Assembly (NCBI GenBank): GCA_024275165.1
Contig: JAJRZQ010000028.1
Location: 20,494-84,493, forward strand
Reading direction: 5' to 3'
From: a bacterium
Lineage (GTDB): Bacteria; SAR324; XYD2-FULL-50-16
Length of the DNA stretch: 64,000 bases
The stretch's first letter is position 1. Each line of letters begins with the position of its first letter. The position numbers were made by a program, and so were the translations under genes. This document shows positions 1 through 64,000 of the stretch, one piece after another. Under the pieces are notes generated by a model. That model did not search any database. It was given only the letters and a program-made list of their open reading frames with translations, and was not told where the DNA came from.

Positions 1-68
1 AGTTGCTTGGCTCGCCGGGTCGGGGTGAGGCGGAGAAATTTGTTTTTACCCATGCCAAAGGCTTGCAT
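1..68 (-). CDS. 5' end of an unidentified gene, cut by the window edge
   Basis: An ATG at 68 shares its A with the TGA stop of the upstream hypothetical gene (TGATG overlap), the same tight coupling used elsewhere in this genome. The reading frame stays open to position 1 and encodes about 22 basic residues starting MQAFGMGKNKFLRL. A second ATG lies five codons in. Too little is present to name a family; the overlap suggests co-transcription with the gene at 68-928. Confidence 0.5.
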   Translation of the reverse strand, partial: MQAFGMGKNKFLRLTPTRRAKQ

Positions 69-928
69 CAGAGTAGGCGGTAAAGGTTGTCGAGTTTCCC
101 CTCGGTGAGAGCTAAGGCGAGGCCGCGAATTCGTGGGGCCAAGTCCTGGGGGTTGCTGGTTGTAAGCAGCAGGCTGAAGTGATCCTTTTCAAAATAGGGG
201 TCCATGTCGACCTCGACCCCTTGGGGAAGGCGTTGGCGCGCGCTGTTGAATTCGCGGCGATATTGTTCCAAATGCGGGCGCGCCAAGGACTCAAGTTCTG
301 AGACCTTGAGCCCGGGGTCGGATAAGTGGGGCAAGAGGTCGGAAAGCTCGATTTGTTTTAAAATTAAAATCTCCCTTAAGGGGGCTAAAAGCCGCAAAAG
401 CCGGTTCCCTTTTAGTTGAGCCCCGGACTGGGCTTGGGCTAGAACCTGTAAATCTTGGGGGGTGAATCGGCTCAAGGCCTTGAGTTCACGAAAGCCTAAT
501 TCATGGAGTTGGACAAAGTCACGCAAATCCTTTTCCAGGGGCAAAAGGGGGGCGTACTTTTTTTGCTTGAGCCATTTTCCCTCAAGCCCAAAGGCTTTCG
601 CAAGCTTCAGCGCTTTGTCGAAAGCGGGGGCGGATAAGCTTTCATAGCTGGTTAAAAACTCCCAAGCAGAGAAACAGCCCAAATGGACGCGACGCAAAAG
701 GCATTGTTCCCAAAGCTCTTCGAGCTTGCTAGCTTGAGGGAAAATTACGGCGCAGACCTCTGCTTCCCCCTTTTGCCGGTGTTCTACAGGGCGCAGGCCG
801 GAATCGGTTTCAAGCAGCCACCAGGGGGCCTCATAAGAAGCCAGGCTCAAGGCGCTCAAGGGGAAGAGGGGAGCAAGCCCATCCATCTGAGTCGAGGGAA
901 GTTGTTGAAACATGATTTGTCGGGACAT
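68..928 (-). CDS. Hypothetical protein, 286 aa
   Basis: The frame encodes a soluble, leucine-rich, mostly helical protein with no signal peptide or membrane segment. I do not recognise its family. The start is uncertain: ATG codons occur at 928, 913 and 886, and the divergent SDR gene begins near 905, so the two 5' ends either overlap slightly or the start at 886 is used. It is probably co-transcribed with the partial gene to its left through a one-base stop/start overlap. I see no catalytic motif and propose no function. Confidence 0.7.
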   Translation of the reverse strand: MSRQIMFQQLPSTQMDGLAPLFPLSALSLASYEAPWWLLETDSGLRPVEHRQKGEAEVCAVIFPQASKLEELWEQCLLRRVHLGCFSAWEFLTSYESLSAPAFDKALKLAKAFGLEGKWLKQKKYAPLLPLEKDLRDFVQLHELGFRELKALSRFTPQDLQVLAQAQSGAQLKGNRLLRLLAPLREILILKQIELSDLLPHLSDPGLKVSELESLARPHLEQYRREFNSARQRLPQGVEVDMDPYFEKDHFSLLLTTSNPQDLAPRIRGLALALTEGKLDNLYRLL

Positions 929-1597
929 AACGCCTTGATCTATGGTGCGAGCGGCGGCATTGGTACGGCCTTAGCCCATGCGTTGCAAAAAGAAGGAGCG
1001 AAACCGATTTTGCTGGGGCGCAATCGGTTGAAGTTAACAGCCTTGGCCGATCAATTGGGGCTGGAGCCGAGTCGAGTTTTGTTCAGCGAACATCTAGGCC
1101 AGGACCAAGCGCGACTGCAAAAGGCCTTAAAGCCCTTGGGGCCGCTTTCTATCGTGGTACATGCCGCTGGGGGCGGGCTTTTTAAACCCTTAAGCCAAAT
1201 CACCGATAGCGAGTGGGATGAGTTGATGCAAGTCCATTTAAAGGATGCCTATCATCTTTTTCAACTAGGTTGGCCTTTAAAAGCAGCATACCAGCAATGG
1301 GTTTTTTTTGGCTCCGCCTCTTGCCTGCGCCCCTGGCCCAAGAATACCCTCTATGGAGCCGCCAAGGCGGGTTTGGCTTATTTCTGCCAAGCCTTGGAAG
1401 AAGAACTACGCCCTCAAGGCGGCAGGGTTTGGCTTTTTGAGCCCGGCGCTGTGGATACGGGTTTTTTTACGCAGGTCAAAAGCCATCTACCTAAAAAAAA
1501 ACGCATCCATCCCCATAACCTGGCCGCTTGGGTCGTCGGGCAGCTCCGTCTGCCCCCTAGCCTTTACTGCCTCCCCCAGACCCTATTGAGCGATTAG
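905..1597 (+). CDS. Short-chain dehydrogenase/reductase (SDR) family oxidoreductase
   Basis: This is a classical SDR of about 230 aa, an NAD(P)-dependent oxidoreductase whose substrate cannot be told from sequence. The Rossmann glycine motif reads GASGGIG near the N terminus, a HAAG segment stands where NNAG is usual, and the active site is a serine in GSAS followed by YGAAK (Tyr-x-x-x-Lys). The frame is open upstream to 683, but that part lies antisense to the neighbouring gene and lacks SDR features. I chose the TTG at 905 because GAGGGAA at 894-900 is a good ribosome binding site; TTG at 902 is an alternative. It ends 4 bp before the convergent gene at 1602. Confidence 0.85.
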   Translation: MKHDLSGHNALIYGASGGIGTALAHALQKEGAKPILLGRNRLKLTALADQLGLEPSRVLFSEHLGQDQARLQKALKPLGPLSIVVHAAGGGLFKPLSQITDSEWDELMQVHLKDAYHLFQLGWPLKAAYQQWVFFGSASCLRPWPKNTLYGAAKAGLAYFCQALEEELRPQGGRVWLFEPGAVDTGFFTQVKSHLPKKKRIHPHNLAAWVVGQLRLPPSLYCLPQTLLSD

Positions 1598-1601
1598 CCC
1601 C

Positions 1602-3167
1602 TTAGCCATCACTGAAACGATAGCGCAGGAGGTACTCAAAAAAGCGAAAGCCTCCTGTTTCGCCATGAATATAACCAATCCGATCATAGACACGCAAGTG
1701 GAGTTGGTTTGGCACTTTTCCCTTAAAGTGAAAGATGAGGTGTTTTTTGGAGCGGCTCGGTTGCATGGGCCAAGAGGCCAAGAGATTAAATTGATCGTCA
1801 TAGAGGCGCAATAGGGGGCGAAGGTAGCTTTTGCCCAGTTTGAGCCAATCAATAATCAAGGTTTTTTTATTTTCTCCGGGGAGTAAAAAGAGGTCTTCAT
1901 CGGCACGGCTGTTGAGCCGACCTAAAATCACCTGCTCGCTCAAGACCGGGGTGAGTTCTAAACTGGTATTGTTGGGCTCGCCTTCTCGAAAGAGTTGGCC
2001 CCATTCGGGGGGAATGGGGGCTTTTTCATTCAGACCTAAGGCAAGGAGGATTTTTTTTCTCCATTCCTGGACTTGTAAGATAGGGCGGGGGGGGGACATT
2101 TTAGGGCTCGATTGCGCCAAAACCTGAACCTGGGTTTGGTTGCCCTCTTCTGTAAGAATCTGGAAGCTAAAATAAGCCGAGGGCTTAAAGAGAGTCAAGG
2201 CCAGTTCTTTGGCGCTTTTGGCGCTATAGACGCGGTAGCGGCTGGATTCGCTCGACCTATGGGTGAGTTCAAAAGCCTCAATTTGCCGGTTGGGCTTAAG
2301 GCAAGTTTCTTCAAAGAGGTAGCGGGCTTTTGGATTGGTCAAGCCCACCAACTCCAACAGCCACACTCGCTTTTTCCCTCCCGTAAAGTCAGAATGTTGT
2401 AGATTTTGCACGGAAAAGAGGGAGAGAAAGCGCTCTAAGTTTCTTTTGAGGTAAGTACCGATTTGATCCGCCTCTCTCTGCTCAAAATTCAGCACTAGGT
2501 TTTGAGCGATTTGAAAATCACTCAAGCGTACGACTCGCGCCGTGATTCCCTGGACTTTGCCGGGGCTATCGCCGGGGATTGGTTCGATCAAAATCGCGGC
2601 AGAGGGGGAACCGAGTTGCTCAAATAAACTTTCTAACTGCTCCGCGTCGAGGGTCGCGGAGGAATAGGAGAGCTGTTTTTGTACCCTCAATTTCAAGAGG
2701 GCCAAACGGCTTTTTATTTTGTTGACGGGCAGGGGAATCGTTTGGTCGATCAAGAGGCCAATGGGTACGGCCGGGTCTTTGGCCAAGGGAAAGCCCAATT
2801 GGCGGAGCGAGCGCTCTAAAGGCTTCATCCGCAACCAAGCGATCAGGCTTAAACTGAGGCTGTTTGCGTTGGCGGATTCCCGGACGATCTTAACCCGGGT
2901 AATGACCTGGTCATTGCGGATCTGGTTGCGGAGGTAGCGTTCGTTTTCTCGGTAAAGGCGGCTCCCGATTAAATCGGCGACCCCTTTTTGGATCAGTTCT
3001 CTCCTTAAGTCCGCAAAGGCTTGATTGCGGGCGTAGACCACATCTTTTTCCTTAATGGGGACTTGAGTTTTTGCCCTAAAGCTTTGGGTCTCTCGGGCAT
3101 CCAGTGAACCCAAGGTGAGGCTAAAGAAGATGAGACTGATCAGGGTGGATTTGATGGCAGTTCCCAC
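1602..3167 (-). CDS. Secreted hypothetical protein with a possible FlgT/LPP20-like N-terminal region
   Basis: The 521-aa product starts with a hydrophobic signal peptide ending near LDARE, so it is exported. Residues about 30-110 show the pattern of repeated Ala-rich helices after a short strand (ARNQAFADLRRELIQ) seen in FlgT N-terminal/LPP20-type domains; this is a weak resemblance, not a firm assignment. The rest has no family I recognise. Its start lies inside the last 28 bp of the HD-GYP gene, so the two are translationally coupled and share the dksA operon. A run of nine G at 2087-2095 falls in the coding region. Confidence 0.65.
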   Translation of the reverse strand: MGTAIKSTLISLIFFSLTLGSLDARETQSFRAKTQVPIKEKDVVYARNQAFADLRRELIQKGVADLIGSRLYRENERYLRNQIRNDQVITRVKIVRESANANSLSLSLIAWLRMKPLERSLRQLGFPLAKDPAVPIGLLIDQTIPLPVNKIKSRLALLKLRVQKQLSYSSATLDAEQLESLFEQLGSPSAAILIEPIPGDSPGKVQGITARVVRLSDFQIAQNLVLNFEQREADQIGTYLKRNLERFLSLFSVQNLQHSDFTGGKKRVWLLELVGLTNPKARYLFEETCLKPNRQIEAFELTHRSSESSRYRVYSAKSAKELALTLFKPSAYFSFQILTEEGNQTQVQVLAQSSPKMSPPRPILQVQEWRKKILLALGLNEKAPIPPEWGQLFREGEPNNTSLELTPVLSEQVILGRLNSRADEDLFLLPGENKKTLIIDWLKLGKSYLRPLLRLYDDQFNLLASWPMQPSRSKKHLIFHFKGKVPNQLHLRVYDRIGYIHGETGGFRFFEYLLRYRFSDG

Positions 3168-5026
3168 AGTTCCTTTTGAAATTCGGGGAGGCTCATAGGA
3201 AAGCCGCTGGGGTAAAAGCGTTCGATCCAGTTTGAAGCGTTGATTTCATCAATTTGGGTGGTTTTTAAGTGCTCCGCGGCCCATTGTTGGTATAACCCGG
3301 ACTCGAGGAAGATTTTTACGATCTCTGCGTCAAGCTGCTGCTCCTTGACCATGAAGCCTAAAATTTCCAGCGCTTTGGATAACTTCATGGGTTGTTTATA
3401 GGGCCGATCCGAGGCGGTTAGGGCCTCAAAAATATCGGCAATGGCGATAATGCGAGCCTGCAAGGGGAGTTGCTCTGCTTTCAACCCAATCGGGTAGCCG
3501 CTGCCGCTTAAGGTTTCATGATGCGCCGCCGCGAAGAGGGGGAGCTTTTTCATCTTTTTGGGAAAGGGCAGCTTAAAGAGCCAACGCCAAGAGCGATCCG
3601 CGTGGTCATTGACAATCTGCCGCTCCGCCGCGGTGAGGGTTCCCCTTTGAATGAGCAGGCATTCTTTTTCCTCTTCATTGATCAGCCTGTCTGGGGTGGG
3701 TTGCTTTAAAAGACGCAATTGCTTGATGTTTTCGGTGCCATTGTAAAGCGTTTTTTCACAGCCAATCCATTGCTTGTGAGTGAGTTCCGCCATTTCAAGG
3801 ATTTCTTTCTTGGTCGCCTCTTCTAAAAACTCGCCCCCAAAGTTTGTGCGGTTTAAGTTTTTTAAAATTTTAACCAACTTGCGCTTTTTTTGGTCTATTT
3901 TTTTGCTTTCTTTTTGAAATTGATCCTTCGAGAGTTCCCCTTGCCGCGTTTTTAATTGGGCTTGCAGTTTGGCGATTTCCAAATCTTTGATTTTCGAGTT
4001 GGTTCGCTCGATAATCAATTCCATGCGGTTGCTCACTCGTTCCAGCTTCAGTTGTTTGCTGACTACATTTTCAGGGGTGGTGAGCTTCCCGATGTCGTGC
4101 ATCCACCCGGCGAGCTTGAGTTCACTCAACTCTGCTTGGCTCAAGGTGACCTGGCCGTAAATTCCCTTTTCCCACTGGCTGACTTGCTGGGCCAGTTCTA
4201 GGGTGAGACCGGCGACCCGGTTGATGTGTCCATAGTGGTAGGCTGCCTTTTCGCCTAGTCCCTCTGCCAAGACCTGTACAAAGCTGTTGAACAGGTCCAC
4301 CTGTTCTTGTACGAGGATCTGGGTCGTCAAGGTAACCGCCGCTTGATAGCTGATCGCCTGCAAGATGGCTAAGTCGCTGGAGGTAAAGGGGATGATTTCA
4401 CCGGTTGCCGTTTGCCGATTGATCAACTGCATTACCCCAATAATATCAAATTGATGGTTTCTTAGAGGAAGAACCAGCATGGATTTAGAACGATAACCGG
4501 TGGTCGCGTCATATTTTTTTGTGCCTGAAAAATCGAACCCCCGAGCATGGTAAACATCTTCGATGTTGATGATTTCACCGGTAATGGCACAATGGGCGGA
4601 AACATTATGTTGGTTGGGTTTACCGTCGATCTCCAAGGGGACGGGAGGCAAAAAGATTTTACTGCTGGCCGTGCGCTTGAGGTAGACCCCCATGGTATCA
4701 TTTTGCAAGACCTCGAATTGAAGCTTGCGCGATTTGATTTCACCGGGGTTGTAATGGTCTTCTGAGTATTCTTCTTCGACCATGTAGAGGGTTCCCCCGT
4801 CGGCGTTGGTTAGTTTCCTGGCCGAATTGAGAATGATCTCCATGATCGCTTGCTGTTCTTTTTCCTTGTGAATATCTGACCCGGCGAGGGTTAGAATGTC
4901 GATTTGTCGTTCGAGTTCATTGATTTCAAAACTAATTTTTTCAATCAGTTTGCTGGCTAAGGGGTCGGCAAGCTTGTTTTTGGCGAGTAAATCACTTAAA
5001 TCCTGCAATCGTTGGGCAATTTTCAT
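3140..5026 (-). CDS. GAF domain plus HD-GYP domain protein, probable c-di-GMP phosphodiesterase
   Basis: The 628-aa soluble protein has an N-terminal coiled-coil, a GAF sensor domain (roughly residues 70-240) and a C-terminal HD-GYP domain. HDIGK gives the HD metal ligands and HHETLSGSGYP gives the GYP signature, with Ser where Asp is common. HD-GYP proteins hydrolyse cyclic di-GMP. Between HDIGK and the next HD helix sits a Lys/Glu-rich coiled-coil insertion of about 150 residues, which is unusual. I chose ATG 5026, ten bp after the dksA stop, over the upstream in-frame ATG at 5086 that would overlap dksA. It precedes the exported protein at 1602-3167 in one operon. Confidence 0.85.
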   Translation of the reverse strand: MKIAQRLQDLSDLLAKNKLADPLASKLIEKISFEINELERQIDILTLAGSDIHKEKEQQAIMEIILNSARKLTNADGGTLYMVEEEYSEDHYNPGEIKSRKLQFEVLQNDTMGVYLKRTASSKIFLPPVPLEIDGKPNQHNVSAHCAITGEIINIEDVYHARGFDFSGTKKYDATTGYRSKSMLVLPLRNHQFDIIGVMQLINRQTATGEIIPFTSSDLAILQAISYQAAVTLTTQILVQEQVDLFNSFVQVLAEGLGEKAAYHYGHINRVAGLTLELAQQVSQWEKGIYGQVTLSQAELSELKLAGWMHDIGKLTTPENVVSKQLKLERVSNRMELIIERTNSKIKDLEIAKLQAQLKTRQGELSKDQFQKESKKIDQKKRKLVKILKNLNRTNFGGEFLEEATKKEILEMAELTHKQWIGCEKTLYNGTENIKQLRLLKQPTPDRLINEEEKECLLIQRGTLTAAERQIVNDHADRSWRWLFKLPFPKKMKKLPLFAAAHHETLSGSGYPIGLKAEQLPLQARIIAIADIFEALTASDRPYKQPMKLSKALEILGFMVKEQQLDAEIVKIFLESGLYQQWAAEHLKTTQIDEINASNWIERFYPSGFPMSLPEFQKELWELPSNPP

Positions 5027-5036
5027 AAAACAGAGC

Positions 5037-5426
5037 TTAACCCAGGTGGGTGTTTTCCTTTTGTTCTTGCGCCTGTTTGCAGGCAATGCACAAGGTGGTT
5101 ACCGGCCTGGCATCCAGCCTGGTTTTGCCAATGGACTCGCCGCATTCTTCGCATTCGTTGTAGGTTCCGTTTTCAACGCGCTCCATGGCTTCGCGTACCT
5201 TTTTGATCAATTTTCTTTCCCGATCCCGAATGCGTAAGGTGGTGTTGCGCTCAAATTCATAGTTGGCACGATCCGCCGGGTCGGGGAACTCTAAATCAGC
5301 GTCTTGCATTTCAGCGATGGTGCCGCCGGACTCCACAAAAAGCTCTTTGAGCATGTCGTTGAGCTTGCTTGTGAAATATTCTTTTTCCTGGTCATTGAGG
5401 TCTTGTGTGCTTTCATCGAACTTCAT
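5037..5426 (-). CDS. dksA: DksA/TraR-type zinc-finger transcription factor
   Basis: The 129-aa protein has the DksA layout: an N-terminal coiled coil, the DPADRA motif (residues 49-54; DxxDxA, which enters the RNA polymerase secondary channel in DksA) and a C4 zinc finger with Cys92, Cys95, Cys113 and Cys116. DksA works with ppGpp to adjust rRNA and amino acid promoter activity. A strong ribosome binding site (GGGAGGA) lies just upstream of ATG 5426. It heads an operon with the GAF/HD-GYP gene, linking a global regulator to c-di-GMP turnover. Several DksA-like paralogs exist in many genomes, so which one this is remains open. Confidence 0.9.
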   Translation of the reverse strand: MKFDESTQDLNDQEKEYFTSKLNDMLKELFVESGGTIAEMQDADLEFPDPADRANYEFERNTTLRIRDRERKLIKKVREAMERVENGTYNECEECGESIGKTRLDARPVTTLCIACKQAQEQKENTHLG

Positions 5427-5448
5427 GGTTCCTCCCTATTTTTTATGA

Positions 5449-6126
5449 CTAGCGGATGCTGAGTTTTCGCACTTCACCTTCTCCAAAACGAACCTCCAGT
5501 TCATCTGGACCAATCCACAGGTAATTGAGCTTTGGGTCGTAACTGTGATATTCCCCCCGAAGGTGTTGTACCTTTGGGGCGCTGTTTCTTACAATATGCA
5601 ATTTATAGGTATAGATATACTTGGCTTTACCCTCGACTTCAATTGTTTCGCCCGCGGTGATGTGAGTAAATACCGCTTTGTCTTTTCCATTAAACAGCAG
5701 GTTGCCCGGGGTGCTGGAACGGGGCAGCAGGTCTTGAATCTTGCCCTTTGCGTTAATCCGCAGGAGTTTTTTCTTTCCGCCGTATTTGAAGCTAAAAAAA
5801 CCGCCTTCCAACTTTTTGATTTCCGCTCCCGTAGGGCCAAACCAGCCCATTTGTGGTTCTTCTTGATTGTCATACCCCAGATAGAGCAGCCCATCGTTGA
5901 TGTTGAGAATATCACGAATAGCCAGGTCTTGTCTTGTAAAGATTTTTTTCTTTTTCAGGTAGAGGCTGTTGCCGATTCGGTTTTCCGGAAAGATACCGTA
6001 ATCCTCATCCAGAGTGACATATCCCTTTGGGGAAGGGCCGGCCGGGGCGGCAGCGATGGTTGTTTCCGCTGCGTAGAGCGTCCAGGAAAACAAGACAAGC
6101 AAAAGAGATAAGAGTAAACGCTTCAT
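5449..6126 (-). CDS. Exported hypothetical protein, 225 aa
   Basis: ATG 6126 gives a clear signal peptide (MKRLLLSLLLVLFSWTLYAA), so I prefer it to the upstream in-frame start at 6189. The mature part is rich in Gly, Lys and aromatic residues with alternating strand-like segments and no cysteine lipobox, suggesting a periplasmic or outer-membrane-facing beta protein. I do not recognise the family. It ends 22 bp before the dksA start on the same strand and may be its upstream operon partner. Confidence 0.7.
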   Translation of the reverse strand: MKRLLLSLLLVLFSWTLYAAETTIAAAPAGPSPKGYVTLDEDYGIFPENRIGNSLYLKKKKIFTRQDLAIRDILNINDGLLYLGYDNQEEPQMGWFGPTGAEIKKLEGGFFSFKYGGKKKLLRINAKGKIQDLLPRSSTPGNLLFNGKDKAVFTHITAGETIEVEGKAKYIYTYKLHIVRNSAPKVQHLRGEYHSYDPKLNYLWIGPDELEVRFGEGEVRKLSIR

Positions 6127-6351
6127 AAAGAGGGGCTTTTTTAGGTTTTGCGTAAGCCTTAGTCTAGGGTGAACCGCCGACCCTGTCAAATATTTCCCAG
6201 CGAACTAAAGTGAATGCTCGAAGGTCTTTACCGAGGTTTTTAGGTCTGGAATTGAACGAGAAAACCCTAAACGGAGCCTGCTCCCTTTTGGTTGGCTCAG
6301 GGTATTTTTTCGCTTGAAAAACGCTCCAGACGGGCTTGTTCAGAACTTGCT

Positions 6352-7881
6352 TCAATATTGTATGGGTCGCTCCAAGCAGCGATAATTGATCGCTTCTGCC
6401 AAATGCTCCAAGGCAATCTTTTCTGCTCCTTCTAAATCGGCAATGGTGCGGGCTACCTTTAAAATCGAATCATGCGCCCGACCAGACAAGCGAAAGCGTT
6501 CCAAGGCCGCCTTCAACAACCCGTGCCCCTCGTCATCCAATTGACAATGGCGCTCGATTTGTTTGTGGGTCATGTTGGCGTTGTATTGTTCTTGTCGGCA
6601 AAAGCGCTTGGTTTGACGCTTCCGAGCCAACAAGACCCTCTTGCGGATCATTGCGCTCGCTTCGCCCTTTTTGCCAAAATTGATCTCCTCATAGCTTAAG
6701 CTGGGCATCTCGACCTGCATGTCAATCCGGTCCAGCAGTGGTCCGCTGATCTTTGTCCGGTACCTTTCCACCTGGGCCTGCCCGCAACTACAGGGCTTGG
6801 TTTGATCTCCAAAGTAACCGCAGGGGCAGGGGTTCATGGCGGCAATCAAAATAAAATCAGTGGGAAAGGTCAGGCTCTCCTTGGCTCTGCTGATGGTTAT
6901 CCGTTTATCTTCCAGGGGTTGGCGCAGTAAATCCAAAATGGCTCGGTTGTATTCGGGTAGTTCATCTAAAAACAAAACCCCATGATGAGCCAAGGAAACC
7001 TCTCCCGGTTTAGGAGTACTCCCGCCCCCGATGAGGCCGGCCCCCGATACGCTATGATGGGGGCTTTGAAAGGGCCGACGGCGCAGCCGCTCTTTTCCGG
7101 GGGACAAGCGCCCCGCAATGGAGTGAATTTTGGTGGCCTCTAAACATTCTGTAAAACTCAAAGGGGGTAAAATTCCCGCCAGCCTTTTTGCCAGCATGGA
7201 TTTGCCCGACCCGGGAGGCCCGGTAAACAATAAATTATGCCGCCCTGCCGCGGCAATCTCTAAAGCTCGTTTTGCCGTTTCTTGCCCCTTGACCTCGGAA
7301 AAATCCGGTTCGTCGTCACCGCTTGAGGGATTGGCTTCTGCTTGGCCCCGGTAGGGGCTTAGAAGCTTCAACCCCTGTAAGTGATCCAGAACCTCGGTTA
7401 AGGTCTCCGCGGGTAAGACCTCCAATTCCCGAACCATGGCAGCCGAAGGGGCCGAGTCCTTGGGCAGAATCACTTGGCTCATCCCCGCTTGGGAGGCCGC
7501 TAAAGCCATGGCTAAAACCCCGTTCACGGGGCGGAGTCTTCCGTCTAAACTCAACTCCCCCACGGCGAGCCAGCCTCGGCTCGCCGTGGGGGGCAGCTTT
7601 TCGGCCGCTTCCAAAATCGCTAACGCAATGGGGAGGTCAAACCCAGTGCCGTTTTTAGGCAGGTCGGCAGGGGCTAGGTTCACCACCACCTTGCGGATGG
7701 GAAAGCCCACTCCCGCGTTATTGATGGCGCTGGTAATCCGGTCTTTGGACTCGCGAATGGCCCCATCGGGCAGCCCTACAATATTAAAGGCGCCCAGTCC
7801 GATGGAGACATCGGCCTCGACCTCGATTAAATGGGCGTCCACCCCTAAAATACTGGCGGTAATGCTGCTGGCGGTGGGCAT
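6352..7881 (-). CDS. comM: ComM/YifB-family Mg-chelatase-like AAA+ ATPase
   Basis: The 509-aa protein matches the usual ComM length (about 505). It has the N-terminal subdomain of YifB proteins, a Mg-chelatase ChlI-type AAA+ core with Walker A GPPGSGKSM and Walker B LFLDELPEY, the zinc-like cysteine cluster NPCPCGYFG...CSCG, and the C-terminal helical domain. ComM is a hexameric helicase that aids branch migration during natural transformation. Its ATG overlaps the stop of the upstream radical SAM gene by one base (TAATG). A TfoX C-domain gene also occurs in this window at 27764, but nothing else here proves competence. Confidence 0.95.
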   Translation of the reverse strand: MPTASSITASILGVDAHLIEVEADVSIGLGAFNIVGLPDGAIRESKDRITSAINNAGVGFPIRKVVVNLAPADLPKNGTGFDLPIALAILEAAEKLPPTASRGWLAVGELSLDGRLRPVNGVLAMALAASQAGMSQVILPKDSAPSAAMVRELEVLPAETLTEVLDHLQGLKLLSPYRGQAEANPSSGDDEPDFSEVKGQETAKRALEIAAAGRHNLLFTGPPGSGKSMLAKRLAGILPPLSFTECLEATKIHSIAGRLSPGKERLRRRPFQSPHHSVSGAGLIGGGSTPKPGEVSLAHHGVLFLDELPEYNRAILDLLRQPLEDKRITISRAKESLTFPTDFILIAAMNPCPCGYFGDQTKPCSCGQAQVERYRTKISGPLLDRIDMQVEMPSLSYEEINFGKKGEASAMIRKRVLLARKRQTKRFCRQEQYNANMTHKQIERHCQLDDEGHGLLKAALERFRLSGRAHDSILKVARTIADLEGAEKIALEHLAEAINYRCLERPIQY

Positions 7882-9386
7882 TAGGCCGTTTTTTTGTCTT
7901 TATCCAGCTTGGTGCTGCGATATTGATTGAGGCGATGGCGTAAAAAGGCGTTGCTGTTGGCCAGGTTTTTTGCCAAGGAATGCAGGCGAGGTGAGGTTTT
8001 GACGGCAAACCAGACCGTCATTAAAAAAAGTTGAAGAGTTGGAATCTGCCCTTTAAAAACATAGGCATTAAAGGTGATATACTCAAAATAAATCCGCCAA
8101 GCGGGAAAGCCCGGCAGCTTTAGGTAGGCCCGGCTGCGTTCTGCGGTAGAGCCGATGGCCTTGGGGTCGAAAAGTTTGTTTTCCGCCGCTATGTCGTACA
8201 ACACCGTGCCCGGGTAAGGGTAAAAAATACCCAAGTAGGCCCTTGTCGGTTGGCAATCCCGGGTCACTTTTTTGGTTTCCTTAAATTCTTTAACCCTTTC
8301 GTGGGGCAGCCCGATCAAGACAAAGACATTGCGCTCGATTTCGTATTCTGCGGCCAGTCTGGAAAAAGTGATCAATTCTTCGTTGGAATATTTTGGTCTT
8401 TTTAAGACCTCGGCCCGCATTTGCTCCGAACCCGATTCGATTCCAAAATTGATGAACTTGAAATTCGCTTTTTGCATGGCGGAAAGCATAGCGCGGCAGG
8501 AGGTTTCGTCTCGCACCAGTTTCGAGGTCACGGTGATGTTGATGCCATAGCGAAGGGGCTTTTTTCGTTGGGCGTTGTCGGCCGCCAAGGCGGCGCAGAG
8601 TTCATGGAGGTACTTAGGAAAGGCCCCAATGGTCTCGATTTCTAAATAGACCTCTTCTAATTGAGGGGCCCCTGCTGAAATTTCGGCCAACTCCTGGATT
8701 ACATTTTCCACCGAACGGATACGGACAAATCGCCCCTTGGCCAATTTTTGAATCGCGTGGTTCGAGCAATAGGTGCATTTATAAGGGCAGCCCCGACCCA
8801 GCAAAATCACTGCCGAGGCGGCTTGATTATGCACCCAGGGGGACCAGTGAGCGCGGTTGATGAAGGGGAGGTCGTCTAAGTTGGGGTCAAAGGGAACCGT
8901 CGGGTTTTTTTCAATGCTTCCATCTTCTTGTCGGATCCAAAAATTCGCCACCCCCGTTGGGCGTTGACCTGCCGCCAGTTGAGCGTAATAGGCCACTGCC
9001 GCGTGGTCGCCCTCGCCAACGCAAAGGGCGTCGATCTCCGCACAGGAAATGGCGTCTTGAGAGGCTAAAGAGGCATGGTGCCCCCCCAAAATAAGATTGA
9101 TGCCCGGGTTCGCTGTTTTGATTTCCTTGGCGATTTCTTGAACAAAGGGGAATTGGGAGGAAACAGCGGTAAAGGCGATTGCTTCGGCTTGAAAGTCCTT
9201 TAGAATCTCCGTAATCGTCTCCAGGCGGTTGGTCCCGGGGCTAAAAACCCAAGCTTTGATCTCGTGGCCTGCCTGCTCCAAGGAAGCGGCCACCATGGCG
9301 ATGCCGTAGGGGACATCGGTCCAGGACATGAGCGGCTCTTGAGCGTTGACGAAGTTTTCTACCGTGTAAAGACAGGCGATACGCAT
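7881..9386 (-). CDS. B12-binding-domain radical SAM protein
   Basis: The 501-aa protein has an N-terminal Rossmann-like cobalamin-binding region (about residues 1-140) and a radical SAM core with the [4Fe-4S] ligands Cys200, Cys204 and Cys207 in GRGCPYKCTYC. Such proteins use cobalamin and SAM for methylations or ring rearrangements; the substrate is not evident. The C-terminal 100 residues are basic and aromatic and look specific to this subgroup. It is coupled to comM by a one-base overlap. It is divergent from the FkbM gene across 185 bp. Confidence 0.9.
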   Translation of the reverse strand: MRIACLYTVENFVNAQEPLMSWTDVPYGIAMVAASLEQAGHEIKAWVFSPGTNRLETITEILKDFQAEAIAFTAVSSQFPFVQEIAKEIKTANPGINLILGGHHASLASQDAISCAEIDALCVGEGDHAAVAYYAQLAAGQRPTGVANFWIRQEDGSIEKNPTVPFDPNLDDLPFINRAHWSPWVHNQAASAVILLGRGCPYKCTYCSNHAIQKLAKGRFVRIRSVENVIQELAEISAGAPQLEEVYLEIETIGAFPKYLHELCAALAADNAQRKKPLRYGINITVTSKLVRDETSCRAMLSAMQKANFKFINFGIESGSEQMRAEVLKRPKYSNEELITFSRLAAEYEIERNVFVLIGLPHERVKEFKETKKVTRDCQPTRAYLGIFYPYPGTVLYDIAAENKLFDPKAIGSTAERSRAYLKLPGFPAWRIYFEYITFNAYVFKGQIPTLQLFLMTVWFAVKTSPRLHSLAKNLANSNAFLRHRLNQYRSTKLDKDKKTA

Positions 9387-9527
9387 TGAGGTGGTTGCTG
9401 AAAGGGGGCCTATTAGTTTGATAAATCATTCCATACCCATCTTGCTTTGGCAAGAATAACAACCTTGAAAGCCTCGCTACGCGCCCAAGGCAAGGAAAAT
9501 CTTTTTACAAAAACCAAGTTAGCAGAT

Positions 9528-9554
9528 AGATTGAAAAAATAATTTTCTCAATCT
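9528..9554. repeat. AT-rich inverted repeat between divergent genes
   Basis: AGATTGA at 9528-9534 is matched by TCAATCT at 9548-9554, and the AT-rich spacer between them is itself nearly self-complementary. It sits 17 bp before the FkbM start and 140 bp from the radical SAM start, so it could be an operator or a leader hairpin. No regulator is identifiable. Confidence 0.35.
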
Positions 9555-9571
9555 TTTAGTTTTGCCTTGCC

Positions 9572-10498
9572 ATGCGTTTTTTCTTGCGAGTTGTCGAAGG
9601 AATCGGGATGCACCCCCTGACCCGCGAACATAAAATCTCCAGCTTCAAGCGTTTTTTGGGCTGGGAGTTGAAAAGCCGCGTTTGGGGGGGGGGCAGGTAC
9701 CACCACCGGCTTGTAGGCGACCTTAAGATGATTGTCGAACATGGGATGGACGGGGCGACCATGAACCTCATCTATGGGTTGGTGGAGTTTGAAGATATGG
9801 CTTTTGTGTTGCATTGTCTACGCCCCCAAGACCTTTTTGTGGATATTGGCTCGAATGTAGGGGTTTACAGTCTTTTGGCCTCTGGGGGCGCCGGTGCCGA
9901 GAGCCTTGCCTTTGAGCCCGTTCCCGAAACCTTTTTTGTCTTGCAGGAAAATATCGTCCTCAACAAGCTTAGCGAGCTCGTTACTCCCCTGAATTTGGGG
10001 CTGGGCAAAGAGGCCGGGGCTTTGCGATTTACTCGCCATCTCGATGGAATCAATCATGTGCTCGCCCCTGGTGAAGCAACGGGCCAAAGCTTAGAAGTGG
10101 AGGTTAAAAGTTTAGACCAGGCGCTCCAAAACAGAGATGTCAACTTGATTAAGCTGGATGTAGAAGGCTTTGAGCTGCCCGTATTGCAAGGCGCAAAGGA
10201 AAGTTTAAACAACCCCGCTTTAAAAGGCCTGATCATTGAGCTGAACGGGAGTGGAGAACGCTATGGGATGGATGAAAAACAGATCGTAAAACTCTTGCAA
10301 GAAGCGGGGTTTGCCCCCTTTGACTATGATCCTCGAAGTCGCGCTTTGACCGCTCGAAAAGAGTATTGCCATGGCGGGTTAGGGGCGATTCGCTGCGCTG
10401 ATGGAACGCACAACACCCTTTTTTTGCGGGACTTGGCTTGGGTTGAAGAGCGGGTAACCACGGCCAAGCCCTTTCGCGTTTTAAGGCAGAGCTTTTAA
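9572..10498 (+). CDS. FkbM-family SAM-dependent methyltransferase
   Basis: The 308-aa protein carries the FkbM methyltransferase fold. The SAM-binding motif is DIGSNVGVYSL (from residue 91), followed by an acidic ribose-binding residue in FEPVP and the LDVEGFE motif typical of FkbM. FkbM proteins O-methylate sugars or small molecules, and next to glycosyltransferases and a flippase a role in capping or decorating a surface glycan is likely. A run of ten G at 9684-9693 lies in codons 38-41, so slippage there would switch the frame off. An alternative start is ATG at 9608. Its 3' end overlaps the convergent gene by 4 bp. Confidence 0.88.
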   Translation: MRFFLRVVEGIGMHPLTREHKISSFKRFLGWELKSRVWGGGRYHHRLVGDLKMIVEHGMDGATMNLIYGLVEFEDMAFVLHCLRPQDLFVDIGSNVGVYSLLASGGAGAESLAFEPVPETFFVLQENIVLNKLSELVTPLNLGLGKEAGALRFTRHLDGINHVLAPGEATGQSLEVEVKSLDQALQNRDVNLIKLDVEGFELPVLQGAKESLNNPALKGLIIELNGSGERYGMDEKQIVKLLQEAGFAPFDYDPRSRALTARKEYCHGGLGAIRCADGTHNTLFLRDLAWVEERVTTAKPFRVLRQSF

Positions 10499-11661
10499 AT
10501 TACCGCCTGGAGCAAGGCCGCCATCCGGTGTGCCAAACAATGCCCCTGATATACGGCCTCTAGGCCTTTGATCTGGTAAGCAAGCCGTTCTTTAGGGTGA
10601 TGCAGGTAGTGGAAAAAAGCGTCCTGATATTCTTTCGGGCTCGCGCAGGAAACGACCTGATCTGGATGGGGAAAGAGTTCCCTTAAGGCGCGGGGCTGGT
10701 CAACCAATTGAAAACAGCCCGCCGCCGCTAAATTATAACAGCGCTCGTTGAGCTCTGACTCGACTTCCATCTGAATCCCCAAATGCAGATTGATGCCGAT
10801 TTTCCCCAGTCCATAAAAGCAGGAGTGTTGGCCTCTGTCTAGGCTTGAGGGCGATTTTTTGCCCCAGCCCGGGCCGACGAGGCAGCCGGCCGCCCGATTT
10901 AAAATAGGAGAGAAATAAGAAAGGTAACGGGGGGTTTTATCGGGGTTGCTGCTCCCTAAAAAGACATAATCCAGTTGTTCTTTCATGGGTTGGGGGTAAT
11001 AGGCCAAGGGGTTGGCCCCAAAGGGAACGCTGAGTACCGGTTTGCCGGTTTGGCTCCATTCGCCCAACCATGCCTTGACATAGGTTGGAAAGCGAAAGGA
11101 GAGAAAATAATCCACCCCCAAACGCAAGGCTTTTTCAATGCGGGGGCCGTTCGGGCTCGCTCCGTCATGTTCGTGCATCGTCATTAAAGCGAGTTTGCAA
11201 TCTTTTGTTTGGCGCAGGCGTTGCCATGCGGCCCAGTCGATTCGGCTCAAAAAGCTCGGATGATCTAGAGAAATAAATAAATCGGGTTGAAAAAGGGCAA
11301 AGCTCTCGCTCCCTGGGTCATTCCAGTCCAGGGTCTGTGCCGCAACCCCCATCAGGTTTAAGGTTTCAAGCCAATTTAAAAAAACCGATTGGGTGCCAAT
11401 GGCCCATTGATCGGGAATTTGAATTAAAATTTTAAGCTTTTTCTCTTTGTAGGCCCCGGCGTATTGGGCGAGCAGGTCTTGTTGGAGGCGCTGCGACTTG
11501 AGCCAGAGCGGGTCAAGCTCTTTGGGGGTCTTTTGCGCTAAAAGAGCGGGTAGCCGTTGGTTGTTGTTCCAGGTTTGGGGGTGGGTTTGGGCAAGGAGCG
11601 ACAAAAACCGCAAACGGTTGAATCCACGGGGCAGCTTTTGAAAAAAAAGGGAGGGATTCAT
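10495..11661 (-). CDS. CgeB-like glycosyltransferase
   Basis: The 388-aa protein has a GT-B style layout, with a C-terminal region (YNLAAAGCFQLVDQ ... LFPHPDQVV ... YQDAFFHYLHHP) that resembles the Glyco_trans_1_2/CgeB domain. It probably transfers a sugar to a surface polysaccharide, protein or lipid. I chose ATG 11661 because it overlaps the TGA stop of the upstream GT2 gene by one base (TGATG); the frame is open further upstream but only inside that gene. The acceptor and sugar donor cannot be told from sequence. Confidence 0.8.
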   Translation of the reverse strand: MNPSLFFQKLPRGFNRLRFLSLLAQTHPQTWNNNQRLPALLAQKTPKELDPLWLKSQRLQQDLLAQYAGAYKEKKLKILIQIPDQWAIGTQSVFLNWLETLNLMGVAAQTLDWNDPGSESFALFQPDLFISLDHPSFLSRIDWAAWQRLRQTKDCKLALMTMHEHDGASPNGPRIEKALRLGVDYFLSFRFPTYVKAWLGEWSQTGKPVLSVPFGANPLAYYPQPMKEQLDYVFLGSSNPDKTPRYLSYFSPILNRAAGCLVGPGWGKKSPSSLDRGQHSCFYGLGKIGINLHLGIQMEVESELNERCYNLAAAGCFQLVDQPRALRELFPHPDQVVSCASPKEYQDAFFHYLHHPKERLAYQIKGLEAVYQGHCLAHRMAALLQAVI

Positions 11662-12539
11662 CAAAGGAGTTTCAATAAAATCCAGAGCAGGCTGCTCCAG
11701 TTGCTTGCTGCCCTTGGTCGAGCCCGCAAAGCCTTTAGCCAATGAGAAAGGGACAAGGCCCGCTCTTTTTGCCGGGCAAAGCCATGAGCCATATGACGGT
11801 GATGAATCCACAAACCCTGGGCAATCGCCTTTTTATTCCCGCTGGAAAGCAGATGCCTTTGCAGCACTTTATAGATTTCCTTTTCGTAAAGTTTATAATT
11901 TTTTGAAAGCCCGGTAACAAGCTGTCGATACTTTGCCAACGGCTTTGGGCAATAACCGACCTCCCAAGCTTGGGAAATCTTGATCCACAAGTCCCAATCC
12001 TCTGGGCCGCGCAAGCCTTGATCAAACCCCTCTGCTTGCTCTAAGGCTGCTTTGCGGGCTACGACCGTCAAGGTGGCGATGAAGTTGTGGATGATGAGGT
12101 CTGCGTAGACCTCTCCTTCTAAGCGCAACCCCTGCGCGAGTTTGAGGGGGTTTGCCGCTCTTTCGCCAAAGGCCCCGAACTCGCGGTAGTTGTGGTGCCA
12201 CAACCCCAGGCGAGAGCCTCCAAGGGCAATTGCCGCTCGCGCTGTTTGGAGTTTGTCGGGCAACCAGAGGTCATCGGCGTCCAAAAAGGCGATCCATTCC
12301 CCTTGCGCCTTTTGGATCCCTTGATTGCGGGCAGCGGCAGCGCCTTGATTTTTTTGTTGGAGGATTTGAATACGCGGATCGTGAAATTGCGCAAGAACCT
12401 CTAAAGAACGATCCGTGGAGCCGTCATCAACGACGATCAATTCAAAATCCGGCTCGCTTTGCCCTAAGGCCGACCCGACCGCTTCGGCAAGATAGGTCTC
12501 GGCGTTATAGCAGGGCATGATAATCGAAAATAAGGGCAT
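11661..12539 (-). CDS. GT2-family glycosyltransferase
   Basis: The 292-aa protein begins MPLFSIIMPCYNAE and continues with VVDDGSTD and LDADDLW, the nucleotide-sugar and metal-binding motifs of GT-A family 2 enzymes. It likely adds a sugar during surface polysaccharide assembly. The start at 12539 matches the family N terminus; an upstream ATG at 12605 would add a basic stretch with no homology. It is translationally coupled to the CgeB-like gene and is divergent from the flippase gene, with a 28-bp repeat (12583-12610) in the gap. Confidence 0.9.
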   Translation of the reverse strand: MPLFSIIMPCYNAETYLAEAVGSALGQSEPDFELIVVDDGSTDRSLEVLAQFHDPRIQILQQKNQGAAAARNQGIQKAQGEWIAFLDADDLWLPDKLQTARAAIALGGSRLGLWHHNYREFGAFGERAANPLKLAQGLRLEGEVYADLIIHNFIATLTVVARKAALEQAEGFDQGLRGPEDWDLWIKISQAWEVGYCPKPLAKYRQLVTGLSKNYKLYEKEIYKVLQRHLLSSGNKKAIAQGLWIHHRHMAHGFARQKERALSLSHWLKALRARPRAASNWSSLLWILLKLL

Positions 12540-12582
12540 GGGTTCTCGTTTTTTTTCAGCATAAAACCCCCAAAGCATCCCG

Positions 12583-12610
12583 GCAAGGCCTTTCCCTCTT
12601 TTCAAAGCAG
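12583..12610 (+). repeat. Copy 1 of a 27/28-bp repeat upstream of the flippase gene
   Basis: GCAAGGCCTTTCCC followed by TCTTTTCAAAGCAG is present here. A near-identical copy, one base shorter, lies at 15174-15200 upstream of NDH-2. Both copies are on the same strand and 45-55 bp before a rightward gene, so a shared promoter or operator is possible. Confidence 0.6.
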
Positions 12611-12663
12611 GGGGAAAAGCCTACAAAGAGAGCGAATACCCCTTTGATCCATTTACTTTTTTT

Positions 12664-14169
12664 ATGGCTGACCAACAAAAGACATTTTTTTTAGGAATCG
12701 CGGTAGATATGTTCGGCATTCCCTTGAACATGGTTTTAGGCTTTGTGGTGGTCCCCTTGTACCTCGTTTACCTCACCGCCGAGCAATATGGCCGTTGGAC
12801 CACGATTTTTGAGGCTTCCGCCGCCTTGGTGATGACGGTCACCTGCTTTGATCTTTGGGTAACCCGTCGTATTTCCGGGCGGGGGGGCGAGGAGGCGAAA
12901 GCGAAGGCCGCTATTTTGGAAGGGGCGGGGGTGTTGGTCCTCTTTTTGATTCTTTTGAGTTTTATTTTGGTAGGCTGTTGGTTCTATCAACCCCAATGGC
13001 TGCAAGAGGGATTGCGAAAAGGGGAGTTCTCTTTTTATGGGCTCATCGCGTTATGGTTGATCTTGGCTGTTTGGGCGCAACTCTTTACGGCAATTTTAGG
13101 CGGCCTGAATCGGATGCCGTTGGTCAACGGGATCGCGGTACTTTCTCGTTTCAGTTATATTACGCTCCCCCTTTGGTTTTTATCCCTTGGTCAGGGGCTG
13201 CTTTCCTTTGCTTGGGGTTACGCCATCACCAGTTTTTTTGTCTTGCTTTGGCAGGCCTTTTTGGTCTGGCCTCAAGGGTCGCGTTGGTTTCGCTTGACTC
13301 TATCCGGCCCTTTAAATTGGCGAGAAGCTTGGTCTTTTTCTTGGCAAGCTCTCTTTAGTCGGCTGGGGGTGCATTTTTATAATTATACGAATATCTTATT
13401 CATTGCCGCCCTGCTTTCTACGGTGCAGGTGGCGGTTTACGCCCTTTCGATGAAGCTTACCAATTTTATTCGCTTCATTGTGCCGCGCATGGTTGCGGTG
13501 GGCTACCCCTCTTTTGCTCGGCTTCTTGCTGAAGATAATCAAACCCGCATGACGGAGGTTTTTTTAAAGCTTTATCGGTTTAGTTTGCGTTTGGGGTTGG
13601 GTTTTGCCGCCCTGGTCATTTTCTTAAACGAAAGCTTTTTAAGGCATTGGGTGGGCAGTGAGTTCTACGCCGGGGGGTGGTTTAGCCTGTTTGCGGGCCT
13701 GATTTGCTTAAAAGAATCCGTGTTTGTGGTTTTCTATCAGGTTTTTTTTGCCTCTGAACGGGTGAAGGGAACCCAGTATATCTTTTTATTCGAGTGGCTC
13801 TTGCACCTGATTTTAGCCTATTGGTGGTTGACCGACTACGGCTTAAACGGCGCGGTAATGGCCGGATTTTTTTCCACCGGGCTCGTTTCGCTCGGTTACT
13901 TTTTCTATAAGCTTCAACAAATTATTCCTCTTTCCACTTGGGTATTGCTTCGCAGCGCGATGCAGGTTTTACTGAAAAGCTTGCCCAGTCTAGGGGTGCT
14001 TTTTTTCGCTCGGCTCCAACTGGCGACGCAGTTTAATTGGTTTTTGTTCTTTGCTTGGCTGGCCCTCGCCGGGGTTGTCAATTTAGTCTTTTTTGAGGCC
14101 TTGTATTTACGGGAGTTGAAGGGGAAAAAAATGAAAGAGGTTTTGCGTTTGTTGATCGACCGCTCTTGA
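12664..14169 (+). CDS. Polysaccharide flippase, MATE/MOP superfamily (Wzx-like)
   Basis: The 501-aa protein has about 12-14 hydrophobic segments spread evenly along its length and few charged residues, as in Wzx and RfbX oligosaccharide-lipid flippases. Such proteins move undecaprenyl-linked repeat units across the inner membrane. Its neighbours (three glycosyltransferases and a methyltransferase) support a role in surface polysaccharide export. ATG 12664 is the first good start. It ends 2 bp before the convergent GT2 gene. Confidence 0.85.
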   Translation: MADQQKTFFLGIAVDMFGIPLNMVLGFVVVPLYLVYLTAEQYGRWTTIFEASAALVMTVTCFDLWVTRRISGRGGEEAKAKAAILEGAGVLVLFLILLSFILVGCWFYQPQWLQEGLRKGEFSFYGLIALWLILAVWAQLFTAILGGLNRMPLVNGIAVLSRFSYITLPLWFLSLGQGLLSFAWGYAITSFFVLLWQAFLVWPQGSRWFRLTLSGPLNWREAWSFSWQALFSRLGVHFYNYTNILFIAALLSTVQVAVYALSMKLTNFIRFIVPRMVAVGYPSFARLLAEDNQTRMTEVFLKLYRFSLRLGLGFAALVIFLNESFLRHWVGSEFYAGGWFSLFAGLICLKESVFVVFYQVFFASERVKGTQYIFLFEWLLHLILAYWWLTDYGLNGAVMAGFFSTGLVSLGYFFYKLQQIIPLSTWVLLRSAMQVLLKSLPSLGVLFFARLQLATQFNWFLFFAWLALAGVVNLVFFEALYLRELKGKKMKEVLRLLIDRS

Positions 14170-14171
14170 GG

Positions 14172-15107
14172 TTATGGGCGGCCCCTCACCCCCTTTAATC
14201 CATCTTTAATCCCTTTCAATAAAGGGGGTAAGAGCTTTATCCGCCCCTGGATCAACCAAGAAAAAGCCTTGAGCAAGCGACTGGAAAGAAAAAAGAGGAG
14301 AAAAGCAATCCACTGCTTGGGGCGGTTTTCCTTCATCCATAAGAGGCGATTGCGGGTGCCGTAATAGACGGGCACCGGGCTTTGGTCGCCTCCGGTGCTG
14401 CCCCCGACCTCGTGCCGCAAGGGGATGGCGGGAAGAAAATATTGCTTATACCCCTTTTGCTTTAAGCGGTAGCAGAAATCAAAATCTTCAAAATATAAAA
14501 ATAAGCTCTCCACAAAGCCGCCCATTTCTTCATAGCGGGTACGGGGAATCCACCAGCAACAAGCAGTGGCAAAATCCACCTCTTGGGGGCCCGGGTCGCT
14601 GGGGGTTTGGGTGCGGTGCTCGCCCATGCATCGTTTGAGGTTCAAATGCCCCCCGGCGTAGTAAATGCCTGGGCCGTCTTCTTCATAGATTAAGGGGACG
14701 GCGAGAGCAAAATCAGCTTGCCGCGACAAAGGCAACGCCTGCTCGGTAAAGCAACGCAAAAAATCCGGGGTGAATCTGGTGTCGTTGTTGAGTACGATAA
14801 ACACCTCTGCCCCTTTTTTTGCCGCTTGCCAGGCCGCGCGATTCATTCCTCCGCCATAACCTAGGTTTGTTGCTTGAAATTCCCAAAAAATGGGGCCTGT
14901 GCCCAGCTTGGGCGCTAGAGTCAAGCGCGCGCCGAATTCAGCGCTTAAAGCCTGAAAATCGTTTAGATCAGGCCCGTTGTCGGCAACTTGAATAAAGAAG
15001 TTCGGGTAAGTTTGCGCCAACAGGTCATGGAGGCAGGACGCCGTAGTTTGCCAGCCCTGATAATGCACCAGTAAAACGGCGAGACGAGGTAGGTTGGGGG
15101 GGGGCAT
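14172..15107 (-). CDS. GT2-family glycosyltransferase, rhamnosyltransferase-like
   Basis: The 311-aa protein has the GT-A start VLLVHYQGW, the metal-binding LNNDT motif, and the NLGYGGGMNRA and FLYFEDFDFC segments common in rhamnosyltransferase-like GT2 enzymes. A C-terminal hydrophobic stretch could tether it to the membrane. The ATG is followed at once by a run of nine C on the coding strand (15096-15104 on the + strand as G), encoding Pro-Pro-Pro; a one-base change there would abolish translation, a layout typical of phase-variable genes. Confidence 0.88.
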   Translation of the reverse strand: MPPPNLPRLAVLLVHYQGWQTTASCLHDLLAQTYPNFFIQVADNGPDLNDFQALSAEFGARLTLAPKLGTGPIFWEFQATNLGYGGGMNRAAWQAAKKGAEVFIVLNNDTRFTPDFLRCFTEQALPLSRQADFALAVPLIYEEDGPGIYYAGGHLNLKRCMGEHRTQTPSDPGPQEVDFATACCWWIPRTRYEEMGGFVESLFLYFEDFDFCYRLKQKGYKQYFLPAIPLRHEVGGSTGGDQSPVPVYYGTRNRLLWMKENRPKQWIAFLLFFLSSRLLKAFSWLIQGRIKLLPPLLKGIKDGLKGVRGRP

Positions 15108-15173
15108 GGCGACTTCGGAAAAGAATGCATTGAACTCGATTTGAAGTCAGCATAATGCGGGGCTCGCTTCCCT

Positions 15174-15200
15174 GCAAGGCCTTTCCCCTTTTCAAAGCAG
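15174..15200 (+). repeat. Copy 2 of the 27/28-bp repeat, upstream of NDH-2
   Basis: GCAAGGCCTTTCCC then CTTTTCAAAGCAG matches the copy at 12583-12610 with one base deleted. It ends 43 bp before the NDH-2 start codon. The shared placement before two rightward genes is the main reason to think it is regulatory, and not a random repeat. Confidence 0.6.
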
Positions 15201-15243
15201 AGAATAAAGAATATAAAGGTTTTAGTTTGTTTTGAAGGAAAAA

Positions 15244-16506
15244 ATGAAACGAGTTATTATTGTAGGTGGTGGATTTGCGGGCTTGAACGCAGCCAAAAAG
15301 CTTTGCCGCAATCCCGAAATTGAATTAACCATTATTGATCGTCGCAATTATCACCTTTTTCAACCCCTTCTCTATCAAGTGGCTATGGCGGCTTTAAACC
15401 CCGCTGAAATTGCCCAACCGATTCGCAGTCTCTTTACGGGATTTCGCAATGTGCGGGTTTTGCAAGAAGAGGTAATCGCGGTGGATCGAACCGCGAAAGA
15501 GGTTCAAACTCTCGAAGGGGCTTACTCTTACGATTACCTCATTCTCGCGGTAGGGGTGCAGCATTCTTATTTCGGCCATGAAGATTGGGAGGAGTTCGCC
15601 CCGGGCCTGAAAACCTTAGAGCAAGCCACCGAGATTCGTCGTCGGGTTTTAACGGCCTTTGAGCGGGCAGAGAAAACAAAAAACATCCAAAAGCAAAAGC
15701 AACTTTTGACCTTTGTGATTATTGGGGGCGGCCCCACGGGAGTGGAATTGGCAGGCGCCATCGGGGAGATGAGTCGCTTTACCCTAGCCCAAGATTTTAA
15801 CCATATCGACCCGAAGCTCGCGCGGGTTATTTTAATTGAGGCGGGCCCTCGAATTCTGCCGAGCTTTTCAACTAAATGGGCCAGCCGGGTCGCCCGTGAT
15901 TTAGAGGGGATTGGGGTGCAGGTATGGACCTCCAGCATGGTGACCGACCTTGACGCGGAAGGGGTGACCGTTGGGGAAGAGCGGGTACTCTGTTCGACCA
16001 TCTTATGGGCAGCGGGGGTGCAGGCCGCGACCTTGAGCCAAAAACTCGAAGTGGAACGAGACCGCCAGGGGCGCATTATCGTAGCGCCCGATCTCAGTCT
16101 GCCGGAAAATCCAGAAATTTATATCTGCGGCGATCAGTCGAGTTTTGCCCACGGGGTGGATCAACCCCTGCCGGGCCTTGCCCCCATTGCCATGCAGCAA
16201 GGTCGGCATGCGGCGCTGAATATTCAACGAACGCTGAAAGAACAAGAAACCTTACCTTTTAAATATATCGACAAGGGGCAAATGGCGACAATTGGCCGCA
16301 GCCGTGCTATTGTAGAGGTAGGGTCTTTGCGGCTGGTGGGTACTTTTGCTTGGTTTTTATGGCTTTTAATCCATATCTATTATCTGTTGGGCTTTAAAAA
16401 CCGCTTTTTTGTCTTGATCCAATGGGCATGGTCGTATCTTTCCAATAGCCGAGGGGCGAGGCTCATTGTGGAAAAGGATTGGCGATTTTATAAAAAAAAG
16501 ACCTAG
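15244..16506 (+). CDS. ndh: Type II NADH dehydrogenase (NDH-2)
   Basis: The 420-aa flavoprotein oxidises NADH and reduces quinone without pumping protons. The FAD-binding GGGFAGLNAA is at the N terminus and the NADH-binding GGGPTGVELAG lies mid-protein, with the second FAD contact in ICGDQ. The C-terminal FAWFLWLLIHIYYLLG and following helix are the membrane-binding segment of NDH-2. I chose ATG 15244 because GAAGGA precedes it by five bases. The gene stands next to pcm and appears to be transcribed on its own promoter region. Confidence 0.93.
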   Translation: MKRVIIVGGGFAGLNAAKKLCRNPEIELTIIDRRNYHLFQPLLYQVAMAALNPAEIAQPIRSLFTGFRNVRVLQEEVIAVDRTAKEVQTLEGAYSYDYLILAVGVQHSYFGHEDWEEFAPGLKTLEQATEIRRRVLTAFERAEKTKNIQKQKQLLTFVIIGGGPTGVELAGAIGEMSRFTLAQDFNHIDPKLARVILIEAGPRILPSFSTKWASRVARDLEGIGVQVWTSSMVTDLDAEGVTVGEERVLCSTILWAAGVQAATLSQKLEVERDRQGRIIVAPDLSLPENPEIYICGDQSSFAHGVDQPLPGLAPIAMQQGRHAALNIQRTLKEQETLPFKYIDKGQMATIGRSRAIVEVGSLRLVGTFAWFLWLLIHIYYLLGFKNRFFVLIQWAWSYLSNSRGARLIVEKDWRFYKKKT

Positions 16507-16539
16507 TATCCGCGTTGGGTTCAAGGGCGAGGGGGTTTG

Positions 16540-17190
16540 ATGCAACCAGATTGGCAAGCTCGTCGAGATTTTATGGTGGATTGGCAGATCCGCCGCCGGG
16601 GGGTCAAGGACATCGCCCTCTTAGAGGCCATGCGCCGGGTGGAGCGGCATTGCTTTACAGAAGAGGCGGAACAAGATGTGGCCTATGAAGATCATCCTCT
16701 GCCCATTGGCCATGGCCAGACCCTCAGCCAGCCCTACATCGTTGCCTATATGACCGAGCAGCTTGGTTTAACCTCTCAGGCCAAGGTTTTAGAAATCGGT
16801 ACGGGCTGCGGCTACCAAACCGCGATTCTGGCGGAATTGGCACAAGAGGTTTTTAGTATTGAAATCATAGAACCTTTATCCATAGAAGCACAAAAACGAC
16901 TCACTGGAATGGGATATGATAATATTCATTTCAAGGTGGGGGATGGGTTTTTCGGCTGGCCGGAAGAGGCACCTTTTGATGCCTGCTTAATCGCCGCGGC
17001 CTGCCCGATTTTACCCCGAAAATTGATCGCTCAATTGACCTCTACAGGTCGCATGGTCTTGCCCTTAGGGGTATGGGAGCAGCAATTGATATTAATTCAG
17101 CCGACTCAAAAAGGCTTTAAGAAAAAATATTTATTCGCGGTGCGCTTTGTGCCCTTGACTGGAGCGGCGCAGAAGAGGTTCCCCCATTAA
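16540..17190 (+). CDS. pcm: Protein-L-isoaspartate O-methyltransferase
   Basis: The 216-aa enzyme methylates L-isoaspartyl residues in damaged proteins so they can return to normal aspartate. The GHGQTLSQPYIVAYMTE segment is the isoaspartate-site signature and LEIGTGCGYQTA the SAM motif. ATG 16540 has a purine-rich binding site (GGGCGAGGGGG) upstream and lies 33 bp after NDH-2, which suggests co-transcription. Length is as expected for the family. Confidence 0.93.
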   Translation: MQPDWQARRDFMVDWQIRRRGVKDIALLEAMRRVERHCFTEEAEQDVAYEDHPLPIGHGQTLSQPYIVAYMTEQLGLTSQAKVLEIGTGCGYQTAILAELAQEVFSIEIIEPLSIEAQKRLTGMGYDNIHFKVGDGFFGWPEEAPFDACLIAAACPILPRKLIAQLTSTGRMVLPLGVWEQQLILIQPTQKGFKKKYLFAVRFVPLTGAAQKRFPH

Positions 17191-17249
17191 AGGCAGACCA
17201 AGCCCCTGTTATCTTGGTTTGAAATTTTTTGCCAAGCTAAGGCAAAGGC

Positions 17250-17321
17250 TCACTCGCGGCAAAAAAGTCCAATCACAAAAAGTAGGACCAAGGCAATCAG
17301 TTCTCGGTAAAGTTCGGTCAT
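17250..17321 (-). CDS. Possible 23-residue single-helix membrane peptide
   Basis: The frame encodes MTELYRELIALVLLFVIGLF plus three charged or cysteine residues (C-R-E): a hydrophobic helix flanked by charges. An AAGGG lies about 12 bases upstream of the ATG. A frame this short can arise by chance, so only conservation would make it real. Confidence 0.2.
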   Translation of the reverse strand: MTELYRELIALVLLFVIGLFCRE

Positions 17322-17511
17322 TGAGTGGTCTACCCTTAGATTATTAGCCTAACCCTCATTAGGAAATATTCATCCAGAATTGGGCTTTCCCCTGAATTAC
17401 AAAGGTGATAAAGGGGGTTCAATCTGGACTTGTAGGGTCTTTTCAAGTCATTATACCTAGACTTGCCAATTTATACCAGTCAAAGATCATTAAACTTTTT
17501 TTATTTAAGGT

Positions 17512-17539
17512 TTGAAAAGTATTTTTACCAATATATATT
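17512..17539 (+). promoter_or_regulatory. Probable promoter of the tandem beta-barrel genes
   Basis: TTGAAA at 17512-17517 and TATATT at 17534-17539 are spaced by 16 bp, close to the sigma-70 consensus. The start codon at 17611 follows after about 70 bp of leader. Assigned by eye only. Confidence 0.45.
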
Positions 17540-17610
17540 GCTTTGGCAGGTTTTTTAGGTGAATTTTTCTTTTAATTGCCTAGGAATAAAAAAGTTGGGT
17601 AAAATATCTT

Positions 17611-18384
17611 ATGGACTTTTTTGGAGCAAAATTCATCTTTTTTTTGGGTTGCGCGTTGTTGTTTGGCGTGCCCCTCTTGCAGGCGGAGGGCAAGGGGAGC
17701 TTTTCCATAAATTATATTCGCGAGGTGGCCAACGAGCTTTATTTAAGCGATTTTCAACTCGGTAGCGCGGAACGCATCCGCGACCCCGATGGCAACGGGG
17801 TGGGGGTGAGCATGTTCCTCGCCAACCAAGGTTCAAGTTTTTGGGCCTTGGAGTTCGGACGCAGTACCACAAAGTATCAAGGCAAGGTTGAAGATGGAGT
17901 GAATGTGAGTTTTGTGCCCCAACCGGGGTCGGGGTTCGAGGCCTTAAGCAGCTCTTCGAATGTGGTTTATGAGATGGATTTGGAGTTCGCAAATCCCTAT
18001 ATAGGTTTAAATTACACCAATTGGGCGATCACCCGGGCCTCTCATGGTTGGCTGTTGCCGAGTACCTACGGCATCGGTCGCATCCAGCAAAAAGCCAAGG
18101 GGGAGGTGAGGATTCTTTCTCTTTCCGGGGTCGAGTTGGCGCGGGCAAAATATCGCTCTGGCCTGCACGATTACTATCAACTTGGCTGGGCCGTTAATTT
18201 TGATTTTGTGTATCTTTCCTTGACCTTACGGCATGTCACCTCTCCGGTTTTAGAGGTGTTGAGTTGCAACGAAGCGGCGATTGGAAAGCAGGCCTGTGAC
18301 CGTTTTTATGCCGCTACGGGTAACCGCGACGCCGCAACGCAAATTTTTACAGGCGGGGTGATGCAGATCGGAATTCTTTTTTAG
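17611..18384 (+). CDS. Exported beta-barrel-like protein, paralog 1
   Basis: The 257-aa product has a signal peptide ending near LLQAEG and ends in GILF with a terminal Phe, the pattern used by the outer-membrane insertion machinery. It contains GNGVGVSM, YQGKVEDGV, GSGFEALSSS and LEFANPYIGL segments that recur in the next gene. It lacks a lipobox. I do not recognise a named family; an outer-membrane beta-barrel or its surface partner is the best guess. Start ATG 17611 fits the signal peptide although the ribosome binding site is weak. Confidence 0.7.
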   Translation: MDFFGAKFIFFLGCALLFGVPLLQAEGKGSFSINYIREVANELYLSDFQLGSAERIRDPDGNGVGVSMFLANQGSSFWALEFGRSTTKYQGKVEDGVNVSFVPQPGSGFEALSSSSNVVYEMDLEFANPYIGLNYTNWAITRASHGWLLPSTYGIGRIQQKAKGEVRILSLSGVELARAKYRSGLHDYYQLGWAVNFDFVYLSLTLRHVTSPVLEVLSCNEAAIGKQACDRFYAATGNRDAATQIFTGGVMQIGILF

Positions 18385-18391
18385 GGGGGCT

Positions 18392-19111
18392 GTGAAAAAG
18401 CTTATTGTTTGTTTTTGTTGGTTGCTCCCCCTGCCCCTAGCGGCGCGGGAAATGCGGGATCAAACGCGTCTTTATTGGGTATACGAGGTGGGGAATCAGT
18501 TGAATCTCGCCGACTTCGGGATGGGGAGCGTAGAAAAAATCAAGGATCAAAACGGCAACGGGGTGGGGCTGAGCTGGGTTCTCCGTGAAGGGGGTCAGCT
18601 CAACTTGGCCCTGGATGTGGGGCAAAGCAACACCCGCTATCAAGGCCGGGTCGAAGATGGGGTAACGGTTTCCTTTCAACCTCAGACTGGTTCAGGGTTC
18701 GAGGCCTTGAGCAGTTCCACCAATGTGACCTATGACTTTAATTTAGAGTTCAACAACCCCTATTTGGGTTTGAGTCTGATCTGGGAGCATTTTCGTATTG
18801 GTGGGGGGCGATTGTTCCAAAAGGCAAAGGGCACCGTGGAGGTGAATTCCCAAGGGGTTCAATTACTAACCGCCAGTTATGTGGCTCGAACGCAGCTTTA
18901 TTACTGGGGTGGCTTTGATTTTAATTTAGAAAATTTTTATATTGGTATCTATGCCCGTAACTTTGAGGCCCCGGCCTTGCAAATCGACAACTGCAACGCC
19001 CAAGCCTTAGGCGAGTTGTTGTGCCAACGGATCGTCGGAGCGGCAGGAAACCGCAACCAGCGCTCCACCCTCTTTGGGGAAGGGTTATTGCACTTGGGTT
19101 GGCTTTTTTAA
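18392..19111 (+). CDS. Exported beta-barrel-like protein, paralog 2
   Basis: The 239-aa product is a tandem paralog of the previous gene, sharing GNGVGLSW, YQGRVEDGV, GSGFEALSSS and LEFNNPYLGL, and it also ends in Phe (GWLF). The GTG start at 18392 has a strong AGGGGGG binding site at 18383-18389 and lies 7 bp after the first gene, so the two are one operon. About 20 residues between the third and fourth shared blocks of paralog 1 are missing here. Function is unknown. Confidence 0.72.
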   Translation: MKKLIVCFCWLLPLPLAAREMRDQTRLYWVYEVGNQLNLADFGMGSVEKIKDQNGNGVGLSWVLREGGQLNLALDVGQSNTRYQGRVEDGVTVSFQPQTGSGFEALSSSTNVTYDFNLEFNNPYLGLSLIWEHFRIGGGRLFQKAKGTVEVNSQGVQLLTASYVARTQLYYWGGFDFNLENFYIGIYARNFEAPALQIDNCNAQALGELLCQRIVGAAGNRNQRSTLFGEGLLHLGWLF

Positions 19112-19123
19112 GGCCCTGTTTGC

Positions 19124-19483
19124 CTATTGCTCATCAAGGTTGCGCAGTCCTTTAAGCTTCACATTGGGGCTTTCTCCTTGGACCCGAATCACGGCGTGGG
19201 CCGTGGTCACATCCACCCGGCTCTCGGCAGCGGCGAAGATTACCAACTCGGGTCGGTGGGCTTTTTTGCTCGTAAAAGATAAGGTCACCTGGGCAGCGCC
19301 CTGGGCATCTAAGGTAATCTGGCGAGGGTAGCGGACATTGGGCAGGTTGATATTTAGATAAATGGGGAGGTTTTTCGGGAGTCTTTTTCCTGTTCGCGCA
19401 GTCAATTGGAGTTGGATATCCAGGTTTTTTTGAGCAAAGAGGTTCACCTCGCTCGGGCTATCGAGTTGCAGTTGGTAGGGCAT
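19124..19483 (-). CDS. C-terminal part of the FecR-domain protein, in the -1 frame
   Basis: This frame encodes about 119 residues of strand-rich sequence resembling an immunoglobulin-like or Big-type domain (QLDSPSEVNLFAQ, then PIYLNINLPN and QGAAQVTLSF). Its first ATG is inside a run of seven A at the 3' end of the FecR frame, and it has no ribosome binding site or signal peptide of its own. I read it as the second half of the FecR-domain protein, reached by a -1 frame change at that run. Re-initiation at the ATG is the alternative. Confidence 0.55.
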   Translation of the reverse strand: MPYQLQLDSPSEVNLFAQKNLDIQLQLTARTGKRLPKNLPIYLNINLPNVRYPRQITLDAQGAAQVTLSFTSKKAHRPELVIFAAAESRVDVTTAHAVIRVQGESPNVKLKGLRNLDEQ

Positions 19484-20025
19484 TTTTTTACCCGTTTAGC
19501 CAAGACGCTGTTTGCCTTGAGCCCCTCCATGACCTGACCGGAGTTTAAATTCAAACGCCCCTTTTGGTTGCGCACCTCAATTTCTCCCTCAAACAGTCCT
19601 ATCGAGGTTCCCCGGTTTTTATCCTTCATTACGGCCAAGGTTGTGCCTCGAATCCCGATCATGGCATCGCTGGTGCGCAAAACCACGCGTCTAGGCCGCT
19701 TTCTGTGTTTCGGAATCTGTGCCCAGACCCCTCCTTTTTTTAAGGTTAAGACCGAGGCCCCGTCCCTTTCTTCAACGGTTACGCTGCTTTGCGGAAACAA
19801 ACGGACGATCACTCCGTCATGGTAGACTAAAGTCGCGGTTGCTCTGGCCCCTGTTAAGATGCGGTCACCAACCTGCAACAGCTCCCTACCTTGGGAGTCT
19901 TGTAGCGCCTTTTTGCGGGCCAATTTGAGCTGTCCCTTGACTTCTTCAAGGTGGGCGACAACCTGCCCTGAAGCGGAGGCAACATAAAAAAACAGCAGTC
20001 CGAAAATGAAACCACCTCTTTTCAT
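19444..20025 (-). CDS. FecR-domain exported protein, short frame
   Basis: The 193-aa frame has a signal peptide (MKRGGFIFGLLFFYVASASG) and a FecR domain with GDRILTGARATATLVY, LFPQSSVTVE and IGIRGTTLAV. FecR domains occur in cell-surface signalling and in periplasmic sensor-like proteins. After VLAKRVKK at A_AAA_AAA (about 19482-19489) it runs only 11 more residues before its stop. A -1 shift would join it to the 119-residue frame and give about 300 aa. Palindromic repeats lie in its leader at 20053-20100. Confidence 0.75.
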   Translation of the reverse strand: MKRGGFIFGLLFFYVASASGQVVAHLEEVKGQLKLARKKALQDSQGRELLQVGDRILTGARATATLVYHDGVIVRLFPQSSVTVEERDGASVLTLKKGGVWAQIPKHRKRPRRVVLRTSDAMIGIRGTTLAVMKDKNRGTSIGLFEGEIEVRNQKGRLNLNSGQVMEGLKANSVLAKRVKKCPTNCNSIARAR

Positions 20026-20500
20026 TTTTATTTTCCTTTTTTAAAGAGCCTCTGAGTTTTCTAAAAGCTTCTTCAGGAAACTCTGAAAAATACAGAGTTT
20101 TCTTAACTATAATGGAGTTCCGCTGCTCTGTCTAATTCAGGAGCCTTTGCAAAATTCGAGGTTTCTTCAGGGCATGTGGTTTCCCCCTCCTAGGGGAACG
20201 CCTTGCCCAATCGGGTATTTACCCTGCTTGTCAGGTGAGGCGGTCTGAGGCATACTACTGTAAAATCAGGGTAGGACTTCGACATTCATGTCGGTTTGCC
20301 CCTTTTGGAACAACAAAATTCACCTTGCCTAAGAAAACCCCAGTTTAGTTTATCTTTGCCGGATATAAATCAAGCTTGAAGAAGCTTAACTTGTGCCAAA
20401 GTGAGGAGTCGAATAGGCTTGATCGACTCCAGGAATTCAAGCTATGCCTCTTTTTTGTTGGTGTCTGGAGAATAAAACCATATCTGATTTGAGAAAAAAA
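20026..20500. other. 475-bp intergenic region between divergent FecR and bcp genes
   Basis: It contains the FecR leader hairpin (20078-20100), a GTTTCCCC/GGGGAAC inverted repeat near 20180-20197, and a CAAGCTTGAAGAAGCTT palindromic stretch near 20372. I see no convincing coding frame in it. It must hold promoters for both genes. Confidence 0.45.
20053..20100 (-). repeat. Leader hairpin and repeats upstream of the FecR gene
   Basis: AAACTCTG at 20078-20085 pairs with CAGAGTTT at 20093-20100. A further GAGTTTTC at 20053-20060 could pair with the same AAACTC, so two hairpins compete. Read leftward, it lies 30-75 bases before the FecR start. A similar CTGAAAAA/GAGTTTT pattern recurs at 24814-24903. 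Confidence 0.4.
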
Positions 20501-20977
20501 ATGTACCAAGAAGGCGATTTAATCAACGAATTCAACCTCCCCGGCATTGACGCCCAGGGTAAAGAGCAAAACTTCACCCTGCGAGACCTCTTGCAAAAAA
20601 AGTACCTGATCCTCTACTTTTACCCCAAAGACAGCACTCCAGGCTGCACCACCCAAGCTTGCGACTTCCGAGACAATCTCAACTTCTTGCAAGAAAAAGC
20701 GGCGGTCGTCGGAGTCAGCCCCGACAGCCTTGCCTCCCACCAGAGATTTAAGGAAAAACAAGCCTTAAACTTCCCTCTCTTGAGTGACCCCGAAAAAAGC
20801 CTGATGCAGGCTTTTGGGGCCTTTGGAGAAAAAAAGAACTACGGCAAGGTATACCAGGGCGTGATCCGCTCTACCTTTATCATCGACCGTCAAGGCAAAC
20901 TGATCAAAGCCTTGAGGAATGTGAAGGCGAAGGGGCATGTAGAGCGAATTTTAGGGGTAATCGAGGGCTTAGATTAA
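20501..20977 (+). CDS. bcp: Thioredoxin-dependent peroxiredoxin, Bcp/PrxQ type
   Basis: The 158-aa enzyme reduces peroxides with a peroxidatic Cys49 in STPGCTTQAC and a resolving Cys54 five residues on, the PrxQ arrangement. ATG 20501 starts at MYQEGDLINEF, matching the family; an upstream in-frame ATG at 20444 would add 19 residues with no homology. It is followed by a gap of 168 bp to the CheA-like gene. Confidence 0.93.
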   Translation: MYQEGDLINEFNLPGIDAQGKEQNFTLRDLLQKKYLILYFYPKDSTPGCTTQACDFRDNLNFLQEKAAVVGVSPDSLASHQRFKEKQALNFPLLSDPEKSLMQAFGAFGEKKNYGKVYQGVIRSTFIIDRQGKLIKALRNVKAKGHVERILGVIEGLD

Positions 20978-21145
20978 AGCTCAGGGGTGCGCTTGCTCGT
21001 TTCCACCGGTGCTATCCAACTGCTGGATCGCTCTGAAAATAAAAAAGAGGCTGAGGGCAACCGGAGGGTTTTTTGCCTATTCTTTGCATAAACCGCTTCG
21101 CCTATGAGGGGGTACAACAAGTTTCACCTATGACGAGTTAATACA

Positions 21146-23188
21146 TTGGATATCAACGATTGGATACAACCGGGTTCTTTTGAGGCCTTGCTCCAACAAG
21201 CGCCGGACTTGAAAGCGGGAGAGCTCGAATTACTGACTCAAGAGGCGATGCACTTTGCCAAGCAATTGCGCGCCCTGTTGGCTACACCTCTGGTAGAGGA
21301 CTCCCCGAAACAGGCTGAAAAGTTGGATTTTCTCAACCGTTTCGCTGTTTTTGGGGCTTTGAATCCGACAGAAAAGGCTCAGGTCGCCCAAGCAGCCGAA
21401 CTGCTCTCCTTTTCCAAGGGAGAATGCGTTTTAATGCAAGGCGCGCCTTTGCCGGGGCTCTACTTTTTTTTAAATGAGGTTGAGGTCGCTTTAGCGGGGC
21501 AAATCCACATTTCCACCCGTACGGGGATTTTTGGCGCAAGTACGGTACTGGCCGCTCAGGGGGCCTCGCTGTATACCTTGACCGCGGCAAACAACTGCCA
21601 AGCCCTGCTTTTTCCGCAACCCGCCTTAGGGCAATTGCTGATTGAGATTGACGGGCTTTACCAATCCATCACCGCGGAGATCATTAAAACCCAAGTCAAG
21701 GACTTGCAAAAACTCCATAAGGAATTCTCCATCGCGCGCGAACAGGCCAGAATGGCGCAAGAGATTTTAGACCGCATGGGTCAGGCAAGCTTAGCCTTAG
21801 ATGAAAAGGGGGAAATCGGGCGGAGTTTCTCGCCGAGCGCGGTCGTTTTTTTAGGCCATGAAAAGCTGGCAGGCCGCCCCTTAGCCGATTTGCTCTTGAA
21901 AAAAGACCGTCGCGCCCTCAAAGATTATTACCGTGCCATGCATATGCTCTTTGAAGAGGAGGCGAACCAAGAATTGGTCTTGCAACTCTTGCCCAAACGA
22001 GTGGAGCATTTAGGGCGGCATTTCGCTTTGCACTACTCCATCGCCAATGACCAGCAAGGCACTCCCATGAGCCTCTTGCTCTGTTTGGAAGACTTAACCA
22101 AGGAGTTGCAACTGAAGGCCTTGGAAGAAGCGCACCAACAGCAAGAAGAAGAGGAAAAAGAGATCATCGGCAATATCCAGGCGAATATTTCGGGTTATCT
22201 CTCCTTGATCAGTCTGTGCGAAACCGCCTTTCGCGGTTTAAGTCATTTGCTGGAGGTCTTGATGGATCAAGGCGACCCTGACCCGGCTGCTCTAGCTGAT
22301 TTGATGCGAAAACTGCATGGGATCAAGGGCTTTTCTTCCCCCTTTGGTTTTCCCCGTTTGCGCAATGCCGTTCATGCTCTAGAAGAGGCATTGCAGGGCT
22401 TTCAAGGGGGGAAGGGTCATTTAGAGCGGTTAGAGACCGACTTTATGAATTTCGAGGCGGAATTCCAATATGTCTTTGGGTTTCAAGACCGCCTGGGCGA
22501 TGACTTCATTCGCCTCTTAAAGGGGGTGAACTTCTCTCAGGTGGAATTCGCCGTATTGCTGGAATTGCTCAATTCAGGCAGGTATGAGGAACTACGCGAG
22601 CAATTGGTTTTAAAGGTGAGCTGCCCCGCCCATGCCATTGCTGAGGGGTGGGAGCAAGAAATCGAGACTTTGGCTGAAAAACTCGGGAAGAAAGTCAAAC
22701 TCTGGGTTGAGCCCGATGAAGGGGCAAACTTGTTTCAGCATCAAGTCAAGACCCTTAATTACGAATTGCGCCACCTTTATCGCAACAGCGTTGATCACGG
22801 CATCGAAAGCCCAAGAGAGCGCCTCGCCCGGGGGAAAAACGAGCGGGGGAATATCTGGTTGCGCGTTAAAAACGAAAAAAACCGAGTTCTCATCATTTTG
22901 CGAGACGACGGCGCGGGGCTTGACTTAAAGGCCATCGAACAAATCGCCCGCAACAAACCCCTGGTGGATCAAAAAAAGGTGGATGAGTTGATCCGCAAGG
23001 GGGAGCAGTGGAGAATCTTATTCCTTCCCGGGTTCAGTTCCAAGTCGGAAACGACCCAAATCTCAGGTCGTGGGGTGGGCTTGGACGCGGTACATCAATG
23101 TATAGAGGAGATGGGCGGAAAAATCACCCTTGTGCAGGCAACGGGGGAGGGTTGTCAGTTTACCTTAAAAATTCCCAAACCCGTATAG
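21146..23188 (+). CDS. CheA-like hybrid histidine kinase with cyclic-nucleotide-binding and PAS domains
   Basis: The 680-aa soluble protein combines a cyclic-nucleotide-binding-like domain (about residues 60-170), a PAS-like domain (about 210-330), an HPt domain with phospho-acceptor His391 in LHGIKGFSS, and a CheA-type ATPase domain (N box RHLYRNSVDHGIESPRER, D-x-G in DDGAGL, G box SGRGVGLDAV). It lacks the CheA dimerisation domain as a distinct unit and the CheW-like domain, so it is not a chemoreceptor-array kinase. A sensory histidine kinase reading a nucleotide or redox cue is the best inference. It starts at TTG 21146. No response regulator lies beside it; the convergent HD-domain gene is 28 bp away. 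Confidence 0.85.
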   Translation: MDINDWIQPGSFEALLQQAPDLKAGELELLTQEAMHFAKQLRALLATPLVEDSPKQAEKLDFLNRFAVFGALNPTEKAQVAQAAELLSFSKGECVLMQGAPLPGLYFFLNEVEVALAGQIHISTRTGIFGASTVLAAQGASLYTLTAANNCQALLFPQPALGQLLIEIDGLYQSITAEIIKTQVKDLQKLHKEFSIAREQARMAQEILDRMGQASLALDEKGEIGRSFSPSAVVFLGHEKLAGRPLADLLLKKDRRALKDYYRAMHMLFEEEANQELVLQLLPKRVEHLGRHFALHYSIANDQQGTPMSLLLCLEDLTKELQLKALEEAHQQQEEEEKEIIGNIQANISGYLSLISLCETAFRGLSHLLEVLMDQGDPDPAALADLMRKLHGIKGFSSPFGFPRLRNAVHALEEALQGFQGGKGHLERLETDFMNFEAEFQYVFGFQDRLGDDFIRLLKGVNFSQVEFAVLLELLNSGRYEELREQLVLKVSCPAHAIAEGWEQEIETLAEKLGKKVKLWVEPDEGANLFQHQVKTLNYELRHLYRNSVDHGIESPRERLARGKNERGNIWLRVKNEKNRVLIILRDDGAGLDLKAIEQIARNKPLVDQKKVDELIRKGEQWRILFLPGFSSKSETTQISGRGVGLDAVHQCIEEMGGKITLVQATGEGCQFTLKIPKPV

Positions 23189-23215
23189 AGGTTTTTACTT
23201 CGGTTTGGTCCAAAG

Positions 23216-24568
23216 TCAGGCAATTTTTAGGTTGGAAAATTGCTCTATCGCCCCCCCTTGAAAAACATCTTCAGGGTCTAGGTCTTCGCTAATCGTTAAG
23301 TCCTCGCGCTCGGCTAAGTCGACCAATTGGTGTTTTTTCAGTATTTCCCCGGCAGAGCTTTTCACCACGGCCACGGCAGGCCGTTCTAGGTCTTTTTCGG
23401 GTACATTGACCACAAATCCGATGCATCCGTCGCTCAATCGTACTAAGCTTCCGATGGGGTAAATTCCCATGACTTGCTGGAAGTCCTCCCAAATCTCTTC
23501 ATCATAATCAATCCCGGATAGGGACTCAATATAACGCATGGCGCTGGGCGCGGTCCAAGATTTTTTATAGGGACGACGGCCCACTAAGGATTGGTAGACA
23601 TCAATCACCGCTAAGAGTTTCGCCTCATAAGAGGCCTGACTATAGGTGATTTTTTCGGGGTAACTGGCATAACCGATGCCCGAGGCCTTGATATGGTGGC
23701 AAAGGGCCATATTTTGCGCTACTTCCGACATGCCCATTTGCTTTAGGATCTCTTGGCTTTGCTGGGGGTGGTGGCGGAACATTTCCAATTCCGGGCTACC
23801 CTTTTCAAAACGGACATCGCTTTCCAACACCTCTTTGGGGATCATGCCCTTGCCTACATCGTGCAGCATGGCCGCCATTAAGGCTTCATTCTGATCTTTA
23901 AAGGCGGGCTTTTTCCCTCTCCGGCGAATGATCTCATAATAGGCAACCATAAAAATAGCCGCGACATCCACACAATGGGCATAAGTCTGGCTGGATTTTT
24001 TCAAGGCCGTCAAGGCCGACATGGAATCGGTAAGCTTGTCTTCTAATATTTCCGAAACAAAACCCTCCAACTGACCGATTTCAGGAACCCCGTGATGAGC
24101 CGAATCCATGATACTCTCAATTGCCTTGCTGGCCTTGTTTTTCACCTGCGCCCCTTGTTTTGCGCTCTTGATCAGTTGGGTTGCCTTGGCGACTCGCTGG
24201 GCGTGATTTTTCCCATTGAGGTTACTGACCTCAAAAAAGGTGAATTTTCGAGTCTCTAAGCTTTGAATCAGTTTAGCGTTGATGTGGGTTAAGTGGTTTA
24301 AACTCGCTGGAATTTGAAAAACCTTAAAGATTTTATCGCCTGGGCGCAATTTCGCGATGGGGATATCGATCTTACTGTCTTGGCGCTGCACTTGGGCTAA
24401 AGCCCCCTTGAAGTTGTGCATAATCCAACGGCAATGTTCATCGGACAAGTTTCCGAAACGCTTTTCCAACCCGGCATAGGACTGGATCACCATACTGTCT
24501 TTTAAATCTTTTAATTGAACAAGCATGTAAAATAAAAAATAGGAGAGGTTGTATTTCAACCGGATCAT
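23216..24568 (-). CDS. HD-GYP-like signalling protein with degenerate GYP motif
   Basis: The 450-aa protein has an N-terminal unknown region (about 1-170) and an HD domain with LHDVGKG and HHIKASGIGYASYP where HHExxDGxGYP is usual, then DVYQSLVGRRPYKK as in HD-GYP proteins. The C-terminal 80 residues are a strand-rich tail (GSLVRLSDGCIGFVVN). The loss of the GYP Pro and the Glu makes c-di-GMP hydrolysis uncertain. ATG 24568 is preceded by AGGGGAG with good spacing, which decides the start. Confidence 0.82.
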   Translation of the reverse strand: MIRLKYNLSYFLFYMLVQLKDLKDSMVIQSYAGLEKRFGNLSDEHCRWIMHNFKGALAQVQRQDSKIDIPIAKLRPGDKIFKVFQIPASLNHLTHINAKLIQSLETRKFTFFEVSNLNGKNHAQRVAKATQLIKSAKQGAQVKNKASKAIESIMDSAHHGVPEIGQLEGFVSEILEDKLTDSMSALTALKKSSQTYAHCVDVAAIFMVAYYEIIRRRGKKPAFKDQNEALMAAMLHDVGKGMIPKEVLESDVRFEKGSPELEMFRHHPQQSQEILKQMGMSEVAQNMALCHHIKASGIGYASYPEKITYSQASYEAKLLAVIDVYQSLVGRRPYKKSWTAPSAMRYIESLSGIDYDEEIWEDFQQVMGIYPIGSLVRLSDGCIGFVVNVPEKDLERPAVAVVKSSAGEILKKHQLVDLAEREDLTISEDLDPEDVFQGGAIEQFSNLKIA

Positions 24569-24948
24569 AACCCGAACTCCCCTAAAAATGCAATCCTCTG
24601 TTCACCCTAGGGAATTTGCCTTGTATTGGTCATCAGTAAGATATTTTTGCCTTTACAATGATTTTGCTACAGGGCCTAAATTGAAAATAAATCAATTCAG
24701 AAAACGCTGAAAAACGCGGAGTTTCCCAGCAAGGCAGGGATGCCTTGCCAAATCAAAAAGCGGAATTTATTGATTCGCGTTGGGATTGTGGATTTCATTC
24801 CCAACCGAAAAGACTGAAAAACTCGACGCGCCCCAAGGGCTATACTCAGCCCGAAGGGCACGAGCCTACCGCTTGAACAAGCGGTAGGCAGGGAGTTTTT
24901 CAGAGGTTCCTTCAGTTTTTTTCTCCGTAAATCGTTCCAATCAAGGGG
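24569..24948. other. 380-bp intergenic region rich in palindromes
   Basis: It lies between two leftward genes. It holds an 8-bp inverted repeat (GCAAGGCA/TGCCTTGC, 24729-24748), a degenerate CTGAAAAACGC repeat at 24707 and the nested palindromic element at 24814-24903. No coding frame is supported. Confidence 0.5.
24814..24903. repeat. Nested palindromic intergenic element
   Basis: CTGAAAAACTC at 24814-24824 is the exact reverse complement of GAGTTTTTCAG at 24893-24903, forming an outer stem. Inside is a perfect 12-bp palindrome (GCCTACCGCTTG AA CAAGCGGTAGGC, 24864-24889) and smaller GGGCT/AGCCC stems at 24837-24852. The whole could fold as a branched structure of 90 bases. It resembles a repetitive extragenic palindrome or a MITE-like unit, and could also stop transcription of the gene to its right. 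Confidence 0.6.
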
Positions 24949-26457
24949 TTAGGGCTGGGGTTGGGGTTTTTTGGAAAGGGTAAAGTAATATAGTATCCTC
25001 TGGGGGCCCCTTGGCCCGGCAATCACCAATGGAGGCTGAGCAATAAATTGAAACTCTTTTAACAAGGAGCTCGGCGGGGTCGCGTGAGAAGAAACCCAGA
25101 GTAGGTTTTGCCATTCTAGCAGAGTTTGCAAGGGGGTGACCTTGTTCGGTTTGGGGAGATAATAAAGAAGACGGGGGAGTAGTTCGGGGTCTGCGTTCCA
25201 CAGCCCGTTGCTGTTTTGCTTACGGGTTTGGATTGTTTCGGCTGTCTCTTGCCAACCTAAGCGTTCGAAAGCGATTAAAGTTGATTCTCCATTGGCTTTG
25301 GCATCGATCCAAGTCGGGGGAAGCAGGTCTAAGGGCATCAAGGCGGGGTAGGCCATTGCCAGGTCAATCAACAAAACCACGGCAAAGGCAACCTTTAAGA
25401 AATCCCGCTTTTGCAAGAGATAAAAATGCGTGCGTTCTTCCCCCTGACAACAATAAAGAGCCGCTAAAAAGGCGGCCCAAGGGGCAAGTAGGCACAAGCC
25501 GGTCAAGGGTAGGTGAGTAAAAAGGCTATAACCCCAGTAATACAGCAATGCCGTGAAAAATATCCAGGCCCCCCATTGTAAATTCGCTTGCTCCACTACG
25601 GATTGCTGAGTTTGCTTTGTTTGAAATAGCTTGGGTAAGATGGCCAGGGAGGCAAATAAAAAAAGCGGGCTCACCCCCAAAAATAGGGTGACGGGGAAAC
25701 CCGCCCAAGAGGGGAACACACTGGGATACAGAGGGAGACTCCAGGGGTCGGAAAAACCAAAGGGAAAGATAAGCTTGACCAGCACTGAAGAAAAGAAAAA
25801 AATAGAGAGCAACAAATAGCGGTTCAATTTTTTTCTGCGTTCTGGGGCAAAGAGAAGCCAACAAAATAGGGCCAGCCAGAATTGCCATCCCAAAGTGGCG
25901 AGTGTTTGAGCCAACCAGCAGGTGATAAAAAGCCCCCCCCAGGCCAGTCGATTTTGTTTCAGCAGGGCCAACTGGGCAAAAAAAGCGGACCACAAGATCA
26001 GCCCTGCCCAAAGGGACTGGGGTAGGAAATGACTACCCATCATCCAAGAAAGGGGAAAAAGGGCATAGATCCGCACGACCAAAAGGGCGAATTTAGGACG
26101 CGGTACCGCGTTTAACGCAAAAAGGTAAAGCCCCCAGAGGGTGAAAAAATGCCCGCAAATCGCCAGAAGGCGCAGATTCAATAAATGGCCCTCATTTGGG
26201 GAAATCAACCAGCCTATGGGCCAGAGCGTTACCGATTGGAAAAAAGACCAGAAATAACCTTCTCGCGTGGCCTCATAATATATTGCTTCGCGTTGCCCCA
26301 GGGGGAGTAGGCGAGCAAAGGCAACATGAAGCAGGAAAAGCACCCCTAAGGTGAAAAGAAATTCTCGATGTTCGCGCAGTCGGTTCATGGCAGCTTTAAA
26401 GGATAATTCCAGCGTAGCTTGTTTTTGATTCCCGGTCAAAGAAGGGGATTGAGGCAA
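24949..26457 (-). CDS. Membrane glycosyltransferase of the GT-C/ArnT-PMT type
   Basis: The 502-aa protein has about 11 membrane segments and, near its N terminus, REAIYYEATREGYFW, which fits the acidic first-loop motif (DEAYY-like) of ArnT/PMT lipid-sugar transferases. These enzymes move a sugar from a polyprenyl carrier to lipid or protein on the periplasmic side. The TTG start at 26457 has a strong AAGGAG binding site seven bases upstream, which decides it over ATG 26388. The family call is tentative as only the loop motif and topology are visible. Confidence 0.65.
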   Translation of the reverse strand: MPQSPSLTGNQKQATLELSFKAAMNRLREHREFLFTLGVLFLLHVAFARLLPLGQREAIYYEATREGYFWSFFQSVTLWPIGWLISPNEGHLLNLRLLAICGHFFTLWGLYLFALNAVPRPKFALLVVRIYALFPLSWMMGSHFLPQSLWAGLILWSAFFAQLALLKQNRLAWGGLFITCWLAQTLATLGWQFWLALFCWLLFAPERRKKLNRYLLLSIFFFSSVLVKLIFPFGFSDPWSLPLYPSVFPSWAGFPVTLFLGVSPLFLFASLAILPKLFQTKQTQQSVVEQANLQWGAWIFFTALLYYWGYSLFTHLPLTGLCLLAPWAAFLAALYCCQGEERTHFYLLQKRDFLKVAFAVVLLIDLAMAYPALMPLDLLPPTWIDAKANGESTLIAFERLGWQETAETIQTRKQNSNGLWNADPELLPRLLYYLPKPNKVTPLQTLLEWQNLLWVSSHATPPSSLLKEFQFIAQPPLVIAGPRGPQRILYYFTLSKKPQPQP

Positions 26458-26556
26458 AAATTCTCTCCTTCTTCCTTGCTAGCTTGGCGATATTCTTGCA
26501 TCTATGGAAGCAAGCAAGATTGCTCCCGCATTGACAAGGAAGTTTGCCCTAGCTTT

Positions 26557-27639
26557 ATGAAAGCCAAAACTCTCTTTTTTATTTTCCTCGCCTTGTTTCC
26601 CCTTATCGCCCAGGCTCGAGGGGGAAGGGAGATGGAGCGCCCCTTTTTGGTGGGGCCCCAATACCCCTTTTTGTTTTTAAGCACCACCTTTGAGCCCGAT
26701 ACCGCCTTTACCCTAAAACGAGGCCAGGTTTACAGTTCTTTAAGCTTTACCAATTTAAATACCTATGTGTTCAGCGCCAGTTCGGACAAGGCAAACAATC
26801 CGGCTGGGGATGCCAGTAAATTCGACCAGAGCGACCCGACCGGCTATTCGATTTACTTTGATGGCGAAATCGACCGGAGATATCTTAGAGTCTATTGGGG
26901 GTGGAGTGATCGAGTCGAACTTCAATTGACCTATCGCGATATTCGTTTTGTTCCGGGGAATCTCGATCAATCGGTTGAAAACTTTCACAAAGCCTTTGGA
27001 TTGGGTAACCAGGGGCGTGACCAAACCCCTCGCAATCAATTGGATATCTATATTCATGACAATGAAACAGGGCAGAATATTTTTGCCATTACCCAGCCCA
27101 ACGATAAGTTTCATCAAGAATCCATGACCTTGGGACTTAAACTCAACTTAAGGGAAACCGCGAGCGAAGCGATCAGCTTTGTTTTCAGCTCCAATTTTGA
27201 GGATCGGTATATTGAGCGAGAACTCAATGAACTCAGTCTCGCTTATGAAAAACCCTATAAAAAATTCAACGATTACAATTATGGGCTTTTATACAGCAGC
27301 CTTTTTGCCGATTGGACGCTGCATGCGGGGTTTTCGATGGCAAAGGTCGGCCAATCTTTGTTTCCCAAATCCCCCTCGGAGCTCTATTATTTCTTTTTAG
27401 GCGCAGGCTGGCAGTTGGGGCCGGAAAGCGATGTCTTGTTGCAGGTGCTGGAATACTCCAGTCCCTTTCCGAAAGACAATGTTTCCACCATTGCCGCTGA
27501 TGTGCGCGAGGTGACCACGGGCATACGCTGGCATATGGGCAAGGCCTTTGCCGTAGAACTCGGGCTCACGGAAAATCAAAGTCAGGGCCCGCAAAATATC
27601 GACATTCTTTTCTTTTCCAATCTAGCCTTTAGTTTTTAG
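26557..27639 (+). CDS. DUF3187-like outer-membrane protein
   Basis: The 360-aa product has a signal peptide ending at IAQARG. Its mature part opens with GPQYPFLFLS and carries NFHKAFGLGNQGR followed by TPRNQLDIYI, the pattern I recall for the DUF3187 family of uncharacterised outer-membrane proteins. It ends NLAFSF with a terminal Phe, consistent with a beta-barrel. ATG 26557 gives the best signal peptide; the frame is open to 26419 but that part overlaps the divergent gene. Biological role is unknown. Confidence 0.75.
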   Translation: MKAKTLFFIFLALFPLIAQARGGREMERPFLVGPQYPFLFLSTTFEPDTAFTLKRGQVYSSLSFTNLNTYVFSASSDKANNPAGDASKFDQSDPTGYSIYFDGEIDRRYLRVYWGWSDRVELQLTYRDIRFVPGNLDQSVENFHKAFGLGNQGRDQTPRNQLDIYIHDNETGQNIFAITQPNDKFHQESMTLGLKLNLRETASEAISFVFSSNFEDRYIERELNELSLAYEKPYKKFNDYNYGLLYSSLFADWTLHAGFSMAKVGQSLFPKSPSELYYFFLGAGWQLGPESDVLLQVLEYSSPFPKDNVSTIAADVREVTTGIRWHMGKAFAVELGLTENQSQGPQNIDILFFSNLAFSF

Positions 27640-27763
27640 CTCAAAAGTCTGCCTTGTTCTTTTTGAATTTTTTAAACTAAGCTAGGGTGTCCGTCTTGGA
27701 ATCGACTCGCAGCCTGGAATCAAGTTGGTCGCGAATTCATCTTTAAAACGACTTTTACGCAAA

Positions 27764-28057
27764 ATGGCCCGCCCCATTGAAGAACTGCCGAATTTAGGCC
27801 CTATTAGCGCTGCCGAATTGAGTCAAATTGGGGTGAATCAGGTAGAAGACTTGCAGCGCCTAGGCTGGGAAGAGGTTTGGGCTAAGCTGGTGGAAGCCTA
27901 CCCCCTGCGCTTAAACATCAACATGGGTTATGCCTTGGCCGGTGCCTTAGAAGGTTGCGATTGGCGCGACCTGCCCCTTATCACCCGAGATCAGGTCAAG
28001 GCCCTGGCAAAAGAATTACGAAAAAAGAGAAATAAAAACAGAAAATTATGGCTTTAA
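27764..28057 (+). CDS. TfoX C-terminal-domain protein
   Basis: The 97-aa protein is one TfoX C-terminal domain: LPNLGPISAAELSQIGV, then the VEDLQRLGWE helix, then MGYALAGALEGCDW. In TfoX this helical domain follows a DNA-binding half; here it stands alone, as in some small competence-related or HhH-like proteins. I chose ATG 27764; TTG 27725 would add 13 residues. Its last 4 bp overlap the convergent LysR gene. Confidence 0.8.
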   Translation: MARPIEELPNLGPISAAELSQIGVNQVEDLQRLGWEEVWAKLVEAYPLRLNINMGYALAGALEGCDWRDLPLITRDQVKALAKELRKKRNKNRKLWL

Positions 28058-28971
28058 GGAGCCTGAAGCAGGTCTTGCTTAAACAGTTGGGCCAAATGGG
28101 ATAGGGGTCGCCCCTTCCTTTGCGCCAGATACAAAGGCCGGCTCAAGGGCAAGCCCGCAATGGGCCTTGTAATCAGCAGCCCTGGTTGGGACTTTGCCAA
28201 ACTTTTGGAAACGATTCCGAGCCCTAACCCTTGTTTAATCCCACTCAATACCGCCTCAGCGCTGCCCAATTGGGCCACTGTATTTAAATCCTGAGGGCGG
28301 ATTTTTTGCTTTTTGAGTTGCTCTAAAAAGACCTTTCGCGTACCCGAGCCCTCTTCGCGCAAAATCAAGGGGGTGCTTACCAGAGTCTGGAGGCCAATCT
28401 GCCGCTGCGCTTTGAACGGGTGCCCTTTGGGCAGGGCTAAAAGCAGTTCATCTTCAATCCATTCCTGCCAGATCAAGCCGGGCCTTTTGGCTTGATACCC
28501 CACAATCCCCAGTTCCACCTTTCCCTCCGCAACAGACTGGGTTACCTGCTCTGAATTTTGGATGAGTAATTTGGTTTGCGCCTTGGGATATTTTTGTTGG
28601 AAGCGCTGGAGCAGCGCCGGCAGAATATAGCCTCCCGGCAGGCTGCTGGCCCCAAGGCAGAGTTCCCCCTCTTCGTTTTGCCCCATCAATCGTACTTCTG
28701 TTTCCGCCAGTTCCAGACGCGCGAGGATTTTAACGGCGTGCCGATGGAGCAGGGAAGCCGCTCTGGTCGGAACCGCCGTCTTCCCCACACGGTCAAACAG
28801 GGTTTGTCGCAAATAGCGCTCCAACCCTTGAATGTGCTCGCTGACGCTAGGTTGACTCAAACCCAGGCTGCGGGCCGCTTGAGTAAAGCTTTGGAACTCG
28901 TAAAGAGCGCAAAAAATTTTCAGTTTGTGCGGGTCGATTAGGTTTTTTTTGCGGAGTTGATTTGCTTTCAA
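28054..28971 (-). CDS. LysR-family transcriptional regulator
   Basis: The 305-aa protein has the LysR winged helix-turn-helix (FCALYEFQSFTQAARSLGLS, continuing QPSVSEHIQ) and a periplasmic-binding-like effector domain. Its effector domain resembles CysL/CbbR-type regulators only in general features. LysR proteins usually control a divergent neighbour; here that would be the SPL-like radical SAM gene at 29261 across a 289-bp gap, but no operator is evident. ATG 28971 fits the family start. Confidence 0.9.
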   Translation of the reverse strand: MKANQLRKKNLIDPHKLKIFCALYEFQSFTQAARSLGLSQPSVSEHIQGLERYLRQTLFDRVGKTAVPTRAASLLHRHAVKILARLELAETEVRLMGQNEEGELCLGASSLPGGYILPALLQRFQQKYPKAQTKLLIQNSEQVTQSVAEGKVELGIVGYQAKRPGLIWQEWIEDELLLALPKGHPFKAQRQIGLQTLVSTPLILREEGSGTRKVFLEQLKKQKIRPQDLNTVAQLGSAEAVLSGIKQGLGLGIVSKSLAKSQPGLLITRPIAGLPLSRPLYLAQRKGRPLSHLAQLFKQDLLQAP

Positions 28972-29183
28972 TGGAGGGTGGGGAGGATGAAGTATCGTTA
29001 TAATTAGAGATGTGAATAGATAAATATCTTATTTTCTTCATAATTCAAAGTAAAAAAAATCTGTTGAAAGGAACAGCCTCCATCCTGGATTTCGCTTTTA
29101 TTCCGTACGGATTCGCGGCCTTTGCTTTGACCTGGAAATTCGCGCCAAAGTCAGGCAAAATAGAGAAGAAAAATAAGTCCTTG

Positions 29184-29206
29184 CCGATTCCTTCAAGTAG
29201 AATCGG
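29184..29206 (+). repeat. Leader hairpin before the SPL-like gene
   Basis: CCGATTC at 29184-29190 pairs with GAATCGG at 29200-29206 with a 9-base loop. It lies 55 bp before the TTG start of the radical SAM gene. It may be a regulatory stem or the LysR binding region; nothing decides. Confidence 0.3.
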
Positions 29207-29260
29207 TCTGGGCTAAAACCCTGAACCCTGGCGTGAATACGCCCTAACCTCGGGCCGATT

Positions 29261-30511
29261 TTGTACCGCAATAAAATCCTTTTTGATCCTTTATATTGGC
29301 AATACCTCTTTGTGCCCTGGCCGCTTTACCTTGATTTAAACCCCTGCGCTTACGCATGCGCCTATTGCTGGTCGAACCTCGATGGGAAAAAACAGGAATT
29401 GGATCTCCAGGTCCTCAAAAAGCAGTTGGACTTTATCGGCAGTGATTGGGAGATTGGGGAAGGGATCGCGGCCTTTTTACTGGAAAAAAAATATCCCGTT
29501 TGCTTCAGCCCCACCAGCGACCCCTTTGCCCCCAGCAATGAAGAGGCTTTTTTACGGGTTTTAGAACTCTTAGAAGAAGTCAACCTCCCTCGGACTTATG
29601 AAACCCGTGGAGGCCGCCTAGCGGCCCAAACCTTGCTCGCCGAGCCCTTGACGGCCATCTCCATTGCCCTCACTACCGATCGCCCCGATATCGCCCAAAA
29701 GTACGAACCCAAAGCCCCCTGTTTGGAAGAACGCTTAGAACTCGCTCAGGCCTTGAAACGACAAGGGCACTTTGTGGAAATCGGACTCAACCCCTTGGTC
29801 CCTGCTTGGTGGAGGGATATCAATGGGCTGTTGGAGCGACTATCCAAAATGGGGCTGACCCACCTCTTGATTCAAGACTTAAACCTCAATCTGCGGCAGC
29901 GCCAAGCCTTTCCCTTTCAGGATGACGAGTTTTTAACCTACGCGATGAAGCAAAGCAAACCCGACTGGCAAGAGATTTGGGCGGTGAAGGAACGGGCCTG
30001 GAAGTTGGGCTTTTATGTGGACCCGCTTTATGGCAGCAACTATGCTCAATGGCCCGATCACTACTTTGGGGAATATTTCCGTATGGTTGACACCTGGGTG
30101 CCGACGATGCAAGAGTTTTTCTTTCTCTTGGCCAGGCAGCAAAAAGAGTTGGGGAAACCGATTTATTATTCCGCCGCGGATTTTACGGCCTGGGCTGATT
30201 TGGGTTTCGATTTCAACAGCCCGAGTTTTGGCAATTACTTAGGGGGCTGGAGCCGCGAACTGGGTCGCAGCGGCAAGGGAATTTGGGCCCAAACCTTCAG
30301 CGAAGTGCACCGCCAACTCTTTGCCATCTACAACTCAAAAACTCCTTTTTGGGCAGAGGAAACAAGTTTGCTCTGCCAAGCCTCTGCGCCTCTGTTTGAC
30401 GATCAAGGGGCCCCGATTCTCTGTTTTGATTGCTTAGCGCCTCGTCGAGACTTTACCGAACTCGACGAGGCGACCCCCTTTAGGGGGAGGGAAAACCCTA
30501 TGGAAGAATAA
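29261..30511 (+). CDS. Radical SAM protein of the spore photoproduct lyase-like family
   Basis: The 416-aa protein has the [4Fe-4S] motif at Cys29, Cys33 and Cys36 in PCAYACAYCW, near its N terminus as in SPL-like radical SAM proteins, followed by CFSPTSDPF and PRTYETRGG segments. True SPL repairs UV-induced thymine dimers in spores; this lineage does not obviously sporulate, so the substrate is open. The TTG start at 29261 is the only start codon after an in-frame stop at 29234. The C-terminal 150 residues are aromatic-rich and lack a recognised domain. Confidence 0.82.
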   Translation: MYRNKILFDPLYWQYLFVPWPLYLDLNPCAYACAYCWSNLDGKKQELDLQVLKKQLDFIGSDWEIGEGIAAFLLEKKYPVCFSPTSDPFAPSNEEAFLRVLELLEEVNLPRTYETRGGRLAAQTLLAEPLTAISIALTTDRPDIAQKYEPKAPCLEERLELAQALKRQGHFVEIGLNPLVPAWWRDINGLLERLSKMGLTHLLIQDLNLNLRQRQAFPFQDDEFLTYAMKQSKPDWQEIWAVKERAWKLGFYVDPLYGSNYAQWPDHYFGEYFRMVDTWVPTMQEFFFLLARQQKELGKPIYYSAADFTAWADLGFDFNSPSFGNYLGGWSRELGRSGKGIWAQTFSEVHRQLFAIYNSKTPFWAEETSLLCQASAPLFDDQGAPILCFDCLAPRRDFTELDEATPFRGRENPMEE

Positions 30512-30615
30512 AGGATTTAAAAAAACTCAACCCCAAGCTAGCTTGAACAGGGCTGGCAGGGGAACCGGTCGCCGGTTTCACATTTGGCTATCGCGCCGGT
30601 GCTTGGTCTTTAGCG

Positions 30616-31284
30616 CTAACGAGTTTGTTCCTTTGGTTTTTTTACCTTGGCCACCACCACCTCCGATGCCACCCCGAAGGCGGTAACGATGTGCCGATAT
30701 CTTATATCCCAATGGGAAGCGGATAAAAAATCTTGCACGCGAATGGGGCGGCAGCCCCCAACCAGAGCGGGCGAAAGAGCAAAAACGCGCTTCCAGACCA
30801 GCGAGATCAGGCGAGACCAAGGTTTAGGCCCTGGAGTGATCGAAACCAGGCAGAGCAACCCCTCGGGGGCGAGTTTGTCCTGGGCCCAATTTAGGGTTTG
30901 TTCAATCTCATGGGGGGGGAGCAGGTCTAAAACATAATTGCTGAAAATGCGATCAAAAAAACGACCCTCAAGTTGCGGGAGCGGGCCCGTTGTTTTTTCC
31001 ACGGTCGCGCGGTCGCCAAAGGCGGCTAACCTTTGTTTTGCCAGCTCGACCATGGTCGCGCTGAGGTCGAGACCCAGGTAGCGCGCTGTGGTGCAAAGAG
31101 TTTGCTCCAACAAGTTTGCGGCGTACCTACCGGTACCGCAACCCAGCTCAAGCAGGTTTTGAGCTGTAGCCAATTCGGCGTGAGCGGTGAGGTCTTTGGT
31201 GGCCGGATCTTCGTAAAAGGCTTGCTGATCCTGCTTGGAACCGAAACGATTGTAAAAGGCTTCCGCCTCTTTTACGGTAAACAT
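30616..31284 (-). CDS. Class I SAM-dependent methyltransferase
   Basis: The 222-aa enzyme has LLELGCGTGRYAANLL (SAM motif I), and IFSNYVLDLLPP as post-motif. Length and style match Methyltransf_11 proteins; the substrate is unknown. ATG 31284 has AGGAG upstream and lies 23 bp after the helicase stop, so it is the second gene of a helicase-methyltransferase operon. An upstream in-frame ATG at 31371 would sit within the helicase gene. A run of eight G lies at 30912-30919. Confidence 0.85.
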   Translation of the reverse strand: MFTVKEAEAFYNRFGSKQDQQAFYEDPATKDLTAHAELATAQNLLELGCGTGRYAANLLEQTLCTTARYLGLDLSATMVELAKQRLAAFGDRATVEKTTGPLPQLEGRFFDRIFSNYVLDLLPPHEIEQTLNWAQDKLAPEGLLCLVSITPGPKPWSRLISLVWKRVFALSPALVGGCRPIRVQDFLSASHWDIRYRHIVTAFGVASEVVVAKVKKPKEQTR

Positions 31285-31307
31285 TGTCGCTCCTGTTGGA
31301 TCTCCGG

Positions 31308-32804
31308 TTAGTTCCGGGGTTTTTTCGGCCCTGTTTTGCCTCTGCCGCCAGAACCACCCTCTTTTTTCCATCCCCCTTCCTTCTTCCAGCCGCCTTTGCC
31401 CCTAGGGCCACCACGAAACTTGCCATAAGGCCTTCTTCCCGGTTTGTCGTTATAGTTGGCGCCTCGCTCTTGCAGGCGAGCTAATTCAGCGAGACTCATC
31501 CCGATTTGGTCCGAGCCGCCGCTCTCGGATTTTTCCATCAACAGGCTTAAGGCCCGATTGGCCAGGTCGGCCAATTCAATTTGCCCTTCCATCGCTTTCA
31601 TGACCCGCCAGGCCCCTTGACGCGCCGGCTGAGCCATGAGGCTATGGATGAGTTTCTGATCCTTCAGCTCTTCCATCTCTTGCAGGGTGGGCACCGTGTC
31701 CCCTTGGATATTGGCCCCGGTTACCGATTGAATCCGCTTGAGGTTGCGGTATTCGTGGGAACTCAAGAGGGTGATCGCGATCCCTTTTTGTCCGGCCCGG
31801 CCTGTGCGACCAATGCGGTGCACATAGGACTCGGGGTCTAGCGGAATATGATAATTAAACACATGGCTTACCCCCGTGACATCCAAGCCTCGAGAGGCCA
31901 CATCGGTAGCGATTAAGATTTCGGCCTCTCCTTTTTTTAAAGCTTGGATGGACTGTTCCCTTTGGCGTTGCTCCATGTCCCCATGCAGCGCGCGGGCCGC
32001 GTAGCCCAAAGCGAGCAGGCTTTGGTGTAGGGCGTCGACCTCTCTTTTAGTGCGGCAAAAGGCGATGGCCTTATCGGGGTTTTCGCTTTCCATCAAACGA
32101 ATCATCGCTTCGGCCCGTTCGTGTTCGCGTACCACATAATAGCGCTGGGCGACATCCTTGGAGGTGGTGACATTGCTGGTGGTTTTGACTGAAACAGGGT
32201 CTTTTAAAATCTTTTCTGCCAATTTGCGAATCAAAGGCGGCATGGTAGCTGAAAACAACAGGGTTTGTCGCTCTTTGGGCAAGTAGGTAAAGATTTGTTC
32301 TAGATCTTCGATGAAGCCCATATCGAGCATTTCGTCCGCCTCATCCAGCACCACCACAGCGGGGTCGAATTGGCCAAAGCGCTTTGCGCGAAGGTGATCC
32401 AAAAGGCGGCCCGGCGTGGCCACCATGACCTGCGAGCCTCGGCGTACCAACTCTGCCTGACGAGAAATCGACTGCCCTCCGTAGACCGCCACAGTACGAA
32501 TCTTCGCGAATTGACCCAAACGGTACAGTTCATCGCTCACTTGACTGGCTAGTTCCCTTGTCGGGGTAATGACCAAGACCTCGACCCGACCGGTATGTTT
32601 CAGTTGATTCATGGCAGGCAAGCCAAAAGCGGCGGTTTTACCCGTTCCGGTTTGGGCTTGAGCGATTAAATCCCTTCCCTGTAAAACCAAAGGAATCGCT
32701 TCTGCTTGGATGGGGCTGGGGTTTTTAAATCCCGCCTCTTCCAAGCCTTTTAAGATCTCGGGAGAAAGTTGAAAGTCAGCAAAGGTCAATGAAGGTGCAG
32801 TCAT
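31308..32804 (-). CDS. DEAD-box RNA helicase, CsdA/DeaD-like
   Basis: The 498-aa protein unwinds RNA in ribosome assembly, mRNA decay or cold adaptation. The Q motif (GFKNPSPIQAEAIPL), motif I (AQTGTGKTAAFGLP), motif II (VLDEADEMLD), SAT, and motif VI (HRIGRTGRAGQ) are all present. The C-terminal 80 residues are Gly, Lys and Arg rich (KGGWKKEGGWKKEGGSGG), an RNA-binding tail. The AQTGTGKTAAFGLP form and the tail suggest DeaD/CsdA rather than RhlE. The 320-bp region to its right may hold a long 5' leader. Confidence 0.92.
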   Translation of the reverse strand: MTAPSLTFADFQLSPEILKGLEEAGFKNPSPIQAEAIPLVLQGRDLIAQAQTGTGKTAAFGLPAMNQLKHTGRVEVLVITPTRELASQVSDELYRLGQFAKIRTVAVYGGQSISRQAELVRRGSQVMVATPGRLLDHLRAKRFGQFDPAVVVLDEADEMLDMGFIEDLEQIFTYLPKERQTLLFSATMPPLIRKLAEKILKDPVSVKTTSNVTTSKDVAQRYYVVREHERAEAMIRLMESENPDKAIAFCRTKREVDALHQSLLALGYAARALHGDMEQRQREQSIQALKKGEAEILIATDVASRGLDVTGVSHVFNYHIPLDPESYVHRIGRTGRAGQKGIAITLLSSHEYRNLKRIQSVTGANIQGDTVPTLQEMEELKDQKLIHSLMAQPARQGAWRVMKAMEGQIELADLANRALSLLMEKSESGGSDQIGMSLAELARLQERGANYNDKPGRRPYGKFRGGPRGKGGWKKEGGWKKEGGSGGRGKTGPKKPRN

Positions 32805-33125
32805 GAATGATAAACCAGGAGAGATAAAATAAAGAAGGCGGATTGCCTAGAAAAACGAGGATAAGCCGATTGAGAGCAAAAGTAATAATAACCCAATAGA
32901 ACAATAAAAAAGGGGAAGGGCAATTAAGCTGGCTTCGCCAAAGGGATTTAAACTAGGGTATAGCGTTCTGGTTTCAAAACGGCCCAAAGTCTCCCCGGTT
33001 TTTGCCTACAAGAGGGGAAGCAGGCGCCTATGCCTGAACGGAGAGTCTTTGAAAATAAAACAGCGTATTTGTTTTATTAAAGGTTGTCAAGCAAGGCTTT
33101 TTGTCCTCATCTGAGGGTTTTAGGG
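32805..33125. other. 321-bp intergenic region before the helicase
   Basis: It lies between two leftward genes, so it carries the helicase promoter and the end of the upstream transcript. It contains an AT-rich inverted repeat at 33054-33078 and a CAGGC/GCCTG stem near 33021-33036. I find no coding frame. Confidence 0.45.
33054..33078 (-). repeat. AT-rich perfect inverted repeat, possible terminator
   Basis: AATAAAACA at 33054-33062 and TGTTTTATT at 33070-33078 form a perfect 9-bp stem with a 7-base loop. Read leftward it lies 48 bases after the stop of the gene at 33126 and is followed by TTTC, so it may act as a weak terminator or as a binding site for a regulator of the helicase. Confidence 0.35.
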
Positions 33126-34628
33126 CTACATTTTGAGAAAGTCAGTGGGAAAACGGTCCGGGGGAGCGTCTAAGTTGGGGCTCTCTTCACCCGCAACCGC
33201 CTCGGGCTCTTTCACCTCCTTTGCTGATTTCTTGCTGTCTTCCGCGTCCTTTTCTTTCTTTTTTGTACTTACAAGGGTCTCTTCTGCGGGTTTAAAAGGA
33301 TCAATCGAGTGATCTACCGTGAGGTCGTTGTCTGCGTCCAACAAGTGATCGAGCCGCCGCATCAAGTCAGAGGCCTCTTTCATGTAAATGCGTTTTTCCG
33401 TATGATCGAGTAGGGTAACCCGCTCTAAAAGCTTGTAGGAAACGCTGAGCATCAGTTCTTGTTCCGATTTTTTAAACAGGTTGAGGGCAAACTCCGTGAT
33501 CAGGGCAATGTTTAAATAAGGCTCAAATTCAAAATTCTTTTGGATGGACCGATTGGGGAAGTTGGCCAGCAAAGAACGATTTAAGGTAAAAATTTTCCGG
33601 CCAATGGCTCTCATTTTATCGAGTTCTCGTAAAATCATATTGAGTTTAAACTCAAAGAAAAAGCGATTGGATAAAATCGAGACATATTGCAGGCGAAACT
33701 CGGTTTTGCTGGAAGAAAGATAGCGGATCAATTCTTGTACAATGGGCTCTAAAATGGGGATTTTGCTCAAGACCTTAACAATGGCAAAGGACCACTCCAC
33801 GACTTGATCCGCCGTGCCCTGGTCCATTTTTTTCGCCCCCATTCCGGCGTTTAGGTAGTCCATCGCCCGCTTGATCACCAAAAACTCAAAAGAGGGGTTG
33901 GCAATGGAGGTTTTATTGAAGTTTTTTGTCAGGTTCCCGATCAGGTTAAAGGCCTCTTTATTTTTTTCTGCGAGCAACTCTACAATCTGCACCGCGTAGT
34001 CGATGTTTTTTAATAAGGTTCCGTAGTGCAGTTCGTTTTTGTGCGGTTGCCAGGCCCGTTTTTGAATCACCACCAGTTTTTCTAAAAAACCGAAATAAAC
34101 CTCAAAAAAGGCTTTGAGGTTAAAGAGGGTGATGCCGTTGGTTAAAATTGCCGCCGTGGCGTCGCGCAAGGCGAGCTGCATCCCGTCAATGATGTCTTGA
34201 CCTTCACCAACGCTGTTTTTCAGCATCAGGTAGGTGCTGATGCCCGAGACCATGTAGAGGTTTTCGTTTTTGGGATATTTGCGAATCAGTTTATTGACCT
34301 CTAAACGAATCGTGCCCGGGGTTTTAAAGGCCATATCGCGGAAGTGAGCGATTTTTTTTTGCGAGAGGTCGGCGTTGTTTTTGCGACCACGCGACCGATT
34401 GCCCGATTTATGGAGGTTGTTGATCTTCCAGGTGGGGTCTAAACTGGGGACGGGGATGACGGTAACGCGAAGAAACTTCCGTTCCACCTCAATACTGCGC
34501 AAGGGGGTGCGCCCTAAAATATACCCTTGATTGATGCCATAGCGGTTCTTGGCCAGAAACGCCTCTTGGTCTTTTATAAGGCGAATAGGGCGGTGTTTAA
34601 CCTGCTTATCCTGACCTTGAATATCCAT
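33126..34628 (-). CDS. Large soluble helical protein of unknown function
   Basis: The 500-aa protein has no signal peptide or membrane segment. Its N-terminal 90 residues are basic and strand-like, the middle 330 residues are regular helices suggesting an alpha-solenoid or helical bundle, and the last 60 are a charged, disordered Lys/Glu/Asp tail. I recognise no family. Relatively Lys- and Ile-rich composition differs a little from neighbours. It is monocistronic as far as I can see; a GGTAT/ATACC and a CTCTAT/ATAGAG palindrome lie 45-65 bases upstream of ATG 34628. Confidence 0.65.
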   Translation of the reverse strand: MDIQGQDKQVKHRPIRLIKDQEAFLAKNRYGINQGYILGRTPLRSIEVERKFLRVTVIPVPSLDPTWKINNLHKSGNRSRGRKNNADLSQKKIAHFRDMAFKTPGTIRLEVNKLIRKYPKNENLYMVSGISTYLMLKNSVGEGQDIIDGMQLALRDATAAILTNGITLFNLKAFFEVYFGFLEKLVVIQKRAWQPHKNELHYGTLLKNIDYAVQIVELLAEKNKEAFNLIGNLTKNFNKTSIANPSFEFLVIKRAMDYLNAGMGAKKMDQGTADQVVEWSFAIVKVLSKIPILEPIVQELIRYLSSSKTEFRLQYVSILSNRFFFEFKLNMILRELDKMRAIGRKIFTLNRSLLANFPNRSIQKNFEFEPYLNIALITEFALNLFKKSEQELMLSVSYKLLERVTLLDHTEKRIYMKEASDLMRRLDHLLDADNDLTVDHSIDPFKPAEETLVSTKKKEKDAEDSKKSAKEVKEPEAVAGEESPNLDAPPDRFPTDFLKM

Positions 34629-34742
34629 TGTTTTCAGCGTTGCTCGATTTTTAAAGCCTCTATAATAGAGTAGGGTATTTTATACCAACCCGGCAAGCCG
34701 TAAATGCTTTAAATTATTTATTTTTACAATAGAATCAACCTC

Positions 34743-37238
34743 TTATCCGGCCTCAGGGCCGAAGGGCTTTAGATCTACGATGAGACGAGGCAAAAGGGTT
34801 AAGGCCGTGGCCCAAGCAATGATCATGGCCAAACCAGTCAATAAACCAAAATAAATGCTGGGAATGAAATTGGAAAGCACGAGAATGGAAAAACCGATGA
34901 TAATGGTCACCGAGGTGTAATACATGGCATAGCCAATACTGCCGTGACACCGGTGCATAGCCGCTATATATTGATGATCTTTCGCGTATTCAATTTCAAA
35001 ACGGTGAATATAATGGATAGTATCATCTACCGCGATCCCCACGCTGATGGCAGCAATGGTAATGGTCATCATGTCGAGGGGAATATCTGCCCAGCCCATA
35101 AAACCCAACACGGTGCCCACGCTCAACAGGTTGGGCAAAATAGCGATGTAAGAAAGCTTAAAGGAGCGAAAAAGCAGCATAAACATGATCATCAAAGCGG
35201 CAATCACGGCGCCTAAGGTTTCAATCTGCGAGTTGAACAGGCTTTGCAGCATGTTGTTGTATAAAACCAAGAGGCTCGTTAAATGAGTTCGTTCCGGGGG
35301 GATGCGCAATTTGTCTTTTAGGTCTCGTTGAATGGTTTGGAGCAGTTCATTGCGCCTTAGGTTCGGGTCGGAATCGCGCACTCTAAGGTAGAACCGAACC
35401 TGATTGTCCTGAACCGAGACATAAGGATTGAGAACGATCTTTTTAAAGCGTTCGGGAAGCTCTTTATAGATCAAAGCCAAGAGAAAGTTATCTAAAGGTT
35501 GACCCTCGTTGAGCGTAACCCCGATTTTAAGCATGGTCGCCAAAGAGAGTACCTTTCCCGTTTCGGGCAGACGGTCAAGGTAATCATGCACCCGTTCGAC
35601 CTCTGCCATTTTCGCAGAGGTAAACCAATATTGCGCTTCACTTGCTTGGGAGTTGAATTCTTCTTCAAACTGGTCGAAGTCGCTGAATTCATCTTCTGCG
35701 TCCGCTGTTGTTGTTGGTGGGGGGGCTTGTTTTTCCGGGGGGAAGTCTAAAATAATATCCAAGGGGGTGGTGCCGCCCAATTGCTGGTCAATGACCTTCA
35801 TCCCCTGATAGATCTCGGTAGATTTTTTAAAATAATCGATAAAGGAGTTTTCTACCCGCAGTTGCAGGGCCCCGGAGATACATAAAACCGCCAAAACCCC
35901 GCTGACGAAAAAAATGAGCCTTCCTCTTTTTTCCGTTAAATTCGCTAAGATTAAGGTGACCTTGAAACTCTTTTCAAAGGAGACATTGGGCGACTTTTTG
36001 GGAAGAAACAACAACAAGATGGGAAACAGCAGAAAGGTTAGGATTAAGGAAACCGAGATTCCCACCGACATCATCCAACCAAAATTGATCACCGGTAAGA
36101 TTCCGCTCAACAATAAAGAAAAGAACCCGGCCACCGTGGTCAAGGCCATGTAAAGGCAAGGCTGGGCCATGGCCAGCACGGTTTCGCGGGCGAGCTTTTT
36201 TTGCTCCCACTCGGGGTGTTGGTTATAAAATTCTCGATAGCGCACGATCAAATGAATGGTGATGGCCATGGTAATGATCAGCTGAATGCTGATAAAGTTG
36301 GAGCTGATGACCGTTACCTCCCATCCAAACAAGCCTAAAAAGCCGCTTGTCGCCAGTACGCTTAAACCGCAGGTGACCAAGGGGATTAAAATCCAACGGA
36401 ATTGGCGAAAGATAATCCATAAGGTAATGACCAAAAAAGTCAAAACTCCGGTGCCAAAAATACGCAAATCACTTTTAATGTAGGTGATGAGATCATCGGC
36501 GATCATGGCCACCCCGCCTAAAAAAAGTTGGGCCTTTTCCCGGTGCTGATCCATAGCGGCGCGTACCTGGGCGACAATACGGTGTTGCCGGGCGCGGGCT
36601 ACATTGCGGTAGCTCTTGAATTCGGTTTGCAATTGGGCGAGTTCGGTTTGTTCCTTTTCATTGAGGCCGAGGCTCTTTTGCTTTTCCCTTAAGGTATAAC
36701 GCCGCTGTATAAAATTCTGCCAGGCCGTGTCTTCGTCCAACTCGACCTGCAACGCGGTGGTGCGAAAATCAGGGCTCACCAACAAATTACGATAGATCGG
36801 GCTATGCAGAAACTCTTCTTTGGCCAAGGCCTTGTCGATTCCTGGGGATTCAAGGGTGGGAACCTTTTTGAGTAGTTCCTTCAGCGGTTTTGGGGGGCTT
36901 TGCAAAAGGGGGACATCCAAAATACTGGTCACTCCGCTCACCCCATCAATCTCCAGCAAATCAGCCTTTAAGGCTCTTAGGGCCTGCAAGGTGGGCTCGG
37001 CCAATAAATCGGCCTGGGGCTGGTAGGTAATAACCAAAAAATCAGGGCTGCCGTAGCGTTGGTTCACCTCTCGAGAGTATTGTAAATCGAGGTCGTTTTC
37101 TAAGGTTAGGGTTTCTGCGGAAGCGTCGACCTGCAATTGCGTTGCTTCGTAGGCAAGAAAACTCAGCAAACACAACAAGAAGAACAAAACTTTTTTGGGG
37201 TGTTGCAAAACCCCTTGATCATAAAAACGACTCAACAT
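34743..37238 (-). CDS. RND-superfamily lipid transporter/exporter-like protein
   Basis: The 831-aa protein has the RND/MMPL layout: a membrane helix, a large periplasmic loop, a five-helix bundle, a second membrane helix and periplasmic loop, then a second five-helix bundle. COG1033-type exporters, including hopanoid exporter HpnN, look alike. It ends a three-gene operon with MlaC- and MlaA-like genes, which points to phospholipid or related lipid traffic between membranes. The second periplasmic loop contains an acidic EDEFSDFDQFEEEF segment (about residues 514-527) that resembles one in the MlaA-like protein. ATG 37238 starts with a hydrophobic helix. Confidence 0.85.
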   Translation of the reverse strand: MLSRFYDQGVLQHPKKVLFFLLCLLSFLAYEATQLQVDASAETLTLENDLDLQYSREVNQRYGSPDFLVITYQPQADLLAEPTLQALRALKADLLEIDGVSGVTSILDVPLLQSPPKPLKELLKKVPTLESPGIDKALAKEEFLHSPIYRNLLVSPDFRTTALQVELDEDTAWQNFIQRRYTLREKQKSLGLNEKEQTELAQLQTEFKSYRNVARARQHRIVAQVRAAMDQHREKAQLFLGGVAMIADDLITYIKSDLRIFGTGVLTFLVITLWIIFRQFRWILIPLVTCGLSVLATSGFLGLFGWEVTVISSNFISIQLIITMAITIHLIVRYREFYNQHPEWEQKKLARETVLAMAQPCLYMALTTVAGFFSLLLSGILPVINFGWMMSVGISVSLILTFLLFPILLLFLPKKSPNVSFEKSFKVTLILANLTEKRGRLIFFVSGVLAVLCISGALQLRVENSFIDYFKKSTEIYQGMKVIDQQLGGTTPLDIILDFPPEKQAPPPTTTADAEDEFSDFDQFEEEFNSQASEAQYWFTSAKMAEVERVHDYLDRLPETGKVLSLATMLKIGVTLNEGQPLDNFLLALIYKELPERFKKIVLNPYVSVQDNQVRFYLRVRDSDPNLRRNELLQTIQRDLKDKLRIPPERTHLTSLLVLYNNMLQSLFNSQIETLGAVIAALMIMFMLLFRSFKLSYIAILPNLLSVGTVLGFMGWADIPLDMMTITIAAISVGIAVDDTIHYIHRFEIEYAKDHQYIAAMHRCHGSIGYAMYYTSVTIIIGFSILVLSNFIPSIYFGLLTGLAMIIAWATALTLLPRLIVDLKPFGPEAG

Positions 37239-37258
37239 GGCAGTGGGTGGAATAGGGG

Positions 37259-37864
37259 TTATTGTCCATCGGGAACATTAAATTGGCCGGAATTTTGAAG
37301 TTTTTTCAATAAAGCTTCAACGCTGCCGGTTTTCAATACTCCGGCAAACTGGCTGCGATAAGTCTGCACGATGCTCACCCCGAGGATTTCTACATCATAA
37401 ACCATCCAGCCCTTTTTTTTATCCCTGTGGAACTTATAAATCATTTCTTTTTTGTCATCCTTGGTCACTAAGTGGGAAACGATTTCAATGCGGTTTGCTT
37501 TGGATTGTTTTACCGCGTCAATGGTCACATCCTCATCGGTGTACAGGTCCAGTTTTTCTAAATAACTTTCCTGTAAGCGTTTTACAAAAAGCGTGGAAAA
37601 CTCCTTTTTTTGCGCCGCGCTGAATTGCTTCCAATACTTTTGCCCGAGGCTTAAATGAGCCATGAGCTTAAAATCAAAAATGGGGTTGACGGTGTTTAAA
37701 ATTTTCTGATTTCGGGTCGCTTTGTCGAGGTTGGGGTCGCGCAGTAATTGCAAAACCACCTCAATCTTATTCGTCATGGTTTTTTTTACCTCTGTTCGCT
37801 CATCCGCGAGAGCGGCAAAGGGAAGAAAAAAGAGAACCAGCAAAAGGCCGAGCATGGATTTCAT
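37259..37864 (-). CDS. mlaC: MlaC/Ttg2D-like periplasmic lipid-binding protein
   Basis: The 201-aa product has a signal peptide (ending ALADE) and the MlaC pattern: VNPIFDFKLMAHLSLGQKYW, FSTLFVKRLQESYL and a C-terminal VQTYRSQFAGVLK-type helix. MlaC ferries phospholipids across the periplasm between an outer-membrane and an inner-membrane complex. Here the inner-membrane partner would be the RND protein 20 bp downstream, as no MlaFEDB genes are visible. It starts 2 bp after the MlaA-like stop. Confidence 0.88.
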   Translation of the reverse strand: MKSMLGLLLVLFFLPFAALADERTEVKKTMTNKIEVVLQLLRDPNLDKATRNQKILNTVNPIFDFKLMAHLSLGQKYWKQFSAAQKKEFSTLFVKRLQESYLEKLDLYTDEDVTIDAVKQSKANRIEIVSHLVTKDDKKEMIYKFHRDKKKGWMVYDVEILGVSIVQTYRSQFAGVLKTGSVEALLKKLQNSGQFNVPDGQ

Positions 37865-37866
37865 AT

Positions 37867-38775
37867 TTACTCCTGTATGTCTTTGTTGCGTTTTTGTTCG
37901 TAGGCGTCGCGTAAGAAGGGGTAAAGATCGAGGGCATCTTTTTTCAGACTCTCATACTCCCCTAGGTGGAGTGAGGTGTCATTGATGACGCGAAAGGCTC
38001 GCGCCCCGTATTCGCTATAGGGGTCTTCAATTTGCGTCACGGCATCGAACTGCCAGTCAAAGGTTAGGGCAAGAGAATCCCTTAAGTTGGAGGGACCAAA
38101 AAAAGGCAAGACAATATGAGGGCCTGAACCGAGCCCCCAATACCCCAAGGTTTGCCCGAAGTCTTCGGGGTGCGCCTCTAAGCCGAGCCAATCCTTGGCG
38201 GGGTCAAAAAGACCAAAAATCCCGATGGTGCTGTTGATCACGAAACGGGCCGTCTCCTCTCCCGCGTGGACGAGTTTGCCTTGCAGGAGGTTATTGAGCA
38301 AGCGTAAGGGATACCAGAGATTGGTAAAAAAGGAGTTGATGCTCCGCCGACCCTCTTGGGGGATGGCCCAATCCCAGCCCGCCGCGACAGGTTGCAGGAG
38401 CCAAACATAAAGCTTGTCGTTAAAGGTCGTCATACTGCGGTTGTATCCGGCAAAGGGGTCTGAAACCTCGTTTTTGTTGGCCTCAAACTCCTCTTCAAAC
38501 TCGGCAAAATCGCCCCCGTCACTGAAGGATTCAGAGGCCGTATCCGCTTGGGCATAGAGGTTGTTGACCTGTTGTTGGGGCAGGGCAAGGGCTGCTTGCT
38601 TGGCGGAGCGCGCTTTCCAATAGATTATATAGTGGGCCCATTCTTGTTGGGTTGAGGTTGCCGCTTCTGGAAAAGGGCCTAGAGGAGTCAAGCGATTTTT
38701 TGGAGATTGAGGTGAGGCAAAGAGTTCATTGGAGCCAAAAAGCAGAACAATAATAAGCAGGGTGCGCCAATACAT
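37867..38775 (-). CDS. mlaA: MlaA/VacJ-like outer-membrane protein without lipobox
   Basis: The 302-aa product has a signal peptide ending at LFASPQ but no cysteine lipobox, unlike the MlaA lipoprotein of enteric bacteria. The VacJ domain is clear: DPFAGYNRSMTTFNDKLY, INSFFTNLWYPLRLLNNLLQ, FGQTLGYWGLGSGPHIVLPF and GPSNLRDS. MlaA removes phospholipids from the outer leaflet. An acidic DFAEFEEEFEANKNE segment (about residues 89-103) sits between signal peptide and domain. It is first in the mlaA-mlaC-RND operon. Confidence 0.9.
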   Translation of the reverse strand: MYWRTLLIIVLLFGSNELFASPQSPKNRLTPLGPFPEAATSTQQEWAHYIIYWKARSAKQAALALPQQQVNNLYAQADTASESFSDGGDFAEFEEEFEANKNEVSDPFAGYNRSMTTFNDKLYVWLLQPVAAGWDWAIPQEGRRSINSFFTNLWYPLRLLNNLLQGKLVHAGEETARFVINSTIGIFGLFDPAKDWLGLEAHPEDFGQTLGYWGLGSGPHIVLPFFGPSNLRDSLALTFDWQFDAVTQIEDPYSEYGARAFRVINDTSLHLGEYESLKKDALDLYPFLRDAYEQKRNKDIQE

Positions 38776-38989
38776 ATCAAATCAAAAAAAAAGAGTTCAA
38801 CTCAATTGTACAAAGGGTACAGGTTTGCAATCCTTGTGTCTATTCTTCCCTTTTATGCCCTTTTTTTGCTTTCCCGGTCTCCTCTATTTTCGTGAAAACA
38901 AGGGCTTTTTCGTCAAGTTTAAGCAATGGGGGTAAAGCCGAGTCGCAAATCAATTCACTTGAGGAAATTCTGAAAAGCCCAGAGGTAGC

Positions 38990-39958
38990 CTAGCCCATGA
39001 AAGCGATTTTCAGGGTTTGCAGGGCAAAAGCGCCTGCCCAAGCCCAGTTTAAAAGGCGAAAGAGGCGGGTTAGGTCGCTGGGCTTGGCCCCGAAGGGGTC
39101 GTTGTGGAACCCGTATTCCGCCTCTTGGCGCAAGCTGCCCCCTCGCGCCACCGGCCCCCCGAGCCGCAACCCCAAGGCCCCGGCAACCGTGGCCATGGGC
39201 CAGCCGGAATTGGGCGAGGCATGACGGCGATGTTGCCGCCAACCACAAACCCAGGCCTTTTTTCCGCTGACCCCGGGGGTCAAGGCCGCTGCCAAAACCA
39301 ACCCTAACCAGCCCAAACGGGCGGGGAGCCAATTCAGCAGATCGTCCCCCTTTGCCGCGGCCCAGCCGAAGCGGCGATAGCGCTCTGTTTTATAGCCCAC
39401 CATGCTATCTAAGGTGCTGAATACCTTAAAAATCCATAAACCGGGTAAGCCAAAGAACAGATAGGCCAAAAGGGGGGATACAAAACCATCCACAAAATTT
39501 TCGGCTAAACTCTCTAAGGTGGCCCGCAGGCAAGCGGCTTCATCGGCTTTGCGCAAATCTCGGCTGACCAGCTTCCCCGCCTCTTGGCGTAGCTGGGCTA
39601 AATCTTTTGCCTTGATCGCTCGCAAGACCTGTTTTCCATGTTTTAGCAAATCCCCAAAGGCAAGCAGACTGTAAAGCAACCAAAGCTCAAACCCCCAACC
39701 CAGCCAGGGGGAGGCCTTGGTTAAGCTCTCCCTCAACCAGAGCAGAGGCGGCAAGCTCAAGCCTATTAGGGCGAGCAACTGCAACAGCCCTCCAAGGCGG
39801 CCCTTCCAACCCAATTGAAAAAGCCCCTGTTCCAGCAAGCGGGCTAAATGACCCAAGAGTCGCACGGGGTGGAGGAGGTAAACAGGGTCCCCCCAAACCC
39901 GATCCAAGAGCAGGGCAAAAAGCAACAGCCCCCCAGAAGTAAAAAGAACCTCCGGCAT
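38990..39958 (-). CDS. cbiB: Adenosylcobinamide-phosphate synthase CbiB
   Basis: The 322-aa membrane protein joins aminopropanol phosphate to adenosylcobyric acid, giving the nucleotide loop precursor. It shows RVWGDPVYLLHPVRLLG, GDLLKHGKQVLRA, AENFVDGFVSPLLAYLFFG and HASPNSGWPMA with LGLRLGGPV, all typical of CbiB/CobD(Pseudomonas). Its ATG overlaps the stop of cobD by one base (TAATG). It ends the leftward B12 operon; the gap to mlaA is about 215 bp. Confidence 0.92.
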   Translation of the reverse strand: MPEVLFTSGGLLLFALLLDRVWGDPVYLLHPVRLLGHLARLLEQGLFQLGWKGRLGGLLQLLALIGLSLPPLLWLRESLTKASPWLGWGFELWLLYSLLAFGDLLKHGKQVLRAIKAKDLAQLRQEAGKLVSRDLRKADEAACLRATLESLAENFVDGFVSPLLAYLFFGLPGLWIFKVFSTLDSMVGYKTERYRRFGWAAAKGDDLLNWLPARLGWLGLVLAAALTPGVSGKKAWVCGWRQHRRHASPNSGWPMATVAGALGLRLGGPVARGGSLRQEAEYGFHNDPFGAKPSDLTRLFRLLNWAWAGAFALQTLKIAFMG

Positions 39959-41031
39959 TATTTTTTCCCTTCCCGTTTTTTAAAAAATTGGATGAGGGCT
40001 TGATTTTCAGCGGGCATGCGCACCGCGAAACGGAACCCATTTTGCGAAAGCCCTTGAAAGTTTCGGCAATCCCGCAGTAAAAACCCGGCGGCTAAGGCTT
40101 GTTTTAAAAGAACCTCCAAGGGAGTCGCGTCGCTCCACTGGGCAAAGAGGAAGTTCACCTGCCCCGACGCCAACTTCAAGCCCTTTAGGGGTGCCAGTTC
40201 CGCGCGAAAGCGGTTTTGCTCTTGGGCGATGATCCCTTGGGTTCGCTTTAAATACTCCCCTTGGGAGAGCAACAAACCGGCCGCTTCTTCGGCAAGCCCG
40301 TTGACGCGCCAGGGGGGGAGGCGGGCCTTGAAGGATTCGATTTTTCCCTCTGGCCCCAGTAAAGCCCCCAACCGCAACCCGGGCAGGGCAAAAATCTTGG
40401 TCAGGGAATGCAGCACCCATAGATTAGTATGGCGCTCCACCTCTAAGCTTAAGTCCCAGGGCTCGGTATGGCTGAGAAAGGGCAAAAAGGCATGATCCAC
40501 GACAAAGTCCACTTGGGGGAACTCTCGCGCCCAAGCTAAAACCTGCTCCTTTGCCGTCACTTGTCCGGTCGGGTTGTTGGGGGAGCCGATGAACACTCCA
40601 TCCACCTGTTGGTATTGCTCCGCCAACCCCTCTAGGCGTGGTTCCGGCCAGTTGGGCCAGGTGAGGACCTCCACCCCGGCGGCCTCACAGGCGGCGCGGT
40701 AATCAAAAAAAGAGGGTTCAAAAATCAAGACCCGTTTCCAGTTTAATAAAGCGGGGAGGAGGTAAATCCCCTCGATACTCCCATTTAAAGGGAGCAATCT
40801 CGTTGGCGCCACTCCCCAAGTTTGCTGAGCGTATTGGGTCAGCTTGTGCCCCTGGGGGCTGGGGTAGCGGGTCGCCGCCCGCAGCAGCTCGGGCCAGGCC
40901 TGCGCCAGGGCCGGTGGGGGGCCTAGGGGGTTGAGGTTTACGCTGAAGTCGAGGTAAGGCCGGGGCTCTAAGCCGAAGCCGGCAAAGGCTTGGTCGCCCT
41001 GCCCCCCGTGACGATGCTCCCAAGGCTTCAT
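39958..41031 (-). CDS. cobD: L-threonine-O-3-phosphate decarboxylase (CobD/CobC)
   Basis: The 357-aa PLP enzyme makes aminopropanol phosphate for the B12 nucleotide loop. The N-terminal HGGQ motif, SVNLNPLGPP, GSPNNPTG and the PLP lysine in HSLTKIFALPGLRLG are present. It overlaps cbiP upstream by 4 bp (ATGA) and cbiB downstream by one base. Nomenclature differs between Salmonella (CobD) and Pseudomonas (CobC). Confidence 0.9.
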   Translation of the reverse strand: MKPWEHRHGGQGDQAFAGFGLEPRPYLDFSVNLNPLGPPPALAQAWPELLRAATRYPSPQGHKLTQYAQQTWGVAPTRLLPLNGSIEGIYLLPALLNWKRVLIFEPSFFDYRAACEAAGVEVLTWPNWPEPRLEGLAEQYQQVDGVFIGSPNNPTGQVTAKEQVLAWAREFPQVDFVVDHAFLPFLSHTEPWDLSLEVERHTNLWVLHSLTKIFALPGLRLGALLGPEGKIESFKARLPPWRVNGLAEEAAGLLLSQGEYLKRTQGIIAQEQNRFRAELAPLKGLKLASGQVNFLFAQWSDATPLEVLLKQALAAGFLLRDCRNFQGLSQNGFRFAVRMPAENQALIQFFKKREGKK

Positions 41032-42512
41032 CCCTGGGCCTGGAGAACGCGTTTGAATGCCTTTAAGTCCAAATGGGGCCGTACCTGATCGGCCAGTTGG
41101 TCGTAAGGGTCGGGGTAAGGGGCGCCCAAATCCACTGTCCCCCCCCAGAGGCGTCGCAGCAGGGCTTGGAGAAATTCAGCCGATTCAAACAAACCGTGAA
41201 GGTAGCTCCCCATAACTTGGCCCTGAGCGTCGACAAAGCCCTCGGCGCCGCTGCCCACCGCAAACAAGGGGGCTAAGGGCCGCAAACAGCGGCTTTGGCC
41301 CTGGTGAATCTCATAGCCCCACAACAAAGACTGGCTGGCTAAATCTTTTGCCCGCACCTGCCTGAGGGTTTTATGGGGCAGCAGGGTCGTTGTTAGGGGC
41401 AACAGGCCCAACCCTTGGGCAGAATGGAGGGTGGATTCCAGTCCCTCGGGGTCTAAAATCTCTTGGCCCAGCATCTGCAAGCCCCCGCAAATACCAAAAA
41501 TCGGTTTTTTCTGGGCCTGAAACTCTAAAATCAACTCTGCCCAACCCTGTTTCTTCAACCAGGCCAAGTCGGCTAAGGTGGCCTTGCTGCCCGGTAAAAT
41601 CAACAGGTCATAGGGGGTAAGGGAGCGGGGGCGACTCAAATAATGGCATTCCACCCCCGGCAGGTTGAAGAGGGGGTCAAAGTCTGTAAAGTTGGAGATG
41701 CGTGGCAGGCGCAGCACGGCAATCGCTCGCTTTTCCCCCTTTGGTGGGGGCGGGTCGGTGAGGCGGTCTAGGGTTACGGCGTCTTCTGCGGGGATGCGCA
41801 AATCCGAAAAATAAGGGATGATCCCCAAGATAGGCAGGCCCGTGCGTTCTTCCAGCCAGCGTTTCCCCTCCTTAAAGAGGGCGATGTCCCCGCGAAAGCG
41901 GTTGATCAAAATTCCTTTGATCAAGGCCCGATCCGCCGCTTCAAGGACTTCCAAACTCCCTACGATTTGGGCAAAAACCCCACCTCGGTCGATGTCGGCG
42001 ATCATCACCACCGGGGCCTTGAGTTCTCGCGCCAAACCTAGATTGGCGATGTCTCGCTGGCGCAAATTAACCTCTGCTAGGCTCCCCGCCCCTTCAATCA
42101 CGATCAGTTCAAAACGCCTTGCCAAGTCATGGTAGGCTTCCAAAGCGATTTTTAAAAAGGGGTGGCGATGGGTGAGAAAATCTCCCGCCTTGAGTTGCCC
42201 AACGACTTTACCCTGGAGAATAATTTGCGAAGTTTGCTCCCCCGAGGGCTTGAGCAAGATGGGGTTCATGTTCGCTTCGGGCTCCAGCCCCGCCGCGCGA
42301 GCCTGTACCGCCTGGGCGCGGCCCATCTCCAGCCCCTGGGCGGTGACATGGCTATTGTTGGACATATTCTGCGCCTTAAAGGGCGCGACAGCAAACCCCT
42401 CTTGCCTTAAGATACGCAGTAAGGCGGTGGCCAAGAGGCTTTTGCCCACATCGGACCCCGTACCGAGGAGGGCTATGGGTTGGGCAAGCATTTTTGGGGG
42501 AGGTTGGGGCAT
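41028..42512 (-). CDS. cbiP: Cobyric acid synthase CbiP/CobQ
   Basis: The 494-aa glutamine-dependent amidotransferase amidates four side chains of the corrin ring. It has the N-terminal P-loop LLGTGSDVGKSLLATAL, FKAQNMSNNS, and a class I glutaminase domain with FGICGGLQMLG for the nucleophile Cys. ATG 42512 is used; ATG 42491 (MLAQPIALLGTG) matches the family start better, but neither has a strong binding site. A run of eight C lies near 41119. Confidence 0.93.
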   Translation of the reverse strand: MPQPPPKMLAQPIALLGTGSDVGKSLLATALLRILRQEGFAVAPFKAQNMSNNSHVTAQGLEMGRAQAVQARAAGLEPEANMNPILLKPSGEQTSQIILQGKVVGQLKAGDFLTHRHPFLKIALEAYHDLARRFELIVIEGAGSLAEVNLRQRDIANLGLARELKAPVVMIADIDRGGVFAQIVGSLEVLEAADRALIKGILINRFRGDIALFKEGKRWLEERTGLPILGIIPYFSDLRIPAEDAVTLDRLTDPPPPKGEKRAIAVLRLPRISNFTDFDPLFNLPGVECHYLSRPRSLTPYDLLILPGSKATLADLAWLKKQGWAELILEFQAQKKPIFGICGGLQMLGQEILDPEGLESTLHSAQGLGLLPLTTTLLPHKTLRQVRAKDLASQSLLWGYEIHQGQSRCLRPLAPLFAVGSGAEGFVDAQGQVMGSYLHGLFESAEFLQALLRRLWGGTVDLGAPYPDPYDQLADQVRPHLDLKAFKRVLQAQG

Positions 42513-42646
42513 GGTTGTTTCAGCTCAATGGAGTTAGCATAAGCGGTTCTCCCGATTGGTCAAGGGGATTTAGTTTTTACCAGAAAGGCTTGAAGTTTGA
42601 GCGCGGCAAGGCTAGATTAAGCTTTTTTGCTTTCCCTCATGAGGCC

Positions 42647-43936
42647 ATGACCTTCAACTCTTCTCTTCCTCCAACCCTTTTGATCGGCGGGGTGCAATCG
42701 GGTTCGGGCAAAACCAGTTTTACCTTGGCTTTATTGCAGGCCTGGGCCAAAGAGGGGAAGCGGGTGCAGAGCTTTAAGGCGGGGCCTGACTTTTTGGACC
42801 CCCTTTGGCACCAAGCCGTAACGGGTCGCCCGAGTTATAACCTGGATACCCAGATGATGGGGCCTGCTGCCTGCCAAGCGATGCTGAGCCAGGGGGCGGG
42901 GGCGGATTTGGCGATTATTGAGGGGGTGATGGGGCTTTTTGATGGCAAAAGCGGGGTGGGGGGGCCTGGTTCTAGCTTGGATTTGGCGAAAACATTAGGG
43001 GTTAAGGTATTGCTGGTGGTTAACGCCCAGGGCATGGCCGGGAGCCTTGTCCCCTTGGCGCAAGGGTTTAAGGAGGCTGCCGAGGGGCTGGGGGCGCGCT
43101 TAGGCGGGGTCTTGGCCAACCGAGTCGGGGGGGCAAGCCACGCGGGCCTGCTGCAAGAGTTGTTGAGGGAGGCGCGACTCCCTCCCCTTTTGGCCTGGTT
43201 GGAAAAAGGCGCCCCCACTCTAGGGGAGCGGCATTTAGGTCTAAAAACTCCAGAAGAGGCCCAATTGCCCGATCTGTCTTCTGCCTTGCATCTTTTGCCG
43301 GGCTGGGAATCCGCTTGGACCAGACCCAAAGCCTTTCGCCCCGTCCTGCCCGCTGAAGCCTTATTGCCTGGGCGTCGCGTCGCGATTGCCCGCGATCAAG
43401 CCTGTTCTTTTATTTACCCCGCGAACCTAGACTGGCTCAAGGCCCAGGGGGCAAAACTCACTTTTTTCTCTCCCCTAGCCGGGGAGCCCCTACCCCCCCA
43501 TAGTGAGGCTTTATGGTTGCCTGGCGGCTACCCGGAACTTTACGGAGAAAGGCTCTCTAAATCCGCAAGCTGGTCGAGCGTAAAGGCCTTTATCGAATCG
43601 GGAGGGCATGCTTTGGCCGAATGCGGGGGAATGATGCTCTTAGGGGAAAGCCTAAGGGATTTAAACAACAAAAGCTGGCCCTTGATGGGGCTTTTGCCTT
43701 TTTACACCACCCTGCAAACTCGACTTGCCGCCTTGGGCTATCGGGAGAGTCGTACAGGGGCAAGGGGGCATGAGTTTCATCATTCCAAGCGACTGCCGGC
43801 TCTGGGGGGAAAGCCCGCTTTTGACTTAGACAAAGGGGATCAAGGCATTCAATATAAAAACCTGCGCGCCGGATATGTCCATTGGTATTTTCCCAGCGCG
43901 CCCCATAGCGTAGCGAGGTGGTTTGGAAAAGAGTAA
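42647..43936 (+). CDS. cbiA: Cobyrinic acid a,c-diamide synthase CbiA
   Basis: The 429-aa enzyme amidates the a and c side chains of cobyrinate. It has the P-loop GGVQSGSGKTSFTLAL, EGVMGLFDG, and a glutaminase domain with GHALAECGGMMLLGES. ATG 42647 follows TGAGGCC; the frame extends upstream to 42494 but only into the promoter region. It heads the rightward B12 operon, divergent from cbiP across 134 bp. Its 3' end overlaps cobO by 14 bp. Confidence 0.93.
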   Translation: MTFNSSLPPTLLIGGVQSGSGKTSFTLALLQAWAKEGKRVQSFKAGPDFLDPLWHQAVTGRPSYNLDTQMMGPAACQAMLSQGAGADLAIIEGVMGLFDGKSGVGGPGSSLDLAKTLGVKVLLVVNAQGMAGSLVPLAQGFKEAAEGLGARLGGVLANRVGGASHAGLLQELLREARLPPLLAWLEKGAPTLGERHLGLKTPEEAQLPDLSSALHLLPGWESAWTRPKAFRPVLPAEALLPGRRVAIARDQACSFIYPANLDWLKAQGAKLTFFSPLAGEPLPPHSEALWLPGGYPELYGERLSKSASWSSVKAFIESGGHALAECGGMMLLGESLRDLNNKSWPLMGLLPFYTTLQTRLAALGYRESRTGARGHEFHHSKRLPALGGKPAFDLDKGDQGIQYKNLRAGYVHWYFPSAPHSVARWFGKE

Positions 43937-44456
43937 GAAAAAAGGAGGCCTGATCGTGGTGCATACCGGCAAAGGCAAGGGAAAAAGCAGCGCCGCTATA
44001 GGCATGGTCTTTCGCGCCGCGGGTTGGGGAAAGCGGGTCTTGGTCGTTCAGTTCATCAAGGGCCAATGGTCCACCGGGGAGGAACGCGCTGCCAAGGCCT
44101 TTGAAAACATCGAATGGCACGCCTTGGGTGACGGCTTTACCTGGGACACAAAAAATTTAGCGCAAGACCAAGCTACGACTTTAAAAATATGGGACTTTGC
44201 CAAAGAAAAACTTTTTTCCGGCAACTATGATCTGGTTCTTCTTGATGAAATCAATTATTGTCTGGATTATGGATGGCTCGACCCCAATGAAGTGGCGCGA
44301 TGCTGCCAAAAAAAGCCCGCGGAAACCCACTTGATCTTAACGGGACGAGGCGCCCCGGAAGAATTAATCGCCGTTGCCCACACCGTAACGGAGATGAAGC
44401 TGGTTACACATGCCTACCAGCAAGGTTTTGCCGCCCAAAAAGGCATTGAGTTTTAA
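43923..44456 (+). CDS. cobO: Cob(I)alamin adenosyltransferase CobO/BtuR
   Basis: The 177-aa enzyme transfers the 5'-deoxyadenosyl group of ATP to Co(I) corrinoid. The P-loop GKGKGKSSAAIG, QFIKGQWSTGEE and DEINYCLDYG are the family motifs. The TTG start at 43923 with GAGGTGG upstream fits; it overlaps cbiA by 14 bp, so the two are translationally coupled. Corrinoid adenosylation before nucleotide loop assembly is the likely step. Confidence 0.92.
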   Translation: MEKSKKKGGLIVVHTGKGKGKSSAAIGMVFRAAGWGKRVLVVQFIKGQWSTGEERAAKAFENIEWHALGDGFTWDTKNLAQDQATTLKIWDFAKEKLFSGNYDLVLLDEINYCLDYGWLDPNEVARCCQKKPAETHLILTGRGAPEELIAVAHTVTEMKLVTHAYQQGFAAQKGIEF

Positions 44457-44476
44457 TTTAGCCGAAGGAATAAGTC

Positions 44477-45112
44477 ATGCATATTGAACCTGGATTCATC
44501 GCCCCACCCAAATTGATGCTCGCTCAAGTCGGCCTCATTGGCTTATTGGCCTACCACGCCAAAAACCTCATCCAACCCAGTTTGGCGCTGCGCACCCTCT
44601 TGGCCGCGGTGTTTTTTACCCTCTTTATGGAGGTTTACTTTCAACCTGTGGGCCCTTCTGAGTTGCATTTTGTGGGGGCCATCGCCGTATATATGGTGTT
44701 TGGTTTTGTGCCCACCCTGTTTGCCTTTGGTTTGGGGTTGGCCTTGCAGGGCTTTTTCTTCCACCCTACGGATTTAATGAATCTGGCGGTCAACAGTCTT
44801 TCCCTAATGCTTCCTTTGCTTGCCGTTCATAGCCTGCGCCAAAACTTAGAGGCGAAAAAAGGCAAGCTGACCTGGCAGGACTTGGTGAAGCTTGACGCGG
44901 TCTATTATTCTGGGGTCACCTTGATGGTTGGCTTTTGGCTCTTAGGCGAAGGGGTAACGAATTTTACGGCTTGGGCGCAATTCGCTCTTTCTTACGCCCT
45001 TATGGTCATGGCCGAACCTCTGTTGACCCTTTTTGTGGTCAAGGGCTTAAAACCCTTTGCCAAAAAGAAATGGGCGGTAGCCAGTTTGGATTTGGCGCCT
45101 GTAAGCGTTTAG
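44477..45112 (+). CDS. CbiM-like ECF cobalt transporter permease
   Basis: The 211-aa protein has 6-7 membrane helices and begins MHIEPG, where the N-terminal Met-His pair is the metal-binding start of CbiM/NikM substrate-binding subunits. No CbiN, CbiQ or CbiO gene is next to it, unlike a standard CbiMNQO operon. It could act with an ECF module encoded elsewhere, or alone as reported for some stand-alone CbiM-like proteins. Its place inside the B12 operon supports cobalt uptake. Confidence 0.8.
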   Translation: MHIEPGFIAPPKLMLAQVGLIGLLAYHAKNLIQPSLALRTLLAAVFFTLFMEVYFQPVGPSELHFVGAIAVYMVFGFVPTLFAFGLGLALQGFFFHPTDLMNLAVNSLSLMLPLLAVHSLRQNLEAKKGKLTWQDLVKLDAVYYSGVTLMVGFWLLGEGVTNFTAWAQFALSYALMVMAEPLLTLFVVKGLKPFAKKKWAVASLDLAPVSV

Positions 45113-45115
45113 GGA

Positions 45116-45895
45116 ATGGGCAAGGTTTGGTTTGTGGGCGCCGGGCCCGGGGACGCGGAACTGATCACCGTGAAGGGGATGAATCTTTTATCCCAAGCCG
45201 GGGCCGTGCTTTATGCGGGCTCCTTGGTATCGCAGGCGGCCTTGCGTTGGGTTTCTCCTTCTTGTGAAGTGGCGGACTCTAAATCCATGACCTTAGAAGA
45301 AATCACCGTTTGGCTCGCCGGCAAAGCGGGCCGACACGCAACGGTGGTGCGCCTGCAAACCGGAGATCCCAGCCTATATGGGGCCTTAATGGAGGTCGCG
45401 CGACCTTTGAAACAACAGGGGATTGAGTTTCAAGTCGTCCCTGGGGTTTCTTCCGCTTTTGCTTCCGCGGCAGCGGCGGGGGAAAGCCTAACCCTGCCCG
45501 AAGTCACCCAAAGCGTGATTTTTACCCGTACCGAGGGGCGCACTCCCATGCCGGCGGGGGAAGACTTAGCCGCCTTGGCGAGTCACCATTGCAGCCTGTG
45601 CATTTTCCTTTCGGCCACCTTAACCGAGCAGGTGCAGCAAGCCCTTAGAGAGGCCGGCTGGGCGGAAGACTCCCCTATTTTAATTGTACAAAAAGCCTCT
45701 TGGCCCGAGGGGGAACAAGTCCTCTACAGCAATCTCGCCGACTTGAAAACAGACTGCCAAGCCGCCAAGATCAGCAGCCAAGCGATGATCATCGCCAGCC
45801 CGACCCTGGGAGCAAAAAACTGGCGGGAACTAAAAAAATCAAAACTCTATGCCGCCGATTTTGCGCATCGTTTCAGAAAAATAAAAAAGACATGA
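45116..45895 (+). CDS. cbiF: Cobalt-precorrin-4 C11-methyltransferase CbiF/CobM
   Basis: The 259-aa tetrapyrrole methylase adds the C11 methyl. VWFVGAGPGDAELITVKG is the SAM-binding start of the family, followed by LQTGDPSLYGAL, VPGVSSAFASAAA and LTLPEVTQSVIFTRTEGRTP, the last specific for CbiF. It starts 4 bp after the CbiM-like gene and overlaps cbiX by 4 bp (ATGA). Confidence 0.93.
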   Translation: MGKVWFVGAGPGDAELITVKGMNLLSQAGAVLYAGSLVSQAALRWVSPSCEVADSKSMTLEEITVWLAGKAGRHATVVRLQTGDPSLYGALMEVARPLKQQGIEFQVVPGVSSAFASAAAAGESLTLPEVTQSVIFTRTEGRTPMPAGEDLAALASHHCSLCIFLSATLTEQVQQALREAGWAEDSPILIVQKASWPEGEQVLYSNLADLKTDCQAAKISSQAMIIASPTLGAKNWRELKKSKLYAADFAHRFRKIKKT

Positions 45896-46770
45896 ATACC
45901 AAGGTACTGCTTGTAGGGCATGGTTCTCGCGGGCCCGGGGGCAACGCGGAGGTATTGACCTTCGCAAAGCAATGGCAAGATAAGGTGGAATGGCCTGTGG
46001 AGGTTTGTTATTTGGAATTTGCCGATCGGCTCTTGCCTGAGGGGTTGCGCCAAGCCGCCCAAGGGGTAGAGCGGGTGGTGGTACTGCCCCTGATTCTCAA
46101 CGCGGCAGGCCATGTAAAAATGGAAATCCCGCTTGCTTTAGAGCAGGCGCGCATCGTCTTTCCCCAAACGCGTTTTCTCTTAGCCCCGCATTTGGGCGCG
46201 AACGAGGCTATTTTGACCCTGCTGCTCCGTCGCTTGCGCCAAGGGATGGAGGAGTTGCATTGCCCCGACCCTAAAACCACGGGGGTGATTTTACTGGGTC
46301 GGGGTTCATCGGATGCCGGGGCAAACAGCGAGGTCGCCAAGATGGCGCGCTGGCTTTTTGAGGAAACAGCGCACGAGTTGGTGGAAATCGCCTTTACGGG
46401 AATCACCTATCCCCGTTTGGAAACCGTGGTGCAACGCCTACAGCGTTTAGGCATGAGTCAGGTCGTTATTTTGCCTTATTATCTTTTTACCGGTCGCTTG
46501 ATCGAGCGCATTCACTCCCAAGTCGAGCGCTTGCAAGGGCAATACCCGCAAATCGCCTTTGCTTTGGGGAACTATTTCGGTTTTGCCGCAGAAATCAACC
46601 AACTCATGAGCCAGCGACTCGACGAGGCCCTAGCGGAGACCCCACAGGGAATTTTAGCCTGTGAGGGTTGCAGTTATCGCAAAAAAGCGAGTTTGGGCCT
46701 GGAACACTCCCATTCCCACAATCACGAGCATGGCCACGGCCACGCCTCACGCCTCCAGCGGGCAACCTGA
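45892..46770 (+). CDS. cbiX: Sirohydrochlorin cobaltochelatase CbiX, long form with His-rich tail
   Basis: The 292-aa protein inserts Co2+ into sirohydrochlorin at the start of the anaerobic B12 route. Two CbiX-like halves are seen: LLVGHGSRGPGGNAEVL and ILLGRGSSDAGANSEV, the second with Arg in place of His. The C terminus carries CEGCSYRKK and then a His-rich tail (HSHSHNHEHGHGH), a possible metal store or feed. This long form is typical of CbiX(L). It starts at ATG 45892 and overlaps cbiF. Confidence 0.9.
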   Translation: MNTKVLLVGHGSRGPGGNAEVLTFAKQWQDKVEWPVEVCYLEFADRLLPEGLRQAAQGVERVVVLPLILNAAGHVKMEIPLALEQARIVFPQTRFLLAPHLGANEAILTLLLRRLRQGMEELHCPDPKTTGVILLGRGSSDAGANSEVAKMARWLFEETAHELVEIAFTGITYPRLETVVQRLQRLGMSQVVILPYYLFTGRLIERIHSQVERLQGQYPQIAFALGNYFGFAAEINQLMSQRLDEALAETPQGILACEGCSYRKKASLGLEHSHSHNHEHGHGHASRLQRAT

Positions 46771-46774
46771 AACG

Positions 46775-47434
46775 ATGAGCAAGACCAAAGTAACCGACCA
46801 ACTCACCCCCAAAGGCCGCCAGATTGAAGCGGGCTCTTTCGCCATTGTAGATCAAGAGGCGGGGCCTCACTCCTATTCCCCAGAGCAATGGCAGGTGGTG
46901 CGTCGGATGATCCATGCCTCTGCCGACTTTGAATTCAACGGCTTGACCGCTTTTCATCCCCAAGCGATTGAGGCGGGGCTTGCCGCCTTAAAAGGCGGCG
47001 CGGCCATTGTCAGTGATGTGGAAATGATCACCGTTGGGGTTTCTAAGGCGCGCTGCAAACATTTTGGGGTCACGGTGCATCAATTCATCTCCGATGAGGA
47101 TGTGATCGCCCTGGCAAAAGCGGAAAACACCACCCGCGCCGTGCAGGCCATGCGGAAGGCGCAACGATTCGGCCTCTTGGAGGGGGCGATTTTGGCTTTT
47201 GGCAATGCCCCCACCGCTTTATTGGAAGCCCTTCGCTTGATTCAAGAAGAGGGGGCCAAGCCCGCCTTGGTCATCGGCATGCCCGTGGGTTTTGTGTCTG
47301 CGGCGGAATCAAAAGAGCAACTCATGGAGTTGGAGCAAACCCCCTGGATCACCATTCAAGGCCGCAAAGGGGGCAGCCCCCTGGTGGTTTCGGCGATTCA
47401 CGCCCTCATGACCTTGGCGGAACAGACCTCTTAA
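46775..47434 (+). CDS. cbiC: Cobalt-precorrin-8 methylmutase CbiC/CobH
   Basis: The 219-aa enzyme moves the C11 methyl to C12 to give cobyrinate. RMIHASADFEFNGLTAF has the catalytic His, and DVEMITVGV, GNAPTALLEAL and MPVGFVSAAESK are family motifs. ATG 46775 was chosen from several because family homology starts at MSKTKVTDQ. It lies 4 bp after cbiX. Confidence 0.92.
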   Translation: MSKTKVTDQLTPKGRQIEAGSFAIVDQEAGPHSYSPEQWQVVRRMIHASADFEFNGLTAFHPQAIEAGLAALKGGAAIVSDVEMITVGVSKARCKHFGVTVHQFISDEDVIALAKAENTTRAVQAMRKAQRFGLLEGAILAFGNAPTALLEALRLIQEEGAKPALVIGMPVGFVSAAESKEQLMELEQTPWITIQGRKGGSPLVVSAIHALMTLAEQTS

Positions 47435-47448
47435 TTTATCGGCTCATC

Positions 47449-48552
47449 ATGAAAAAAGGCACAGGAGGGGGACTACGCACGGGCTACAGTACGGGTGCCT
47501 GCTCCGCTGCCGCTGCTCGAGCCGCCATGTTGGGCTTGCTGACCGGTCAAGTTCCCTCGGAGGTGGTCTGCCAAATCCCCAATGGGGATCAGGTGTATTT
47601 TACCATCAGCCAAAGCCTGGTGGAAGAAAATCACGCCCAGGCAGTGGTCATTAAAAAGGCGGGCGACGACCCCGATGTAACTGATCAAGCGGCAATCACC
47701 GTTGATCTGCGCTGGTTGCCCGAGCAACCGGGCAAGGTGAGCTTTGTCGCGGGCCCAGGGGTGGGGCAAGTGACTCTCCCCGGGTTAGGGCTGGAGGTTG
47801 GCGGCCCGGCGATCAATCCCGTGCCCCGAAAAAACATTGCCGAGAACCTAAGGCAGGTGGCGGCGGAGGCCTTACAGGCCCAAGGGGTGGAGGTCACCAT
47901 TTCAGTGCCCGGTGGGGAGAAACTCGCTAAACGCACCCTCAACCCTCGCTTAGGGGTTTTGGGGGGGATTTCGATTTTGGGCACCTCAGGCCTGGTCAAG
48001 CCCTATTCCACCGCTGCCTTTAAGGCTTGCGTGGTGCAGGGGGTGGAGGTTGCCGCCAGTCAAGGGCTGCGTCTTGTTGTTTTGACCACAGGTGGGCGCA
48101 CGGAAAAATTTATGCAAAGAGAATTGGCCCATTTGCCTCCACCGGCCTTTGTGCAGATGGGCGACTTCATTGGGGCCGCTCTGGAAATCGCTGCGCGACA
48201 AGGTTTAAAGGAAGTGGTTATCGGGGCCATGGTGGGCAAATTGACGAAAATCGCTCAAGGGGTGAAGCAGACCCACGCGAGAAAATCCAAGGTGGATCAA
48301 ACTCTTTTAGCTCAGTTGGCCGAACAGGTGGGGGCGGAGCCGGCTATTTGCCAAGAGATTTTAGCGGCCCAAACCGCCCGCTTCGCGGCGGAACGCTTGG
48401 CCGAAGTGGGTTTGGATCAAGCCTTTTACCGGGCCTTAGCCCGACACGCCTGGAAGCGATTGAGCCAAACCCACTCCTTTCAGTTTCGTATTTTAGTTTG
48501 TGATTTTGCGGGAAATAAATTGCTGGATTACGCGGGGCCTCAAGATGACTAA
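47449..48552 (+). CDS. cbiD: Cobalt-precorrin-5B C1-methyltransferase CbiD
   Basis: The 367-aa enzyme methylates C1 in the anaerobic route. LRTGYSTGACSAAAARAA is the signature start, and EVTISVPGGEKLAKRTLNPR, GISILGTSGLVKP and the C-terminal region fit. CbiD has no counterpart in the aerobic route, so with CbiG and CbiX it defines this as anaerobic synthesis. Its 3' end overlaps cbiET by 8 bp. Confidence 0.95.
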   Translation: MKKGTGGGLRTGYSTGACSAAAARAAMLGLLTGQVPSEVVCQIPNGDQVYFTISQSLVEENHAQAVVIKKAGDDPDVTDQAAITVDLRWLPEQPGKVSFVAGPGVGQVTLPGLGLEVGGPAINPVPRKNIAENLRQVAAEALQAQGVEVTISVPGGEKLAKRTLNPRLGVLGGISILGTSGLVKPYSTAAFKACVVQGVEVAASQGLRLVVLTTGGRTEKFMQRELAHLPPPAFVQMGDFIGAALEIAARQGLKEVVIGAMVGKLTKIAQGVKQTHARKSKVDQTLLAQLAEQVGAEPAICQEILAAQTARFAAERLAEVGLDQAFYRALARHAWKRLSQTHSFQFRILVCDFAGNKLLDYAGPQDD

Positions 48553-49825
48553 ACGCTGCCCCGTTGTGGGCCTTCTTCCCGATCCTTCGCCTCTGCATCC
48601 CCTGGCCTTGCGGCGGCTCAAAGAGGCTACTTTGGTCATCGGCTCTCAGGAGCAATTAACCCAAGCGGCCCCCTGGCTGGCTCCCAAGGCGAGGCGTTAT
48701 GATCTCTTGGGTCGGTTGCAAAGCGTGCCGGAAGTGATCGAGGCAGCCTGGAAAAAAGGTGAAACCCCTCTCGTCTTAGCCACCGGTGACCCCTTTTGCC
48801 AGGGGATTGGCGCTTATTTAGCGAGTCGTTTGGGGGCGCAAAATTTAGAAATTTTCCCTCATCTCTCGGTGATTCAACTGGCCGCGGCTCAAATCGGGCT
48901 CGCTTGGCAGGGGGTGAAGGTGGTCAGTCTGCATTGCGCCGATTTAGGGGAATGGGCCTGGGGGGCAGACCCCCGCAATGGGCTTTATCCTCTGCGTCAA
49001 GCCTTGGCCGGCCCAGGCCCCTGGGCGGTGTTCACCGGGCCCGCGAACGGGCCCGATAAGGTCGCCCGCTTGCTGGAGAGGGAGGGAATCGCCGATGAAT
49101 TCGCCTTGCACCTCTTTGAGCGCCTGCAATACCCCGATGAGCGGGCGCGGCTTCACCTGAGCGCCTTTGAATTGTCGCAGGGGCCTTTTTTAGAGCCGAA
49201 CCTGCTTTGGCTCACCCGCCTTACCCCTCCGGCGAGCCCCCAACTCTTTGGCTTGGCCGACCAAGCCTACCAAACCCGCAAGCCGGAAAAGGGCCTGATC
49301 ACCAAACGAGAGGTTCGCTGTCTCGCCTTGGGGCTCTTGGAGTTGACCGAGGAGACTTGGCTTTGGGATATTGGCGCGGGCTCCGGCTCGGTCGGATTGG
49401 AGGCGGCAAGAATCTGTACCAAAGGCCATGTGTGGGCCATGGAAAAAAACGCGGAAGATTACGCGATTGCCTTAAAAAACCGTCAAGCCATGCGGGTTTT
49501 TAATTATAGCCTATTTCATTGTAAGGCCCCAGAAGGGTTGGAGACTTGGCCCGACCCGGACGCGGTTTTTATCGGCGGCTCAGGGGGGGAGTTGAGAGGG
49601 CTGATCCAGCTTGTTTTGCGGCGGTTAAAGCCTCAAGGTAGGTTGGCGCTTACTTTTGTGACCTTAGAAAACCTAGCCCTTGCCCAGGCAGAACTCAAAG
49701 CCTGGGGCGGGGATTGGGGGATGATCCAAAGCCAAGCGAGCCGCAGCCAACCGATTTTAAAGATGCACCGCTTTGCGGCGGAGCATCCGGTATGGCTGCT
49801 CTGGGCAAAAAAAGGAGAGGCATGA
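48545..49825 (+). CDS. cbiET: Fused CbiE-CbiT C5,15-methyltransferase/decarboxylase
   Basis: The 426-aa fusion has an N-terminal CbiE tetrapyrrole methylase (VVGLLPDPSPL, ATGDPFCQGIG) and a C-terminal CbiT methyltransferase with LWDIGAGSGSVGLEAA and FIGGSGGEL. Together they methylate C5 and C15 and decarboxylate the acetate side chain. The fusion equals CobL of aerobic organisms and also occurs in anaerobic clusters. ATG 48545 overlaps cbiD; its stop overlaps cbiL by 4 bp. Confidence 0.92.
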   Translation: MTKRCPVVGLLPDPSPLHPLALRRLKEATLVIGSQEQLTQAAPWLAPKARRYDLLGRLQSVPEVIEAAWKKGETPLVLATGDPFCQGIGAYLASRLGAQNLEIFPHLSVIQLAAAQIGLAWQGVKVVSLHCADLGEWAWGADPRNGLYPLRQALAGPGPWAVFTGPANGPDKVARLLEREGIADEFALHLFERLQYPDERARLHLSAFELSQGPFLEPNLLWLTRLTPPASPQLFGLADQAYQTRKPEKGLITKREVRCLALGLLELTEETWLWDIGAGSGSVGLEAARICTKGHVWAMEKNAEDYAIALKNRQAMRVFNYSLFHCKAPEGLETWPDPDAVFIGGSGGELRGLIQLVLRRLKPQGRLALTFVTLENLALAQAELKAWGGDWGMIQSQASRSQPILKMHRFAAEHPVWLLWAKKGEA

Positions 49826-50595
49826 AGCCAGGCCGATTGATCGGGCTTTCTCTAGGCCCGGGGGACCCGGGGCTGATCACCCGCAAAGCCTGGGAAGCCT
49901 TACGGGGAAATGCCTTATGGTGTTACCCCATCCGCAAGCGGGGGGCGGAGAGTTTTGCCTTAAGCATTGTAAAACGCGCTGGTTTGACAGTGCCCAAAGA
50001 GGCCAAGGCCTTGATCTTTCCCATGACGAGCGAGCGGGGAAAACTCAACCAAGCCTGGGCTGTTGCCGCGAAAGAGCTTTTTGAGGTTTTATCTTCTGGT
50101 CGAGACGCCCTTTTTTTAGTGGAGGGGGATGCCTCCACCTATTCCACCTTTGCCCACCTTGCCCGCAGCTTAAAAGCCTTGGAACCCAGGGTTGAGATTG
50201 AGGTCCTCCCCGGGGTGACCTCCTTTCATGCCGCCGCCGCTCATCTGCAAGAGCCCTTGGCCCTGGAAGGGGATACCTTTGCGGTGATCCCCGCGGGTTA
50301 TGGGGTCGAGGTCATCCGCCGCCTTTTGCCGGAGTTCGATTGCCTTGTTTTGCTGAAAGTCAAACCCCTCTTAGATGAATTGATCCAACTCATTGAGGAG
50401 GAAGGCCTGAGCGCGGAAGCCCGTTTTATTGAAAAGGTGGGCACCCCGGAAGAACGAATTGAAACCGAAATCAAAAAATTGCGAGGGGAAAAGGTCAATT
50501 ACCTTTCCTTGTTGATCTTACGCCATCCCCAGCGGCAGCGGGGAGCCCTGATCCAGGGATGTAAAAAGAAAACACCGGAACAAACCAAGCTATGA
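49822..50595 (+). CDS. cbiL: Cobalt-precorrin-2 C20-methyltransferase CbiL/CobI
   Basis: The 257-aa enzyme adds the C20 methyl. LIGLSLGPGDPGLITRKA, VEGDASTYSTFAHLA and VLPGVTSFHAAAAHLQEPLA are tetrapyrrole methylase and CbiL motifs. A strong AGGAGAGG precedes ATG 49822. It overlaps both neighbours by 4 bp. Confidence 0.92.
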   Translation: MKPGRLIGLSLGPGDPGLITRKAWEALRGNALWCYPIRKRGAESFALSIVKRAGLTVPKEAKALIFPMTSERGKLNQAWAVAAKELFEVLSSGRDALFLVEGDASTYSTFAHLARSLKALEPRVEIEVLPGVTSFHAAAAHLQEPLALEGDTFAVIPAGYGVEVIRRLLPEFDCLVLLKVKPLLDELIQLIEEEGLSAEARFIEKVGTPEERIETEIKKLRGEKVNYLSLLILRHPQRQRGALIQGCKKKTPEQTKL

Positions 50596-51338
50596 GTCAG
50601 CCTAAAATCGCTTTTGTGGCCATTACCCGGCATGGGGCGGAAATAATCCAGGAACAGGCAAAGCATCTGCCGGAGGCGGATTTTTTTATTATTGGAAAAT
50701 TCTTATCCCTAGTGAATCACCCCAGGGCGAAGGCGATCCCCGGGAAGGTGGCCGCCGCGGTGGGCCAACTCTTTCAAAGTTATGACCAGTTGGTTTTTTT
50801 TGTTTCCATTGGGGCGGTGGTACGCCTCATCGCCCCGCATTTAAAAAGTAAAGAGACCGATCCGGGCGTGATCGCCTTAGATGACGAGGCCCGCTTTGTG
50901 ATCCCCGTTCTTTCGGGGCATGTGGGCGGGGCCAACGCTTTTGCCGTTGAACTCGCCCATGCCTTGGGGGCGACGCCCGTCCTCACCACCGCCTCTGAGG
51001 TGGGAAAGACGATTCCTGTCGATATTTTAGGGCGGGAATTGGGTTGGCGGGTGGAGGCTCCTAAGGTCAATCTCGTGCGCGTTGCCGCCGCCGTGGTCAA
51101 TCAAGAGCCCATTGCCTTGATTCAAGAGGCGGGGAGTAAAAATTGGTGGAAGAGAGAGACCCCCTTACCCAAAAATATTCAACTCTTTGAAAACTTTTCC
51201 GCGGTACCCCTACAGCAATTCGCCGGGGTTTTATGGGTTACGGACCAGAGCCCGCCCAAGGATTTATGGGCAGAACTCAAAGAACGGCTGGTGGTTTATC
51301 ACCCTCCTTTGGGCCAAAGCGAATGCTCCTCGCCCTAG
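50592..51338 (+). CDS. cbiG: CbiG N-terminal and central domains (cobalt-precorrin-5A hydrolase)
   Basis: The 248-aa protein covers the N-terminal and middle CbiG domains, with FVSIGAVVRLIAPHLKSKETDPGVI-type sequence (SIGAVVRLIAPHL) and VLSGHVGGANAFA, the core of cobalt-precorrin-5A hydrolysis that opens the ring lactone. The C-terminal domain is encoded separately by the next gene, which overlaps by 16 bp. It overlaps cbiL by 4 bp. Confidence 0.9.
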   Translation: MSQPKIAFVAITRHGAEIIQEQAKHLPEADFFIIGKFLSLVNHPRAKAIPGKVAAAVGQLFQSYDQLVFFVSIGAVVRLIAPHLKSKETDPGVIALDDEARFVIPVLSGHVGGANAFAVELAHALGATPVLTTASEVGKTIPVDILGRELGWRVEAPKVNLVRVAAAVVNQEPIALIQEAGSKNWWKRETPLPKNIQLFENFSAVPLQQFAGVLWVTDQSPPKDLWAELKERLVVYHPPLGQSECSSP

Positions 51339-51718
51339 GTATCGGGTGCGACCGAGGCACCCCCTTAGCAACCCTACAGCATGCTTTAAATCTTGCCTTG
51401 GCGGAGATTTCCGCCCACTTGGGGCAGGTTGAGCGCATCGCGAGCATTGATAAAAAAGCGGATGAAGCGGGGATATTGCAACTGGCGGAGTGGTTGGATT
51501 TGAAGCTTATGTTTTATTCGGCTCAAGAGCTGGCTCAAGTTGAGGTGCCCAATCCCTCGGCAGTGGTGCAAAAATACATGGGCACTCCGGCGGTTTCCGA
51601 GGCGGCCGCCCTTTTAGTGGCCAAGGCGACCATGGAAGCCTTGCGGGTGGAAAAATATAAATTTAAAGGCAGGGACGGCAAGAATGCCACCGTCTCCTTA
51701 GCTCAAATCAAGGAATAG
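51323..51718 (+). CDS. CbiG C-terminal domain/CobE-like protein
   Basis: The 131-aa protein is a CbiG_C/CobE domain: LLALGIGCDRGTPLATLQ, IASIDKKADEAGILQLAE and NPSAVVQKYMGTPAVSEAAAL. In many clusters this domain is fused to CbiG; here the two are split but overlap by 16 bp, so they are made together. ATG 51323 fits the family start. CobE's exact chemistry is unresolved. Confidence 0.88.
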   Translation: MLLALGIGCDRGTPLATLQHALNLALAEISAHLGQVERIASIDKKADEAGILQLAEWLDLKLMFYSAQELAQVEVPNPSAVVQKYMGTPAVSEAAALLVAKATMEALRVEKYKFKGRDGKNATVSLAQIKE

Positions 51719-51720
51719 AT

Positions 51721-52911
51721 ATGGGAAAGATTTTTTTAGTGGGCTTTGGCCCTGGCGCGGCCCCGCAAATGACCGAACGAGCCCGTCAGGCAATCGACGA
51801 GGCGGAAACGGTAATCGGCTATTCCACCTATATTCAAATCGTAGCCGATCAACTCAAAGGCAAAGAGGTGATCAAAAAAGGCATGACCGAAGAGCTAGAC
51901 CGCTGTGTGTTGGCTTATGAAAAGGCCTTGGCAGGCGGCAAGGTGGCCTTGATCTCTTCGGGGGATATCGGGGTCTACGGCATGGCGGGACCCATGTATG
52001 AATACCTTTTTGAGCAAGGTTGGCAACCGGGCCAAGGGGTGGAGGTGGAGGTGGTAACGGGGGTCACCGCTCTTTGCGCCGCGGCCTCTTTGGTGGGGGC
52101 CCCCTTGACCCATGACTTTTGCTCGATCTCCCTATCCGACCTCTTAACCCCTTGGGCCGTCATCGCGGGCCGCTTAGAAGCGGCTGCCCGCGCCGATTTT
52201 GTGGTCGCGCTCTACAACCCGAAAAGCGGGCGGAGAAGAGGGCAAATTATTGAGGCTGCGCGGATTTTGCTCAAATACCGCTCCCCCCAAACCCCGGTAG
52301 CGGTAGTGAAATCAGCCTACCGGCCAAAGGAGCGAATTGTTTGTTCCACCTTGGTAGAGCTTGCGGAACAAGAAATCGGCATGTTGACCACGGTTTTAAT
52401 CGGCAATTCCTCGAGCTTCATTCAACAAGGCTTGCTGGTCACCCCTCGCGGTTACGCCAATAAATACTCTGCCCCAGGGCAACTCAAGGCGGGGGAAGAG
52501 GCCGGTAAGTCGTTGAGTCTGGGGCTCAAGTCCTGGCCCGAGCGACTCAAAAAAAAACTGGATCAGGGGCAATCTCCTTTGCAAATCGCGCAGGGGGAGC
52601 GACTCCCTTTAGGAGAAATCCTCTTCGCTTTAGAGCCGGCCCAGAGCGTGCCCGACCCGCTCGCGGCCCTGCAATCCGCCTTAAGTCAGGGGGGGCGACT
52701 CATCTGCATGGGTCGGCTGAAGACTTCCATACCTCTTGCAGCGCAGGAGTTGGCGCCGCAAAACCCCTTTTGCGCCATCCAAATAGGCTCAGGGCACATT
52801 AGCCTAAACACCGCTCAATTGGCGATGGCCTATCAGTTGGGTGAGCGCCTGTATTGGTTGGATCCTCAAGGGGAGGTTTTGCTGGCGATTGCCCCGGGGC
52901 GAGCTGGTTAA
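51721..52911 (+). CDS. cbiH: Cobalt-precorrin-3 C17-methyltransferase CbiH with C-terminal extension
   Basis: The 396-aa protein contracts the ring and methylates C17. Residues 1-255 are a complete CbiH/CobJ: FLVGFGPGAAPQMTERA, SSGDIGVYGMA, VTGVTALCAAASLVGAPLTH, and VVALYNPKSGRRR. Residues about 260-396 are an extra domain of unknown type with no Fe-S cysteine cluster, unlike the cluster-bearing extension described in Bacillus CbiH60. It is the last gene of the rightward operon and starts 2 bp after CobE. Confidence 0.9.
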   Translation: MGKIFLVGFGPGAAPQMTERARQAIDEAETVIGYSTYIQIVADQLKGKEVIKKGMTEELDRCVLAYEKALAGGKVALISSGDIGVYGMAGPMYEYLFEQGWQPGQGVEVEVVTGVTALCAAASLVGAPLTHDFCSISLSDLLTPWAVIAGRLEAAARADFVVALYNPKSGRRRGQIIEAARILLKYRSPQTPVAVVKSAYRPKERIVCSTLVELAEQEIGMLTTVLIGNSSSFIQQGLLVTPRGYANKYSAPGQLKAGEEAGKSLSLGLKSWPERLKKKLDQGQSPLQIAQGERLPLGEILFALEPAQSVPDPLAALQSALSQGGRLICMGRLKTSIPLAAQELAPQNPFCAIQIGSGHISLNTAQLAMAYQLGERLYWLDPQGEVLLAIAPGRAG

Positions 52912-53039
52912 AGTAGAGGGGGCAGCCTGGTTTCAACTTCAATAAAAGCCTCCAAAGCTTTAGGTTTTTAGGGGGGCCTTTGCGGAATCGGCAAGCTAAG
53001 GCCTCGCTGCATGGAGAGGGGGACAAAGCAAAAACAGCC

Positions 53040-53068
53040 TTGCCATAGCCCGGTGGGCTTGTTAATTA
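53040..53068 (+). promoter_or_regulatory. Possible promoter of tRNA-Leu
   Basis: TTGCCA (53040-53045) and TAATTA (53063-53068) are 17 bp apart and lie about 37 bp before the tRNA. The -10 element is poor, so the assignment is tentative. Confidence 0.35.
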
Positions 53069-53105
53069 TAGGGCTTCTTTAAAGAGACACCTTCTCTTTG
53101 CAAAC

Positions 53106-53190
53106 GCGAGCATGGTGGAACTGGTAGACACGCAGTCTTGAGGGGGCTGTGGCTTCGGCTGTGAGAGTTCGAGTCTCTCTGCTCGCACCA
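53106..53190 (+). tRNA. tRNA-Leu(GAG)
   Basis: A class II tRNA of 85 bases including CCA. Acceptor GCGAGCA pairs with TGCTCGC, the anticodon stem CAGTC pairs with GGCTG around the loop TTGAGGG giving anticodon GAG, and the T arm is GAGAG-TTCGAGT-CTCTC. A long variable arm lies between. The 3' ACCA is encoded. It stands alone between the B12 operon and an IS3 element. Confidence 0.92.
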
Positions 53191-53225
53191 AAAATAAGGT
53201 AGATTTAGCCTTTAATTGCAATAGG

Positions 53226-53252
53226 TTGAATTTTTTATTTCCCTGTTATAAT
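53226..53252 (+). promoter_or_regulatory. Orphan promoter-like sequence after tRNA-Leu
   Basis: TTGAAT (53226-53231) and a perfect TATAAT (53247-53252) are 15 bp apart. Nothing clearly follows before the IS element at 53437; it may drive a lost or non-coding transcript or be chance in AT-rich DNA. Confidence 0.3.
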
Positions 53253-53436
53253 TATTGAGAATTGTTTTTGAGACGGGTCATCCTTTTGACAAGGTGGTGG
53301 CTGTGGTGCAATCTCCCTCCCAGTAATTCGTCTTTTATGGTCTTTTTGTTTTAAGGCCTAAAGTTTTCAGCGGCGACCTTGCCCAACCTCTGTTCTGGGG
53401 CGGCAATGAATCTGTTAGTAAAATCTGCTGATATAA

Positions 53437-54734
53437 TGGACCCAAAAATTTAGACAGGATTCGAGTTGGGCCTTATTCCTGAATAACGGCAAACAACCTC
53501 AATTCAGGAGAAAAAATGAGTCGAAAAAAAAGGTCGTTCAGCGCAGAATTCAAGACTAAAGTGGTTTTGGAACTGCTGACGGGAGAACAAACAGCAGCCC
53601 AACTGTCGAGTAAGTATCAAATCACTCCTAACAGCCTCAACCAATGGAAGAAATGTTTTCTTGAGAACGCTTCTATGGCCTTCGATGTAGGCAAGGCCAC
53701 CCAGGGATTCAAGGAAGAGATTGCGGACCTGAAGAAAGAAAACGACGCTCTTGCCAAAAAGCTAGGTAAAACCACCATCGAAAAGGATTGGGCAGTGGGA
53801 AAGCTAAAGAGCTTGGACTCATCGACTAAACGAGATCTTGTCGAGTCCAAGCTGGCAAACCCCGCCATTTCTCTGATAAGGCAATGTGAAATCATGGATT
53901 TGAATCGCTCCAGTTTGCACTATCAACCCAAGCCTATCTCAGAGCAGGATTTTGGGATCATGAACCGGATCGATGAGGTTTACGCCGATATTTTATCTAC
54001 TTATGGCTATCGCTTCACGCGCCAGCAGCTTCTCGAAGATGGGTTTTCCGTGGGGAAAAACAAGGTATTGAAACTGATGAATAAGGTGGGCATCCAGGCA
54101 ATCTTTCCAAAAAAGCGTAAATTTATGTCCATCAAGGATCGGGAACACAAGCTTTACCCCTATGCTTTGAAAGACCTGGAGATCGCCCACCCCAATCAAG
54201 TCTGGAGCGGTGACATCACATACATTCGGGCGCATGGCGGCTTCATGTATCTAGCCGCGATCATAGATTGGCACAGTCGCTCAATTCTGGTTTGGAAGCT
54301 TTCGGTCAGCATGGACACAGCCTTGGTAACCGATGTTCTGAAAGAGGCTCTAGAGCGCTATGGGAAACCTGAGATATTCAATGCAGACCAGGGCTCCCAA
54401 TATACGAGCATTCAGCATACGGGGATTCTGAAGCACAATGAGGTAACCATCTCAATGAATGGCAAGGGCCGCTCCATCGACAATATCGCCATTGAACGCT
54501 TCTTTGGAACCTTGAAATACGATGAGGTCTACATCAATGACTACAATAACATTGCGGAACCGCGGGCAGGAATCGACCACTATATGAACTTTTACAACTT
54601 CAAGCGATTTCATTCGGCCTTGGGATACCAAAAACCCATGAATGTTTATCGCAAAGAAAATCTAAAGGCTGCTTAAAGAAAAGAAGAACTAGGAATATCG
54701 TCCAGTTTAAAACCTGTCTGGACAGTTGGGTCCA
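53437..54734 (+). mobile_element. IS3-family insertion sequence, about 1.3 kb
   Basis: Imperfect terminal inverted repeats begin TGGACCCAA at both ends: 53437 onward, and the reverse complement ending at 54734. A second match AGACAGG follows at both ends. The element holds one transposase gene. The 3-4 bp flanks do not show a clear target duplication, so exact ends may be off by a base or two or the element has aged. It splits the region between tRNA-Leu and the MscS gene. Confidence 0.85.
53516..54676 (+). CDS. IS3-family transposase, single-frame OrfAB fusion
   Basis: The 386-aa protein has an N-terminal helix-turn-helix (AQLSSKYQITPNSLNQWKK), a coiled-coil, and an rve/DDE integrase core with Asp in WSGDITYI, Asp in NADQGSQYTS and Glu in IAIERFFGTL. 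IS3 elements usually encode this as two frames joined by -1 frameshifting; here one continuous frame spans both, as in some IS3 members or after a fixed fusion. All catalytic residues are intact. Confidence 0.93.
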   Translation: MSRKKRSFSAEFKTKVVLELLTGEQTAAQLSSKYQITPNSLNQWKKCFLENASMAFDVGKATQGFKEEIADLKKENDALAKKLGKTTIEKDWAVGKLKSLDSSTKRDLVESKLANPAISLIRQCEIMDLNRSSLHYQPKPISEQDFGIMNRIDEVYADILSTYGYRFTRQQLLEDGFSVGKNKVLKLMNKVGIQAIFPKKRKFMSIKDREHKLYPYALKDLEIAHPNQVWSGDITYIRAHGGFMYLAAIIDWHSRSILVWKLSVSMDTALVTDVLKEALERYGKPEIFNADQGSQYTSIQHTGILKHNEVTISMNGKGRSIDNIAIERFFGTLKYDEVYINDYNNIAEPRAGIDHYMNFYNFKRFHSALGYQKPMNVYRKENLKAA

Positions 54735-54755
54735 CTATAGTTAAAGGGTGTCAGT

Positions 54756-55940
54756 TCATTCCTTGGGAGCAGCAAAAGGGGAAAATTGCACCTGGAACAC
54801 CCTGAGTTGAAAAAGAGTCAGTTTAGAAAGAACAAAATCAATGAGGTCTGCCTGAATCCGCTCATACTGAAGCCAATCGGTTGTTTTGGTGAAGGCATAG
54901 ATTTCCACGGGCAGGCCATAGGGGGTGGGAGCCAGTTCTCGTACCATTAAGGTTTGCCCTGAATCCAAATGCGGCATGTTTTTTAATTCCGCTTCCAACC
55001 AATTGCGAAACAGCTCTAAATTCGTGACCTGAAAAGCCTTTTCTGGAGGGAGTGAGGCTCCGTTTTGGTTTACGAGCATCCGCAAGTCGGAAAGCTTCTC
55101 CGAGAGCTTTGGGTGGAGTGGAATGATGGAGTTTTGATCAATAAAAATAGACCGTTTAAGGCGCCTGGCACCTGTTTCCATCATCCCTCTCCAATTGCGA
55201 AACCCGCCTTCGGTTAGTTTATAAACGGGAATGGAAACGGTCGTTTTATCAAAATTTCGCACAATCACTTGATGCAGGCCGATTTCAATCACATCCCCAT
55301 CGGCCTTAAAACCAGGAACCTCAATCCAGTCACCGATGCGCACGAGGTTGTTTGTCGCAATCTGAATCCCGGCGATCAATGAAAGCAGGGTGTCTTTAAA
55401 TACGATGAGAAGAACGGCAGTGACGGCTCCCACCCCACTGAATAAAACCCATGGAGATTCCCCCATCCAGGTGGAAATGAGCATTAAAGCGCCTAAAATC
55501 CACAAGAGCAATTTACTCAATTGGATGTAACTGGTAATCGGGATTTTTTTAGAGACCTCTAAGGAGTTGTAATAGTCCAACGCCGCCCCTAAAAGCCGAT
55601 CTAAGGTCAGGCAAACTTGCCAAATGATCAAGCCCGCGATCAAGGTCTCTAGTTCTTGTTCAATCCCTTGAAACCACTTAGAAACATAGTAGATAACCAA
55701 GAGGGGAATTAGTTCAACGGCCTTTGCCAGTACCCCTCGTTGGAGTAAAGGGTCATCCCAGGTTACTTTGCTTTTGAGAACCAGCTTGTTCAAGGTTTTT
55801 AAAATGGTGACTTGGGTTAGCTTGTGGATGAAAAAATATAGGACCGTCAGGCTGCAAGAGGCGACAAAGAACCAAAGAACGGGCCATTGCCGCAAAAAGG
55901 CGGATATTTCTTGTATGGTTTGAAGCTCAGGTAATTGCAT
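54756..55940 (-). CDS. MscS-family mechanosensitive channel, YbdG-like
   Basis: The 394-aa inner-membrane protein has about five membrane helices and the MscS core (SLIAGIQIATNNLVRIGDWIEVPG) followed by YbdG-type sequence (KADGDVIEIGLHQVIVRNFD, then VYKLTEGGFRNWRGMMETGARR). Such channels release solutes at hypo-osmotic shock; YbdG contributes a small conductance. ATG 55940 starts the first helix region. It lies 22 bp left of nothing transcribed on its strand and is monocistronic. Confidence 0.9.
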   Translation of the reverse strand: MQLPELQTIQEISAFLRQWPVLWFFVASCSLTVLYFFIHKLTQVTILKTLNKLVLKSKVTWDDPLLQRGVLAKAVELIPLLVIYYVSKWFQGIEQELETLIAGLIIWQVCLTLDRLLGAALDYYNSLEVSKKIPITSYIQLSKLLLWILGALMLISTWMGESPWVLFSGVGAVTAVLLIVFKDTLLSLIAGIQIATNNLVRIGDWIEVPGFKADGDVIEIGLHQVIVRNFDKTTVSIPVYKLTEGGFRNWRGMMETGARRLKRSIFIDQNSIIPLHPKLSEKLSDLRMLVNQNGASLPPEKAFQVTNLELFRNWLEAELKNMPHLDSGQTLMVRELAPTPYGLPVEIYAFTKTTDWLQYERIQADLIDFVLSKLTLFQLRVFQVQFSPFAAPKE

Positions 55941-56048
55941 TTTTTTTAATAGTTTGAAAGGGACGAGTTGCTGGGGTGAGGGTTTTTAGGTAGGGATGGC
56001 CGCAAAATATAAAAACGAAGCGAATCATGGAGGTGTATTTTTAGGGTG

Positions 56049-56095
56049 AAGCCTCGTGATTTTTGTGTAGCGCTTAAAGCGCTAGGCTTTTTTTT
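56049..56095 (+). terminator. Rho-independent terminator on the + strand without an upstream + gene
   Basis: TAGCGCT (56068-56074) and AGCGCTA (56078-56084) form a stem, extended by AAGCCT (56049-56054) with AGGCTT (56084-56089), and eight T follow to 56095. Strand and T run show rightward termination, yet the gene to the left (54756-55940) runs leftward. It may end a small RNA or act as an attenuator of the gene at 56151. Confidence 0.6.
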
Positions 56096-56150
56096 GTATG
56101 CCTGATACAGGTTGAATAACAAAATATTTTCTCTCTCCATTTATTCTTTG

Positions 56151-56651
56151 ATGCTAGAGCCCCTTGCCCCCTTTTGTATTTATATTGACGCCGATGCTTG
56201 CCCTAAGCTGGTTAAGGAGGTAGTTTTCAAGGCCGCGATTCGCCAGCGGGTCACGGTGTGGCTGGTTGCCAACCGAGTATTGGCAACCCCGAAGATTCGT
56301 TGGATTCACGCAGTCGTGGTGGAATCGGGTCCAGATCAAGCCGACGCCTATATTATAGAGAAGGTTCAACAAAACGATTTGGCGGTTACCGCCGATATTC
56401 CCTTGGCGGCCCAGGTCTTGGCGAAGGGCGCGATAGCGATTGACCATCGAGGTCGAGAGTTTACCCAAGCAAACATCCACGACCTGCTTGCCATGCGCGA
56501 TCTTTCTACGGATCTAAGAGAGGCGCAGATTCAAACCTCTGGCCCCAAAGCCTTGGGGTTGAAGGATAAAGAAGCCTTTGCCAATGCCTTAAATCGCTGC
56601 ATGACCCGTTTGCTGAATCGCTCCTCGGCAAAGAACAAGCAAGCGACCTAA
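56151..56651 (+). CDS. UPF0178/DUF188 family protein, YaiI-like
   Basis: The 166-aa protein has the family start IYIDADACPKLVKEVVF and the later DQADAYIIEKVQQNDLAVTADIPLA and LDHRGREF-type patterns (here IDHRGREFTQ). The family has a PIN-like fold in structure-based groupings, but its function is not settled. ATG 56151 fits the family; TTG 56112 is possible. It stands 56 bp after the orphan terminator. Confidence 0.88.
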   Translation: MLEPLAPFCIYIDADACPKLVKEVVFKAAIRQRVTVWLVANRVLATPKIRWIHAVVVESGPDQADAYIIEKVQQNDLAVTADIPLAAQVLAKGAIAIDHRGREFTQANIHDLLAMRDLSTDLREAQIQTSGPKALGLKDKEAFANALNRCMTRLLNRSSAKNKQAT

Positions 56652-56684
56652 CCTAGCGCATCCGCTAATTTTGGGTTGAGTCTA

Positions 56685-56711
56685 TTGCTGACTCGCAAAA
56701 AGGTCTATAAT
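56685..56711 (+). promoter_or_regulatory. Possible promoter of the SpoIIAA-like gene
   Basis: TTGCTG (56685-56690) and a perfect TATAAT (56706-56711), spaced 15 bp, lie about 37 bp before the start at 56748. Spacing is short, so it is tentative. Confidence 0.4.
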
Positions 56712-56747
56712 AAAAATAAAAGAAAAACCATTCACAGAGGAGAGTCC

Positions 56748-57119
56748 ATGTTCAGTAAATTAAAAGAGTCTCAAGGGGCCCATCTTGGCTATCAAATCAG
56801 CGCGAAAATCACCACTCAGGAGATTGACGAGGTCATTGAGGATTTAGAAAAAGCCATTACAGAGCATGGAAGCATCCGTTTGCTGATACGGATGAAGAAT
56901 TGGCGAGGGATGGAAGCCAAGGCCGCCTTGGACGACTTTTCCTTTCTCATCCGCCATATTAAGGATATCGAAGTTCTGGCAGTGGTGGGGGATCGTTTTT
57001 GGGAAAAACTCTGGCTGGATTTTGGCGCCCTTTTTGTGCAAACTCGGAGTAAGTTTTTTGAAGAGGATGAATATGAGGTTGCCTGGACTTGGCTGAGCGA
57101 GGTTCCCTCTAGGAGTTAA
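56748..57119 (+). CDS. STAS/SEC14-like SpoIIAA-family small protein
   Basis: The 123-aa protein fits the SpoIIAA-like (DUF3478) family: GYQISAKITTQEIDEV, LLIRMKNWRGME and VVGDRFWEKLW. Members bind small hydrophobic ligands in a STAS/SEC14 fold; function is unknown. GAGGAGAG just before ATG 56748 decides the start over an upstream in-frame TTG/ATG. It is followed by the convergent clpX transcript. Confidence 0.85.
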   Translation: MFSKLKESQGAHLGYQISAKITTQEIDEVIEDLEKAITEHGSIRLLIRMKNWRGMEAKAALDDFSFLIRHIKDIEVLAVVGDRFWEKLWLDFGALFVQTRSKFFEEDEYEVAWTWLSEVPSRS

Positions 57120-57196
57120 ACTTCCATTCGGCCTTGTTGTAGGATTATAAGGGAATTGATTTTGCTGGGGATTTTGGATATCCAGCCGGGGAGGGG

Positions 57197-57237
57197 ACAA
57201 AAACAACGCCCTGCCGGTTCCATTCAAGGGCAGGGCG
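57197..57237 (-). terminator. Rho-independent terminator of the tig-clpP-clpX operon
   Basis: On the leftward strand CGCCCTGCC (57237-57229) pairs with GGCAGGGCG (57215-57207) and is followed by TTGTTTTTGT. It lies 20 bp after the clpX stop. Confidence 0.75.
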
Positions 57238-57257
57238 AATTCAGCGGAAATAACCGG

Positions 57258-58511
57258 TTAACTGGCCATTCCCGCGGCGTTTTCTTGTTTATAGAGGATC
57301 ATGGGGAGCTTTTTTTCCGTAATGGTTTCTCCCGAAATGATGACCTCTTCGATATTGTCTGCGCCGGGGATATCGTACATGACCTCCATCATCGCGCTTT
57401 CCATGATCGAGCGTAGGCCCCGCGCCCCGGTTTTGCGTGAAATCGCCTGCTTGGCGATGGCGCGAATCGCCTCTTCCTTAAAGGTCATCTTAATCCCGTC
57501 AATTTCCATTAAGGTGCTGTACTGCTTCACAATCGCATTTTTTGGCTCTTTCATGATGCGTACGAGGTCGTCTTCGGTTAAGTCTTCCAAGCTGGTTAAG
57601 ACGGGCAAGCGGCCAATGAATTCGGGGATGAGCCCGAATTTTAACAGGTCTTCTGTTTCGACCAATTTAAAGAGCTCACTGGTGCTTTTCTTTTTCCCTT
57701 CTTGCAAGTCGGCGCCAAAGCCCATGGACTTTTTCCCCACCCGTTTGCTGATCACCTCGTCGAGCCCTACAAAGGCCCCACCGCAAATAAAAAGAATATT
57801 GGAGGTATCCACCTGTAAAAATTCCTGTTGAGGGTGCTTGCGCCCGCCTTGAGGGGGAATATTGGCCATGGTGCCTTCAATGATTTTTAGCAGGGCCTGT
57901 TGCACCCCTTCTCCGGAGACATCACGGGTGATGGAGACATTCTCGCTCTTGCGGGTGATCTTGTCGATTTCATCAATATAGATGATCCCTCGTTGCGCCT
58001 GCTCGATCTCGTAATCAGCCGACTGCAAGAGCTTTAAGATGATGTTTTCCACATCCTCGCCCACATAACCCGCTTCGGTTAAGGTGGTGGCATCGGCCAT
58101 GGCAAAGGGAACCTTTAAGATTTTTGCCAAGGTTTGGGCTAAGAGGGTCTTGCCCGTACCCGTGGGGCCGAGCAAGAGTACATTGGATTTAGCCAGTTCG
58201 ATCTCCCCGGTAATTTTGGCCGGGGCATAGATTTTTTTATAGTGGTTGTATACCGCAACGGAGAGTACTTTTTTAGCCTCTTCTTGCCCCACGACATATT
58301 GATCTAGTATCCCTTTGATCTGTTTGGGCTTAAGCAGATTTTGGGGGTTGCTTTCCTCACTGCTTTCCTTGGCTCGTTCCTCCTCAATGATGTCATTGCA
58401 GAGGTCGATACATTCATCGCAGATGTATACCGTTGGTCCGGCGATGATTTTTTCTACCTCTTCTTGCGACTTTCCGCAAAAAGAGCAGCGAAGATTTTGG
58501 TCCTTAGCCAT
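57258..58511 (-). CDS. clpX: ATP-dependent unfoldase ClpX
   Basis: The 417-aa AAA+ unfoldase feeds proteins to ClpP. It has the N-terminal zinc domain (CSFCGKS and ICDECIDLC), Walker [13 protein letters not shown], Walker B YIDEIDK, sensor EFIGRLPV and the C-terminal KTGARGLRS. The loop that docks on ClpP reads MGFGAD (IGF-type loop), so docking is probably kept. It is the last gene of tig-clpP-clpX. Confidence 0.96.
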
Positions 58512-58526
58512 TCAGCCTCCTTTGTG

Positions 58527-59126
58527 TTAGGGCCGTTTTTCCATCATTTGGTCGATGATGCCGTAGTCTTTAGCCGCGTCAGCGCTCATGAAGAAATCTC
58601 GTTCCGTATCGGCCATGATTTGTTTTAAGGGTTGCCCCGTGTGTTCAGCAAGGATTTCATGCATGCGTTTTTTAAGGCGCGCGTTTTCCTTTGCTTGAAT
58701 CTCGATATCCGTGGCCTGACCGCCGATTCCCCCCATGGGTTGACGAAGCAGGATGTTTGAGTTTTTTAATGCAATCCGCTTGCCTTTTGCCCCCGCAGCA
58801 AGCAATAAAGCCGCGGTGTTATGCGCTTGGCCGATGCAGATGGTTTGTACATTGGGGCGTATATATTGGAGGGTGTCATAAATTGCCAGGGCCGAGACCA
58901 AATCACCGCCGGGACTGTTGATGTACAGGCTGATGTCCGCTTCGGGTTTATCGGCCTCCAAAAAAAGGAGTTGGGCTACCACGACATTGGCGTAACCAGA
59001 AAAAATCTGCCCACTCAAAAAGACGATTCGGTCTTTTAAAAGCCTGGAGTAGACATCATAAGAGCGCTCCCCATGGCTGCTTTGCTCAATTACATAGGGG
59101 ATGGGATAATCTGCCGATTGAATCAT
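58527..59126 (-). CDS. clpP: ClpP-family protein with lost catalytic Ser and His (ClpR-like)
   Basis: The 199-aa protein matches ClpP along its whole length: [33 protein letters not shown] and [17 protein letters not shown]. But the serine-site motif reads GQAHNTAA where GQAASMGA is usual, so Ser97 (E. coli numbering) is Asn103, and the His motif reads LLRQPMGG where MIHQPLGG is usual, so His122 is Arg128; Asp171 remains (Asp173). The gene is otherwise intact in frame. It sits between tig and clpX and overlaps tig by 4 bp. A pseudoprotease that co-assembles with an active ClpP from elsewhere is likely, as ClpR does in cyanobacteria and plastids. Confidence 0.93.
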
Positions 59127-60355
59127 GGGTTCAGTACCTTGTTGGCGATATGGTCTAAAATGGCTTCTTCGGTTACCATGTGGCGGGTGTCTTCATAAAA
59201 GCGGCGCCCGTGGTCGGACTGGATCAACTCGCTGGGGTTAAGGCCCAGCATTTGCGCGTTGAGCATGAAGCGGTTGTAGATGTTATTGGGGTCGATCTCG
59301 ATTTTTTCTTTTTCTTGCATGAGGTAAATAAACCGACCTAAACGCAGTTGCGATAACGCTTCGGCCTTGGCGTTTTCCTCCAGGTTGTCGGTTTTTTTCT
59401 GTTGGGTCAGGTCTTGTTTGAAGTGTTCGGTTTCTTGTTCGAGCAGACTTTCTGGGACGGGGAAATCTAAGATTTCGTTTAATTGCTTGCGCAGTTCGGT
59501 TCGGTAGTCTGCCGCAATTTTTTGCTCTTTGATTTCCGTGACCTCTTTTTTCACCATTTCGGTAAATTCTTCTGGGGTCGCGGCGCGGCCCGAGAAGTTT
59601 TTTAAGAATGTTTCATCCACTTCCGGCAGAATGCGGGTATCCACTCCCTGCGCCGTGACCTTGAAGTGAGTTTTTTTAGATCGGTATTCCTCTCTGGGGT
59701 GGTCTGCCGGTAAAAGGGCATCGAATTCTTTTTCCTCCCCTGCCTTTAAGCCTTGTAGGGCTTCTTCAAATTCCGGGATGAACTGTTTGGAGCCCAGTAT
59801 ATAAAAGTGGTTGGGCTGGCTTACATCTTGATTGTCTTCGGTGTGGGCCTCGAAGCTCAGCAAAATGCGGTCTCCCTCTTCAGCGGCGCTTTCTTTGGGC
59901 TCGTAGGTGGCGTACTTCTCTAAATGCTGATTTTGTTGAGCCTTTAATTCTTCTTCGGTGATTTTCACCTCTTTTTTCTCCAAGGTAAATTTGGAAAAGT
60001 CAGGCAATTGAACCTCAGGCCAGACCTCAACGGTTGCCGTAAAGGTCAGGGGCTTTTTTTTGTCGATCCGCAGGTCATCAAAATGGGGCTGGATGGCCGG
60101 GGTCAGGTTTTCTTGCTCAATCGCCTTTTGATAGTATTCGGGGACTAAGGTCTCCATCGCCTCTTCGGACATATATTTTTTAAAGCGTTTTTCCATCAAT
60201 TGCTGGGGCATTTTGCCGGGGCGGAAGCCCTTGACCTTAACTTGTCCCTTCAAGCTGCTGTATACCTTGTCGTAGGCAGCCTTGACCTGATTTTGGGGAA
60301 TGGTGATGGTTAGTTTTCGTTTTAGATCGCCTTGATCTTCGATTGCGACTTGCAT
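59123..60355 (-). CDS. tig: Trigger factor
   Basis: The 410-aa ribosome-bound chaperone and prolyl isomerase has the ribosome-binding GFRPGKMP signature, an FKBP-like middle domain ([13 protein letters not shown]... KAGEEKEF) and a helical C domain. Slightly shorter than the 432 aa of E. coli. It is the first gene of tig-clpP-clpX. The 283-bp gap to divergent modA holds its promoter. Confidence 0.95.
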
Positions 60356-60638
60356 TGCCTTGTTTTAAGCCAAAAAGGGTTGGGAAAAAATGGATTTCAC
60401 GGCGCATGCGCCCTTTATCCCATTGATAGAGGATAAAAGTTTTAGCCTGAAAAAGCAAACCGGAATGCGTGAAGAGGGGGGAAGGCGCCTGCTGATTGTA
60501 CAGCTCATCTGAGTTTGCCAGGGCTGTGGAGAGAAGCTTGCCGGTTCTGTTTAAAATCAGCGATCTTGGGGTAAATTTGTACCTAGTAAGGTTACGGCAA
60601 AAGGGGTAGGCTTGTAGTCAGATGAAGAAACAAATTAT

Positions 60639-61400
60639 ATGATACGAAATTCATTTTATTTTTTTCTATTCTTTGGTTTTGGTGCGCTGTCGACATTCCC
60701 TGTTTGCGCCAAAGGGTTTTTGGTCTTTGGGGCCGCCAGCAGTCGCCAACCCTTAGAAGCGGCGGGGAAGGCGTTTGCCCGGCAAGGGGGCAGCTTGCCT
60801 CGCTTTTCTTTTGCCGCCAGTTCCACCTTGGCAAGGCAGATTGGCGAAGGGGCGAAAGCCGAGGTTTTTTTATCGGCCAATCAACAATGGATGGATTTTT
60901 TAGAGCAAAAAAACCTGCTGCAACAGGGGATGAGGCAAAATCTTTGCGGCAATCGCCTGATCTTAGTGGGGTCTCCCTATGTTGATTTTACCGATGCCCA
61001 TTGGCCTGAAGATATGACGAAGTATTTAAAAGGGAAGCGGCTCTCTATCGGCGATCCGGCGCATGTTCCGGCAGGGATTTATGCCCGGCGGGCCCTTTCG
61101 GCTCTAGGGTTATGGAAGAGAGTTCAGGGGCAACTCGCCAGGGGCAACAGCGTGAGTCAGGCTTTGGTTTGGGTGCAATTGGGAGAGGCCCCCTTGGGGG
61201 TGGTTTATGCCAGTGATCTGCAGGGGCTGAAAAAACTGCGCGCCCTGTACCGCTTTCCTGCCTCCAGTCACCAGCCCATTCTCTACCCCCTCGCTTTAAT
61301 CAAGGGGGCTGGTTTGGAAGCGAGAGGTTTTTATCGATTTTTACTTTCCCCTAAGGGGCGAGCGTTTTTTACCCGGTACGGTTTTACGGATGTGGATTGA
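60639..61400 (+). CDS. modA: Molybdate ABC transporter substrate-binding protein ModA
   Basis: The 253-aa product has a signal peptide (ending PVCAKG) and ModA patterns: VFGAASSRQPLEAA, FAASSTLARQIGEGAKAEVFL and the GNRLILVG segment. ModA captures molybdate or tungstate in the periplasm. It starts at ATG 60639 with a weak binding site and overlaps modB by 11 bp. No ModE-type palindrome or Moco riboswitch is visible upstream. Confidence 0.92.
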   Translation: MIRNSFYFFLFFGFGALSTFPVCAKGFLVFGAASSRQPLEAAGKAFARQGGSLPRFSFAASSTLARQIGEGAKAEVFLSANQQWMDFLEQKNLLQQGMRQNLCGNRLILVGSPYVDFTDAHWPEDMTKYLKGKRLSIGDPAHVPAGIYARRALSALGLWKRVQGQLARGNSVSQALVWVQLGEAPLGVVYASDLQGLKKLRALYRFPASSHQPILYPLALIKGAGLEARGFYRFLLSPKGRAFFTRYGFTDVD

Positions 61401-62073
61401 ATTTTTAAGCCCCGAAGAGGGTGAAGCGCTTTTGCTCAGCCTTCAGGTCAGTTTGATGACGGTCATCATCGGCTTGCCCTTTGGCGTGGGTGCCGGTTGG
61501 GTTTTGGCCCGCAAGGAGTTTTACGCCAAGGGGGCCTTGGAGACCTTCATCCACCTGCCCCTGGTTTTGCCCCCTGTGGTGACGGGGTACTTGCTCTTGC
61601 TGGTTTTTGGCAGCCAGCGCCTTTTAGGTCAATTGGCCGAGGGCTTGGGCCTGGGTTTGAGTTTTTCTTGGCGGGGCGCGGTCTTAGCCAGTTTGGTGGT
61701 GAGCTTTCCTTTATATGTCAACGCGATCCGGCTCGCCATGGAGGCGGTGGATCAAAAACTGGAAGAAGCGGGGCAGACTTTAGGCATGGGCTCCTGGCGG
61801 GTTTTTTGGCAAATCACCCCCCCCCTTTCCTGGCCCGGACTGGTTACGGGGGCCATGCTCGCCTTTGCCCGGAGCCTCGGTGAATTCGGCGCCACCATCA
61901 CCTTTGTCTCGAATATTCCCGGAGAGACCCAAACCCTGCCCTTGGCTTTGTACAGCTTGACGCAAATCCCCGGAGCCGAATTCAGCGCCCTAAAGCTTTG
62001 TGCCCTCTCCTTGGCCTTAGCTCTTTTGGCTTTATGGGGTGCCCGGCAAATTCGCAAAGGAGAATGGTTGTGA
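61390..62073 (+). CDS. modB: Molybdate ABC transporter permease ModB
   Basis: The 227-aa inner-membrane permease has the EAA-type coupling loop (EEAGQTLGMGSWRVF) and the family end ARSLGEFGATITFVSN, then PLALYS. It overlaps modA by 11 bp and modC by 4 bp, so the three are one transcript. A run of nine C lies at 61817-61825. Confidence 0.93.
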   Translation: MWIEFLSPEEGEALLLSLQVSLMTVIIGLPFGVGAGWVLARKEFYAKGALETFIHLPLVLPPVVTGYLLLLVFGSQRLLGQLAEGLGLGLSFSWRGAVLASLVVSFPLYVNAIRLAMEAVDQKLEEAGQTLGMGSWRVFWQITPPLSWPGLVTGAMLAFARSLGEFGATITFVSNIPGETQTLPLALYSLTQIPGAEFSALKLCALSLALALLALWGARQIRKGEWL

Positions 62074-62735
62074 TTGAAGCGAGATTGGTGAAAGTCTTTC
62101 CTTCCTTTAAAATTCAAGTGGAGTTTTCAGCCCCTTCCCAAGGGATCACCGTCATTGCCGGCCCCTCTGGCTCGGGCAAGAGCAGCTTGATCAAAATGGT
62201 GGCCGGGTTGTTAAAACCCGACGCGGGTTATTTATCCATTCGAGGGGAGTGCTTTTTTGATTCTAGGCGCAACAAAGATGTGCCCCCAGAAAAGAGAGAC
62301 TTAGGCGTGGTTTTTCAAGAACCTCGCCTGATGCCGCACTGGACGGTGAAAAAAAACCTGCTTTGGGCCGCGCCGACCGCGAATAATCGTTTAAGTTTCG
62401 AGGAGATATTACAGCTCTTGGGCTTGGGTAAGCTGTTGGGACGGAAACCCAACGACCTATCTGGTGGGGAAGCGCAACGAGTGGCCATCGGTCGCGCCCT
62501 CTTAAAAGAGCCGAGCCTTTTATTGTTGGACGAACCCTTAGCGAATTTAGACGAGAAGCGAAAAGAGGAACTGATTGCCTTTATTCACCGGTTGCCCCAA
62601 CGGCTCAATATTCCCATCTTGTATGTTACCCATTCTAAAAAAGAGCGGGAGGCCTTGGCAGACCATACCTTATGGATTCACGACGGCTGCTTGTTGCAGG
62701 CGCAACCTTCCTCTCAAAAAACAGCGTCTCAATAG
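62070..62735 (+). CDS. modC: Molybdate ABC transporter ATPase ModC (short form)
   Basis: The 221-aa ATPase has Walker A GPSGSGKSSLIK, signature LSGGEAQRVAIGRAL, Walker B LLLLDEPLANLD and the H-loop THSKKE. It lacks the C-terminal MOP/TOBE domain of many ModC. I chose GTG 62070 because AGGAG lies seven bases upstream; ATG 62064 is too close to it. GTG overlaps the modB stop by 4 bp. Confidence 0.9.
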   Translation: MIEARLVKVFPSFKIQVEFSAPSQGITVIAGPSGSGKSSLIKMVAGLLKPDAGYLSIRGECFFDSRRNKDVPPEKRDLGVVFQEPRLMPHWTVKKNLLWAAPTANNRLSFEEILQLLGLGKLLGRKPNDLSGGEAQRVAIGRALLKEPSLLLLDEPLANLDEKRKEELIAFIHRLPQRLNIPILYVTHSKKEREALADHTLWIHDGCLLQAQPSSQKTASQ

Positions 62736-62746
62736 GTTGGGCTGGC

Positions 62747-62772
62747 GCAACTTAGGCCGGCTCCTAGGTTGC
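62747..62772. repeat. Inverted repeat between modC and the tRNA fragment
   Basis: GCAACTTAGG (62747-62756) and CCTAGGTTGC (62763-62772) pair over 10 bp with one G-T wobble and a 6-base loop. No T run follows on either strand, so it is not a clear terminator. Confidence 0.4.
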
Positions 62773-62779
62773 CCAGGGT

Positions 62780-62805
62780 TGGTGCGAGAGGGGAGACTCG
62801 AATTT
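62780..62805 (-). other. tRNA 3'-end fragment, probable attachment site (attL)
   Basis: On the leftward strand the sequence TTCGAGT CTCCC CTCTCGC ACCA is the T loop, T-stem half, acceptor strand and encoded ACCA of a tRNA. Nothing of the tRNA body lies upstream of it; AT-rich DNA and an integrase gene do. Its acceptor (CTCTCGC) resembles tRNA-Leu but differs from the tRNA-Leu at 53106. It marks the integration point of an element extending to the right. Confidence 0.72.
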
Positions 62806-62885
62806 CCTAAGAATTTATTAATATGATTAATAAAAACAACAAAATAAAAGAAAAATTTAAAAAAAATAATAATTAGTAATTTTCT

Positions 62886-63917
62886 TTAATGATTTAGCAT
62901 ATCTGAAATGCCTTCAATTGAATCTACAAGCTCTTTTAATGGGGCTTTGTTGCTGTTGAAGTATGATCTTGTCGTTTGAATATCGGAATGTCGAGCCAAG
63001 CTTTGCACAAGAACCAATGGGGCACCATTATTTAAAAGCTCAGTAATAACGGTTGAACGAAATCCATGAATCGGCTTGATTCCTTTTATGTCTAGGCGCT
63101 TCATTATTTTTGATAAAGGTGTAGATATTGAGCAGTCACCAGAAAACGCTTGATTTCCTAGCCCGTCATCTAAGTACCATTGTTCTTTATTGCTCCTGCA
63201 AGCTATATCTTTTTTGAGAAAACCATGAAGGTTTTTCGCGATCGGTATCGAAGCCTCTTTTTTAGCTTTTGGTTCCCACCGGATTGGGCGATTGTGAGAT
63301 GTCGCAAGAATCGAAACAATGTGGATTGCTCCTTGCTTTAAGTCGATATTTTTTAAAAGCAGGTGCCTGATTTCTCCTCCTCTCATACCTGTAAATAAAA
63401 GCATATAGAATATACGCAAATGGTTGAGTCGTTGCTTGCGGCGTTGAGGATTTAATTCGTTTGTAAAATCAACGAGTAAATTATAGTGGATTAAGTTGAT
63501 TTGTTCTCTTGACAGTACGACATGCTCTTTTTTCAGCTTTTGCGGTTTTTTTATTTTGTACCTCGGCATTAGGTCGGCGTCAGCCGCCCAATAAAGAAAA
63601 GTTTGCAAATGGCTTGCGTATTTATTTTGAGTATTTTGTCCAAGGCTGTTTTTAACTAGTTCTAGTTTAAAGCGATTTTCGGAGGAACGGCTAAAATTAG
63701 CCAATTCGTGATCTCCTACCAAAGTAGCATATTTCTTTCTTAGTTTCCCATATTCTCGCACTGTGGCTATGGCCCGAAATTTTGAAACCTCATCAAGCCA
63801 ATAATCCATTGCCGCTAAAATATGAATTTTTCCTTGGATTAAGGGCTCAGCAAATCCTCTTTCAGCTAGTTTTTGCTTCAGAGTGTTGGCATAGAGTTCA
63901 TCTAAGAAATCATTCAC
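62886..63917 (-). CDS. Tyrosine recombinase/phage-type integrase, 5' end perhaps beyond window
   Basis: The protein has the catalytic set of tyrosine recombinases: Arg in TGMRGGEIRHLLL, HGFR (H-x-x-R), ARHSDIQTTRSYF with the second His and the nucleophile Tyr. It likely integrates the element at the tRNA fragment beside it. The GTG at 63917 is one start (343 aa), but the frame stays open to 64000 with coding-like sequence (DEAHWDGTRQ), so the true start may be outside. Base composition is AT-rich compared with the rest of the window, a sign of transfer. Confidence 0.92.
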   Translation of the reverse strand: MNDFLDELYANTLKQKLAERGFAEPLIQGKIHILAAMDYWLDEVSKFRAIATVREYGKLRKKYATLVGDHELANFSRSSENRFKLELVKNSLGQNTQNKYASHLQTFLYWAADADLMPRYKIKKPQKLKKEHVVLSREQINLIHYNLLVDFTNELNPQRRKQRLNHLRIFYMLLFTGMRGGEIRHLLLKNIDLKQGAIHIVSILATSHNRPIRWEPKAKKEASIPIAKNLHGFLKKDIACRSNKEQWYLDDGLGNQAFSGDCSISTPLSKIMKRLDIKGIKPIHGFRSTVITELLNNGAPLVLVQSLARHSDIQTTRSYFNSNKAPLKELVDSIEGISDMLNH

Positions 63918-64000
63918 TTCTTGTTTGGACCTTTGTCGAGTTCCATCCCAATGAGCTTCATCAATTGAGCAAAGGTCGATTAAGGGAGGGTTTTTTTTAA

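Follow-up and report, generated by a model that had tools for sequence, protein, structure and literature searches.

Clp cores with two kinds of subunit

Among the closest described systems are the functionally asymmetric ClpP1P2 proteases of Mycobacterium tuberculosis and Streptomyces, where one ring docks ClpX or ClpC and contributes minor or dispensable catalysis, and the other ring cuts (PMC9067928, PMC9765437). In M. tuberculosis, the ClpP2 S110A mutant grows normally and the docking patch of ClpP2 is essential; growth is also normal under forced asymmetry, when the docking patch of one ring and the catalysis of the other are mutated (PMC9067928). In Streptomyces, activity comes from ClpP1 and the ATPases are bound by ClpP2 (PMC9765437). 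Alleles without catalytic residues were noted by d'Andrea et al. 2022 in Nocardia, Streptomyces and Leptospira (one allele in L. interrogans, which one not being named), and asymmetry was proposed for other bacteria; the reason for catalytically dead subunits in some Clp cores was called poorly understood (PMC9067928).

ClpR of cyanobacteria, plastids and apicoplasts is a ClpP homolog that lacks the triad and partners an active ClpP (PMC7966870). In Listeria monocytogenes one of the two ClpPs, ClpP1, has a degenerate triad, and the two form a heteromer with one-sided ClpX docking (PMC5361862). Two ClpPs encoded at separate loci form an active complex in Leptospira and, reportedly, in Chlamydia trachomatis. 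It is in these respects that the locus described here is, or is predicted to be, similar.

The tig-clpP1-clpX operon

The window, that is, the whole stretch of 64,000 nucleotides that was analysed, contains an intact tig-clpP1-clpX operon with the following features.

57258..58511, minus strand: clpX, 417 aa, with an MGF loop for ClpP docking (KKSMGFGAD), a GYVG pore loop and intact Walker motifs
58527..59126, minus strand: clpP1, a ClpP-family protein of 199 aa, open frame by translation, motifs GQAHNTAA and LLRQPMGG
58596..58598, minus strand: GAT, Asp177, the remaining triad residue, kept (Asp171 of E. coli)
58743..58745, minus strand: CGT, Arg128 replacing catalytic His122; Arg in 10/10 family genomes, His in the sister family
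58818..58820, minus strand: AAC, Asn103 replacing catalytic Ser97 (E. coli mature numbering); Asn in 11/11 genomes of the order
59123..60355, minus strand: tig (trigger factor), overlapping the clpP1 start by 4 bp (ATGA)

The clpX start lies 15 bp past the clpP1 stop and is preceded by AGGAGG. ClpP1 matches the Pfam profile PF00574 over residues 18-197 (250 bits), which bears out the sequence-only reading of this protein as ClpP from end to end; the codons and the translation also agree with that reading on both substitutions. The AlphaFold2 monomer, modelled from a 74-row alignment, has the ClpP fold (mean pLDDT 91, TM about 0.9 against ClpP chains), and a 10-row alignment gave a mean pLDDT of 54. 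In place of the Ser-His-Asp triad of active peptidases of MEROPS family S14, the protein has Asn, Arg and Asp. Displacement of the catalytic residues, a possibility raised at the outset, is contradicted by the alignments with relatives, in which ClpP1 has no displaced Ser or His. We infer that ClpP1 lacks activity, and it is predicted to be a non-catalytic ring subunit docking ClpX.

Other genes of the window include an IS3-type transposase frame near the operon (53516-54676, helix-turn-helix and rve-like domain by sequence reading), an MscS-type mechanosensitive channel (54756-55940), molybdate-type ABC transporter genes modA, modB and modC directly beyond tig (60639-62735, also by sequence reading), and a tyrosine recombinase (62886-63917; Phage_integrase, 63 bits).

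Constraint on the dead ClpP1

Alignment of orthologs across the lineage, suggested together with the initial observation, gave Asn, Arg and Asp in ClpP1 of all 10 family genomes examined, from 7 genera. The double substitution is not due to chance, since the same Asn and Arg are common to all of them. In 95 intact ClpPs, 62 columns show conservation of 95% or more; of these, S97 and H122 are the only ones replaced in all 10 family members, and 52 are unchanged in all 10. The probability that two such columns both coincide with catalytic positions, of which there are three, is 3/1891.

The dN/dS ratio of clpP1 is 0.02-0.07 in the two pairs with unsaturated dS. In genus g4, dN is 0.06-0.07 for the dead ClpP1 versus 0.16-0.19 for the active ClpP2. 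Judged by these rates, clpP1 is under strong purifying selection and is not decaying. An error of sequencing or assembly, or a pseudogene in decay, has nothing in its favour beyond the oddity itself, and its probability is next to nil given 10 independent genomes with the same substitutions, open frames, low dN/dS and the unchanged conserved columns. The relatives thus rule out both, and the original argument against a sequencing error holds.

Order of triad loss in the phylum

The sampling of the phylum comprised 52 genomes, all from one class; most of the genomes compared are MAGs. In the sister family of the same order, represented by one genome, ClpP1 has Asn, retains His and has Glu instead of Asp. 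Two other families of the class, f3 and f4, have Ser-His-Asp in every ClpP1 read. Two genomes of the class, G029 and G034 (MAGs 91% and 83% complete), gave no ClpP match, owing either to loss or to missing contigs.

The tig-clpP1-clpX synteny is present in all genomes of the order with a dead ClpP1. In a tree built with the triad columns left out, these proteins form a single clade (support 99/89, 100% of 200 bootstrap trees); the ClpP1 and ClpP2 of the genome studied sit on longer branches than those of its relatives. As the dead ClpP1s form one clade, the replacement of Ser97 by Asn would most simply have arisen once, ahead of the split of the order. Of the 28 intact class members, 26 encode Ser97 by AGY, and the order has AAY at this position; His122 is encoded by CAY in intact class members, and the family has CGN there. 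A single transition per codon is enough to reach the first codon for Asn or for Arg.

A second ClpP with an intact triad

The search for another clpP with catalytic motifs, also proposed initially, yielded one in this genome. This ClpP2 (contig C41:143931-144509, 192 aa) has intact GLAASMGS and MIHQP motifs and Asp, and its gene adjoins ugd. ClpP2 with an intact triad was found in 7/10 genomes of the family and in that of the sister family, making 8/11 in the order, and in 9/9 class members read. Within the family the gene keeps its neighbours, namely ugd together with a sugar-nucleotide gene and one for an RNA methyltransferase (named by sequence reading).

Three MAGs of the family yielded no ClpP2: G005 (79% complete), G007 (68%) and G009 (93%), of which G007 and G009 belong to the same genus. 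The neighbouring ugd was likewise not found in these three, and absence of ClpP2 is thereby indistinguishable from missing contigs. That ClpP2 is truly gone from the genus of G007 and G009, with ClpX working with a non-cutting ClpP as a non-proteolytic machine, is hardly probable.

In G003 and G009 a further ClpP-like match, the third, came into consideration as a replacement protease. The protein has 566 aa and is encoded at L161:3233-4930(-) and also on L174, and the L161 copy lies between large unannotated phage-like genes. It was set aside because its ClpP-like domain is only C-terminal and its neighbourhood in G009 is phage-like. L161 is possibly a phage contig binned with MAGs G009 and G003.

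Complementary docking and catalytic features

The dead ClpP1s retain the canonical N-terminal loop (a stretch of 26 residues) and the pocket residues R22, L23, D26, I28, L48, F49, Y62, Y82, I90, I92 and L114. In ClpP structures these pocket positions form the hydrophobic site that receives the IGF loop of ClpX or ADEP. The [M/L]GF loop is kept in ClpX of the family, as is IGF in ClpA. Thus ClpP1 combines, at the sequence level, the N-terminal loop and the pocket with an adjoining clpX that has an [LIM]GF loop.

The ClpP2s have Ser, His and Asp in 8/8 cases, but T26 and S or T at position 28, and are mostly without R22 or Y62. Their N-termini are short, charged and unrelated to the canonical loop, and the pore loop is absent. 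The split between catalysis and docking that characterizes an asymmetric ClpP1P2 is apparent residue by residue, both in this family and in Spirochaetota. Given these complementary losses, catalytic in ClpP1 and docking in ClpP2, the chaperone appears to be bound by the product of one gene and the cutting done by that of the other. ClpP2 is without docking features also in the families with intact ClpP1; thus docking was probably one-sided before catalysis was lost.

A convergent case in Spirochaetota

Among 80 named best matches, one, from the Spirochaetia MAG L075, has Asn97 and Val in place of Asp, and is encoded in the same operon. The 48 ClpP1s of L075 relatives comprise 20 with Asn97, 7 that keep Ser and lack Asp, and 21 intact ones. 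The 20 Asn97 proteins keep Asp or have Val, Leu or Met instead, and retain the pocket; ClpP2 of Spirochaetota has the full triad and a lost pocket in 22/22 proteins read. The spirochaete Asn97 ClpP1s form a separate clade (98), which indicates that Ser97 was lost there independently. The clpX-adjacent ClpP1s of L206-L235 and L266-L284, relatives of L075, make up a second stepwise series of triad loss.

A search of 392 genomes of the phylum of L075 with a DNA pattern encoding the Asn97 motif retrieved only close relatives of L075 and a few chance matches, this count being an undercount because AGY serine codons after Asn are missed. Applied to the phylum to which a Desulfobacteraceae MAG belongs (395 genomes), an Asn97 pattern gave three matches, none in ClpP. 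The catalytic Asp is replaced by Asn, as it is in ClpP1 of Listeria, in L037, L065 and L081 (Cloacimonadota-type ClpPs and an unnamed MAG).

Candidate mechanism and its alternatives

The preferred reading, to which we assign a probability of about 0.7, is division of labour at the level of rings, with a dead ClpP1 docking ring stacked on a cutting ClpP2 ring. ClpP1 would be a gate-forming, ClpX-docking, non-catalytic subunit, most likely of one heptameric ring stacked on a heptamer of ClpP2, whose gene lies at another locus. ClpX, and probably ClpA, would dock on the ClpP1 ring only; ClpX would unfold the substrate through the ClpP1 pore, and cutting would be done by ClpP2 alone. We infer both that a heteromer forms and how it is arranged, homo-rings being stacked rather than mixed.

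One alternative is that ClpP1 and ClpP2 stand side by side in mixed heptamers, with ClpP1 serving as a ClpR-like modulator of rate or assembly. There is precedent for this in Synechococcus, where ClpP3/R consists of two identical rings, each of 3 ClpP3 and 4 ClpR, and ClpP1/P2 is likewise mixed within rings (PMC4673316). However, the pockets form between neighbouring subunits and the ClpP2s of this lineage have almost no canonical pocket residues, so mixed rings would have half-built pockets; moreover, the M. tuberculosis, Listeria and Streptomyces pairs are separate homoheptamers or have just one ring that binds the ATPase. We consider mixed rings unlikely. That ClpX and ClpP1 form a non-proteolytic complex apart from ClpP2, such as an unfoldase cap or a sequestration chamber, agrees with the joint encoding of clpP1 and clpX and with the three family MAGs, two of them congeneric, where ClpP2 was not found. 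Yet ClpP2 has been retained, its triad is intact, and lacking a docking surface it would need ClpP1 for receiving substrate; the complementary losses, moreover, are seen in two phyla. Such a complex is therefore improbable. The sequence-only reading had offered both a mixed ClpP/ClpR-type core and a non-proteolytic ClpX partner: the former is favoured by the second ClpP with its intact triad and complementary features, whereas the latter is unneeded and without positive support.

It is very improbable that ClpP1 is still catalytic through another set of residues. Asn97 and Arg122 are indeed fixed, and Asp is kept in this family; however, there is no Ser, Cys or Thr at the place of the nucleophile, Arg is not a general base, and the replacement of Asp, by Glu in the sister family and by Val, Leu or Met in the spirochaete counterparts, is as expected for catalysis that is no longer constrained.

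Under the preferred division of labour between rings, the history may have started from an old ClpP pair, in which ClpP2 lost its docking surface across the class. Catalysis by ClpP1 would have become dispensable after this loss. The change of Ser97 to Asn (AGY to AAY) would have come next, before the order split, and then, in this family, the change of His to Arg (CAY to CGN), and in the sister family that of Asp to Glu.

Comparison with known systems and implications

ClpP1 lacks the triad, as ClpR does, but it does not share the descent of ClpR: in the trees it groups within the active ClpP1s of its phylum. L031 has a ClpR, which lies on a long, distant branch and is encoded beside another ClpP and not beside clpX. 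As far as the trees tell, the dead ClpP1 is of independent origin from ClpR. Furthermore, the partner of ClpR is ClpP3 and its chaperone is ClpC, whereas ClpP1 is the ClpP of the clpX operon and has a standard ClpX pocket. In M. tuberculosis both rings naturally keep the triad and the asymmetry was obtained with engineered mutants, whereas here the loss is natural, in the docking subunit, and family-wide. In Listeria the damaged subunit (Asp172 to Asn) is also the one without the chaperone motif, whereas here the dead subunit is the one predicted to dock. In Chlamydia, ClpP2 has been modelled as catalytic in both structure and activation.

The proposed arrangement matches the forced asymmetry engineered in M. 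tuberculosis by d'Andrea et al., and Streptomyces largely follows it, so the kind of system is already known: ClpR-type inactive subunits are described, and natural asymmetry outside mycobacteria was proposed in 2022. In the open-licence literature, no papers were found on a dead ClpP of the tig-clpX operon in these lineages. The apparent novelty lies in a natural case that spans a lineage, arose stepwise and convergently, and concerns the ClpP of the canonical clpX operon, with a putative heteromeric assembly.

One phylum thus holds a natural series, from one-sided docking with both triads intact, through loss of Ser, to loss of His or Asp. The order of events, docking specialisation before catalytic loss, is now testable. 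The ClpP of the tig-clpX operon is not safely assumed to be a protease, either in annotation or in the choice of targets for active-site inhibitors.
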